Source: Halichondria panicea
Lineage: Eukaryota; Porifera; Demospongiae; Suberitida; Halichondriidae
DNA: 64,000 bases
Direction: 5' to 3'
Assembly (NCBI RefSeq): GCF_963675165.1
Contig: NC_087378.1
Span: forward strand, 2,887,525-2,951,524
Part shown: one piece after another, positions 1 to 64,000 of the stretch
Layout: every line of letters begins with the position of its first letter
Numbering within the stretch: position 1 is the stretch's first letter
The notes under the pieces: model-generated
Told to the model about the DNA's origin: nothing
Databases searched by the model: none
Seen by the model: the letters and a program-made list of their open reading frames with translations, nothing else
Made by a program: the position numbers and the translations under genes

Positions 1-20
1 CTTGAAAGTATAAGTTATAG

Positions 21-130
21 TTATTGACTGGTTGACTAGTAATTATGGCGTATAACCAACCAATGCCAAGGGCGTAGCCCGAGGCTGAGGTTGGTTATAA
101 ACCATAATTACTAGGCAACCAGTCAACAAC
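21..130. repeat. long hairpin at the left edge
   Basis: About 40-bp arms: ttgactggttgactagtaat at the left and attactaggcaaccagtcaa at the right. Confidence 0.8.
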
Positions 131-486
131 TGATTTATTTACTGCAAAAACAGCAAAACAGTCATTTGAACATCAATGGAGACAGTCAAACTTGCTCTCA
201 CAGCCACTTGTGCCTCAGAATATGCAGTTAGAACAGTTACAGCTGTCAAGTATGAGAGCTAGCTAGCTAGCTAGCTAGCTACTTCTCCAAACAGCTAGGT
301 TCTACTGGAAAAGCTAGCTATAAACTTTGACCAGACCCGCCCACCACCAATATTCAGCAGCTGCCGTTTTCAATTTGTATTGCACAAGTCTACCAACACT
401 GCTCTACCTCTGAGCCACAGCTTGACTAGAAACACAGAGCAAGGATTGAACTGCAGTGTTTCAAGCCTCATGAACATGTAATAAGT

Positions 487-563
487 AGCTTAGACTGTAG
501 TTGGGCGCCGCCGCCCTCCTTCCGGGCACCGGTAGAGGGCGGTGGCGCCCGACTACTTAGACT
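487..563. repeat. GC-rich hairpin
   Basis: gttgggcgccgccgccct and agggcggtggcgcccgac arms around an 17-bp GC-rich loop; sharply more GC-rich than the surroundings. Confidence 0.85.
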
Positions 564-813
564 GCTAGCTAGCTCAGGTCAATAGCTATGACAATTACAA
601 TAGCACAAAACATAGTCTACATTGTGTATTGCTATTTTACTGTGTACAATTGTCAAGATGATTCAAAAGTTGAATAGTGCTTGTAGGAAGTAAAAATAAT
701 TATGAGCCATATTCCATACTTCCCTGGGGGAAGTAAAATATGGCTCATATTCACTGGAAATCACCTAGGATACAGACTGAATCAGTAAATAATAATGCAT
801 ATACAAATAAGCG

Positions 814-902
814 GCACTGAGGCATAAGTAAGCCTGCAAAGACCTCATTGAATGTATAGACTCAACAAATCAGGTCTTGCAGGCTTACTTATACCTCAGT
901 GC
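814..902. repeat. hairpin, 31-bp arms
   Basis: gcactgaggcataagtaagc at the left and gcttacttatacctcagtgc at the right with a 26-bp loop. Its right arm overlaps the start of the CGAGGT repeat. Confidence 0.85.
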
Positions 903-1410
903 ACAAGTGCAAGCGAGGTACATGTATACAGTAGTGTGTTTGTGTGTGTGGACTGCTACAGCTGCTCAAGGATCAATGAAGTGCAAGTAAGAGTTTCTAT
1001 AGGCTTCTAGTCATGTAATGCTTGGTTCTCGAGTTATGCCTACTTAGAATGCTATTGCATCCTTTTCAGAAGAGTGCGTAGAAAAACCTGCCCATGGAGT
1101 GTTGCTACTCTACTTAGTAGTTAGCTCTGCACTAGAACACTAGCTATTGGCAGCTGCAAGAGTGAAAAGAGCGCTGCAAGGCTCTGTTGATGCAGCCATT
1201 AGACTTGGACTTTTGGCATAGATTCTTTTTAACAACTATCATAGTCGATCATTATCCACTCTTTGAGTTTCTCTGTGGATTTCTGCTTGCGCAGCAAAAT
1301 TCAAAAATGTTCCTCATTATATAATGTGTGTATAAAAGCTATTGCTAATATAGTAGCTTTATGTTATGTAACTTTGACACCTCCAGCACCTGCAGTGCTT
1401 TCATTTACTT
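881..1410 (+). repeat. CGAGGT-type interspersed repeat, copy 1
   Basis: Left end acctcagtgcacaagtgcaa, a TG-rich tract, then the shared blocks agtttctataggcttctagt, gctctgcactagaacactag and gtcgatcattatccactctt, ending near agcacctgcagtgctttcat. Same order as the copies at 17750, 24836 and (inverted) 43497. Confidence 0.8.
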
Positions 1411-1507
1411 GTATATAATTATAATCGCCTCATAATGATATTTTTGGGGGTGATTATAATTTTATGTACATGTATTACTTTATATCCTGTTCTCTTTCAT
1501 GTTGCAG

Positions 1508-1579
1508 TTACCAGTTGAGGATGACTATGATTTGGATGATTTTGATATGGATGACGAACCAGGCAAAGACGAACTTTAA
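1508..1579 (+). CDS. 3'-terminal exon of a KDEL-tailed ER-resident protein (partial)
   Basis: A good acceptor (pyrimidine-rich tract ending ttgcag, 1502-1507) precedes a 72-nt frame that ends in TAA. It encodes 23 residues, very rich in Asp/Glu, finishing GKDEL. A C-terminal KDEL is the ER-retrieval signal of soluble ER-lumen proteins (PDI, calreticulin and BiP classes), and an acidic stretch just before it is usual in several of these. The upstream exons are not visible in 1-1507, which is full of hairpin repeats and behaves like an intron, so the gene body lies left of the window. The family cannot be named from this exon alone. It is tail-to-tail with the GGT gene (stop codons about 246 bp apart). 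Confidence 0.6.
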   Translation, partial: LPVEDDYDLDDFDMDDEPGKDEL

Positions 1580-1825
1580 ACTCTTGCATGTATAATTATT
1601 TATAATACTCAACTTTATAGGGATCAAATTTTAGGCATGCATTCAGAAGCATTTGCGACTTTGTACGAACTATATTATTGTATAGTACCTTAAATACATT
1701 TAAATTTTAACAATGTGGTGCTGAATATATTATTATTATACATAATATATAAATATCCAGATGCATTCAATATTATTGTGCGCTAAAAAAGGAATTTGAA
1801 GCAAAACATAAACGTAATTATACAC

Positions 1826-7421
<5,596 letters not shown>

Positions 7422-7619
7422 CTTTAAGTCTTCACAACAATTTTGAGTCAGTTTCCAAGCTCCTCCTTGTCTTGTCTTGACCCTTCTGACCTTACACATG
7501 TGCAAAGCATCCCATAAAAACTTAAATTAAACAGACGTATCCTCCTAACATTTTTTCAGTTTGGGTACGTACTGTAGCTGTACTATTAAAGGGTTGTGCT
7601 CTGCTGGTGTACTGCAGAA
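7422..7619. promoter_or_regulatory. divergent intergenic region GGT / AK2
   Basis: Only 198 bp separates the GGT and AK2 start codons, which point away from each other. It must contain both 5' UTRs and both start regions, so a shared bidirectional promoter is the simplest reading. No clear TATA box seen. Confidence 0.5.
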
Positions 7620-8807
<1,188 letters not shown>

Positions 8808-8884
8808 ACTTTAGGACAATTGAACATTTAGCAGTGAACAAATTTGTATGGTATTAATAGATATTTATCATAATAATAATACAA

Positions 8885-9964
8885 TTAAGATTCATGTCTA
8901 TAGTCATTGTACTCCTTCTGTCGATCTCTGGGGCCTCTTCCACGGCCTCTAGTAGATCTGCTTGAATATCTCTCTTCCTGTCCTTCATCCTTCCCACCTT
9001 TGTAGCGTTGAGAGCGGCCTTGGTGTGTGCTCTGTTCACCTCCATCTTCTTTGTGTTTTCCTGAATCATCCCGACTTCGAGGTGTGTATATTCCTCGGTC
9101 TGGACGGTCTCTATTTTTAGTGCGACCTTCTCCTTTGCTGTGTCTGTCACTGCTGGTGTTACTTTTAGTTTCATATTTGGGATCTCGTGCAGGAGTCTTG
9201 ATTTCTGTTGGTTCAATCGTTGGCCATTGAGTAGGCTCATTGTCTTCCTTATCTTTAGTGACTAGCTTGGGTGGTGCTTTGTCTTGTCTACGTTCCTTCC
9301 TTCTTGTATCACGACTACTCTCCTCTCTAGTTTTGGATAGTTTTGAATCTTCTCTCGCGCCACGGCCTTTACCGCCTTTACTGGCTTCTCCCTTGTGTTT
9401 CTTTTTAGCTTCATTTCTACCTTTCCTTCTCAGCAGCCCCTTTTTATCTAAGTATTCGGTCAGAGGAGTTGACTGAATTGCTTTGCGTTTTGTAGCTTCG
9501 AGATTTTGTAGGTAAGCAACAAGATCAAGTGATGGAGTAGGCTCTTCAGTACCTTCATATGCCTCGAGAAATAAAATGAAATCAGCGTCTTCCTCAATCG
9601 TACCAATTCGGGTATCAGGTTTCCTTCTACTCTTCTTGGGTATGTTTTGAAATGGTGCGTATTCTACAGTCATGCGATATTTTGTTCCTTTTCCAGATTC
9701 TAGGACTAGTCCGTCATATTGGTCTCGAAATGGTAGTATTTCTGCTTCGTTGTTGAATGCAATGTATGCTCTAGAACAGCCATGAGCACCGAGGGTAGAA
9801 TCACCAGGAGCAAAGTAAAAGTAAGAGTTTGATGGGAGAGGGTTTACAGTTTCTAGAAAGTTTTCTGCGGAGAAGTCAGGGGGTAGTCTTCTAATCACAA
9901 CCTTTGTTTGATGCAGCTCCTTCTCTACTCGTTTGGAGATTCTTGTATTTGTTTCAGTAGACAT
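8885..9964 (-). CDS. UPF3: UPF3, regulator of nonsense transcripts 3 (NMD factor), intronless
   Basis: One uninterrupted 359-codon frame, ATG at 9964, TAA at 8885-8887. The N-terminal 170 residues match the Smg4/UPF3 RNP-type domain: TKVVIRRLPPDFS, SRAYIAFNNE, and VEYAPFQNIPKKSRRKPD followed by acidic DADFILFLE. In the family this domain binds UPF2. The rest is a Lys/Arg/Glu-rich low-complexity tail. Near residues 284-298, NRDRPDRGIYTPRSR resembles the exon-junction-complex binding motif of vertebrate UPF3B. UPF3 couples the EJC to the UPF1-UPF2 surveillance machinery. Every other complete gene here has at least two exons, so the absence of introns is notable (possible retrocopy or simple intron loss). 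Head-to-head with RPN2 (213 bp), tail-to-tail with AK2. Confidence 0.93.
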   Translation of the reverse strand: MSTETNTRISKRVEKELHQTKVVIRRLPPDFSAENFLETVNPLPSNSYFYFAPGDSTLGAHGCSRAYIAFNNEAEILPFRDQYDGLVLESGKGTKYRMTVEYAPFQNIPKKSRRKPDTRIGTIEEDADFILFLEAYEGTEEPTPSLDLVAYLQNLEATKRKAIQSTPLTEYLDKKGLLRRKGRNEAKKKHKGEASKGGKGRGAREDSKLSKTREESSRDTRRKERRQDKAPPKLVTKDKEDNEPTQWPTIEPTEIKTPARDPKYETKSNTSSDRHSKGEGRTKNRDRPDRGIYTPRSRDDSGKHKEDGGEQSTHQGRSQRYKGGKDEGQEERYSSRSTRGRGRGPRDRQKEYNDYRHES

Positions 9965-10177
9965 TGTGGATCAGTGGATTGGGGGAAATCCCTGAACTGC
10001 ATCACATGATAAAGCACATGGAGTTAGCTTGTGGCTTTTGCTGAGTGCTGTGTGAGTGAAGTAAGACCTTTTCTTCTCCTGAATGTGTAAAGAGATGGAG
10101 CAAAGTAGAGTATTGATAGGTTGGTTAAAGTCATTGATGCATGTATTTTTGCATTACCATCATCTACAAGACTAATC
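9965..10177. promoter_or_regulatory. divergent intergenic region UPF3 / RPN2
   Basis: 213 bp between divergent start codons, so the two genes probably share a bidirectional promoter. An in-frame upstream ATG for RPN2 sits at 10121. No obvious core element recognised. Confidence 0.45.
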
Positions 10178-13100
10178 ATGGTTGGCTCTAATAAGAGTTA
10201 CACATTTTATGTTGCCCTGTGCGCAGGATTCTTACTGCTACTGAGTGTGTGCTGGGCTTGTCATGGTGCAGCGTCTTCATTAGAAGACGTTATAACTCAA
10301 CGTGATAAGACACGGCTTTTGAATCTGTTTAAAGAAGCCGAGCCCTATGAGGATGTAGAAACACCATTCTTCTTAATCAGTGGGCTGCAGGTGATTGGAT
10401 ACGACGAGAACAACAAGCACATGCGCAATAGTGCGTGTACAATGGCTAAAGCAAAGGAGTATACTGAGCTCAGAGACATCTTCTATTCCACCTCAATTGC
10501 CGCTATGCTCAAGGGCTGCACAGTAAGTACAATGTAAAAATAAACCTGTTGTGAGTGTGTGTTGATTGTTAGAAGGCGGCTTGATATCATAGGGAGTGCT
10601 GGGTGTGGTTTTAGTCCCTTAAATGTCCACGACTTGTATTAATATTATTTTATCTGTAATGTTTTTGTCGTTTTCTCCAGCTGAAGGACTCTCCTAAGAG
10701 ACAAAAAGTGCTAACAGATACCCTTGGACGGGAAGCCACTGTAGAAGAGCTGTACTATGCCATCACTTCAATGGCTAATCAGAACATGCCAAGTAAGTTG
10801 ACGGTTGTCTCTTTAATGTTTCATTTTACATAACTCTTCGTCAACACTAAAGTTAAGTGCCTCAAAATTTTTGTGCTCTACGGTAAATGACAAGGACTTA
10901 AGCAGGCATCACTAATTTGTGCAAGGATTGCATTTTAAATTTAAAAAATTCCTACACTTTGCGATGGTTGAATTTGACATGCTTGCAAATGGTAATAGTC
11001 GTTATAATGACTAATAACTGACCAGTTCTTTAATTATCAACTTGTAGTTGATAACGAGACTGCCCCTGCCGCACTACTGACTGCCTTGGAGAATGAAGAC
11101 ACACCCTTCGGCTATGCCCAGGCCTTCCTTGCTGCCTCAGTTATCTCAGATGCTGATCTCACTGAACTGTCCAATCAAATCGAAGACGTTGTAGCTCAAG
11201 CTGACGAATCCCCTAACACGCTTTATGTGAGTAATTCCACAGTAATATTATGCTTCTGAAACTGCTTGCACCCAAGGACCACTCACTACTATCCCTGCAA
11301 TGCTTCTTGTGTTAGATGTTGATGTTTTTAAGGAGACTTTTTTAGTTAATTTCTTGTTACTTCCTATTTCTTACAGTATGAAGGCGGTATCAAAGTAACA
11401 TCTGCTGTCATTCGTGGCATCTTTGCTCTCTCTGCTCGTGTTGGTGAGAAGCCAGATCTCACCGAGGTAAGTTGATTACAAGCAGTAAAGGGTTTAGCTA
11501 CACTTCAGTAGCTAACTGGTCTTAATAGTATGTTATGAATCTAAGGTTATTCACCATTATAATCATGTACAATGTACATGTATAATTTTGTACAATGTAT
11601 AATTATGCTGATATGATCCAGCTCGCTGAATCCTACTCCAGGTGCAGGCCACTAAGTTTGGCAACTATCTTGTATCCAGCAAGTTCACGTCCTCCGTTGC
11701 CGACGCTGCATCTATGTTGTCTGCTTCCAAGGCTCTGGCCACCAACAATGTATGACCATCTCGTGTACCACTGTTCACATATTTTACACTAATACTCCCT
11801 CTTCTTACAACTACAGAGCTTTTGAATTGTTAGAACTTTTGAGGAGGAGAGAATATAATGTATAGCCTACCAACTCTAGTCGACAGCACGAGTACAACTA
11901 TTACATGTACTTTCTATTTGTACTGTTTGTAGTGACTAATATTATCCACTCATACAGGCTGTGATCCCAGCCGCACTGTTACTGGATGGTGGTAAACCCA
12001 TCAGCGAGAAGAACAAGAACCTTGATGTCCAACTCACTAACATTCTCAGTGGCCAGTTGGATCAGTTCACCGTCAAAATCAAGAGCATCACTAACCCGAC
12101 TGGAGAGAAGACCAATATTGACAAACCTATGACTGCTGGAGCTAACAAGTAAGCTTTTCTGTGCTGGGTGGATGGTTATGAGCATGACTATAGCTATTAC
12201 ATGTACATGTAGTTAAAATTCACATGTAGAAAATGCCAGTTTCCAGTTGAAACGTGCTGCTATATATAATAATTGTGCAGTACGTGTTTTACGAATGACC
12301 AGTTTGTTATATAGAATTTAACCTTACTGCATGAATGTAATTTGGAATGTAATCGTTTTTGTTTTGTGCTGTCTAGAATCTCCTTTACCTACAACATATT
12401 TGGAGCTGTCAACACTCCTGGTGTCCACTCCGTTGTCCTGAGGTGTGTGCGCATGCGTGTACACTTGTGTGTGTGTGTGTGCATGACATGTGTAAACTAT
12501 GTGGTTAGCTACCCTATGGCATCCAACTTTTCATGGCCTCAACAATTCTTATTCAAGCCCCCTTCTGACACACATACATGTACTGTACCTGCATGTTTGA
12601 GAGTTCTAGCTTGTATCGTTTGATGCATACAATTTCGATGCACTTACATGTACCCTGGTATCATTTTCAATTTCCCCAGTACTGAATCCAAAGCTACTTC
12701 ACCAGCTGTTGTTTTGTCCAACATTGAGGTGAGATAGATAAGATAGAGTTGTGACATGCCTATATGTTGTAAAATTAGCCGTACCACTTCACCCCTACAT
12801 GATGTACTTGCTGCATTTTATTTTGTATTGATCGTCACTGTTGTGTATTGTACGTCTAGTTGTCAGTGACTGTAAGTTTTGAGGTGACGGTGGGAACGGC
12901 ACAGCTGGCAGTAATGGACAAAGACCAACGGGTCACCACCAAGTCACTTACGTATGCTACAATAATTTGTACACTAAAATAGAATTCTTATGAAGTGTGC
13001 CTTATTTCTGTTTAAGCTCGTGACCGCCAAGCAGCACTTGGCCTTAAATACCGGCCTATTATTTTGGTACACACTATTTCCCTGTGTGTGATCAGTACTG

Positions 13101-14990
13101 ATCAATGCTCGTCTGTCTCATTTGAGCCCCCCCCCCCAGTCTGGAGTACCCCAACACAAGCAAGGACTCTGTGGAGGCCGACCAACACTCCAAGCTAAGG
13201 ATGACCTTCACACTGCTCAATCAGATCAACTCTGAGCCCGTTGTTGTTCACCAGGTAACTATTAGTACAATGTACACACATTCTGGTACATTCTGGTATT
13301 TTCATTTCTCACCGTGTTACTTGCTTAAATTGGCCTTCAATTTTGAAGCTCAATGGTTAGAGTTGTGTGAGTTCACTATAATAGCTACCTCCCCCCCAGG
13401 CATTTGTACGCCTGACTTCTGGTCAGCAGGAGATATTCTTTGTAGCCACTCCAGACAATAATAAAGAGTACACTTTTGAGCTGGATGTTGCTGAGTCTGC
13501 AAAAGAATTCTCCATGTCATCTGGAACATACACTCTTGTAAGTTACATTGGAGATTTTGTGCAGATCTGATTACAATGTTGATCACATTGTAATATTTTG
13601 TGCAGACTCTTATTGTGGGTGATTTTGCCCTCGAGAATCCATTCTCCTGGAATGTGGTAAGATAGTGCTGCAACTGTTCCGGTTATGTTGCTCACAGTGG
13701 ACCACTTTTCGTATGTAGGGGAGTGTTGGTTTGAAGTTCCCATCTCCACTGGCTACTACAGATGGCCAGCAAACAGCTGAAATTTATAAAGCCAAGCCCG
13801 CCATTGAGGTCAGTGTTTGTCGCCTGTACAAATCTCGCATTCAGTAGTGCTTATGTCAAGACCCAAGTACCTCTTGCTTGTATGTATCACACCAAGAGTA
13901 GATAAGTTATCAACTCTTGATCTCACACATCTTCTCCTCCCCCCACACTTACAGCACTTGTTCCGATTGCCGGAGAAGCGTCCTCCTCTGGTCGTCTCCT
14001 CCACGTTCACCATTCTGGTCCTGGCTCCTCTTGGTGTTCTCTTGATCCTTGTGAGTACTCCGTATAGCTACACATAATTATCTTACATTATTGTGCTATA
14101 CAACTTCTTGTATTGGTGCGTGACGTACAGTTCGAGAAAAGGTGACGCTTAGATCGAATGACATCAGTTTTATGTTCCCAGCCAAACAACCTCCCCCCCC
14201 CCCTCCCCCCTTGTGTCCTTCTAGTAGAGTAGTTCACTCTTTTAAGTTATGGATCTGTCTACACACCAAAATAATTATGTGCGTACTAATAGCATTCGGA
14301 TGTACATGTATATCATTCCTACAGTGGGCTATACTTGGAGCTAACATCTCGAACATTGGTGCTGGTGGTATCTGGACAATCTTGTTCCACTTGGGGCTTG
14401 GGGGTGAGTGTACATGTGCACATGTATGTTCAGTTGATTATAATTGTGTTGCCTATCAGTCTAGTGTATATTTATTTATTATATGGTGCTCCATAGTGAA
14501 ATTATTTTGTTTCCTTACAGGAATACTTGGCCTATATTATTGTTTTTGGACACAACTGGTAAATTATAATCTTAATTTATGTGTAATGTGATTACTCTGT
14601 GTACTGTTAATTTTTAATCTTATTACGAGAGCGATATTATAGTACTTCCAAGTAATAGAATCTTCCCATTTTGACTTGTTGCCATACCAATGCAGAACAT
14701 GTTCCAGACGCTCAAGTATCTCGTTGCACTGGGTGTATTCACCTTCTTTACAGGGAATAAGATGCTGAGAAACATTGCTAAAGCCAAGCAGTACGTCAAA
14801 GCATGTAAACGGTTCATATACGTTGCATGTGTAGTTCTTGTGTTAAGGTTTAATTGACTCGGGGGGGGGGGTCAATTAGGGGAGGCATAGTTACCCCCCC
14901 CCCCTTGTTTTAATACTCTAAGTTTCCTCAAAATGTCTGGATGAAACCCTGAATTTATTTTGTGACTATTTTTCCGTTTGCAGGGCATGA
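10178..14990 (+). CDS. RPN2: ribophorin II, oligosaccharyltransferase subunit 2
   Basis: Eighteen exons: 10178-10522, 10681-10792, 11048-11226, 11377-11466, 11642-11749, 11958-12148, 12377-12442, 12680-12728, 12860-12951, 13140-13254, 13400-13537, 13606-13656, 13719-13808, 13955-14050, 14325-14403, 14521-14558, 14696-14790, 14984-14990 (1941 nt, 646 aa; human about 631). Subunit of the ER oligosaccharyltransferase that transfers the N-glycan to nascent proteins. N-terminal signal peptide (residues about 8-30), then a long lumenal part with PYEDVETPFFLISGL, FGYAQAFLAAS and GNYLVSSKFTSSVADA. The C terminus has three hydrophobic segments (FTILVLAPLGVLLIL, IWTILFHLGLGGILGLYY, LKYLVALGVFTFFTG) and ends KAKQA. 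The ATG at 10178 starts the signal peptide cleanly; 10121 is an alternative. The final coding exon is only 7 nt, including the stop. Confidence 0.95.
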
Positions 14991-15762
14991 TTGTTGAAGC
15001 CAGTGGTACGGTATATTTTGAAACTCAAATTAGTGGACTATTACTAGGTTTCAATTCATTATACATGTGATATGCTATTCTGAGTATATATTGTGTCTGA
15101 AATGCACAAAGAATGTATTATTTCTTAACACGAGTGATCTACATTACGTATATAACAGAATGCGTGATGTGCCATGCATAAATGTAGTACTTAAATAATT
15201 TTAATGTGTAAGTAGCGGTATAATTATATACTTTAGTTCAGTTCTTCAATCCTCATCCAGAGGCTTGGGCTTGCCAGTATAATTAGTAATGTACATGTAT
15301 ATATGTACAGTCTTTCTTTCTAATAATTATTACAGTGCCACTAAAAATTTACGAGTGGTGCAAGCTGCGTTGTTAATGCCTCGCAAAAATCTCGAACATT
15401 TAATATACACGCTATACGGTATATGTATATAAGAGTGTTTATAAGTGGCATTTCAGGGGCGTAGGCAGGAATTGATCTCGCCGTTGTTTTGCATTCGCTT
15501 AAAAACTATTAGAAGAGGTGGAGAGTTCACTGCAAGAACATTGATAATACATGTATAATTATGTTTAGACCATGCTTATATCTTTTATTGATTGCTTATT
15601 GTTGTCTATGCATGATCATAAGCTTGCTCAAAAAGTTTATTGCAAGCTCAGCACTTTAAGCTGTATCCATGGTCGCGGCTATAATTGAGGTTGCAACACA
15701 ATCCCCTTCCTCTACTATCATTTTAGCTTCACTGCCCAACTACATCTCAAAGAGTTGAAAAC
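14991..15762. other. intergenic, RPN2 3' UTR to cathepsin B promoter
   Basis: AT-rich; no exon, tRNA or clear repeat recognised. The right end must hold the promoter and 5' UTR of the first cathepsin gene. The last 20 or so bases before its ATG (caaagagttgaaaac) are shared with the second copy at 23262-23280. Confidence 0.5.
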
Positions 15763-18700
15763 ATGTTGAAGATAGCTATTTTTGCTGTTCTATTCGCAGT
15801 AGCTTCTGCTGAGCTGATAGGCCAGCAAAAGATGTCTGATGACATTAATTCCTTGGGAACAACATGGAAGGCTGGCATCAACCGAAGGTTTGAAGGGCTC
15901 TCCGAACATTCTATCCGTAGACAAATGGGAGTTATCGCTGGTGGTCCCAAATTGCCTGAAAAAGACATCACACCGCTGAAGAATATCCCTGACTCCTTCG
16001 ATTCTCGTACCGAGTGGGCAAGCTGCCCCTCCATCCAAGAGATCAGGGACCAGGGTTCCTGTGGGAGCTGCTGGGTTAGTTGGCATGTCACCGTACCGTA
16101 TTTAGACCTAGCTGTAAGAAGGATTGGGTTTTGCATGAAACACTCTGCGTTATAGGGTGTCTAAAACTACAAAGGATTATTTTATGCTCATTACCTGTCT
16201 TGACTGCCCTACAATGATGGTGAAATCATTAATGTTGATTATTAAAGAGAATCTAGCTCTAAAAGGTCGACTAAGCAATTCAGCCACTATCACTAAACTA
16301 ACTAGAGCACTGAAGTGCTAACCCTCGGCTGTTGACATAAATAATAAAGATCTAGTCCAGGGTTTCATACAGGATTTTTAGCCAGGGGGGGACGTGACGA
16401 TGGCCGTACGCCGTTGAAAATTTGGGGATCCAGGGGGCAGCCCCTGGAGAAAATTTGGCGGAATGACTGTCTAAGGTGCAATTTGGAGGTTTTGTGCTTA
16501 AAACTATTAGTCTAGTTCTTATTGTACACCTTCACCTCGCCTGAAAAAAATTTGTTTAAAAAAAGCAGAAAAGCTACTCAAATCATAGATAGAAGCGACC
16601 AGGCCGCCCTGTGTAAATGAGTGAATTAACACTTTGCGTTCTGGTTTCGCGCTCCCGAATGTTTTAGTTTTTAACTCTGGTTGTATTTTAGCTCTCCTAT
16701 CCACTAGCAATCTCTCAGGGCTAGGAGATACTCTAGAGAAGTAAGTTTATACCACTGACAAGCTCTAAGTCCATTGTCTTTACTCAGTTTTTTAAGTTTT
16801 GTTGAGTTTAGCTTGAATTACTCTATGTAAACTTTTCTCTTTCCCTGCTGTGAAGCCAAAACAGCAAAAGACATCGTTTGACTTGGTTATTATGTATCTA
16901 AGTGCTATATAGAATGGTTTTATGCTATGGATAAGCTGTATACTGTTCATAAAGCAGCAGGGAAAGAGTAAAGTTGACATAGAGTGTCAACAAAAATTGA
17001 AAACAGAGTGAAACAACGGATTTATATAGTCAGTAATGTAAACTTAATACTTCTCTAGAGTACGTCCCAGCCCCTGAGTGATCGCTAGTGGATAGGAGAG
17101 CTAGAAACAGTTAAATACAACCTCAGAATGGTCAACCGTTGAATTATTCGCGATCGCTAAAACATAACGCATAGTGTTTCAACCGTTCATACAGGGTAGC
17201 CCGGTCGTTTAAACCCTTTCTTTTTCATCTATGCTTTAATTATTAGGTCACTACTTCATTCTTTGATTTCTGTTTGTTTTGTCCGTTGTGTGCAGTGTAT
17301 GTGTTGTGGGAAGCACCTAGATATGATTGTACAACGCGTATATATATGGATAAAATTATTTCAATTCAAAAATTTTGACCTCCATTTTAGGACGTGACAT
17401 AAAAATAATTGTCATTTTATATAGAGATTAGAAAATTACCCGGCGCCTTTAAATCATTATTAATTAAGGCAAAATGAATTAACGTTGTTTTACGGTGTTT
17501 ATTTAACCGGCACGGTGTGCCGACTGTGAGAGTGTGTATAATTATTATTGCGAACTATGAATTTACTCTCGGAATTGATAATGATTGTGCAGGCTTTTGG
17601 TGCAGCTGAGGCCATGACTGACCGTTACTGTATCCATTTCCAAGAGAAAACTCACATATCTGCTAATGAGCTGCTTGCTTGCTGTGAAATGTGTGGAAGT
17701 GGGTGAGCCTCTATCTGATTTAAATCATGAGTTTAGCTACTATAATTATACCTCGGTGCGCACGTGCAAGCGAGGTGTACGTAGTGTGTTTATGTGTCTG
17801 TGTCTGTGTGTCTGTGTGTATAGACTGCTGCAGCTGCTCAAAGGATAAATGAAGTTCAAGTACTAGGTTTCTAGTCATCTTTTCATTCGTGGATTTGCAA
17901 AATAATACTTCGTTTGCTAGTTTTGCTTAGTGAATACTTGAAATACCATTGCAGCTTTTTTCAAAAGAGTACGTAGCAAAACTTGTTCGCCTATAGTGTT
18001 GCTATTCTACTCAGTAGTTAGCTCTGCACTAGAACACTAGCTATTGATTGGTAGCTGCAAGAGTGAGAAGAGAGTTGCAAGGCCCTGCTGATGCAGCCAT
18101 TAATGTTTAGACTTGAACTTATTGTTTTTAACAACAATCATGGTCGATCATTACCCACTCTTTGAGTTTCCTTGTTATTCCGCATGCAGCAGAAACAAAA
18201 ATGTTGATCATGATATCACCATTTCCTTGATGGTACAAATAAATAAAAAATATGTGTGTATATATAGATGGATAGCTAACACTAAATGTAAATCCCAGTA
18301 AAATGCTGTTACGTGGTTGGAGTTAAAACCACGAATTTTACCCACAAATGAAGCAACCTTGCCTACCTTTACCTGCAATGCAAGCAGCAACCACGAAATC
18401 CACGAAGTGACTAAATATTGCTCAACCACGAATGTTTTATCCCCCGAAAATTACCGGCTGTACGGTACCCTCAGGAGCACTTCCCACACTGCGTAGTGAT
18501 TTACTTTATTGTAATGTGTGTATAAAAACTATTAGTAGCTTTATGTTAAATGTATGTAGCGCTTTGGCACCTCCACCGAGGCATCAGCACCCGCGGTGCT
18601 TTCATTATACTACCCACTACTCTACTAATTTTCTGTGTTTCTTTCAGATGCAGAGGTGGTTACCCAGAAGAAGCATGGTAAGTTCTAATGTGCTAAAGTG

Positions 18701-20736
18701 TCTGTCAGTGAATTACATCCGTTCTTGCCCTACATTTTGCAGGAGCTACTGGAAGAGTCACGGTCTTGTCACTGGCGGGCAGTACAATTCCCATGAGGGA
18801 TGTCAGCCGTACGAGATTCAGTCATGTGATCACCATGTCAATGGTATGTACACTGCATATTATATAGTGCTAGCACTGGCTAAGTGTGAGGTGTACAGTA
18901 GATCGCCAGACTTACAACCTTAGTTACAAGTCACTCTATCCATACTACATGTATGTATTTTCAACAAGCACATCAAGGTTAGCTGGTTATTTTTGCGGTT
19001 TTTGCCGATTGACTTTGTACCTTGAAAATTTTAGAATCATGGTTTACTTCTGGTATATATTGCAAGACCTCTCTACTGAGGAGTGTGGTCATTTGAACCT
19101 CTATCCTTGAAAAAAATCCCCGAAATTAGTTCGAGCAATCCGTGAAAATAATCCACCGTACGATATTAGTGTTAGTGTGTCATTATTTTTAGGCACCAAG
19201 TCACCTTGTGCGCCAAAAGAAGAACCCACTCCTAAATGCAAGAAGACCTGTGAGGATGGCTATAACGTTACTTTTGAGAAGGACTTGCACTACGGAGCCA
19301 CTTCCTACGCCGTCAGTTCCGAAGTAGAAAATATCCAGACTGAGATAATGACCAATGGCCCTGTTGAGGGAACGTTCAAGGTCTATGAGGATTTCCTTTC
19401 CTACAAATCTGGTACATTAAACTTACCATACTCATAATTGATGCCCTTCCTATCGTAGTTAGCTTAAAAGAATTATTTTTTACCATACCAAGACAGCAAT
19501 TGGTTGGATTTTTATGTATATAGACAGCAATAGAACTAATCCATGAGTTTTACTACTCATTTGTCTCAGGTGTGTACAAGCATACCTCAGGTAAATTTCT
19601 TGGCGGCCATGCCATCCGGATCCTGGGCTGGGGCACCGATAATGGTACCGATTACTGGATTGTTGCAAACTCCTGGAATGTCCACTGGGGAAACAAAGGT
19701 GAGATGGAATGTATTTTCACCATTTTGTGCCAAACTTTGTACTCTAATTTTACCGCAATCATAAAAATAAGGGGTTAATTCAGGCAGGGCTGCATTAAGG
19801 ATATTTCGCCCCCCCCCCCCCCCCCCCCGGGATTTAACAATTTTGATTATAATGACAATAGTATTAGTATAGTATTTCTCTCAGGTGTGTACAAGCAAAC
19901 ATACAGTACCGGTACCGAGTGGCTACAACTGCATGGCTCCGGGTTGTGCTAAACTAGACTGGAAATCACTCCGCTTCACTGCGCTCTGGGGACTGGCATG
20001 CTGCATGTTGAGAGTTGTCCCGTTGGAATCCAATGCGTAATGCGTGGGTGGTATTGCTTCAGCCTCGAGTGCAGACAGCCAGTGATGTACTTATACTTTA
20101 CTTATACTCGAGACCAATAATGTTTTGTGCAGTAATAGTTAGTGCGTGGGGCGGTGCACAGTGACGTTTGCATTCTTGTGAGAGCGTGAAGAATCAGAGA
20201 CAACTCTCAACACAGCAGCTGCCGGCCTACAGTAGTGCCAGTCCCCAGAGCGCTGTAAAGAGAGTGGTTTCCAGTCTAGAGCTTAACTCCTAGCTAGTAA
20301 TTAGTTATATAGCTAGAGTATAATTTTCGTGGGCAAACTGACCTCCACGCAATTTTCCCCCACAAAAACGTAGGCGCGGCTCACCGAAACGCATGCAATG
20401 CAGTGCAGGTAATCTCACCGTTTTCAAGTTGAACTAATTTTTTTACCCAAGGAAAATCACCCGCTATACAGTATGATTATGATGTTTTAGGATGCATGGT
20501 AAGTAGAAAAAATAATACTGCATGGGACTGAGCAGTTGAGGCACCGTAGATACATGTAGCATATTAAGTGTTAACACCCAACAACTTAAGTACTTGGACT
20601 GAAATTAATCAGCTCATAACATTCATCACTCTTTTTCTTGTTTACTCTAGGTTTCTTTAACATTTTCCGTGGTGATGATAACTGTGGAATTGAGTATGGC
20701 ATTGTTGCTGGAATGCCGAAAAAGTACAGCTCCTAA
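15763..20736 (+). CDS. CTSB: cathepsin B-like cysteine protease, copy 1
   Basis: Seven exons: 15763-16074, 17593-17702, 18648-18677, 18743-18843, 19193-19411, 19570-19698, 20651-20736 (987 nt, 328 aa). A papain-family (C1A) lysosomal or secreted protease made as a preproenzyme: signal peptide about 1-17, propeptide with [12 protein letters not shown], mature enzyme starting near the [12 protein letters not shown] block. The catalytic triad is present: Cys about 103 in DQGSCGSCW, His about 271 in [11 protein letters not shown], Asn about 291 in VANSWN. The occluding-loop pair HH (CDHHVNG) that gives cathepsin B its dipeptidyl-carboxypeptidase activity is kept, so the protein looks active. Exon 3 is only 30 nt. 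Intron 2 carries a CGAGGT repeat with an extra inserted element. Poly(A) signal AATAAA at 20811-20816. Confidence 0.94.
17750..18615 (+). repeat. CGAGGT-type repeat, copy 2 (cathepsin copy 1, intron 2), interrupted
   Basis: Starts acctcggtgcgcacgtgcaa and ends gcatcagcacccgcggtgct. About 300 bp of foreign sequence (about 18217-18512), containing an element that ends in tacggta, interrupts it; the matching copy in the second cathepsin gene lacks this. Confidence 0.8.
20315..20473. repeat. TACCGTATAGC-type MITE, degraded left end (cathepsin copy 1, intron 6)
   Basis: Shares the inner ttcgtgggcaaactgacctc block and ends acccgctatacagta. A related partial copy at about 26984-27120 is in the same intron of copy 2. 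Confidence 0.7.
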
Positions 20737-20926
20737 GCTTACGGCTGTACATAACTTGAAGACTTTAGTGTTCTTGAATTACATGAGTACCTGTAGTTTA
20801 CGTTTGTGAAAATAAATGAATCCCTTTGTTATTTACTATGAGTGTTTATTACGTTTGTGAATAGTTGTTTGTGAAAAGAATTCAATCCTCCAAATGTTTG
20901 TTTTATGAAAGAAAGACCTGTATGAT

Positions 20927-21207
20927 TCACACATCAAGTTCCATTTTTACGATGGGATTGTCCATCAACAACAAATCATCAATATTAAAATCTTCTATAC
21001 CCTCTTCCAAAGTCTTGGATCTGCATTACATACGTGTTAGGATGGACATGTAATATTAATTGGAGCTCTGCTCTTGTCAAAACTTACTTCCAAATAGGAA
21101 CAGCCTCCTGCTGGGCTGGCTCCTCAGGTTCTGGGGGCTGGTCAACCGTCTCAAAGAGATCGTGCTTCCATTGCACTGGGCTCCTGTCTCTGCCACCACT
21201 GTGTCTC
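20927..21207 (-). pseudogene. relic of the last two exons of the Barentsz-like gene
   Basis: On the minus strand, 21088-21207 and 20927-21020 copy exons 7 and 8 of the gene at 27704-31539 with high identity. Both frames are still open: QWKHDLFETVDQ, then SKTLEEGIEDF to the stop. Exon 7 here is 12 nt longer (extra PEEPAQ-type residues). No upstream exons exist to the right, where retrotransposon fragments follow, so this is a 5'-truncated copy carried by the cathepsin segmental duplication. Confidence 0.85.
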
Positions 21208-21439
21208 CTGTGCATGTGTCGTGACAAACAATTCACTCTGTTCAGTAATGGTTATTACAGGATTTGTACATAATTATGAAATGTGTGGGAACTTTCTAAG
21301 AAATTGTGGGGTGTGGACATAATTATAGCACATTAAAATTCAAAACTTAAATTAAACACTTTAAATCGAGGTTTTACGGGTACGGTACATGTAACTATAA
21401 CCTTTATTTTATTTTATGTATAATTATAATGTTAATGTG

Positions 21440-22330
21440 ATAATACGTGTGTGACGATACATTGTAAAGGGAAGTTATACATGACTGTTTATTGTTATAC
21501 GATTGAGATAAAAAGATTGCACCTGGCCTTCGTGGACGTCCAAGTCGATAGAGTCTGTACTGACTGTGTTGGGTTCGGAAGCAAAGGTAGATCGGGAGCC
21601 ACGGATGCACATTACAGCCGATCTTAGCAGTGAGAAATTTAGTCTGCATCTCACCCAATGGAGGGGGTAGAACTGTATGGTCTTCCTTGCTTCTCGGATA
21701 TTAGAGATGCCAACCTCTTGTAGACGATGGTTGCGACTGGGCCAATTCCTCCAGCAGCAGAGAGAACCAGTGGGGTGAATGAGCCGTGTTCTATCTCCCT
21801 AATGCGCTCTTCGTAATATCTCTTCTTCTCTAACTCATTCTTTCTATAGCATTGGGTCTGATGCGTATGGGTTAAATACCCTAACATAAAAAAAAATGCA
21901 CTCTGTCTATCTCTTCCCCAAAAGCTTTGTGCGACAATGTCCAAACGAGCACCATCCTCGCGATTGGCTGTCCTGTGTTCAAATTGCTCCCCAGTTACAG
22001 GTTGTAATCCAGGTTCTATTTTCACGTTGTGGCAGACTTCGTTCATTAGGGTTGTAGTCCTATCACGAATCTCGTTATGGTGTATCGATGGAAAGCCTCC
22101 CCTAGGACAGCTAAGCGCATGTTCAGCTGTGAAGAACTTTCCACAAACACAGTGGGAGGGTAAGTTTGGTGGTCGCCAACCGTAGCGGAGGCAAAGGGCA
22201 TCCCTGAAGGCTCCTTTGTGTAGTGCAAACCCATGTTCAGTGATGGGTAGAGCTGATAGCCAATTTGAGGTGCCTTTCTCGGAGCAGATTGTGAGAGATT
22301 TTTTTAGGTTAGTTGGTAGGGTTTCCTTTA
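21440..22330 (-). mobile_element. non-LTR retrotransposon fragment (C-terminal part of the polyprotein)
   Basis: Minus-strand frames 21651-22046 and 21404-21658, with the preceding piece around 22046-22300, together read like the region after the reverse transcriptase in LINE-type elements of marine invertebrates: GWRPPNLPSHCVCGKFF, then EHALSCPRGG, HNEIRD, RTANREDGARLDI, then RRYEERIREIEHGSFTPLVL-like text. Several frame changes show decay. Family placement is from memory of the pattern. Confidence 0.65.
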
Positions 22331-22379
22331 GGTCACTTCTTTCACTTGGGTTTGAGCATAGATCTATGGTTTGAGATAC

Positions 22380-22860
22380 CTATTGATGATAATCTTCAAT
22401 TCCTCCACCCATAGGCCATGTGTCCACCTTTTGTTCTACATTAACATTTTAATCGGCCTGGAATCCCATCAATCAACACTCACCAAGAAACTGGAGAACA
22501 CCCAATCATTTGCCTGTAAAATCATAACCAAAGAATGGAAATCTGACTATATTTCTCTACTTAACAAACTCCAACTCAAATCACTTAAAGACCGCAGGAA
22601 TATCCAAAAACTTAAAGTATGCTTCAAAATCATCAACAACAAATCCTGTATTCCTCCCTCTGTCTTCTCACCCCACCCATCCCCTTCTCCCCGTCACCCG
22701 CACAGCCAAATACTCTTTATACCACATGTGGGCACCTCATCCCACAAACATTCCTTTTTTCTGGATGTAATACCGAAATGGAATTCTTTACCACCAGAAG
22801 TTATCAACCAGAGGAGGTGCGACATCCGCGTGTCAAAGGAAACGTTTTAGACACACATTC
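22380..22860 (+). mobile_element. LINE reverse-transcriptase C-terminal fragment
   Basis: The plus-strand frame 22371-22850 has the hallmark end of CR1/L2-like reverse transcriptases: LEnTQSFACKIITKEW, LNKLQLKSLKDRRNIQKL, then the terminal WNSLPPEVIN. The frame breaks off inside a hairpin at 22808-22920. It opposes the neighbouring fragment, so two separate insertions are likely. Confidence 0.7.
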
Positions 22861-22920
22861 CTTAGGTCAAAGTTCAGAATGTGTGTGTTAAAGACACGCG
22901 GATGTCGTACCTCCTCTGGT
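22808..22920. repeat. inverted repeat at the end of the LINE fragment
   Basis: Arms beginning accagaggaggtgcgacatc and ending gatgtcgtacctcctctggt, with a second matched segment (acacacattc / gaatgtgtgt) inside. The terminal LINE codons are duplicated in inverted orientation around a short loop. Confidence 0.85.
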
Positions 22921-23280
22921 TATCAACAGCTCCTCTGATTCATCATTTAAATCGAACCTCAGTAGCTCAATAATGTGATAATTATTATAATTAGCCATAG
23001 CTCCTTACTTTTTGTTTTATTTTTCTGTTTTTGTGTTGTCCAGGGGAAGTCTTCACACTGGCCATCTGAGCTACCTGAAGAAGGGCGGCTGATTCATGAG
23101 ACTGGATGCTTAGAGCTGCTTTACACATGCGCAATGGATTATCCCTCACATGACTCTATTAAGTCAGCAGATAATTTTCCTGCAGTTAGTTAATGCAAAG
23201 AGCTACGAATTTCAGAGCTACTCAGCGAGTTATTAAGTACGTAGGCCTACATCTACTTCACTTCCCAAAGAGTTGAAAAC

Positions 23281-26200
23281 ATGTTGAAGATAGCTATTGT
23301 TGCTGTTCTATTAGCAGTAGCTTCTGCTGAGCTGATGGACCAGCAAAAGATGTCTGATGACATTAATTCCTTGGGAACAACATGGAAGGCTGGCATCAAC
23401 CGAAGGTTTGAAGGGCTCTCGGAGCATTCCATCCGTAGACAAATGGGAGTTATCTCTGGTGGTCCCAAACTTCCTGAAAAAGACATCACACCGCTGAAAA
23501 ATATCCCTGACTCCTTCGATTCTCGTACCGAGTGGGCAAGCTGCCCCTCCATACTGGAGGTCAGGGACCAGGGTTCCTGTGGGAGTTGCTGGGTGAGTTG
23601 GCATGTCATCCTATAGATCTACCTGGATCCTTTAATAGTTACCGTATTTAATTAATACCGTATAGCGGGTAATTTTTGTGGGGTAAAAAATTCGTTCAAC
23701 TTGAAAAACGGTGGTTTTCGTGAGTAAAAATTTCGTTTAGTCTCATGGCCTGCACTGCATTCCTACGTTTCGGTAGGCCACGCCTACCTTAAAATTTCGT
23801 GGAGGTCAGCTTGCCCACGAAAATAGCGAATATTTTACCCGACGAAAATTACCCGTTATACGGTAGAGGTTATGCACGGGGCGTGGTCAACACACCCACG
23901 TGGATTATTGTCAGCCACCATAGATAAAAGGATTGGAAACACTTAGTGCCTCGAAAACTATCTGCGTTGCTTGCGAGGTTAATCGAGGCCGCCTACTGTA
24001 CATGGAAAAAATGGCCAAAAAGATACAAATGATTGTCTTACTAGGTGTGAGAATCCTGCTGCTGAACTTTTTACTGTTTGATATTTCAGGCTATGACACA
24101 CAGTATACTACTTATTTATTATAGGTGTTATTGGTGCAGAAACGTCCTGAAATAGTGAAAACAATGTTTCTGTACCTCTAGCTACTTACCAAAAAATTCT
24201 GTTATCATAAAAAACATCAAACAGAAATTGTAGATTTGCAAAACAGCCAGCCCAAAAAAATGAATACCGTATAGCGCGAAATTTTCGAGGGGCTCAATTT
24301 TCCACTGCTCGTGGAGTTCTTAAAAGAGAGCAAAGCAATTCCCATGAATCATTCATGTTTAGCCCTCGTGTTAAAAAGTAAGCCTCGATTAAACCGCGGA
24401 GATACACGGATGGTACTTCGAAGGTACTATCCGTTTCCAATCCTTCTCTACTCTATCTAAGCTAGTGGGGGCTGCATTTTGACCTCCATTTTAGGACATT
24501 ACATAAAAATAATTATTGTTGGTCAGAAAATTACCCAGTGCCTTAAATCGTTATTTATAATTAAGGCAAAACGAATGAACTTACCGTGTTTATTTAACCG
24601 GCGCGGTGTGCCGACTGTGGGAGTGTGTATAATTATTATTGCGAAGTATGAATTTACTCTCTGAATTGATAATGACTGTGCAGGCTTTTGGTGCAGTTGA
24701 GGCCATGACTGACCGTTACTGTATCCATTTCCAAGAGAAAACTCACATATCTGCTAATGAGCTAAATTCTTGCTGTGAAATGTGTGGCAATGGGTGAGCC
24801 TCTATCTGATTTAAATCATGAGTACAGCTACTATAATTATACCTCAGTGCGCACGCGCAAGCGAGGTATATGGTAGTGTGTGTGTGTGTGTGTGTACTGC
24901 TACAGCTGCTGAACGATCAATGAACTGTAAGTAAGAATTTCTATAGGCTTCTAGTCGTGTTTTCTTGGAGTGGATTTGCAAAATAATGCTTCATTCTCGA
25001 GTTATGCCTAGTTTTGCTTACTTGGAATGCCTTTTCAGAAGAGTGCTTAGCAAAACTTATTCACCTACAGTGTTGCTACTCTACTTAGTAGTTAGAGTTA
25101 GCTCTGCACTAGAACGCTAGCTATTGGTAGCTGCAAGAGTGAGAAATAGCTGCAAGGCTCTGCTGATGCAGCCATTAGTTTTTAGACTTGAACTTTTGGC
25201 ATCAATCGTTTTTTAAAGCAATCATGGTCGATCATTACCCACTCTTTGAGCATGCAAAAATGTTGATCATGATAATTATAATGTGTGTAAAAAAGTATAA
25301 AAAGTATTACAGTAGTAGCTTTGGCGCTTCCACCGAGGCATCAGCACCTGCCCCCACGCTGCTTCATTATACTACTTTACTACTTTTGTGTTTCGTTCAG
25401 ATGCGGAGGTGGCTACCTAGAAGCAGCATGGTAAGTTCTAATGTGCTGGAGTATCTGTCAGTGAATTACGTCCTTTCTTGCCCTACATTTCCAGGAGCTA
25501 CTGGAAGAGTCATGGTCTTGTCACTGGCGGGCAGTACAATTCCAAGGAGGGATGTCAGCCATACGAGGTTCCATCATGTGATCACCATGTCAATGGTATG
25601 TCATAGTGCTAGCAGTGTTTTTGCTAAGTGTGAGGTAGATCGCCAGACTTACCAGGTCCCTCTATATCCATACTATTTCAACAAGCACAACAGTTAGCTG
25701 GTTATTTTTGCGGTTTTTGGCGATTGATTTCCGGCATTGCAAGACCTCTACTGTGGGGTGTGGTCATTTGAACCTCTATCCTCGAAAATAAAATCCCCGA
25801 AGATAATCTACTGTACGATATAGTGTTATTGTGTCATCATTTTTAGGCACCAAGTCACCTTGTGGGCCAGAAGAACGCACTCCTAAATGCAAGAAGACCT
25901 GTGAGGATGGCTATACCGTTACTTTTGAGAAGGACTTGCACTACGGAGCCACTTCCTACGGCGTCAGTCCCGCAGTGGAACATATCCAGACTGAGATAAT
26001 GACCAATGGCCCTGTCGAGGGAGCGTTCACTGTCTATGCGGACTTCCTTTCCTACAAATCTGGTACATTTAAACTTTCTATACTCATAATTGATGCCCTT
26101 CCTTTATCGTAAAAAAATAAGTATATAACCGGTTTTTTACTTTTTCCCAAATGGTCATTTTCTATGTATATAACTGAACCATGTGGTGGCAAGCTACTCA

Positions 26201-27371
26201 ATGCACTCATTTCTCTCAGGTGTGTACAAGCATACCACTGGTAAAGAGCTTGGCGGCCATGCCATCAAGATCCTGGGCTGGGGCACCGATAATGGCACCG
26301 ATTACTGGACCGTTGCAAACTCCTGGAATGTCGACTGGGGAAACAAAGGTGAGATGGAATGTATTGTACCATTTTGTGCCAAACTTTGTACTCTAATTTT
26401 ACCACAATCGTAAAAATAAGGGGTTCAGTACATACTATCCATTTTGGTATAAGAATCTGCATTGTTTAAACATACGGTACCAGTACCATAGATTGAAGAG
26501 AGAGGGAGGTTTTAATTGAGGCTTACTCCCAACGTGGAGTCTAAACATGAATAATTCATGAGCATTGTTTTTTTTTTGCTGTCTGTAAAAAGTCTGCTCG
26601 ACTTAACCTCATGCTTAAGGCCATTTGGCACACAGCACACTACTTAGTAACACGACCTTAGCTTATATCATAGGTGCTATAGGAACACAAGCATGAAAAC
26701 GTGCTCTGTACCTCTAGCTACTTTACAACAATCATGATTATGTTTTCTTCCTTTCCAAATTATGTTGGAGGGGCCTTTGAGAAGCATGCATTAAACACAA
26801 TAAGTTTCGCGGGAGTTTTAGGGTGAAACACAGATGATTTCAGCCCCATCTGTGTACACTCAATGTAAAAGCATCATGTGAACTGCCTCCGTTGCCAATC
26901 CCTCTGTCTTCAATCTATGCTGGTACCGAGTGGCTGACAACTTCAGGGTTGTGCTAAACTTGGTTCTACTCCTAGCTAGAGCATACCGTATAGTGGGTAA
27001 TTTTCGTGGGCAAGCTGACCTCACGCAATTTTCCCTCAAAAAACCGTAGATGCGACTTACCAAAACGCTCAAGTGAATTTTTTTACTCACCGTTTTCTAA
27101 TTTTTTTACCCCACGATGATTATGATGTTTTAGGATGCATGGTAAGTAGAAGAATACTGGGAGCCTGAGCACCATAGACAGCACATTGAGTGTTGGCCAC
27201 ACCCAACAATTTAATAAGTACTCGGACTGAAATTAATCAGCTCATAACATTCATCACTCTTTTATATTGTTTTCTCTAGGTTTCTTTAACATCATCCGTG
27301 GTGAAGAAAGAGAAAACTGTGGAATTGAGATGAACATTGTTGCTGGAATGCCGAAACAGTACAGTGCTTAA
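23281..27371 (+). CDS. CTSB: cathepsin B-like cysteine protease, copy 2
   Basis: Seven exons with the layout of copy 1: 23281-23592, 24684-24793, 25401-25430, 25495-25595, 25847-26062, 26220-26348, 27280-27371 (990 nt, 329 aa). Five exon lengths are identical between copies (312, 110, 30, 101, 129); exon 5 is 3 nt shorter and exon 7 is 6 nt longer. Signal peptide, propeptide, catalytic Cys (about 103), His (about 270), Asn (about 290) and occluding-loop HH are all present, so both copies look functional. Differences cluster at EL(LA/NS)CC, the TKSPC loop, and the C terminus ([14 protein letters not shown] here against [12 protein letters not shown] in copy 1). Its stop is 332 bp from the stop of the Barentsz-like gene, whose 3' end was co-duplicated. 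Confidence 0.94.
23656..23865. repeat. TACCGTATAGC-type MITE (cathepsin copy 2, intron 1)
   Basis: taccgtatagcgggtaattt at the left, acgaaaattacccgttatac then ggta at the right. Inner arms cgtggaggtcagcttgccca are also shared with the copies at 20315 and 29028. Absent from intron 1 of cathepsin copy 1. Confidence 0.85.
24836..25375 (+). repeat. CGAGGT-type repeat, copy 3 (cathepsin copy 2, intron 2)
   Basis: At the orthologous intron position to the copy at 17750, with the same end blocks but uninterrupted. The insertion therefore predates the cathepsin duplication. Confidence 0.8.
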
Positions 27372-27551
27372 GCTTGCGGCTTTACATAACTTGTAAGACT
27401 TTAACGAGTGTTTAGTGTTTCCTTGAAGTACATGAGTACTCTCACCTGTAGTTTACAGTTTGTGAAAAGAACAAATGTTTATTGAGTGTTTAGTATAGTC
27501 GAATCTGTATAATTATTATTAAGTACAATATGAAAGAAAGACCTGTATGAT

Positions 27552-27636
27552 TCACACATCAAGTTCCATTTTAAAAATGGGATTGTCCATCAACAACAAA
27601 TCAAAGTCTTCTATACCCTCTTCCAAAGTCTTGGAT
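27552..27636 (-). pseudogene. extra tandem copy of the Barentsz-like terminal exon
   Basis: A second copy of the 94-nt terminal exon lies just downstream of the real one. The duplication unit also includes about 55 bp of flank (27494-27637 against 27650-27797). It has a 9-bp in-frame deletion (loss of IDD), and the AG acceptor is destroyed (ttaatcc), so it should not be spliced in. Confidence 0.85.
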
Positions 27637-27703
27637 TAATTGAGTATCTATAGTCGAATCTGTATAATTATTATGTACAATATGAAAGAAAGACCTGTAT
27701 GAT

Positions 27704-30700
27704 TCACACATCAAGTTCCATTTTTACAATGGGATTGTCCATCAACAACAAATCATCAATATCAAAGTCTTCTATACCCTCTTCCAAAGTCTTGGATCTG
27801 TACATGCATGTGATGATGGACATGTAATGATGGACATGTAACATTAATTGGAGCTCTGCTCTTTGTCACAACTTACCCCCATTTAGGAACAGCCTCCTGC
27901 TCAGGTTCTAGGGGCTGGTCAACCGTCTCAAAGAGATCGTGCTTCCATTGTACTGGGCTCCTGTCTCTGCCACCACTGTGTCTCCTGTGCATGTGTCATG
28001 ACAAACAATTCACTCTGTTCTGTAATGGTTATTACAGGATTTGTATAATTACAGTGGAACATCCCCATTAACGACACAACCACATGCTATGAAATGGCCA
28101 GGAGCTCAGATCCTGATTGAAACTATATCTGTAGTGCATCCAGTCCAAAGAGTAGTTGTATCTTGAGCTAGTTTAGAACATTAATTTTGTGCTGATGCCA
28201 CCATTGTATATAATATTGTACTGATACCAATAAATAACCCTGAAATATGGCTGGGGAAATTGGCACCTACTAGCTGGCTAGAATACTAACTGTAGTTTAC
28301 CTGCTGTGGAGAGCAGCCCAGGTTGATAAAGCTACCGTTACTATTTATAGACGGGTAGTAATTTTAGCGTTTTCAGATTTTTAGGTTACTAATTTTGGCG
28401 GATTTGTAGCAAATTCATTCCGTTTTATGGCCGTTCCACTGTATATATATATATATATACATGTACATTATATATAGCAGAATTGCCACTTCACTATGGT
28501 GATGTGTGCATGCATGACTGGCGCATTATATGCTCAACATTTTTGGTTGCTTGAGCAATCGGCAACTTGGTCTTTTACTATGTGATTATAGTGTAAAAAG
28601 TAGACTGGAATCTTCGTGGAAAGTATCCATTATACAACAACAATAGAAATGTTCGATAGGCATGGGACTAAGTTTCCACTGTAAGACTATCGGTACATGT
28701 ACATGTAGAAGTGCCAGGGCCTGACAAATGAAGTGCACATGTTCTAACTCACCTTTCACTCCGGTCTGAACGATTAATGCCTCTGCCGAGTCTTTCCCTT
28801 GGAGGATCCCTACCCCAGTCACGCACCCTACGTCTGTCAGATTGCCGGTCCCAAGTGTCCCTACCTCTATATGAGGATCTAGACCTGTCCCTAGAGTCTC
28901 TGCCTCTAGTCCACCTGCAAGCCACAAAAACATGCCAACTGTTTAGCAACTCGCATGTATAATTATAAGCCCTGGCACATTATAATTTAGGTTCATGTAT
29001 TAGGTAGGCTTGAGCTAGGAAAATGATTACCATATAGCGGGTAAGTTTCGTGGGGTAAAAAATTCGTTCAACTCGAGAAACGGTAGTTTTCGTGAGTAAA
29101 AATTTCGTTTAGTCTCGTGGCTGCACGGCATTCCTACGTTCAGATAAGCCACGCCTACGATAAATTTCGTGGAGGTCAGCCTGCCCACGAAAATAACGAA
29201 TATTTTACCCCACGAAAATTACCCGCTATACGGTAACTGTTTACTTAGGTCTAATATTGACATTTATATTGCAGTTTTTGACAATTATTTTCCTTGATTT
29301 GTGATGTCACAAATCACCGTGTCGATGTTTGCTAGCAAACGGCAAATCGGCAGTCCTCACAAAATGTATGAGATAAACGGTATGCTTTAAATAATAACTT
29401 GACAGTTGTACCATGATAGATGGTACAATTACAAAATTATTAACAAATACAATAAACTCCGGTCAACCTTTGGGAAAGTGTAGTTTGGAACATTAGAGAG
29501 AAATTGCTCATAAAACGCCTCGTGCAATTAGTATCCTTGCCATTGCTTGTTATTCGTGCTATTAATCTCATATTGCACTCTTAGCCATACTATTAATAGG
29601 CCGTACTTCAAGGTGAGTTTTATGCAGCAATTATATCTAGCTAGTAATCCATGCGAAACAAAATGGCCGGTATTATCGAGGTAAATCGTAATTCAGAGAG
29701 CTAGATTAGAGAGAGTCCTACTGTAAAAGTGTACCGTAGACAGATAGTGAAAATTTTGGACATAACTATGGAACAGAGAATTAAAAGTTCGTCCTGTATT
29801 CACATTGTAATATTGTTAATAAGACAAGATCTTTGTTTGGCTGGGGTGTCAGAGGCCGTATCACAGTGTGTTATGGCCTAATCCCAGGGCGAGTGAGCAC
29901 CCCCCCCCCCCTGTATATAACTCTGAATTATAGTATCACGCATACATTTCTAGCACTACGGTAACGTTCATTTGTATATGCAATGTCATCTGTATGTCAT
30001 CTGTGTAAGTTTACTGGGAAATTTAGGTAGATCTGTGGAAGGATTGTGGGGGAAAACAGAAAAATTCAGAGTTGTTTTTTTTAGCATAATTGCTGTAACA
30101 GGGTCTGCGTCATGTGCATTACGTACAGTAACATAAGTTATAATACCTTTCTGGAGAGTGTTGATTCCTTCTCTCTTGTCTTCGAGAATCTGAATTGGTC
30201 CTGTTCTGTGAGGGCTGGGGGGCATCTCGATCATCATGCTGTATATTACAATCACACACGATATAATTATAGTACCGAAGATAATTAATGTACTACTTTT
30301 GATCAGCTTATTTGGAGCTATATACATTGTAAGCTGAAATGGAATTAGTGTAGAACCCTAATAGTTGACCTGACCTCAAAATAGTAACCAGCTCGGGGCA
30401 CTTCCTGAGGGTCCACTAAAGTCTCCGATTGTCTTCTCTCTCCTCTATTTCCATTCTCCTCCATAGTCTCTCTCGATAGGATTCCTTCTGAGCGTCTTCC
30501 CGCTTGACCTCGCCCCTCAGTACGCCCACGTTCCTCACGCCAACTCCTGTCACGGACCCTGTCACGTCCTGTGGGGACACAGTAACATACATTATGCACA
30601 CTTGTATAGTTACAGGCTAATAATATTATTATGTAAGTTTTATTGTCATAATGTAGACGTGTAACATCTTTACCATGGCAACTAACCTCTGTTCACAGTG

Positions 30701-31539
30701 TTGCTTCCAGATGGGAATAAAACATTCTTTTCTTTCTGCACAAAAGAGTTCAGCCTTTTGGCACCACCTCTTTCTGGCCTCGATGGCCTTTCCCCTAATT
30801 TGTCCTGATGGTTTTCCTGGTCTGTAGACTTGTCTAGTCGTGTAGTTGTGTGGCTATCCATTGGAGGGTCAACATTCACTGGCTTTGACTCACCACTCTC
30901 CTCTCTGTTGTGTCCAGGGCTCCTGTGCATGTACAAGCAATAGATAGTGCACATTGCTTTTAGATTTCAAGAAGCAATAATGTAAATCAAAAAGTGAAGG
31001 TGTATTGTCATGATTAACAAGGCTGCCATGAATCTAATAAGCCCTGAAGTTATTTCAGTATCACAGTATGGTACAGTTTACCTGTATCTGTCATGTGCCC
31101 ATTGATCTGATAAGCTGGGCACTCTCTCCCTACCATGGCGCTCGCTCCTCCGACTATATCGAGAACCATCCCCGTCAGATCGCCGCCTCGAAGTGTACGG
31201 AGAATGGGAGCTCCTCCTGCACAAGCACAAAGAACTGCTAATATACGTCTAAATGAAACCAGTTAGCTAAAAGCTGACATAGATGTTGGGGAGGGGGTTG
31301 CTGCGCAGGGCATCCCTACTTGTGTGGTGCATAGTTGCTGGCACCTATTATTAAAAAGTGCATAGCATAAAATTTAATGGTGTGCTCTATAGTGTACAGG
31401 GCTCTGTAATCCATGGCATGACATGTTAAGTCTCAGTGAGACTATAAGAATACAGATAGATCAGCTCTATCTATTATAAGCATAGATCTACGTACCTCCT
31501 TCTTCGTGGTGATCTGCTTCTACTACGTCTCCCTGACAT
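27704..31539 (-). CDS. CASC3: SR-rich protein with Barentsz/CASC3-type (SELOR) motifs
   Basis: Eight exons: 31496-31539, 31082-31216, 30687-30922, 30375-30568, 30147-30238, 28753-28914, 27877-27984, 27704-27797 (1065 nt, 354 aa). N terminus MSGRRSRSRSPRRRR, then Arg/Ser/Asp/Glu-rich text throughout. The exon 4/5 join gives AGYYFEHDDR (about residues 198-207) and exon 7 gives QWKHDLFE (about 300-307). These match the two anchor motifs (FFEHDxRG-like and WEHDKF-like) with which CASC3/Barentsz clasps eIF4A3 in the exon junction complex. A third related piece, DQWAHDRY, sits at 53-59. In CASC3 the motifs are some 30 residues apart; here 97 residues with RD/RS repeats lie between. The C terminus is acidic and hydrophobic (DIDDLLLMDN). 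Another nuclear SR protein with WxHD motifs remains possible. Head-to-head with VAC8. Confidence 0.7.
29028..29235. repeat. TACCGTATAGC-type MITE (Barentsz-like intron 5)
   Basis: Ends taccatatagcgggtaagtt and acgaaaattacccgctatac then ggta; closely related to the copy at 23656. The same intron holds a gcaattagtatccttgccat repeat at about 29520-29600 that recurs at 38288-38370. Confidence 0.85.
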
Positions 31540-31709
31540 GGCTGTTCGACAGATCTCTGGACAGCATTTAACCTGGGTTTTTATCCATCGACCCTTACCA
31601 TAAACATTGATAGATCACGTGCATCCAGCAGAGCTTCAATAAAAAAGTCAAAGATCGACTAGCCATCGCTTTTATATATACTGTACTGTATTGAAGCTGG
31701 TCAGATCCC
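31540..31709. promoter_or_regulatory. divergent intergenic region Barentsz-like / VAC8
   Basis: 170 bp between divergent start codons, the tightest head-to-head pair here; a shared promoter is likely. Confidence 0.5.
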
Positions 31710-34700
31710 ATGGGTGGTTGCATCGGTACCAGCAGAGGGGTCAATAGAGGCAGCCGGATGGTTACCTCTGCCACCACAGAGCCCCTGCTGCGAGACACTG
31801 AGAGAGAGGCAGTCAGTACACTGTTGAGGTACCTAGAGCAAGGTATGGAATTGTATAAAACAGCTATGGGAAGGTTGACTTGGGTGCATAGGCTGTAGTT
31901 TACTACTTATTGTTGTTTCCAAACTGCAGTTGCAACTAGCTCGTAGTTTATAAGCTGTAAATCACCTATTTAATACATCTGTACATATTAAAATGTTGCC
32001 TTACCTAGCTCCTGTTTACTTATTTTCCAGAGGGCAGCACAAGCTCAACCATCAGTGATGATAGGCTGCTCAGTCTGTGTACCCTGGCCTACTCTGAAAA
32101 CATTGACCTGCAGAGATCGGCAGCACTCTGCTTCTCAGAGCTCAGTGAGAGATGTGAGTGAAATGAGAGTGAAATGAAATAGGTTTCCCGAAGTGCTAGT
32201 GAGGGATGCTGTATTTTATGAGCTCAGAGAATACAGTATGCACCCAATGCGCACAGTTATCGGTTAACCCAGTTAGCAAGTAATAAGAGCCTCTCCGATG
32301 AATAAGTACTCCGTTCATTGTGGTAATTATTGTGGTATTAAATCAAGAGGTTTTGTCTCAGCATGCAAGTCCTATTAGCAACTTTACCCCCACACCATTG
32401 GGGTTGCATAATTATATGTAGTCCCTACTACTCTCCATATAGGGACTGGTTTAATAGTGTTGATTGTTTGTATTAAAAGTACTAATTTGGTAAAGCTATA
32501 ATTATACTTAGTACCTGGTGATTTTAGTGAGAGAGATTTAGTGAGAGAGATCTTAATTATGCCTCGAGGCGTAGCCGCACGAGGGATACGGTAAAGCTGA
32601 CTGTGTGTGTGTGTGTGTGTGTGTCTGTGTGTCTGTGTGTGTGTGTGTCTGTTCCAGCTGTAACTGCTCAACGGTTGCAATACGACGAAAACTAACAGCT
32701 TCTATAGGCTTCTAGCCACGTTCTCTTGGATTTTGATTCGTGGATTAGCAAACTAAAGCTTCTTTCTCGAGTTATGGCTAGTTTGACTCACATTGAAGGC
32801 TGTTGCAGTCTCTTCAGAATCTTTCATAGCATCATCTGTCCGCACAAACTTTCTATTCAACATATGAGTTAGCCTTGCACTAAAGCGCTAGCTTTTTGTT
32901 AGCTACAAGACTCAGAAAATACCTGTTAAAACAGCTAGCTAGCAGTAGCCATTTGTGAAATTGATCTCTTTGGACACACCCTTTAATTATTCCTATGGAT
33001 GTAATGCGCATGCGCGCTCATTCCCCAGATCCAGATCCTTCTGGCTGAATCATATTTTTCTTGAGGGCCTGGTAAGCCACAAAACACTACTATAGATAAC
33101 AATATGTATGTACACAAGTCTTTTCTTCTTAAATATTATAATTATACACTGCATGAACTACAGATCCAATTTTCTTCTTTCTTGAGGTCCTGGTATTAAA
33201 GCCACATAATACAACAATAGATGCATGTAATAAGTCTTTTCTTCTCAGTGACTTTATATAGATAAGCTAACTTTATGAAATAATTATGCACTTCCGCTTA
33301 TAATTAATTGAAAACAAAATCTTCTTCTTTGTTGCTTCCTAGATCCTTGAGGTCCTGGTATAAGCAGCCACAAAACACAACAATGATACCATAATTATAC
33401 AATTGCAAGTCAGTTTTAGACAGATTATTTTATACACTTTTTCCTCTTCTATACTTTCTCTTCTATACTTTTGAGCGAAAGCAAATCATGGCGAGAGGCA
33501 TTAGCACAGCGCCAGCTTGAACACTAGTTCTTCCACTTGTTCCACTTGTACACCATCAACTCAATATCTCACTCGTACACACACACACACATGCAGTGAC
33601 AGAACCAATCTCAGAGGGTGTGCTGGAGCCACTAATCAACCTTCTTCTCTCCTCGGACATTGATGTTCAAAAGTCTTCGTCTCTTGCCATCAGCAACATT
33701 GCACTTCATGGACCCCGTGAGTGGTGCACATGTCAAACTTAACTCATGAGTTAGTCTGTATATATAAGGAATAGTTATGCATCAGACGTTAACTAAGGGT
33801 TATGTTGTTTTAGCATCCTGTTTATGATTTATGACACTGTCCAATGAAACCTGGCCATTGACTCCCTATAGTGTACCTCCTATACAATATTCGCACCAGT
33901 TGTTAATTTTACTTCTATAGAATCTGTTCTCTTTGCTAACTGAAGTGTTTCCTTTTTTCACACTAGCTGAGAACAAGGCAGTGCTAGTGGAGGCAGGTGC
34001 TTTACGACCGCTGATTGTCTTGCTCAGCTCTGATTGTCCGGAGGTCCAGTGTAATGCTTGTGGCTGCATCACTACCCTAGCCACTTCTGGTCAGTGCCAT
34101 GCTTTGTTATGTATATGCAACGTGTGTATTTAGTTGTTAGTGGTGTACGTATTAACCATATCAATGTCTGGCATTTTCTTACTTTGACCCTACCTTGACC
34201 CTACCTAAACCCTCCAAACAAATCATCAATATAAGTGATGATGATAATAATAAATTATTATCGTGACTGCTATTGCTTTAGAGAGAAACAAGAGTGAGAT
34301 AGTACGGCAAGGAGCTGTGGGTCCACTGCTCAATCTGACCAAGTCACATGATGGTAGAGTGCAGAGGAATGCAGCTGGAGCATTGCTCAACCTTACTCAC
34401 ATAGGTCAGCCATCACTTACATCAGAACACTTGTGTGTACATTTTTACAACGTACCAGTGCTTTGAGAACAATTTTAGTTAGATTAAAAATTTTACGTGG
34501 ACTTGTGACTTTACGAGCTGCTTTGTTTCGTCCACATTGGTGTAGATTCAAACAGACAGACATTGGTGAGTTCTGGGGCAGTGCCTGTGTTTGTCCATCT
34601 CCTGGAGTCCTCCGATGAGGATGTTCGGTTCTACAGTGCAGCTGCTCTTAGTAACATTGCTGTGCATGGTGAGCGTCTGTGAATAGATATTAATTTGTGT

Positions 34701-37541
34701 GCTTGAGAAGTGTTTGATATGGGAGTGTGCGTAAAGAAATAGAGATTTACGATCGTTCTCTTGTATGTTGATGGTGCACAATGTTGCTTTCTGTTTAGAG
34801 AGCCATAGAAAGGAAATAATGTCTGTCAAGAATGGACGAGTAGTGACCAGTCTTATTTCTTTAATGGAGTCAGAGTCGGAGAAGGTCAGTAGTAGTCTCT
34901 GACACTCCATAGCATTGTCTGAACTGTATCTCACAGGTCAAGTGCCAAGCATGCTTAGCAGTCAGAAACTTGGCTTCTGAAGGTGAGGTATACGTGTACG
35001 TACATATTATATAGTTATGAGCACTGGTGTGCATGTATGTACATGTAGCTGCCTTTATGTTTCCTTTCGTGACGATCATTTTAATCCTCACAATAATATA
35101 ATTGTTCCTTATGTCAACTTTTCGCATACCTAGTCCTTTCCATACCACACCCTACACAGAGGAGAATCAGAAGCTGATTGTAGACTTTGGTGGTCTGGTG
35201 GCCCTCTGTCCGCTGGTTAGAAGTAGCAATGCCGAGACGGTCACAGCTGCGGTGGCGGCCGTGAGAAACCTTTCTATTCACAGGGAAAATGCTGTACGTA
35301 CACTGTACACGAGAATAACAAACAGCATGCAAAAGTACTACATAGTCCTGAATGTTTGTTCAATTTGGATCAGTTTTTCTGAAACACTCTGCAGTAGAAA
35401 GACAATGTTTATTTTCTCTAATAGTAAATGACCAAAAGATACACTTTGGTGTTGTGAATTGTTTACACTGTGATACAAAAAAGCATTGTTATAGAGTTGT
35501 GCACATAGCACTTCTTGAATAACCATAAGCAGCTGGTACATTTTTGTTTGTTGCCCTCAGGAGGTAATAGTGAGCAGTGGTATACTGAAGGACCTTGGCA
35601 CACTAGTATCACAACAGGACCACCCTGAGATACAGTGTCATGCAGCCGGAACTCTCAGAAACCTGGCAGCTGAGGAACAGTCACAAGTAAGTGCTAGTTA
35701 GAATTGCAACATCTTTCCACTTGATCTCCTTTCTAATACATGTGTATTACTCAACCTGTATTCTTTTTAGGCATTAAGTTACGGAGTATGATTGTGTTGG
35801 GAACCATTTTGTGTTTGCCAATTCGAGAGTAAAGTTGTGTTACTATTCCTCCTATTCAGTTACACATTCACTAACACGTTATAATTTTATTTGCAATGTC
35901 ATAATTATTTTATGTACATGTATCCAGGCAATTGTAGCAGCTGGTTGTCTTGTAGGACTGGCTGACCAATTGAGAAACTCACGAAATGTCCCAGAGTTAG
36001 TGCTCTCTGAAGTCAGCGCTGCTTTGGCTGTTCTAGCATCAGATGGTGAGTAAATTTGTCACTCGAACTGTGTTCATTAGCGAGAACACCATCGATGCCC
36101 TTGTCTCTTCATTGTTGTTAGCCGGCCGTAATTATTGGAATTGGTCACCATTGAAAGACCTCTTCTTGTCATAAAAATTAAGATACCAAGACCGTACCCA
36201 ACCTTTATGCCTACTGTCAATGGAATCAATTGTCGGTTTTGCATCATGTTCATTAATTCACAAATGAATTTCAGCCTCTGCTAGACGACAAATCATGGAG
36301 CTGTATGGTGGTAACTTTCACAAGGTCCTCCTGACACTAACGGAGTCCTCATACTCAGAGGTACAGTACAACTGTGCCGGGGTGATCGGCCATCTAGCCA
36401 TTAGTGGTAAGTGACTACAGTATGTTTGAATATCCAACTTAATTGACAAGCATTTGAAGTTGCTGTAAATCCTCCTCACCACACCACTTCAACTACCAGG
36501 CCCACACTACTGCCACTCCCCCATTCCTACGTCCCTGTCTATATATTTGCTCTCCATCCACAAACACACACGTACAGAGGAGTACCACACAGCGCTCTTA
36601 GAAACCCGACCGTCAGCAGTAGACTTCCTTGAGCGCTTCTTAAACGCTGGAGAATCTAGTTTTGTGCACATTGCCCTGTGGATTTTGGCTCAATTCTCTA
36701 ATGGAGGTATACCTATATATTATTACAACCTGCTGGTTGTATTAATTATGTTATATCTGTGTTGGATTAGGGGTCCAACTGGTAGACAATGGTAATACTT
36801 AGACAATGTACGATTTGATGTGAATCCAGACAATGTGCATATATACCGTATATACTTCTTCTAAATAAGGGGCCGCTTTTTAATAATTACGTTTTCGAGG
36901 CTAGTGTATATATGCAAAAAAGAAATAGAAATGTCCAGGTGGTGCTTTATTAGAGAGGGCTTTATATCGAAGAAGTACTGTAGCTTATTATTGTTACACT
37001 CTGCCCCCTCCAGGCAAAAACACACGAGAGGTGCTTCGTCGCTCCAGCCTCTTCTCCATGGTCGAGCAACTCAAGACATCCAGGAACTCAATAGAAGTTA
37101 CACAACTAGCTGAGACTTCGTTCAACAACTTAAAAGTCAGTATTGTTCTTCTCCATACCTACATGTACTAGGAAATACCGTATAGAGGGTATATTTCGAG
37201 GATATAAATGTTCGTGGTTTTCGCGGATTAAGCATGTACCGCGAATCGCATGCATGCATGCTGCAAAAAGGCTGCTATTCTCAAAACCTTTCTAAAGGCA
37301 TTTCCGCGAACATTTCTACCCTCGAAATATACCCGCTATACGGTAGGCTCTCATTCACTAAGTGCATGTTTATTTATAGATTATGGACCCCCTCCCAGTC
37401 TCTATATAGCAGTATTATTCTTTGCAACACCATACAAACGACTGACTGCATGAGAAGGGGCATATTTTTTTTAACTAGCTGTTTACGTCATAAAAATCTC
37501 TTTTGTTGCAGGACTCTCCAGGGACAAGTGTTCTCTCATGA
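31710..37541 (+). CDS. VAC8: VAC8-like armadillo-repeat protein, predicted N-myristoylated
   Basis: Fifteen exons: 31710-31842, 32031-32153, 33597-33716, 33967-34089, 34282-34404, 34546-34668, 34799-34884, 34937-34982, 35160-35293, 35561-35686, 35928-36045, 36275-36406, 36578-36706, 37014-37135, 37512-37541 (1668 nt, 555 aa; yeast Vac8 578). It starts MGGCIG, a myristoylation (Gly2) plus palmitoylation (Cys4) signal as in Vac8. Then come [14 protein letters not shown] and about 12 ARM repeats with Vac8-like signatures in the same order: [93 protein letters not shown]. In yeast Vac8 is a vacuole-membrane scaffold for inheritance, nucleus-vacuole junctions and autophagy; a lysosomal role here is inference. 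Exons 2, 4, 5 and 6 are each exactly 123 nt, one ARM repeat. Confidence 0.9.
32555..33000 (+). repeat. CGAGGT-type repeat, diverged copy (VAC8 intron 2)
   Basis: Keeps the order: CGAGG-type start, (tg)n tract, cttctataggcttctagcca, ttctcgagttatggctagtt, then gcactaaagcgctagctttt. The right end is lost. Confidence 0.65.
33030..33420. repeat. degenerate tandem repeat in VAC8 intron 2
   Basis: Three imperfect units about 130-180 bp long, each with a cttgaggtcctggta-like core followed by gccacaaaacac and, in the first two, a taagtcttttcttctc-like tail. The 1.4-kb intron also holds a diverged CGAGGT repeat at about 32555-33000. Confidence 0.7.
37176..37345. repeat. TACCGTATAG-type MITE (VAC8 last intron)
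   Basis: Ends taccgtatagagggtatatt and cgaaatatacccgctatacg then gta; inner gttcgtggttttcgcggatt. Confidence 0.85.
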
Positions 37542-37797
37542 GTACAATGTACTTGTGTATGATAGATTTTTATCAGTGTGTGTTGTGCTTATGTTTACAC
37601 CATTATTTTTATTTGTGTGTGCCTCAAATTAACAGTTTTGACCATAATTATGATATTGATTCTACATACATGGAAAATGAAAGCACGGTACGTTAGTGAC
37701 AATAAAGTGGTTGTTAACTAATAACACAGAGTGCCGTCTATAAGGAAGCAACACAGTTGAAACGAATAGAGACCACATGCAGAAACTATTATTTTTA

Positions 37798-39694
37798 TCA
37801 GCAATATTTAAGAGCCTCTCTTGTACTCAGGCCAGAGAGGGACTCCCTGTTCTTCTCTACAAATGCTCTCACAGCTGCTCCGTTGGTCCGAGAGTATGTC
37901 CGGAGTGCCCACCCTATAGCCTTCCTGATGAAAAATTCTTTTTCATGTGCTCTGCAAACACACAAGGAGAACAGTCTGTCTTCATCAGTGTCTGCCTTCC
38001 AGTTTAGCTATAATAATTATCAAAAATTAACCAGATACTATAAATGGAACCAGACCATGTAGATTTGTCTGTTCAGACAAAAGTCACATGCATGGCTACA
38101 GTAATTTCATAGATATGCCGTAATTGATGTAATATTGTATGATGTCAAATGCCTCAATCTGCTTGCTATTTTAAGAATAATAGCCTGAGAAACTACAAAT
38201 TGACTTTGCATGGCCTTACTCGTGCAATAAGGGATTAATAGCACTCATAACAAGCACTGGCAAGGTTAATAGCACTCGGCTACGCCTCGTGCAATTAGTA
38301 TCCTTGCCATTGCTTGTTACTCGTTCAGTGCAATATATGCCATCCCATATTGCACTCTTAGCCATACTCCACTTCTGATACTTTAGAACACACAGTCTTG
38401 ATGTCTCAAGCCTTTTTATAAGCGACAGAAAAAAATAATTACAGCAGCGGTAGGCGCTTTTTTTAGGGCCTTAAAAATTATGCTGTTTTGTACCCTCAAA
38501 AATTATACCCGCTAATACTGACGTGGCGTGGCGCTGTAATTACATCAATTACAGTTAACATGGCTGTATAGAGTTCTACCTATAATAATTACATAATACT
38601 GTACAGCAGGGTGTCGTACACGATTTTGAAGTAGAGGGGGAAATAATAGAAGTAACCAGAACATTTTGCAAAAAAAAAAGGTCAACTGTTATTTCAATAC
38701 CCTTGTTAGTATGTAAAATTACCAGCTATGGACACTCACGAGCCATACAACTAGTACATGTACCTGAATGCAAATTTTAGGGGGAGGGGAATTGGAGCTA
38801 GAGGGAGATATCCCCCGGGCCCTGTATGACATCCTGTACAGCTAGTGAAAGCACAATGAACAATAAATTTATACCACAATTATGTCGTACAGCAAAAACT
38901 GCTGCACACAACGTCACCCAACCTGGTGCAATAAGGCAACCCTCCTTAGCCACATATTGTCATGATTAATCCACTGGTCCATCAGCGGTACCCCTAGGGC
39001 AGGCCTCTCCTTCACGAAGTACCCAATCACTGCATGCAGGTAAGAGCATCTTATCACAAATTAATAACAACATAATTGTAAGTTGGAGTCTTATATCAGT
39101 TGTATGATCAGTGCCGATAGAGTAATATACACTCAATATCACACCTTGGTAGGCTAAGTTATCCACTGTATCCCACCAGCTCTTGGACATGATGGACATT
39201 TCGACCTGAGCCACAGCTTCTCTGAAATGGTCATCAGTGATACCAAGCATCTCCTTCCTGAATTGTTGACAAAAATCCGTTCCAAATGCTTGAAACTCCC
39301 TCTCATCTTGCAACCATAGTTCACGAAGAAAAGAAAACAACACCTCACGATCCTTTAGGATCTCTTTGTTCTTGTCAATCACTTCTTTCTGCAGAGTCCG
39401 CCTCTGGGGCGCTTTGATACCGAAGAAATCGAACTGGTTTCGCATATACTTCTTTATCTCTTGGGCATACTTTGCGTAAGTTTCTTGGTTCTCACGAACA
39501 GCTTCAGTGCACGAACATCTGAATTCTTGAACTAGAGTTGAGCCTAAGCTGGCAGTGTACGAAACTCTCGACTCCTCTTGAGAAGGTGTGACAATATCTG
39601 GCTCAGTTGAATTGTGCATATCTTCAGACTGAGATTTATTCTTTATTCCTCTTCCTGCCTTCATAGCTAGTCTTGCTCTTCTTGTCTTTGGCAT
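37798..39694 (-). CDS. DNA alkylation repeat (AlkD-like) protein
   Basis: Three exons: 39145-39694, 38923-39029, 37798-38007 (867 nt, 288 aa). After a basic N terminus (MPKTRRARL, about 90 residues) the fold is the HEAT-like DNA alkylation repeat family: MRNQFDFFGIKAPQRR, LWLQDEREFQAFG, SWWDTVDNLA (residues about 172-181, around the base-excision Asp region of AlkD), WINHDNMWLRRVALLHQ, HEKEFFIRKAIGWALRTYSR, and the terminal LSTREALKYC. Bacterial AlkD removes positively charged alkylated bases; eukaryotic members are little studied, so activity is inference. The last exon is shadowed on the plus strand by two open frames that are not genes. The start at 39694 is chosen for its basic N terminus; the frame stays open upstream to 39850. 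The second intron (38008-38922) is repeat-rich. Tail-to-tail with VAC8 (256 bp). Confidence 0.88.
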
Positions 39695-39994
39695 GATGAT
39701 TCTGAGCCTGATTCTGAGCATTAATTTTGCTGGTACAAAGTACACAACATTCATATTTTGTGGTTTTGCTGTTTTGGGTTTTGGAGTTGCAAGTGCACTG
39801 CAATCCACTGTCCCTCCACTATCTATGGTACAACCAAAGTACAACTGCACTAAATACGGCCTTGAATCGAGGCTACCACTGCACTATCCTGGAAGGGCCG
39901 CTAATTCATACAGTCTGGGGAAATCCCCTACAAGCCTTGCAAGTGTCTACACATAATAGTAATTAGGCCTCTATCCACGTGGCCTGCCAAATAC
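39695..39994. promoter_or_regulatory. divergent intergenic region DNA alkylation repeat gene / REV3L
   Basis: About 300 bp between divergent starts, and both genes are DNA-damage related. A bidirectional promoter would co-express base-damage repair and translesion synthesis; this is inference from arrangement only. Confidence 0.4.
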
Positions 39995-42900
39995 ATGACT
40001 GTAAAAGAGAACAATTTACCTATAACCCAAGAGATGTCCTCTGTGTTGCAAAGCCCTGTACTATCATCCCTCCCACCTTGCCTGTTTAGTTGCCGTATTG
40101 TGAAGATTGATTTCTACCTGACAGCACCAATCAAAGATTTCGACATATGCTACTGTCAATTTCGATCAAATGCCGTTGAGAAAGTTCCGGTAATCCGCAT
40201 ATTTGGTGCCACATCCAGTGGTCAGAAGACTTGTCTCCATATACATGGTGCATTCCCGTACATATACGTACCCTGTGGCACTGCTAATCCAAGTGACGGC
40301 TACCTTCGTCAGCTGTGTGGGAGCATTGATCATGCTCTGCAGATGTCTCTTGGAGCAGGTTCCAAACCTGTGCAACATGTGTTCAAGGCAGTGGTTGTAA
40401 AGGGAATGTGAGTTTCTGTATCTGTCACTCTACTCATTAATGGTAGTATTATTTACACTTCCGCAGTGTATCTGCATGTATAATTGTGCTTATGTGCAGA
40501 CCTTTTTACGGCTACCACAAGACAGAAGAGGTCTTCATCAAGCTGTACCTATACAGCCCCATGCTCATCAAGAGGTGAGCTATATAGTGTAAATGGAGCT
40601 ATAGAAGCAGTTCATTTTTTATTTTTGTGAGGGCAAAATATTATTTTACTGATTTACTACTTTACAGGCTGTCCAACCTGTTGCTGGCTGGGGCGGTGAT
40701 GAACACGTCTTTTCAGCCACACGAAGCACACATTCCCTTCCCTCTACAGTTTTTGATGGACCATAACCTCTATGGAATGAACTACATCCATCTAGCAGCT
40801 GTCAAATTCAGGATTGTTGGCGAAGGTTAGTTGTATATGGAGAGATCCTTCCTTCTATTATTATATTGAAGTGGGAGCTCAGTTTTATAATTGTAGTGGT
40901 TGTATTATTACTTGTTCCCCTGTAGAGTCCACCACTCCTCATCCTTCACAGACTCACTTCTCTCCTCTGTCACCTCAGTCTCCATCCCCACACCTTTCAC
41001 TGCTCTACAATCCTAACCAAACCTACTGGGACACAGAAAACCTCTCCAGGTAAGCTCCCAATGTCTTTCAGTTGACAAGCCTGTAGTTTTTGTATTTCAC
41101 TGTTTCCCATAGTGATATGAGTGTCACCACGCCAAGACAAAGTGTTTGTGAGCTGGAAGTGGATGCTCTAGCTGCTGACATATTGAATAGACATGAGTTA
41201 TCATTGGGTAAGAAATTTTCCATGAATTTTACTCACTGTAAAATTGCTCAACCCTGTGTTTGACGGCAGTAAAGTATAACAGGTGTGTACACACGTTTTA
41301 TCCCTTTGTTCAGTATCTGGTGGGTACCCCGGTCTTAAGGCCATCTGGGAGGAGGAGAGACAGAGGAGAGCAGCACTTGGCATTGATGTCCCTCTCTCAC
41401 CGCCACCATCACCAGGTCAGTTACATGTAACTAACATGTAGTCTTTTTGTGACAACGTGTGGGTAAGACAAGACAGTGTCGATTTTGGTGGGCATAGTTT
41501 TAGATATTAATTCTTCCCCAGTTGGCAAACAGAATCTGTGCCAGTGCAGAGGTTTATACTTACGGCTGCAGTTTCTACATGCATTAGTGGTCGGTCGTAA
41601 GGCTTTACTACGTAGCTAGCAGTATTATCACCTGTGTATAAGGTCATCACTACAGCTGTAAGCATTTCTACTGTACAGTATTAAAGAGACCAAAAATATT
41701 TATATTCTTTTTCAATTCTACAGAAAGAAAAGGACAGACAATCCATCAAGCCGAGGCAAAGTTGAAACTTCGTTTTGAGCAGGTTCTTCATGAAAGGCTA
41801 GGAGAAAGGTACTATAACGCTACATGTTTCATTCAACAGGGTACGGATTTCGTCTCAGGAGGAATTTAAATCTAGACAAAAATCGTTCCAACTAGTACAG
41901 ATTGAGCACTATCTAATGAAATTACCGCTTTTTATTTTCAGTGTCTCCCCTGCTATAGACGATGGTATTCTTCCCACTGACAAGAGCAATGTAATCAACT
42001 GTAGTCAATCATGTGACCCGGATCTACATATTCCCAACCAATCGCGGGGTGGTGACTCATTGGACAAAGCAGCTACAATGCAAGATGAAGATGTGATAGT
42101 GAATACTACTGCTATTGAGCAAAGCATGGAATTAACTCAAAAGTTAACAACCAATTCTATTTGTGAGTTCACATTCTCAAGAAGTACTGCATGTACTGTA
42201 ACAGTGGAACCTCTATACTGGACACATTTGGGGAACAGGTTTTGGCCGGTAGTGGTGATCATAGTTGATTGTCGCCCACGTGACATGCACACATGTAGAC
42301 GACAATCAAAAGTCATGAGTCAATTCCTCCTTCTAGCGAAACTTGGGACTGTACTAAATGCTTCAAGATATGAAAAGACTGCAGAGGCAAGCTGCAGCTA
42401 GATTTTCATAGCTGCGTGCCGATAATGCATAATAATCTCAGCAATAAATGCGGCTAGCCGTTAGGGGTTTATTTTTTAGTGCAGCAAATAATTATTTACA
42501 GCAACTTAATATGTGACCTTCATTTCTAGCTGTATCACAGGAGAGTCATGAGGAGCAATGTCCCAGTTTGCCAATAGAGGCATACTGAAGTTCGTTTTTA
42601 TGTCTGTCTCTTGTGCCTCGTCCCAGGCAACGTTTACAGTGGGACGGAAAAAACAGCCTAGTATCCATTGCATGGGGATAGTGCACATACATACGCTGCA
42701 CATTAGGTAATTGCATGTATACTTCAGTAAAACTAATGTTCAGAGTTTTGTTCTGCTCTCTTCAACTCTACAATAGGATAGTTATGATGTCTTTACTTGG
42801 TTTCCCGCGGGCTCTGGCAACTTGAGGTCCTAGATTCTCTTGCAATGCTGCGAGTATAATTATAGACGTCACAGAACTGCTGTAGGATAAAGATTCTGTG

Positions 42901-45900
42901 GTAAAGCTCAATGTCCAACCACGTAGGGATCACTGTGTACCGTGAACGTACTCTTCTTCTGTATACATTCCGTTTACTTAATTTATAAAAAAAGCAGCAT
43001 TCCCGCATCAAATGTTAACCTTTCATTTGTATGACCGCTATATACCGTGATACTAACTAAAGAAATTTATGCAAGCGGCTATCATATCACATACATGTAC
43101 TTTGTATCGCACAATTAATTCGAGGCCTATACAATTCCCATTGAAATCGCGGTGTTTGATCAAGAAAATAATAAAGATCGCGAACGTTTTCGGAGCCTTA
43201 AAAGATTAAATTGAGCAAATCGCATAGCTTACTGTTGTTTTTTTATACCTGATTTGGAGGCCAGTCCATTGCCTAAAGGCACCATACACCAGGCAACTTT
43301 CAGGCCTACAATGGTTGTAAGCAACAAATTGCCTGCAAATTTGCAAGCAACCCGCAAGCAACTCGTTGCATACAATACTTGTACCCTGACCTTTAAAATC
43401 AATGGTGGTTAAAAGTTTGTTGTTTGCTATTAGCTCTGTTCTACTGGTTACAACACTAAGGAAAAGGTGGATAATAGAACCGGAAAATGGATACAAAATT
43501 AATGAAAGCACCGCAGGTGCTGATGCCTCGGTGGAGATGTCAAAGCTACATAACATAAAGCTACTTAATAGCTTAATTTTATACACATGATGAAAATTTT
43601 TTCAATTTGTGCATGCAATCAAAGAGTGGGTAATCATCGACCATGATTGTTGTTAAAAACGATCGATGCCAAAGTTCAAGTCTAAAGTTAATGGCTGCCA
43701 TCAGCAGAGCCTTGCAGCTCTCTTCTAACTCTTGCAGCTACCAATAGCTAGCGTTCTAGTGCAGAGCTAACTACTAAGTAGAGTAGCAACACTCGGTAAA
43801 CAAGTTTGGCTACATGCTCTTCTGAAAAGGCTGCAATGGCATATCTATTCCAAGTAAGCAAAACTAGGCATAAGCTTGAGAACGAAGCATTATTTTGCAA
43901 ATCCACGAATTGAAATCCAAGAAAACATGACTAGAAGCCTATAGAAACTCTTACTTGCACTTCATTGATCCTTGAGCAGCTGTAGCAGTCTACACACACA
44001 CAAACACACTACCGTATACCTCGCTTGCGCATGCGCACCGAGGCATAATTATTGGACTATTGTAAAAGCAGGGTCTCTCTTCATACCAATTGATCAGTTC
44101 ACTAGCCTCTGCCACTCACAAATGGCCACTTTGATACGTGTTCAGATAATTATGACAACATAGGTAGTGTGGTTTAGTATAACAAAGAAATGATAAATCT
44201 TTAAAGGTTACGATGCTGTGTTCGCCCATGCAGTAATTATCAGTAGTAAATCAACTGTATACACTAGTCATCATTTTATATGCTAGATATTGCATGCTCT
44301 TTGCCAGCAAGGAAATTATCTAGGAGAAAGGGGCAGGGCGGCTCGAAACAATTTCTTGAAAACAATGAACAGTCATCAAGTTAGCTCGTGGAGAAGTGGA
44401 AAACAACTGAAAAATAGCCGATCAGATAGATAGATAGGAGCAAGAACTCTTCGAGCCGCCCTCAGGAATATCATGAACTGCTGGTAGGTCATTGTTTAGA
44501 GTCTTTCTCTAATATTTGACTAATAGGTTACTTATGAGGAGTACAACAGTATAGACGCATAAAATAATAGGAACAATGTCTTTCTTTCTCACAAAAACCA
44601 AAAATAATAACTCATGAATAATTCATGAGCAAACACTGCATCTCATCCTTTGATCTTTCAGGCAACAAGTTGCACACAATAGATTGTAGGAAATTTGTAA
44701 CATACATGAGGCAATTCATTGCAGTTGCCTGGTGTATGATAGCCTCGAGACCAGGCCGATTAAAATACGGCCTGGTCTCTATTGCATGGGTGATAGTGCA
44801 CATGCGCGAACTGAGTCACCCAGAATCTGGGTGACTCGTTATACTTTAGTAAACCTTTGTAAAATTAAACCGTAAACTAGTTTGTTTACTAGTTTCTTTC
44901 TGTATTAATTTTAACAAATACTTGTCTCCTGTGAAGCTGTGGCTTATGCTCTCTATTGCGTTGTCGAGAAGACTTGCTGGCTAGCTGTGGCCCTCTATGG
45001 TGTTGTCGAGAGGGCTTGCACACTAGTCTGAAGCCAGAAGAAGCTCTCATTTGTACAGAAACCAAGTTCAAAACATCACGACCATCCAACCATCATAGAG
45101 GTAGATGAGAGCCTCTTCTGGTTTCAGACTAGTGTGCAAGCCTTCTCGACAACACCGTAGAGGGCCACAGCTAGCTAGCTAGCTAGGCTATAAAGCTTTG
45201 AACATATACATAGTAGATAGTACGTGGGCGTGTATGGACCACGCCTATGATTAATTACACATGCAATAGGTACCAGGCCGTATTTTAATCGGCCTGGATT
45301 CGAGGCTAGGTGTATGATGGCCTTAATTACACTCTTCCGAGCCATTGCTTGACAGCTAGGGCATTGCCATTGAAGTACTACCGTATAGCTCGAAATTTTC
45401 GAGGCATTTATATTTCGTGGATTGGCCTCTAAAAGCATTTCGTTGCACAATGTTCGCGGAATGACTGCTTACCGGAAGCCACGCCTTTAAATAGTTATAG
45501 CAGATAATTCTAATTAAAAAACAATTTTTGTGGACTTAATTTTTGTGTAGGATTGCTAACCCACGAAATCCTCGAAAATTAAGCCCCTCGAAAATTTTGC
45601 GCTAGCTATACGGTATAATTATAATTGTTACGACACCATGTGTTGTTTTATTGCTCAATTAAACTTTGTAGCACAACGTATTTTGATTTGTACATGGTTT
45701 ATCACCGTCACATCATTAATTTTTTCCATCATGTTACAGTATGAGGGTCTTATCATTTTACAGTAGTAGCGCATATTGGCCTCTGCTCTAAATGGAACTA
45801 TTTATGTTCTTCGCGCAATTGACAGCTAGTGCTTACATACAGATCTATCGAGTAACTGTAGAATGTCAAAATTTAGATCAATGATATTATAATTTGCAAT

Positions 45901-48900
45901 ACCTATGTAGGTAAGTCTACAGAAGTTGACCTGCTCAACCTAATGCTGGAGCTTTGTGAAACATCCGTGAACCCCACCCAACCCCAACCCCAACCCCTGC
46001 CTTGTCCCCTCTCTCAGAGTGTTGGACAGGCCCTTGTTAGGAAATTGGGCAGAGCTCATTCAGTTGTATCTCAGCGCTCACTCTTCAGTAACTCTTCCAG
46101 TCCACCTTCACCAATACCCGACAAAGTGACAGTGGAAATGGCCCCCAATTCTGCAGTCACTAAGCATCCTAATAATACTGCCTTGGCTAACAGTGGTAAA
46201 ACATCACTTAAAGGGAGTGCGATTACGCCTGTATTAAGTGCCATAATTCCCAGTGTTGCCTTGATGTTAGACTCATCTCTGGACACAAGTTTTGATGAAA
46301 TTGTTAATAGACCAACTGTTGCCGGTCGTATTAAACATATTTTTGTAGACGAGGAAGAACCTAGTACACCGGATCGTAGTAGCCCTGTTGTGTCATCAGC
46401 ACCAACCGGAATAAGGGAGCCAGTCATTGAAATAGATCCTGTTCCTGAACTGGATATTGTGCTTCCCGATGATAGTCTTCCTCCCCCCTTTTTGCTCTCT
46501 CCAGAAAGTAGGGAAATTCAAGATCTTCTTTCGGGATCCAGTAAAGCTGAAGGAAACAGTATCCATTTTGAGCCGGATGGTGATGATATCCCATGCAAAC
46601 AAATAGTAGAAGAATTACAAAACGAAGCCGCTTCGAGTCAAAATAACGATAGACTTTCTCAAGATCCAAATTGGAATCCAAATGAAAATGATACACCTTG
46701 CTTCCAGACTTCTGGGTCTGATTCTCAGACTAGTATGAAATCAATTCTTTTGGAATATGATATGCCCGAAATTGATTTTCAAGCTTCTGAGGATTCGATG
46801 CTATATAACCTAGATGTAAACTCCCAAGGCAATCAGTTTTCGTCTCAAGCATGCAGTCAGGTCTCAACTACTGCAGTTCGCAAGCAACTGTTGAAACTAT
46901 GTTCCCAATCCGATGTTTCTCCTTTTAGCCTCGTAGATGCTCACCTTGTGGACAGTGATGAAATTACCGAAGATAGTGAAGCTGAAGAAAGTCTTTTAAT
47001 GTCACAGCAAGTTTGGGACGTTAATGAACATGAAAAAGATTGTTTCTTTCCAGATCCTGAAGATTTTCGTACTCATAAAAAGGAAGTAGGTAAACCTGAT
47101 AAGGACTTACATGTAGATAAATCTGCACTGGGCCTTATACCACAGCTAGATGGTGGAACTGAAACACCTAAAACAGTCAACAAGACCACCAGACGTACAA
47201 AGACTCTTGGCGTCAGAAGAAGAATCAAGAGAAACTCAGGTGTTGAAAATAGTACCTCAGAGTGTACATCAACTACTAACTCCTCTGAATGTAATGTTGA
47301 TCCAGTGAAAAAAACTGAAAAACCTAGATTATCATTGAGATTAAGACGTAACCCTCCAAATACAGGCTTGAATACAATTACACCCACTACCCAACAATTA
47401 ATGGAACTAGCTAGAGCGAACTGTTTCAGTGTGAATGTCAAGAAAATGTCAGTACCCATTTTATTGCCTGCTTCTCAACGTTCTAGCGTTTCTAGTAAAC
47501 GAACCTTGGTGTTAAAAAGAGGAAGAAAAAGAAAACTTAGTGATGATCAAGAAGTAACAAATCCATTCTGCAAAGAAAAATCTGGAAAGCTTGCCCATGA
47601 ACGGAAAAAAAGATATAGTACCCGCTGTGGTGTGAAAGGAATGCTAACTTATAGTCAACAATTGAAAATGGCACTCGAGCTTTCTTTACAGGAAGTTAGT
47701 CCTTCATCTACCGATGCCACACCAAAATCCGAGCGAAGATCGCAGGGACCTCAGTCAGAGAGTTCTAGTGTGGAGGACTTGAATAGAACAATTATCGAAG
47801 AGTCGCCGTTCGAGGATGCACGCTTGTCTGACAATGTACATACTAAAGAACAGTCTCAAAATATCACAAATGCTGACCTGGTGACGACCAAAGCGGATGA
47901 CGGCTCAGAAAAAAGCAGTGAGGGATTAGACACCAGTTTTTGCAGCATTCCCGAATCACCTCCGTTTACTAGCTCTCCTGTTCAGAGAGAGTTCACGCTG
48001 GAGTTGAAATCTGATGTAAGCACTCACAACAGTTTATTAGGGTCCCCTATTTTCCGTAGATTTGTCGACGATCAAGTAAAAAAGAAACCACCACCATCTA
48101 TTATGTCTGCACATGCTACGAGCAAAGATATCTACTTGCCTGAAATAATGCCACGGACTCATCTACATTCTCCAGATAAAGAAACAGATTCTAATAGCAG
48201 TGAGGAATTGGATAACGTATCATGTGATGAGTTCCATGTATCATGTGATGAGCTCCACTTGGCGGTTACCAGTGAAAGTGAGGGGGAACTTCCTGGTTTA
48301 GAGCAGATAAATAGGAGTGATAGTTTAGAGGCCTCAATGAGAGAACAACACCTCAACTCACACGTAACTTTGAAAAGGGACAACAACATTAGGTTGAGAG
48401 CAGTAGATCATATCTCTTCGTCCCTCCTTGATGGTCCAAATTGGTGTGATGGATATGCAACTCAAAAACTGTCAAAAGATACAGTGATTGTAACCCCCCC
48501 AGAAATAATTCCACCCACCACTGAGTCTTTGATGGACAGTATCTCCAAGTGTGACCTACCATCTCATAGCAGTGAAGAAGTGGATAACGTATCATGTGAT
48601 GACTTCCACCTGGCGGTTACCAGTGAAAGTGAGGAGGAGCTTCCTGAGCAGATGAATAAGAGTGATAGTTTAGAGGCCTCAATGAGAGAACAACACATCA
48701 GTTCACACATAACTTTGAAAAGGGACAACAACATTAGGTTGAGAGCAGTAGATTATATCTCCTCATCCCTCCTCGAAGGCTCAAATTGGCCTAGTATGCA
48801 GCGGGTAGTATCGTGTACATCAATTTGGAACTCGAATATGAAAATACAAAGTGATGGGTATGCAACTCAAAAACATTCGAAAGATACGGTTATTGTAACC

Positions 48901-51900
48901 CCAGAAACAAATCCACCCACCACTGGTTCTTTGATGGCCAGTCTCTCCAAGTATGACCTACCATCTGGTAGGCACCAGCAGCCATTTTGCAGAGACCCTG
49001 AAGATGTTCAGCCCCCAAAGTACGTTGCTCCCAAGTGTATAGTGTTAATTTAAATTTTAACTGGCATTTCTAATTTGCAGGGAAATTGGTGGTAGAATTC
49101 TTAAGGTCCCCTCAAGAATGGTGTGTTATCAGATCAGTGAAAGGGATTCTTGTCAATGTTATTCTCGACTGTCACACACATTTTTTCGCATGCTAGTATT
49201 TGTATTCCAGGATCCTCAATTTTGTACCTTTATAATTATTTAACTCAGCTTATTGGTACTTTGAGTCTTACCTACTCTCCCTTTTTATTATTAGGCGTAC
49301 GATCTGGAGGAGTTTCAGCCTACTTGTTCTAGAAACCACACATCAGAAATTGCCGACTTGTCTGTGAATGGACTCCAACGAATACAAGCGCTTCTGAACA
49401 TGTTTAGGAGCTGCTCCACTAGGCCTAAACAGCCACCCCCTCTGTGTCACCCACCTGATAAAGGAATTGGCAGACTATCGTTTTACGATGTTAATGATCA
49501 CAAGCAGGATGTTGTAACGAGGTCTAATTTTCTGCCTATTAAGAGGATAATTCTCACTCCGGTGAAACAACCTCCCTCACCTGCAAAAATCAAAAGTACA
49601 CTCAAAAATTCCTCGAAAAGTGATGTTAGTATTCTCCTTAATAACAAGACTAACTTGGAGGAAGTTCATCTTGAAGGCAAATCTACCTCAAATTCTGTGA
49701 TAAACATGTCCACTCCCCAGAAGCCTCTTATCGTGAAGCCTGATTCACATGATGTTGAAACTGAACTTTGTAAGCCCCAGTGTATCCTAACTAGCACACC
49801 TATAGTGAAAGAAAAAAATGCGTCAGTGAAGGGGGAAGTTGAGGAAAAGATAGCAAGTATCCCTTCTCACAATGAACACACAAGTAACAGGAGGCCTCAA
49901 CTGGTAAACACATAACGTTTGTGTTAGCTAGCATAGAGAGGCACTGTTAGGGTTTGTTTGTGATCATCTGTACGATATTTATGTAGGCTAATGGAGGGTG
50001 CTCCCTTCCCGTGTGCATGTGGTGTCACATTTCACTGTACGATTGATCATTGTTTTGCAGCTTCCCTTCACTCCAATCTCTCTGTCCGGTAAACGTGACT
50101 CCTCTCAACTTGACGGCCCTACCCCTAACAACACGTACGGTTTCAAAGTTAGCCAATCAGCGCTTCCATCAAGAAGTGACAGCCACCAGGTATGTATGCT
50201 TGTTATGCTGTAGCAGTGAAGATGTGCAAGACTTAGTTGGTTGAGATTAGCAAATTTCCCTGTCATTATTTTGTGTGTTGAAGCAGTTGCTATATCTTTA
50301 TTAAAATTGTGTATTTCTCCCAATAGGTACAGAACCTGACATGCATGAGCTTGGAGATCCACGTGAGAACTCGAGGTACTCTGAGACCCGATCCGGACAT
50401 GGACCCAATTCTCGCTCTCTTCTACTTCATTCACAATGACTGGCCCTCACAAGACCAGATCCATGTACAGGGAACCAACACTCGCCTGGGAGTCATAGCT
50501 GTTGATGGAACATTTGAACCACAGGGCCCTCTAAAAGAAACAACTGATGCTAATCCAGCTGGTGCTAAGGTTAAATATTTAGATGGTTGTGGGGTATCAC
50601 CTGACGTGACGGTTTCTTATGTGGCGTCTGAAATTGAGTTGCTGGACAAATTGGTTTTCCTCGTTAGGGAAACAGATCCTGACATCATTATGGGGTATGA
50701 GGTGACCATGTTGTCATGGGGATACTGCATTGATAGGGCTGCCCATCTGAACATCAATCTCACCAGTAAACTCTCCAGAATACCGAGTGAGCTATTTTAT
50801 ATTTTGTATCTACATGTTTCAAGTACTGGCTTCTATACTTATAAGTGCCCACCGATTTTGTTTTACTTTTTAATTACTTTGACATGTTCACAAAAGTTAA
50901 AAATTGATGTCTCCAATTAACTAATATCAGTATTACTATATTCTTTCCAGTCTCTTCTAGGGTAAAACAGCAACAGGGCGCGTTAGAGACCGCTCCTTGG
51001 TTGGGAAATGCCTCCAATGTCCAACTGGTGGGTAGGATCTCAATTAATGTGTGGAGACTTATGCGACATGAGGTTAGGGTGTGATAAAGTGCAGATACCT
51101 AAATGTATAGAGATATTTTAACATAGTTGTTTTGATGTTGTGTAGGTTGCTCTGAAGGTGTACTCATTTGAGAATGTGGCATACCACGTCCTGCATCAAA
51201 GATCACCATTGTTCTCATTCAAGACCCTAACCTTCTGGTACAGCCACCACACTCGACTCTATAGGTGAGCAGGACAGGACAATCAGGTACACATTGTGTT
51301 CATGTTTGCTTTTCCAATCCGGAAGCGCATGCATGACTGATGTCTATAGATGATGTTGTGCCTTTTATAAATGCCTTAATTAATTGTCTCAGATAAAGGA
51401 CTGTAGGTGCTGTTATCAAAAACCCGACCACAATTCACTTCAAAATACATACATGTACGTATTGCAGGCATAGGGTGCTGGAGTATTATATAAAGCGTTG
51501 TCAAGGAAACTATCAACTACTGGATAGTTTTAATCTGATTGGACGAACTAGTGAATTTGCTCGGCTATATGGAATAGAGTTTGAGAATGTGTTGGACCGA
51601 GGGTCCCAGTATAGAGTGGAGTCCATGATGCTGCGTCTGGCGAAACCTGCTAATTTCATTGCTGTCTCCCCGTGTGTTCAGCAGAGAGCCAAGTTAGTCA
51701 AACAAGATTGTGGCATGTAATTAAGAGTCTCATCGACATTAGCTACCTTATTGTAAAGGGGTACTAATTTTAGCGAATTTTGGCGAATAATTTATGAATT
51801 TCATTCTTTTGAGAGTATGCTAAGCAAGCTAGCCCTTTTTTCATCTGTATCTGACTCCAAACTTTCCATTCAACCTTAAAACTCATACTTGTACATCTTT

Positions 51901-54900
51901 TGAGATATATTGTGGTAATGAATTTGCTACTAATCCACCAAAATTAGTACCCTAAAAACAGAGAATAATCTGAAAACGCTAAATTACTACCCGTCTATAA
52001 TAGTAACATAAGGTATTTCTTTTACTATAATAATTATAGTATTGTGCTTTTTGTATAGTGGGCACTAGATTGCAAGAAGGTGTAACTTCGTTTTTAGTAG
52101 TTTGTGCATTACGTTTTCCATAGAATGGCTGCCCCAGAGTGCCTCCCTCTGATTCTGGAACCAGAATCAAAGTTTTATGCTGACCCTGTTCTGGTCCTAG
52201 ATTTTCAGTCACTCTACCCGTCAATGGTCATAGCATACAACTACTGTTACTCTACGTGTCTGGGTAGAGTCCAAAACATAGCACAGTGAGTTTATTAACT
52301 GGTAAAAATTGCAGAGGTGCGTGCGTTAGACGTAATTTTTCAATTCATAGATTTGGAGATTTTACCTTTGGAGCTACTTCTTTGAATATACCCAACCATG
52401 AGCTCAAGGTTTGTCCTGTGTGATCAGGTTTTATGTCTTGAAGTAAATGCCTGTTTCTATATTCACAGAAACTGAAAGACAGTGTTCACATATCCCCTAA
52501 CGGTGTTGCGTTTGTCAAGAGTAACGTTCGCCATGGCATCATGCCTAGGTATGTAATTGTTTGTATGCACTTGTGAAGGTCTTTGTGTGATTCTTTTGCT
52601 CTTGTGCTGATGATTGTGCTGTGTAACATGTAGGATGCTGAAAGATATTCTGGGCACAAGAATTATGGTGAAAAGCTCAATGAAGCAACACAGAACAAAC
52701 AGGGCAAGTATCCATTAACATTAATTTTAGCTGTACAGTGTATAGCATCTACTGTGATGATCATTTGTACTCAATCTTTCTTCTTAACCTACAGGCTCTC
52801 AATAGAATGCTTGATGCGAGGCAGATGGGTCTCAAACTGATTACCAATGTGACATACGGCTACACAGCTGCCAATTTTTCTGGACGAATGCCGTGTGTGG
52901 AGATAGCAGACAGTATCGTAAGGAAGGGTAGGGAGACTCTAGAGAGAGCCATAAAACTGGTCCACGCCACACCACAATGGGGGGGAAGAGTGGTGTACGG
53001 GGACACTGACAGCTTGTTCATCCTGCTCAAGGGAGCGAGCAAAGAGGAAGCATTTCGTATAGGCAGGGAGATCACTGATAGAGTAACCGCTGATAACCCA
53101 CCACCTGTGAAGCTCAAGTTTGAAAAGGTGTGTGTTTCTAACTTTAGATTTACATGTATGTATTCAACAAAAGTGAAAGTGTCTGGATGTGGCCAATCAC
53201 ATGTACATGTAAGGTTTTGGTTGCTTGGGTTTGGAACGAATAAGGTATCTATCTGTACAAGTGTATATTAGTAGTCAAACAGCAATGTTTTGGTTCTTAC
53301 ACGCTAGCACAGTTTTCTGAACACATGGCATGCCTGTTGAATGCACTGTCATTCCAGCTCTGAAAGTGCGTGTGACTCTCATAGCTTTGACTGCTGTTAG
53401 TACCACAACTTTCTGGTAGCCCAATAAATGCTGACTTCAAAGTATAGTGGTATCCTGTCCGTCTGACCACTACCGGTGTTATTGAGAACCCATGTTTGCC
53501 CGGATGTACTTCACTGCGAAGAATTGCCGTACATGCCGCCCTAAATGCCGCACGATCATTCCAGCTCTGAAAGTGCGTGTGACTCTCATAGCTTTGACTA
53601 CTATACATTGCTGGTAGCCCAATAAATGCTGACTTCAAAGTATAGTGGTAGCCTGTCCGTCTAACCACTACCGGTGTTATTGAGAACCCATGTTTGCCCA
53701 AATGTACGAAGAATTGCCCTACATGCCTCTCTTCCCCCCTGCAATTGTTTCAGGTGTACATACCATGTATCCTACAAACCAAGAAGAGATATGTTGGCTA
53801 CATGTACGAGAGTTTAGACCAATCAGAACCAGTTTTTGACGCCAAGGGGATTGAGACTGTGAGGAGAGATGGTTGTCCAGCAGTTGCCAAGGTGAGCGTT
53901 AAGTGTGTCTAGTTAGGATATGTGGCGCTCTCTACTATACAGCGAAATAGAATCCTTGTTGCAATGCCTGAGGTAGTTTGCTTAGTTAGCCAAACTAACA
54001 TTACAATTCACACAAACTGTACACACATGTATATTGGCCCATGCATGCATGTTTTACTCCACCCACAGGTACTGGAAAAGAGCCTGCATCTTTTGTTCAC
54101 TACTCGCAATGTGTCTCTTGTGAAGAATTACGTACAACGACAGTGTGGGAAGGTGTTGGATGGACGTGGTAATCTCCAGGAGTACATGTTTGCCAAGGAG
54201 TACAGGGGCAAGGAGTATTACCGACCTGGAGCATGTGTTCCTGCGCTGGAGCTCACCAAGTATGTTGCATTACATACATAATTATGTTCATTAAGTGTGT
54301 GAACCAGCCCAACAATAGCACTCATATGTACATGTATGAACAGTATACTAATATGTATGTTAGTATACTGTTACTAGTTCTGATCCTTATAGGGAACCCT
54401 GAAGCGTTAACAAGATGTTATAATTATGTACGATACATGCATTGTACGGTACATGCAATTTTGCATAATGGTCATCGTTTGGACTGGCTACTCAGAATCT
54501 TAATTAATGGTGTACTGCGGTTTTTGTGTGTTTAAACATTATATGGAAATTGCATAACTACTGTAATAATCTTATTTGTAGAAAAAACCAGTTTTGGTTT
54601 TGTACATTTGACCTGCAAAGAAGATGTGAAATCATTCCATATCTTTCACAACTACTAGAGCACTGAGTGCTTTGGTGAGCATGGAAGCCAGTAGCTCGAT
54701 CCCAGGCCGCACTGAAGATGGGCCTGGTATTGACTGTTTGCCCATGCGCCACCTATCCCCAGAAACTGGGGAATTTGAATAACATCGTATAATTATACTT
54801 AGTAAAACAATGACATCACAACGAACAGAAGTGGATTGAAGGAAATACCTACACTTAGCCTGCTATGTTAACAAAAGACTCACAGCCTGCAACAGTGTGG

Positions 54901-57900
54901 ATGACAATCGTCTGAACGGAGTGAAGGCTGACAATAGCCTATATATGGACAGGCCACACCCATCTGATAACCTTGGTGAAATTTAGAAGGAAATAGCTGC
55001 TGCAACCAAACCTATACAGCTCTGTCTCTAGCTAGCTATATAGCTCTGTGTATGACTTTGAATTTGTATGTATGTTTTATTCAGGATATTTTTCTGGTAA
55101 AATGTCAGTTCAATGGGAAACTTTACGAGTAAATCGTTCATTTTGCGCATGCGCAAGCAGTCAGTAGCAGGCCTCCTTTCTAAAGCCTTGTGAAGGAGGC
55201 TAGGAAGCCAGCTGACAGCAACTAACAGGAGCAATAACACTTAGAGGCATGCTGAACTTTTACTGTCAGATCAGTGTGCGCATATGGCGCATTGAGAGCG
55301 GCATTTTAGTGGTCTATGAGACATGCACTGGGACTAGGATCCACAACTGAGTCAGCAATTAAAGAAACCTGGAATAATTATTCCCATGAAAACATGGTTC
55401 GCTGTATTGCGCATGTATAATGTGAAGTGCTTCAAATCAAATCCGTGTGAGCTATATAGCCAACGTGAAAGTTCAAGCAGGTTTTGTTTACTTTTATTCA
55501 ACAAAGCCTTTATGTCAAAATCTATCGCAGTTAAAATACTTTTCCATACTGTAAACGCAGCGCGTTGGCATCTAGGTGAGCATACAAACAAACACACTGA
55601 CCAGCCAGCTACTATAATCTGCGCCCGCCTACACGCCTCAGGTTAATTATCCTCTATTGCAAGATTACTCTCGTTCGCATACTTGTTAATACCCGCAAAA
55701 TAATTATGTTATACATGTATGTATCTTGGGTAATGCATATAATATTATAGATGATTAATTTTGTCATAATAAATTGACGGATGATGTAATGCCTTCCTGC
55801 CACATATTTTTGATGTCTATAGTATTTAAACGCAGTACGTAGTTGTTTGTTCCACTCTCAGTGTAACTTTTTACAATGAAATCATCAGGAGCTTTTTGCT
55901 TTATTTTCTTTATCTTCTTCGTTGCTGTATATGGAGGTAAGAAAACATTGCTCTTTCTCTATGGATCACGTTTGTAGACCGTGCTAGTGTTAGGTTGATC
56001 AATATGTTGGTCTTTCCCCATTATAACATTAACTGGGTGTTCTGTTTCAATGTAGTTCGTGTCCCACGACTGCAAAGGAGCATCAAGATCTCAGAGGAGG
56101 AAGGCAGTGTGACGTACTACGATGTCCTTCGAGGGAGGGACGGTCTGCCTGGTATGAGTGGGGAGAAAGGAGAGCATGGAGGAAAAGGGGTGGTTGGTCC
56201 ACCTGGTTCTCGTGGTCCAATCAGCGGTGGAGTGGTCTACACTCGTTGGGGCAAGAGCTCTTGTCCTAACACTCCAGGAACTGACCTGCTTTATGCTGGT
56301 AGGGCTGGAGGGACTTTTCACAGTCATGAAGGAGGTGGAGCCAATTATCTCTGTATGCCAGAAGACCCCGAATATGACTCATCTCTTCGGTATCGGCCTG
56401 ATACCCAAAATGTTGCACAAGTTTGTGGAGCCGAGTATGAGAGTCCTCTACAGGGAAGTCATGACCACAATGTTCCTTGTGCTGTCTGCTTTGTCCGTAG
56501 CCGAGAGGTTGTTCTAATGATCCCAGCTAAAGCGTCTTGTCCTCCATCTTGGACTCGAGAGTACTATGGTTATCTTATGACTGAATACAGAGGAATTTCT
56601 AGCAATATTCGAGGTCGTACCATGTTCGAGTGTGTTGACAAGGACCAAGACTCAATTCCTGGAAGCGCTGTAAACACAAATGGCGTTCTTTTCTATCACA
56701 CTGAAGCATCATGCAATGGTTTGCCCTGCCCTCCATACAATGAGCGCCAAGAGCTGAACTGCGTTGTGTGCACTACATAGGACATTTTTTATATAAAGAC
56801 TTGTAGATCAGGGTGGATATTAATTAAATTTTGTAAACTATCTCCTAACTATTCTGCCTATGCTTGTGTTTGGTATGGTGAAGTAGAGCATGCATCATTA
56901 AAAAAAAATAATAATAAAAGGTAAAGAAATAATTATATGGAAGTTGACTTCTTACGTTTAATACTAGATTACACATCATTCTCCCTATTCATAAATGTAC
57001 GTGGCTCATAAATAATATTTACCTCCTCCACTCTGAAATGTCGTTGCCACATGCGATGTTTTTCTTCAATTTTGTTGCCGTATATTACCGGGTTTCGAAT
57101 ACATAGTTAATCGTTTGCAAATGACACAAATGTCAGACCTATTGCATTACTAACTATTGCGAATTGCATGCGCATGCTCACTCTTTGCCTGTCTTCCGTT
57201 TGCGAACTGTGCGAAAAGTTATCGAAAGAGCCTCACATTCGAAACCCGATATACGATAACCCTATTTAATTTTTTTAATGCAGGCAAGGGTTGCTAGTTG
57301 ACAAGAGATCTGAACCCCGGCAGTCAGAGAGAGTGCCGTATGTGATTGTGTACGGGTCCCCTGGTCAGCCCCTCATTCAGCTAGTGCGTAAACCAGAAGA
57401 GCTCCTTGCTAACCCAGGTCTGAGGCTAAACAGTGTGTACTACATAACCAAACAAATACTGCCAGCAATGGACAGAACTTTCTCTCTCCTTGGAGTCAAT
57501 GTGAGGCAGTGGTAAGTCATTGTAGTGTTTAGATCATGCTTGTCGCAAATAGTGCAATCCCATTGGTCACAGTTAGGTGTCTAGAAATTAAACCTAGGTT
57601 CAGAGTACCATGATTGGCTATCTAGCGCATGCATTGTATCTAGCTCACACAATGTTTAAAGTTTAGCCTCAGAGAACAGTTGTTGGGCTGTTAGTATGTG
57701 TGTGAGATTCCATGTGGTGGTTCAGAATAGCACTCTCGCTGCGCTCGGGATATTTTCAGTTTCAAAATCCCACGGATTCCTCCGAAACAGTGTATGTATA
57801 ATTATCAAAACTAATAGTGCAAGGTGGCCAGGTGTTGATTCTGCTCTAGCTCACATTATGATCTTAACAATGATTTTGGTACTTCCAATACAGTGTACGT

Positions 57901-60080
57901 TAGGAGTTGAATGCTGGGTGCCCATCAGTTGCTTGTGCATTCTAGTCTTGACATGCGTTTTAGGTAGCCTCGTCCCCAGGCTTTACTTTTTCTTGTTCTT
58001 GTCTAGCTCTCAATATTAAATGAGCTAGAGATGATAGGAGGCAGTAAAAAAGGAAATGATGGATGTGAAAGAAAAAGTAAAGCCTGGTATGTGAAGTCGC
58101 GTGATCCACATACATTTTTATGAACGTGGGCATATGTAGCCCACAATCGTGACGTGGGTATTCTCCCACACATTAAGACATAGCTAGAACATCTACCAAA
58201 GTAAGGCCAGGAGCAGAGACCACTGAACCAGCGTGCCCAAGTCCGATAGGTAGTAGATGATAATGATGATTAAGCTATTATCACAATCTAGTACTAGTAG
58301 GTATAGCTAGTTTGTATATCACATTGAACTGCTTACCAATTCCAAGTGTATGGCCATATATGCATGTCCACCAGTACTGCACAAAGTGTATTAGTCATAG
58401 ATCAGGTGGGCAGTCCAATATCTCAACGTCTACCTGCCCACACTCAATTTCACCCTTCTACCACTCGTCTACTGTCACGCGACTTTGCATACTAGGCTCT
58501 CCTTTTTCTTAACTTTACCTTTTTTATTCCTCCAATTAATACGATTGTGACAAAGATGTGACAAAGAACAGAGAGCCTGGAGCCTGGGACCGAGGCTACG
58601 TTTTAGGGTCATTTAGGATTTAGCTGTGTATATACCGTATAGCGGGTATATTTCGAGGGTATAAATGCTCGTGGTTTTCGCTGATCAAGTATCTACCGCA
58701 AACATTTATACCCACGATCGCGTGCATGCATGCTGCAGGCTGCTGCGAAAGTTTATACCCTCGAAGTATATCCGCTGTACGGTAGTCGTACTCTCTCTAA
58801 CTGTTTATGCAGGTATGACGATATGCCCCGAGTAATCAGAGCTCCTACCACATACAGTTCAAATAGAGCACAAGGCACTCTGGGTCAGTATTTTGCCACA
58901 ATGCATTGTCCAGTGTGTCACCAGCTGACAGTTGAAGGAGTAGTGTGTGCTCAATGCAGAACAGACTCCCAAAAGGTTGCCATTGTCGTGGGTGTTAGGG
59001 TACTTGGTGCTGAAAAGATACACTGTGACCTGTTAAATGTAGGTTGGTCTTTCATTTATGACTATACAATTGCAATGCACATGAATTTCGCGCTCACCAA
59101 ACCCTTAGTATGAGCTGAGCTAGCCTCGATTCCAGGCCGCTTGAACAAGGCGGCCTGGTATACCTTGTATGCGCATGCGTGTACATTACCCCAAAAAGGG
59201 GGTAATCCGTGTATTTGTGGATACTGTCAGTAAAATAAACCGTATACTATTTGTATTCTGATTTTACAGTCTGTTACATAGAAGTATTGTGCAAAGATGA
59301 CTGAGTTCTTACGCCCTTTATTGTATCAAGCCAAGTCTCTACTTAACGACACCCTACACTGTAAGGCTACAGATGTTATAGGAAAGGCATGATGTGTTCC
59401 TGTGGGTCCCCTGATGAGGCTGTGGTAATATAGACCAGGCAAGTGTTCTGCTACTAAATCTTGCCTTTATGTTCGACAAGAAGTCATTGCTGAAGATAAA
59501 GAAGCTAATGATTACTCCTGAAAGCTTTTAATTAATAAGCTTTAACTCGACACTCAGGAAGTTATTCACTCAAGATCTACTGATGTATTAAAGAGTCCAC
59601 CACTCTTCCTAGCTGGCAGCTCTAGCTGTCTGGGAGGCTTTCTTAAACTGTCTCTTTGATAAACAGAGCTAGAAGAAGCAACACTGCTGCAGCATAATTA
59701 TTCTACTTTGATTAGTGTCTCTGAAAGCTGCCATTGTGGTCACATTGCCATACGTATTATTCCCTTTTGTAACTTTGTCCGTTTTTTTACAATTTGTATG
59801 ATGAAATTGTTGTCAATTATTTCGCGCATGCGCATACAAGGTATACCAGGCCGCCTTGTTCAAGCGGCCTGGAATCGAGGCTAGAGCTGAGCCTACCACT
59901 TATCTAATCTACTGTGTGTTGTTTTTATACATGCAGCTATGCCAGAGTTGTGTTGGAAGTCAAGACAGTGATTACTATACCAAGTGTACGTCATTTGACT
60001 GTCCAATACTTTACAGACGAACTAGAGCCCAACAAGAGCTGCCTTCTTCTGAAACATTTACAGACTCCATGGTTTTATAA
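39995..60080 (+). CDS. REV3L: DNA polymerase zeta catalytic subunit
   Basis: Twenty-six exons: 39995-40407, 40500-40574, 40668-40825, 40926-41049, 41113-41207, 41314-41415, 41724-41808, 41942-42162, 45911-49019, 49081-49120, 49295-49903, 50061-50189, 50327-50786, 50951-51072, 51146-51264, 51468-51692, 52124-52285, 52351-52408, 52469-52548, 52634-52703, 52795-53127, 53754-53891, 54069-54259, 57284-57511, 58813-59038, 59937-60080 (7716 nt, 2571 aa; human 3130). The B-family polymerase of translesion synthesis. N-terminal domain (VPVIRIFGATSSGQKTCLHI), then a giant 3.1-kb exon of disordered linker, a REV7-binding-like motif near residue 1560, and the polymerase core: DFQSLYPS (D about 2055), LDARQMGLKL, YGDTDS (about 2220-2225). 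CysA is at 2481/2484/2494/2497 and the Fe-S CysB at 2526/2529/2541/2546. Intron 20 is GC-AG. Start uncertain: ATG 39995 or 40034; the pyrimidine tract before ttgcctgtttag (40089) could instead be an acceptor for an upstream exon encoding MFS. Confidence 0.95.
43283..44738. mobile_element. putative larger TIR element in REV3L intron 8
   Basis: catacaccaggcaac at 43283-43297 and its reverse complement at 44724-44738 bound a segment with gcaacaa/ttgcaagcaac sub-repeats at both ends. It encloses the inverted CGAGGT repeat and abuts T1, which inserted in its right TIR. No target duplication confirmed. Confidence 0.5.
43497..44052 (-). repeat. CGAGGT-type repeat, copy 4 (REV3L intron 8, inverted)
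   Basis: Reverse complement of the family: it begins aatgaaagcaccgcaggtgc and ends gcgcatgcgcaccgaggcat. It lies inside a larger inverted-repeat-bounded segment (43283-44738). Confidence 0.8.
44740..45308. mobile_element. TAGCCTCG-type TIR element T1, 9-bp target duplication (REV3L intron 8)
   Basis: Ends tagcctcgagaccaggccg and its inverted form cggcctggattcgaggcta. Flanked by the direct repeat ggtgtatga at 44731-44739 and 45309-45317. Inside is a long near-palindrome (about 44979-45178). No coding capacity, so non-autonomous. TIRs with 9-bp duplications recall Mutator-like elements. Confidence 0.85.
45379..45615. repeat. TACCGTATAGC-type MITE (REV3L intron 8)
   Basis: Ends taccgtatagctcgaaattt and ttttgcgctagctatacggt then a, with ttcgaggc/cccctcga inner arms. 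Confidence 0.85.
48196..48978 (+). repeat. in-frame tandem duplication inside the giant REV3L exon
   Basis: Two units about 124 codons apart (48205 against 48577 at the shared gataacgtatcatgtgatga). Both contain SCDxFH/LHLAVTSESE, SDSLEASMREQH, TLKRDNNIRLRAVD, ISSSLL, DGYATQK and KDTVIVTP. Unit 2 has an extra 20 or so residues (PSMQRVVSCTSIWNS...) before DGYATQK. Confidence 0.92.
49550..49579 (+). other. candidate REV7 (MAD2L2)-binding motif in REV3L
   Basis: Exon 11 encodes ILTPVKQPPSP, matching the REV7 safety-belt ligand pattern (hydrophobic pair, x-Pro, three residues, Pro-Pro-Ser) seen in vertebrate REV3L as ILKPLMSPPSR. Its position between the linker and the polymerase core agrees with the vertebrate arrangement. 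Confidence 0.75.
52704..52794 (+). other. GC-AG intron of REV3L (intron 20)
   Basis: The donor is AGG|GCAAGT and the acceptor ctacag. Only this junction keeps phase 0 and joins KQHRTNR to ALNRMLDARQ as the family requires. GCAAGT is the standard form of a rare GC donor. Confidence 0.88.
53340..53701 (-). repeat. two-copy direct repeat in REV3L intron 21 with an open antisense frame
   Basis: A unit of about 150 bp appears twice (around 53350-53505 and 53559-53701) with very few differences. The minus-strand frame stays open across both and the joining sequence (134 codons), repeating GKHGFSITPVVVRRTGYHY and SQSYESHTHFQSWND. No start context, splice site or known family recognised. Confidence 0.7.
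54692..55202. mobile_element. TAGC-type TIR element T3, 9-bp target duplication (REV3L intron 23)
   Basis: Left end tagctcgatcccaggccgc; the right end, ggaggcta, is degenerate. Flanked by ggaagccag at 54683-54691 and 55203-55211. Confidence 0.7.
55876..56780 (+). CDS. short-chain (spongin-type) collagen, nested in REV3L intron 23
   Basis: Two exons, 55876-55936 and 56056-56780 (786 nt, 261 aa). Signal peptide MKSSGAFCFIFFIFFVAVYG, a short linker, then only about ten Gly-X-Y triplets (GRDGLPGMSGEKGEH to GSRGPI) and a Cys-rich C-terminal domain: VVYTRWGKSSCP, GGGANYLCMPEDPEY, EYESPL, HDHNVPCAVC, CPPSWTREYYGYLM, MFECVD, ending CVVCTT. This matches the sponge short-chain collagens (C4/spongin class), secreted matrix proteins of the exoskeleton or attachment structures, related to type IV collagen C-terminal domains. 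It lies on the same strand as REV3L with its own upstream region (a TATTTAAA at about 55824) and an AATAAA near 56914, so it is an independent nested gene. Confidence 0.93.
57081..57256. repeat. ATATCGGGTTT-type palindromic element, copy 2 (REV3L intron 23)
   Basis: tattaccgggtttcgaatac at the left and cattcgaaacccgatatacg at the right, with inner gcatgcgcatgctcactctt shared with the copy at 5069. Confidence 0.78.
57965..58598. mobile_element. TAGCCTCG-type TIR element T4, 9-bp target duplication (REV3L intron 24)
   Basis: Ends tagcctcgtccccaggcttt and agcctgggaccgaggcta. Flanked by cgttttagg at 57956-57964 and 58599-58607. Confidence 0.83.
58633..58784. repeat. TACCGTATAGC-type MITE (REV3L intron 24)
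   Basis: Ends taccgtatagcgggtatatt and tcgaagtatatccgctgtac then ggta. It lies just before the acceptor of exon 25. Confidence 0.85.
59121..59883. mobile_element. TAGCCTCG-type TIR element T2, long TIRs and 9-bp target duplication (REV3L intron 25)
   Basis: Nearly perfect TIRs of about 58 bp (59121-59178 against 59826-59883), each carrying an inner short palindrome (aggccgcttgaacaaggcgg). Flanked by gagctgagc at 59112-59120 and 59884-59892. This is the best preserved member. Confidence 0.9.
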
Positions 60081-60244
60081 ACAAGCTTTCTTTTTTTTTG
60101 TTTTCATCACCACCCAACCAAAATCACATTGTCATTAGCTACTTTTCATTAATTATGTAAAAAGTTACGTGCATGTATTATTGTTGTATATACACATGTC
60201 ATAGTACAGTCATAATTGTAATAATGTGTAAAAAATAACATCAG

Positions 60245-62720
60245 CTAAATCCTTGAGGTTCCACATTCACAGCAGAATTTTGCTTGGGGCACTGGAAACT
60301 TTGAGCCACATTCGTAGCAAAACTTGGACATGACCATGCCATGAGCATTGAGAGGTGTTCTCCTATGACTAGCACTACCAATGCTTGAACCACTGCTTCC
60401 TCTATCTCCATTAGTTAGGTTGCCCATGTGGTGATGTTGTGAATCAAAAGAGTGTTCTTGGCTCCTACATAAAAAGTTGCATTTATAATGTTAAGACATC
60501 AAGCGCTTAATTAAACTGAACACCGAATTGAAGGGACTGTATGACTTTAATTTAAAGTCATACAGTCCCTTCAATTCGGTGTTATTTTTATTACACGGTA
60601 GCCTTCAGGCATAATTTGGTACGGGGTCGTCGTGATATACAACTCGTTAATCTGGCCACCCTTGCCCTTGGACAGTGAGTGGCTGCATTTCAGTAAATAG
60701 CCGCGAGTTGTGCAGTAAACATTATAGCTAGCAATCCGTGCAAACCCAAATGGCCAGTAGGCCTTTGTCAAATATTCCGGAATAATTTTTTGAATAATCT
60801 TTTTTACAATGGCACTGTGTAATGATAATTATTCATTGAGTTGCACATGTGCAGTAGCTCAGAACACGCCCACATTTTACATGGCATGATTGTTAGTCCA
60901 ATAATGTTGAAACCACATTTTTTGTGCTAAAGTTTAAGATTCGCACACTATGTGTTTTATACCAAGGACCAAATCATACGTCATGGCTACACGATCGTAT
61001 AATAATAACACGGAGGGGACTAGCTGTATGACTTTTATTACACCCTTGAATTAAACCTTGACAACATGATTAATTACGTGGTCCCAATATACAAGCTTCA
61101 ATCACGTATTGTTGTTTTACCCTTTAACTTTGAGCTTCTGGTTGAGAGAGGATAACTGGTTTCCTCTAGATCTGATTTCTTCACCGCTAGGTGGAGAAAC
61201 TGCGTCCAAAGAAACCAAACGTGAGTGTTTGGCGCCATTTGTTAGTGTCCTACTGTTACTTGTGGGACGATAAGGTAGGTCATGCTCATCAGAATCAGAC
61301 GAATATCCTCGAGACTTTCCACTACTATTTGAGCTGGGATTATTCCTTGGTATATGATGTGGGTGAAACTGTCTCTTCGTTGTTGTGTTGGTTCTACTAT
61401 GGTTTTCTTCTTTGGTTTGAGTGTTCCTCCTACCGAGTGATGTGTCCCGTACAACACGGTTTCGTGATGATCCAGAATTTGGGTATTCAGGTGGGTGGGG
61501 TGCATCGTTGTTTACATAAATGGGAATTCCAGTGGGTGGTTTCGACGATATCGTTTTTCTGTTCATACCTGGTCTTGCAGCTGTGCACACAAACAAAAGT
61601 TCCCTATCCTCACATACTATTATACTATTACATACACATGCACACACTAGTACTGTAAGGTGAAGCTTTAGTACCAAGATAATAGTGTATTATCTTATTT
61701 GGGGTGCAGAACAGCAAAGCATGTGGAATGTTAGTACCAGGTATCAGTATGTTACCTCGTCCCAAAGGTTTGCCGGGAGAAGACTCTTGGTCAAGACTGT
61801 AGGTTGCACTGAAGTTTGTGTTTCTAGCAACGAGACTCGCCCCTGGTGGATTAGTCAAGCCTGTGTCTTCTCTGGTCGAAGATTTCTTTCGAACGGAAGG
61901 AGGCTTGTACTGCGATAATGTACCGTGCATGATCATTATAATAATGGGATAAATACTCACCTCTAACCTTTTACTCAGTTTGGCCTGAGCCTTGGAGCTG
62001 GGTTTCCTGTCAAGTCTACTCTTTTGTTCTTTACAAAAAGGCATGTGTCTCTCTGCTGCTGACTCCTGGAACCTTCTATCACAGTGCGGGCACTGGACAT
62101 AATCAGGATCAGGGGCAGAGGGTCGATGAGGGGGCAACGGGGCACCTGTACAGAATAATTACAATTGTGTTACTGTGACCCACAGACGTTAAAGTACATG
62201 ATATTAAAGATTCAGACAACAACTAACCAGTTTTGATGGCCTCAGTCACAATTCTTGCTGATCTCATTGACTCCACAAGAGACTCGTGTTTCTTCCTCCA
62301 GTCTTTCTTCGTCTGCTTAGGTGTGGGAGCTCGACCATGGGTGGCCAAAAACACTTGTAAGTCAGCACACTGCCTCTGTTTAGAACTGTCAAACGTTTTC
62401 CTATTCGTTGAAGATTTCTTGGAACAGATACGCTGATGTCTAGCCTGCAAAGATACCCAGAATAGTTATTTAAATAAGAGATAGGTTACAGCTTGCAAAA
62501 CTTACCAGAACATCAGGATTGAATGTCCGACCACAAAGATTGCAAGATTCAAATCCAGCAGGATGCTGGACTGCATCTGCTGTATGTGCAAACAAAACAA
62601 AACATAATAACATTCTCTAGCTCTCTAGCTGGAGAGATCAAATCTACTAGATCTAAGAAACTACTCTGTACAACTCTGTACTTTATACTCACCAGGAATC
62701 TCATCAATTGGATAGGCCAT
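60245..62720 (-). CDS. ZC2HC1A: zinc finger C2HC domain-containing protein 1A-like
   Basis: Seven exons: 62693-62720, 62506-62579, 62228-62444, 61961-62145, 61756-61909, 61121-61580, 60245-60464 (1338 nt, 445 aa). Two C2HC fingers: [20 protein letters not shown], then about 90 residues later [20 protein letters not shown]. Between them are [10 protein letters not shown] and WRKKHE, blocks conserved in the FAM164/ZC2HC1 family; YKPPSVRKK follows. A long Ser/Asn/Arg-rich linker leads to a C-terminal zinc ribbon, [11 protein letters not shown]...[12 protein letters not shown], that ends the protein as in human ZC2HC1A (325 aa). The function of the family is not established; it is often seen in ciliated organisms. 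Exon 6 (460 nt) makes it longer than human. Tail-to-tail with REV3L (164 bp), head-to-head with the next gene. Confidence 0.93.
60519..60583. repeat. perfect 32-bp inverted repeat with 1-nt spacer (ZC2HC1A-like intron 6)
   Basis: aacaccgaattgaagggact... to ctttaa on one arm, exactly mirrored on the other, a single t between them. Lies 55 bp upstream (lower coordinate side) of exon 7's far boundary, within the last intron. Confidence 0.9.
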
Positions 62721-62962
62721 TAATGTTGATTGGGCTGGGATCAATCGAGATTTGACGTTAGTTGATATTGATGTTTAGTCAGTGGTGATGGTGTGTCTAC
62801 AAAAAATGCCATGTGGATGTTGCTATGGAGTTTGTCACTGTGGATACGAACTTTGAACTCTATAGATTTGACTTCCTATTCCGCGATCCGTACCGTACGT
62901 ACGTACATGGCATGCTAAAATTTTGAGAGCTAGCTATATAGCTCTAGTACAGTACAGTGACG
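62721..62962. promoter_or_regulatory. divergent intergenic region ZC2HC1A-like / coiled-coil gene
   Basis: 242 bp between divergent start codons; probable shared promoter. A palindromic cgtacgtacgtac run lies at about 62894-62906. Confidence 0.4.
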
Positions 62963-64000
62963 ATGCCCACAGTTGGATTGGAGGAAAACCCTAACACTGT
63001 CTCTGAATCTTTTGGTGAAAGGTATAGCGCTACTAGACTGCATGCATGAGAACTTTTGCCCAGCTGTCTATGTCTTGGTGCTCCATACACTGGTACATTT
63101 TAAACATTTATACTTATATGTACGTTGAATGTATACACTGAGTCACTGAATGTAGGGCTAGGGAGGACTTAACTGAAACATCTGATCTCCCTGATGGTAA
63201 TCAAAAAATAATGTATGCAGCATGTAGGTATGTAGTTTTAAACTGCAGTCCAACTAAGTGATGCTCCAAGTTTTCCCAGTTGTAAAAGTGACAAGAACTC
63301 AGTCTCAAAATCCCATTCTTCTGGAGACGATGGCCTACTGGATCCACACCGATTCAAGAGTGCATTTGTGCAGGTGCCGTACTAAAGTTTGATTTATACT
63401 GAACTGCATTACTATAATATACATAGGCTGTGGAAGAGCTTCGGATGAGAAGGGTAAACTCTTACATGTGTGGTAACTTGACTTGTTGTGTGCAATATTT
63501 CAGACCATAGATGTGGAGAATGACTGTCGTATCAAGAAACTAGAAGATAATAATCATGACCTAAAGAAAAAATTGGTTTGTCTTCTGTTTAGTATATCTT
63601 ACGTGTATCTATACACTTCCTGATGAGTGTTTAATGTTACATTCTTGTTACATGTAGGAGGACGAAAAAACTAGTATTGGAACATTAATTGAGGGGCACT
63701 CTCAAATTGAGCAGAATCTAAGATCAGATTATGGAGAGAAAGTTAAACAAACCGAAAATGAAAAGGTGAGGTACTACACTACAATGGTGGTGTGATACAA
63801 GTACTTTTCTAGGTTAAGACACGTATCTTGGGAGAAAATTGGGACTATGAGCTCAAATCTCTCAAGGATAAGATAAGAGCGCTACATGTATGTCTATAAT
63901 TAATTATCAGTATTTGACTACGGTTTTCATACTTTCTTTCCTGTTTCTGTAACAGCTTGTAAAATACAGTCTTGAAAAGAAGGTGACTGAACAAAAGAGG
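62963..64000 (+). CDS. coiled-coil protein, 5' part (runs off the window)
   Basis: Eight exons so far: 62963-63021, 63156-63196, 63249-63373, 63427-63453, 63504-63575, 63658-63765, 63813-63887, 63956 to beyond 64000. Phases agree at every junction. The N terminus is Ser/Asp-rich and unstructured (MPTVGLEENPNTVSES); from about residue 65 the protein turns into long charged heptad-like helices (IKKLEDNNHDLKKKLEDEK, EQNLRSDYGEKVKQTENEK, YELKSLKDKIRAL), a coiled coil. I do not recognise the family. The divergent arrangement with a ZC2HC1A-like gene gives a weak hint of co-expression only. Confidence 0.75.

Follow-up and report, generated by a model that had tools for sequence, protein, structure and literature searches.

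Target site duplications of 9 bp are typical of Mutator-like elements (MULEs), which range from 8 to 11 bp in this respect, while hAT elements duplicate 8 bp and Kolobok elements target TTAA. Terminal inverted repeats are a defining mark of AcademH, the helicase lineage of the Academ superfamily, which has reportedly been found in animals and fungi, going by the title of a paper by Kojima (2020, Mob DNA 11:15). According to the section of PMC10045372 on these lineages, AcademH "generates 9 or 10 bp TSDs" and AcademX generates 3 or 4. Here we consider four short elements, T1 to T4, within a 64,000-nucleotide stretch of the sponge Halichondria panicea (NC_087378.1, positions 2,887,525 to 2,951,524; hereafter the window). 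From sequence comparisons we propose, with a probability of roughly 85%, that they are non-autonomous members of an AcademH-type group of DNA transposons that is heavily amplified in this genome.

All four elements lie on the plus strand, have TAGC...GCTA termini and are flanked by their own exact 9-bp repeats. T1 (569 bp, 44740..45308) lies between copies of GGTGTATGA at 44731..44739 and 45309..45317, T3 (511 bp, 54692..55202) between copies of GGAAGCCAG at 54683..54691 and 55203..55211, T4 (634 bp, 57965..58598) between copies of CGTTTTAGG at 57956..57964 and 58599..58607, and T2 (763 bp, 59121..59883) between copies of GAGCTGAGC at 59112..59120 and 59884..59892. When repeat lengths from 5 to 13 bp are compared, the flanks agree exactly only at 9 bp, and none of the four shows the 8-bp duplication of hAT elements. 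A scan of the window for 9- or 10-bp direct repeats around TAGC...GCTA, allowing 30 to 8,000 bases between the repeat copies, returned T1–T4 only; identity of two random 9-mers from the window arose in 24 of 2,000,000 draws. The initial annotation of this DNA, made from the sequence alone, had described the same coordinates, ends and duplications, all of which the scan recovered, and T3 does have the most degraded ends of the four. That annotation was also right in seeing T1–T4 as genuine and independent DNA transposons that are non-coding and have their autonomous parent somewhere beyond the window. A lone right tip of the same group, GCCTTGAATCGAGGCTA, is found at 39859-39875, where visual inspection shows neither a partner nor a duplication.

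Pfam searches locate family-B DNA polymerase exons in the window at 50345-50917 (PF03104, E=2.7e-10) and 52738-53268 (PF00136, E=1.3e-27). T4 and T2 flank a short Cys-rich segment at about 58814-59010, without a Pfam match, which we take to be a piece of the C-terminal region of REV3L, a DNA-repair gene product; T3 occupies the interval from the polymerase exon to this segment, and T1 sits 0.6 kb ahead of a 1,036-aa ORF that has no Pfam match. The earlier placement of all four elements in REV3L introns is thus only partly supported, by the Pfam exons and by the positions of T3, T4 and T2 relative to the exon and the putative C-terminus; an intron location is unsupported for T1. The four would now be passengers, in introns or between genes. 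On the same strand, the interval from the polymerase exon to the putative REV3L C-terminus also contains an ORF of 261 aa (55995-56780) that has Gly-X-Y repeats and gave no match in a Pfam search; it presumably resembles the short-chain collagen-like proteins of sponges and is possibly a nested gene.

The tips are very common in this genome: TAGCCTCGNNNCCAGGC has 3,084 + 3,007 exact matches in 131.5 Mb (6,091 exact tips), against none for a reversed control. Among the first 100 tip places listed, 17 convergent pairs are less than 1.3 kb apart, and reading all 17 gave exact 9-bp duplications for 10, an exact 10-bp duplication for one (L004, by eye), a duplication with one mismatch for one (L008) and none for five; L006, L007 and L016, all with exact duplications, have common flanks and so represent one site. 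Two of the five pairs without a duplication (L003 and L012) join ends from different subfamilies. Outside the 17-pair count, L017, a copy of L014, contains one pair with one mismatch and one without a duplication, L019 contains a single pair without a duplication, and L018 and L020 contain no end pair. Tabulating the repeats that flank inverted pairs, as had been suggested for the window elements, thus shows 9-bp duplications outside the window as well, at most of the 17 pairs read. Four of the loci (L008, L013, L015 and L037) belong to a homogeneous 1.07-kb subfamily whose subterminal 28-mer occurs 264 + 278 times, and which has been recently active, since L015 and the copy in L037 are 99.2% identical. 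Three odd spacings among the long pairs of this subfamily turned out to be separate or rearranged copies, with no duplication-bounded coding element among them.

Which autonomous elements share these ends? The initial annotation had favoured Mutator-like transposition, and had proposed looking for a larger element with the same terminal inverted repeats that encodes a MULE-type transposase. The genome does contain 31 matches to the MULE domain (PF10551), two of them within elements that have 9-bp duplications, and a 9-bp duplication falls inside the 8–11 bp range of MULEs, without being specific to them. Nevertheless, in none of 21 loci (10 + 11 of the 31 matches, read as stretches of 4.5-7.5 kb that stop short of some far flanks, such as the left one of L035) is the MULE domain bounded by TAGC ends. 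Eight of the 21 (L027, L028, L029, L030, L032, L035, L036 and L043) do contain TAGC tips, or tip-like matches with up to three mismatches, but these belong to nested micro-elements or occur solely on one flank of the domain. Where the ends of a MULE could be resolved, in two cases, they are CGCTGTGACTATTC, whereas loci encoding a helicase and a DUF6589 protein, described below, are bounded by TAGC ends in four of four cases. A larger MULE with the same ends is thus missing from the 21 loci read, and we regard it as very improbable that T1–T4 are MULEs.

The two resolved MULEs form a family with CGCTGTGACTATTCTTACGG ends (L029 1672-5415 and L032 990-5447) and exact 9-bp duplications, AATAATTAA and AAAGTTTTA; like the TAGC elements of the same genome they combine inverted-repeat ends with 9-bp duplications, and they differ in the ends themselves and in the PF10551 domain. 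At L033 (C2:976000-983000), a MULE-domain ORF of 809 aa has the same score as three other matches, of which one is also 809 aa long and two are 452 aa long, and the 7 kb read there showed no convincing inverted ends. A Merlin parent was likewise considered and rejected: none of six loci read, from 24 matches to PF12762, is enclosed by TAGC ends, and the two that were resolved (L053 and L055), which are also inverted-repeat DNA transposons, differ in having GG ends and 8-bp duplications. One element of the TAGC group, 1,093 bp long (L051 669-1761, duplication CACCACCGG), directly abuts a Merlin-type transposase frame and apparently inserted into it.

The route to the full-size elements was a helicase-like fragment in 1.1-kb TAGC elements of L029 and L037 (PF00270, E=1.3e-6, for a peptide assembled manually out of two frames). 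A genome search with this fragment gave 613 candidates, and all 150 of those scored match. Three of the matches were read: L071 and L072 are non-autonomous copies of 1.07-1.09 kb with exact 9-bp duplications, and L073 is full-size. We had also entertained the fragment, which is RecQ-like, as a captured host gene; the genome search and the C14 locus suggest instead the beginning of a helicase gene that belongs to the elements themselves.

Each of the four full-size loci followed has TAGCCTC ends at its boundaries, flanked by an exact 9-bp duplication. These are the C14 element (L073; 5,643 bp, duplication GGTAAACAC), the C5 element (L076/L094; 5,821 bp, TGCCGGCCT), the C1 element (8,550 bp, CCTCTGTGG) and the C12 element (L075; 6,353 bp, CATCATCAT), the last duplication being weak evidence because this simple repeat is found again close by. 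For C1, C12 and C5, the left tip and both genes were seen first, and the right end together with the 9-mer of the left flank was then found within the next 3-3.5 kb. The right tip of the C1 element is TAGCCTCCGC instead of TAGCCTCG, and this element probably contains an insertion, as there is a further helicase match inside it. The C12 element probably holds an insertion as well; within it, at L075 3499-4766, are two ORFs that we presume to resemble a tyrosine-recombinase (Crypton-like) element.

The full-size relatives, of 5.6-8.6 kb, share a layout of two genes arranged tail to tail on opposite strands, one for a RecQ-type helicase and one for a DUF6589 protein. In the C14 element, Pfam identifies DEAD (8.7e-13), Helicase_C (6.7e-12) and RecQ_Zn_bind (5.9e-6) domains in the helicase, and the best solved relative of its C-terminal part in the PDB is WRN (E=4e-29), with RecQ chains matched also; helicase-like reading frames are present in L074, L075 and L076 too. 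The opposite gene gives two DUF6589 matches (1.9e-15 and 2.7e-31), and the C14 element also yields a zf-AD match (3.9e-4) that is below its Pfam cut-off. DUF6589 is a domain family without an assigned function, and comparison of the DUF6589 piece with solved structures returned no relative. By eye, candidate DDE motifs can be picked out across the four loci: GDN in three (all except L076), GGD in all four and HNEHIN in three (all except L075). We put DUF6589 forward as a candidate transposase domain, the protein being the putative DDE transposase of these elements. A literature search for DUF6589 found nothing, which does not prove that its role as a transposase is absent from print.

The two genes belong together. 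Across the genome, 92 DUF6589 matches fall into 63 clusters. Within 6 kb of 30 clusters lies a helicase match that faces them, in 26 of the 30 at a distance of 238-553 bp. Random placement would give a mean of 0.17 such clusters (a rough figure based on approximate contig sizes), and a number of the 30 appear to be mutual copies. The other 33 clusters are without a facing helicase match inside 6 kb; the 30 of 63 is a lower bound, because at least the C12 element is counted among the 33 although the fragment search shows its helicase.

A helicase combined with a 9-bp duplication points to AcademH. Duplications of 9 or 10 bp accompany all four window elements, all four full-size elements (one as a simple repeat) and 10 of the 17 census pairs, plus one of these at 10 bp; a superfamily-2 helicase is indicated by the L073 domains, by the WRN and RecQ structures and by the frames in L074-L076; and terminal inverted repeats are present. 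AcademH membership thus fits on the helicase and on duplication length, DUF6589 being the candidate for the transposase. The elements thus resemble AcademH as helicase-coding DNA transposons with target duplications of 9-10 bp, and are distinguished by helicase and DUF6589 genes that lie on opposite strands; the AcademH section of PMC10045372 is silent on the micro-elements and modular palindromic ends that we describe below. The Mutator label, plausible but unsupported, gives way to a rarely described transposon group.

A RecQ helicase also raises the question whether T1–T4 could instead belong to a Kolobok lineage. As portrayed in an excerpt of PMC9587614, KolobokH encodes a RecQ helicase, and in one red-alga Kolobok the helicase is on the complementary strand. 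Yet the same excerpt places KolobokH only in fungi, and the duplications here are 9 bp long and varied in sequence, at odds with a TTAA target. We consider a KolobokH-like origin highly unlikely and retain the assignment to an AcademH-type group.

The ends of T1 and T2 connect the window to the full-size elements. T2 looks like a 763-bp derivative of a C14-like element: its left 150 bp are near-identical to those of the 5.6-kb C14 element, with little change other than in the loop of a terminal palindrome (P1, see below), and its right 60 bp align as well. The left 150 bp of T1 align with the 5.8-kb C5 element, and its P1 loop, ATTAAAATA, equals that at the right end of the C5 element. T3 has its kin in the right-hand part of L012; T4, of a subfamily with a long hairpin behind the tip, is kin to L003. 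Both represent other subfamilies, and no full-size parent of either was met among the loci followed. The earlier statement that only the ends are conserved is consequently partly wrong, given that the left side of T2 preserves at least the outer 150 bp seen in the parent type and that the left 150 bp of T1 align too.

The shared ends, exact 9-bp duplications, two-gene layout and likeness of T2 and T1 ends to two full-size elements can all be read from the sequence, and they suggest how the short copies may have arisen and moved. T1 and T2 would be products of internal deletion in full-size helicase/DUF6589 elements. The transposase would bind the TAGCCTCG tips, and insertion at a 9-bp staggered cut followed by fill-in would create the duplication. 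The helicase may assist by opening DNA or the palindromes near the ends, and T1–T4 would have been mobilised in trans. The full-size relatives in this way show the source of the short non-autonomous copies.

Behind the tip, many ends share a series of palindromes: P1 (CCAGGCC-loop-GGCCTGG), P2 (like GCGCATGCGC) and P3, the last usually at one end. In T1, the left P1 is CCAGGCCG-ATTAAAATA-CGGCCTGG (44751..44775) and P3 is GTCACCCAG-AAT-CTGGGTGAC (44815..44835); in T2, the left P1 is CCAGGCCGCTTGAACAAGGCGGCCTGG (59132..59158) and P3 is ATTACCCC-AAAAAG-GGGGTAAT (59185..59206); P3 of T3 is at 54754..54774. The P1 loop is the most divergent part between the near relatives T2 and L073. An alignment of P3 from 11 distinct ends, chosen by hand with near-identical ends and those lacking P3 excluded, pairs in 79.8% of cells versus 66.8% in shuffles, with a covariation score of 0.362 versus 0.163 (0/500 shuffles as high in either case). 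Six of the nine pairs have changed on both sides (11/500 shuffles as high), and the number of further pair types is ordinary (143/500). Sliding the alignment lowers both the paired cells and the covariation, although one slide reaches five both-sided pairs and another an equal number of pair types. The covariation is suggestive only, because we chose the rows ourselves and read the structure from those same rows, and the T2 palindrome, which is out of register in the alignment, counts against it. The first 150 bp of L029b and L037b are distinguished by three substitutions and, near the end, an indel; two of the substitutions make up a compensated pair in P3, which one templated repair event could explain as well as selection. 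These data are suggestive of terminal palindromes that change in sequence yet largely stay paired.

The smallest copies are little more than tips around a palindromic core. A tip-core-tip pattern allowing 34-58 bp occurs at 232 places in the genome, with lengths of 36-58 bp among the 50 listed. Exact 9-bp duplications flank four of a first sample of 14, the remainder being imperfect or absent, and 11 of a second sample of 17 picked for repeated forms; three of the 11 are at one site, and three others of the second sample share another site with one of the first. One exact 36-bp core is present at 34 places, all of which were read, including four already in the second sample. The 9-bp duplication is exact in 19 of the 34, has at most one mismatch in 25 and at most two in 26, and one more place has an 11-bp repeat. 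Wrong flank pairings (n=1,122) gave no duplication that was exact or had up to one mismatch, and three with up to two. Both tips are intact in 26 of the 34, 16 of them with an exact duplication. The 19 exact duplications are all mutually different, and only one pair of places (L138 and L139, both without a duplication) has flanks in common; separate insertions are thus indicated for the copies of this core.

These insertions could have been larger when they occurred, having since collapsed in place and kept their old duplications, so that micro-elements never moved at their present size. Two P1 palindromes contain 8-bp direct repeats, and a deletion between these is expected to yield the 47-bp form; the length of the palindrome centre does vary among micro-elements. 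In-place collapse would nonetheless have had to produce the very same 36-bp core and junction at 34 places. Of these, 25 have their own duplication (up to one mismatch), the 19 exact ones all being different. Moreover, the overlap at this junction is a mere 2 bp, yet by eye 11 of the 50 listed are 58 bp long versus three of 47 bp; the 11 have the same or a near-identical core, and two of them are identical neighbours that may be copies. Collapse in place strikes us as the less probable account, albeit one of some weight, and the single common junction favours movement of the 58-bp units as such.

T1–T4 are ordinary non-autonomous copies, and it is the micro-elements and palindromes that are worth specialist follow-up. 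As a speculation that we would not ourselves bet on, AcademH-type transposition might move palindromic units of ~40-58 bp, scarcely more than a pair of tips enclosing a hairpin, and recognise terminal palindromes partly by their pairing, with the RecQ-type helicase exposing them and DUF6589 as the catalytic domain. If 58-bp units truly moved, they bear on the minimum DNA length for a cut-and-paste transposase, and the genome in any case provides a large natural series of shrinking elements. The hairpin elements of sponge mitochondria, as outlined in part of PMC2800124, may offer an analogy. A literature search on micro-elements does not prove their absence from print. Finally, L029 1763-1864 contains two micro-elements in tandem, of 57 and 36 bp, with three copies of the 9-mer GCAACTTCC, as if the second had reused exactly the same target, and the 36-bp micro-element is found at this same 9-mer in the MULE loci L027 and L028.
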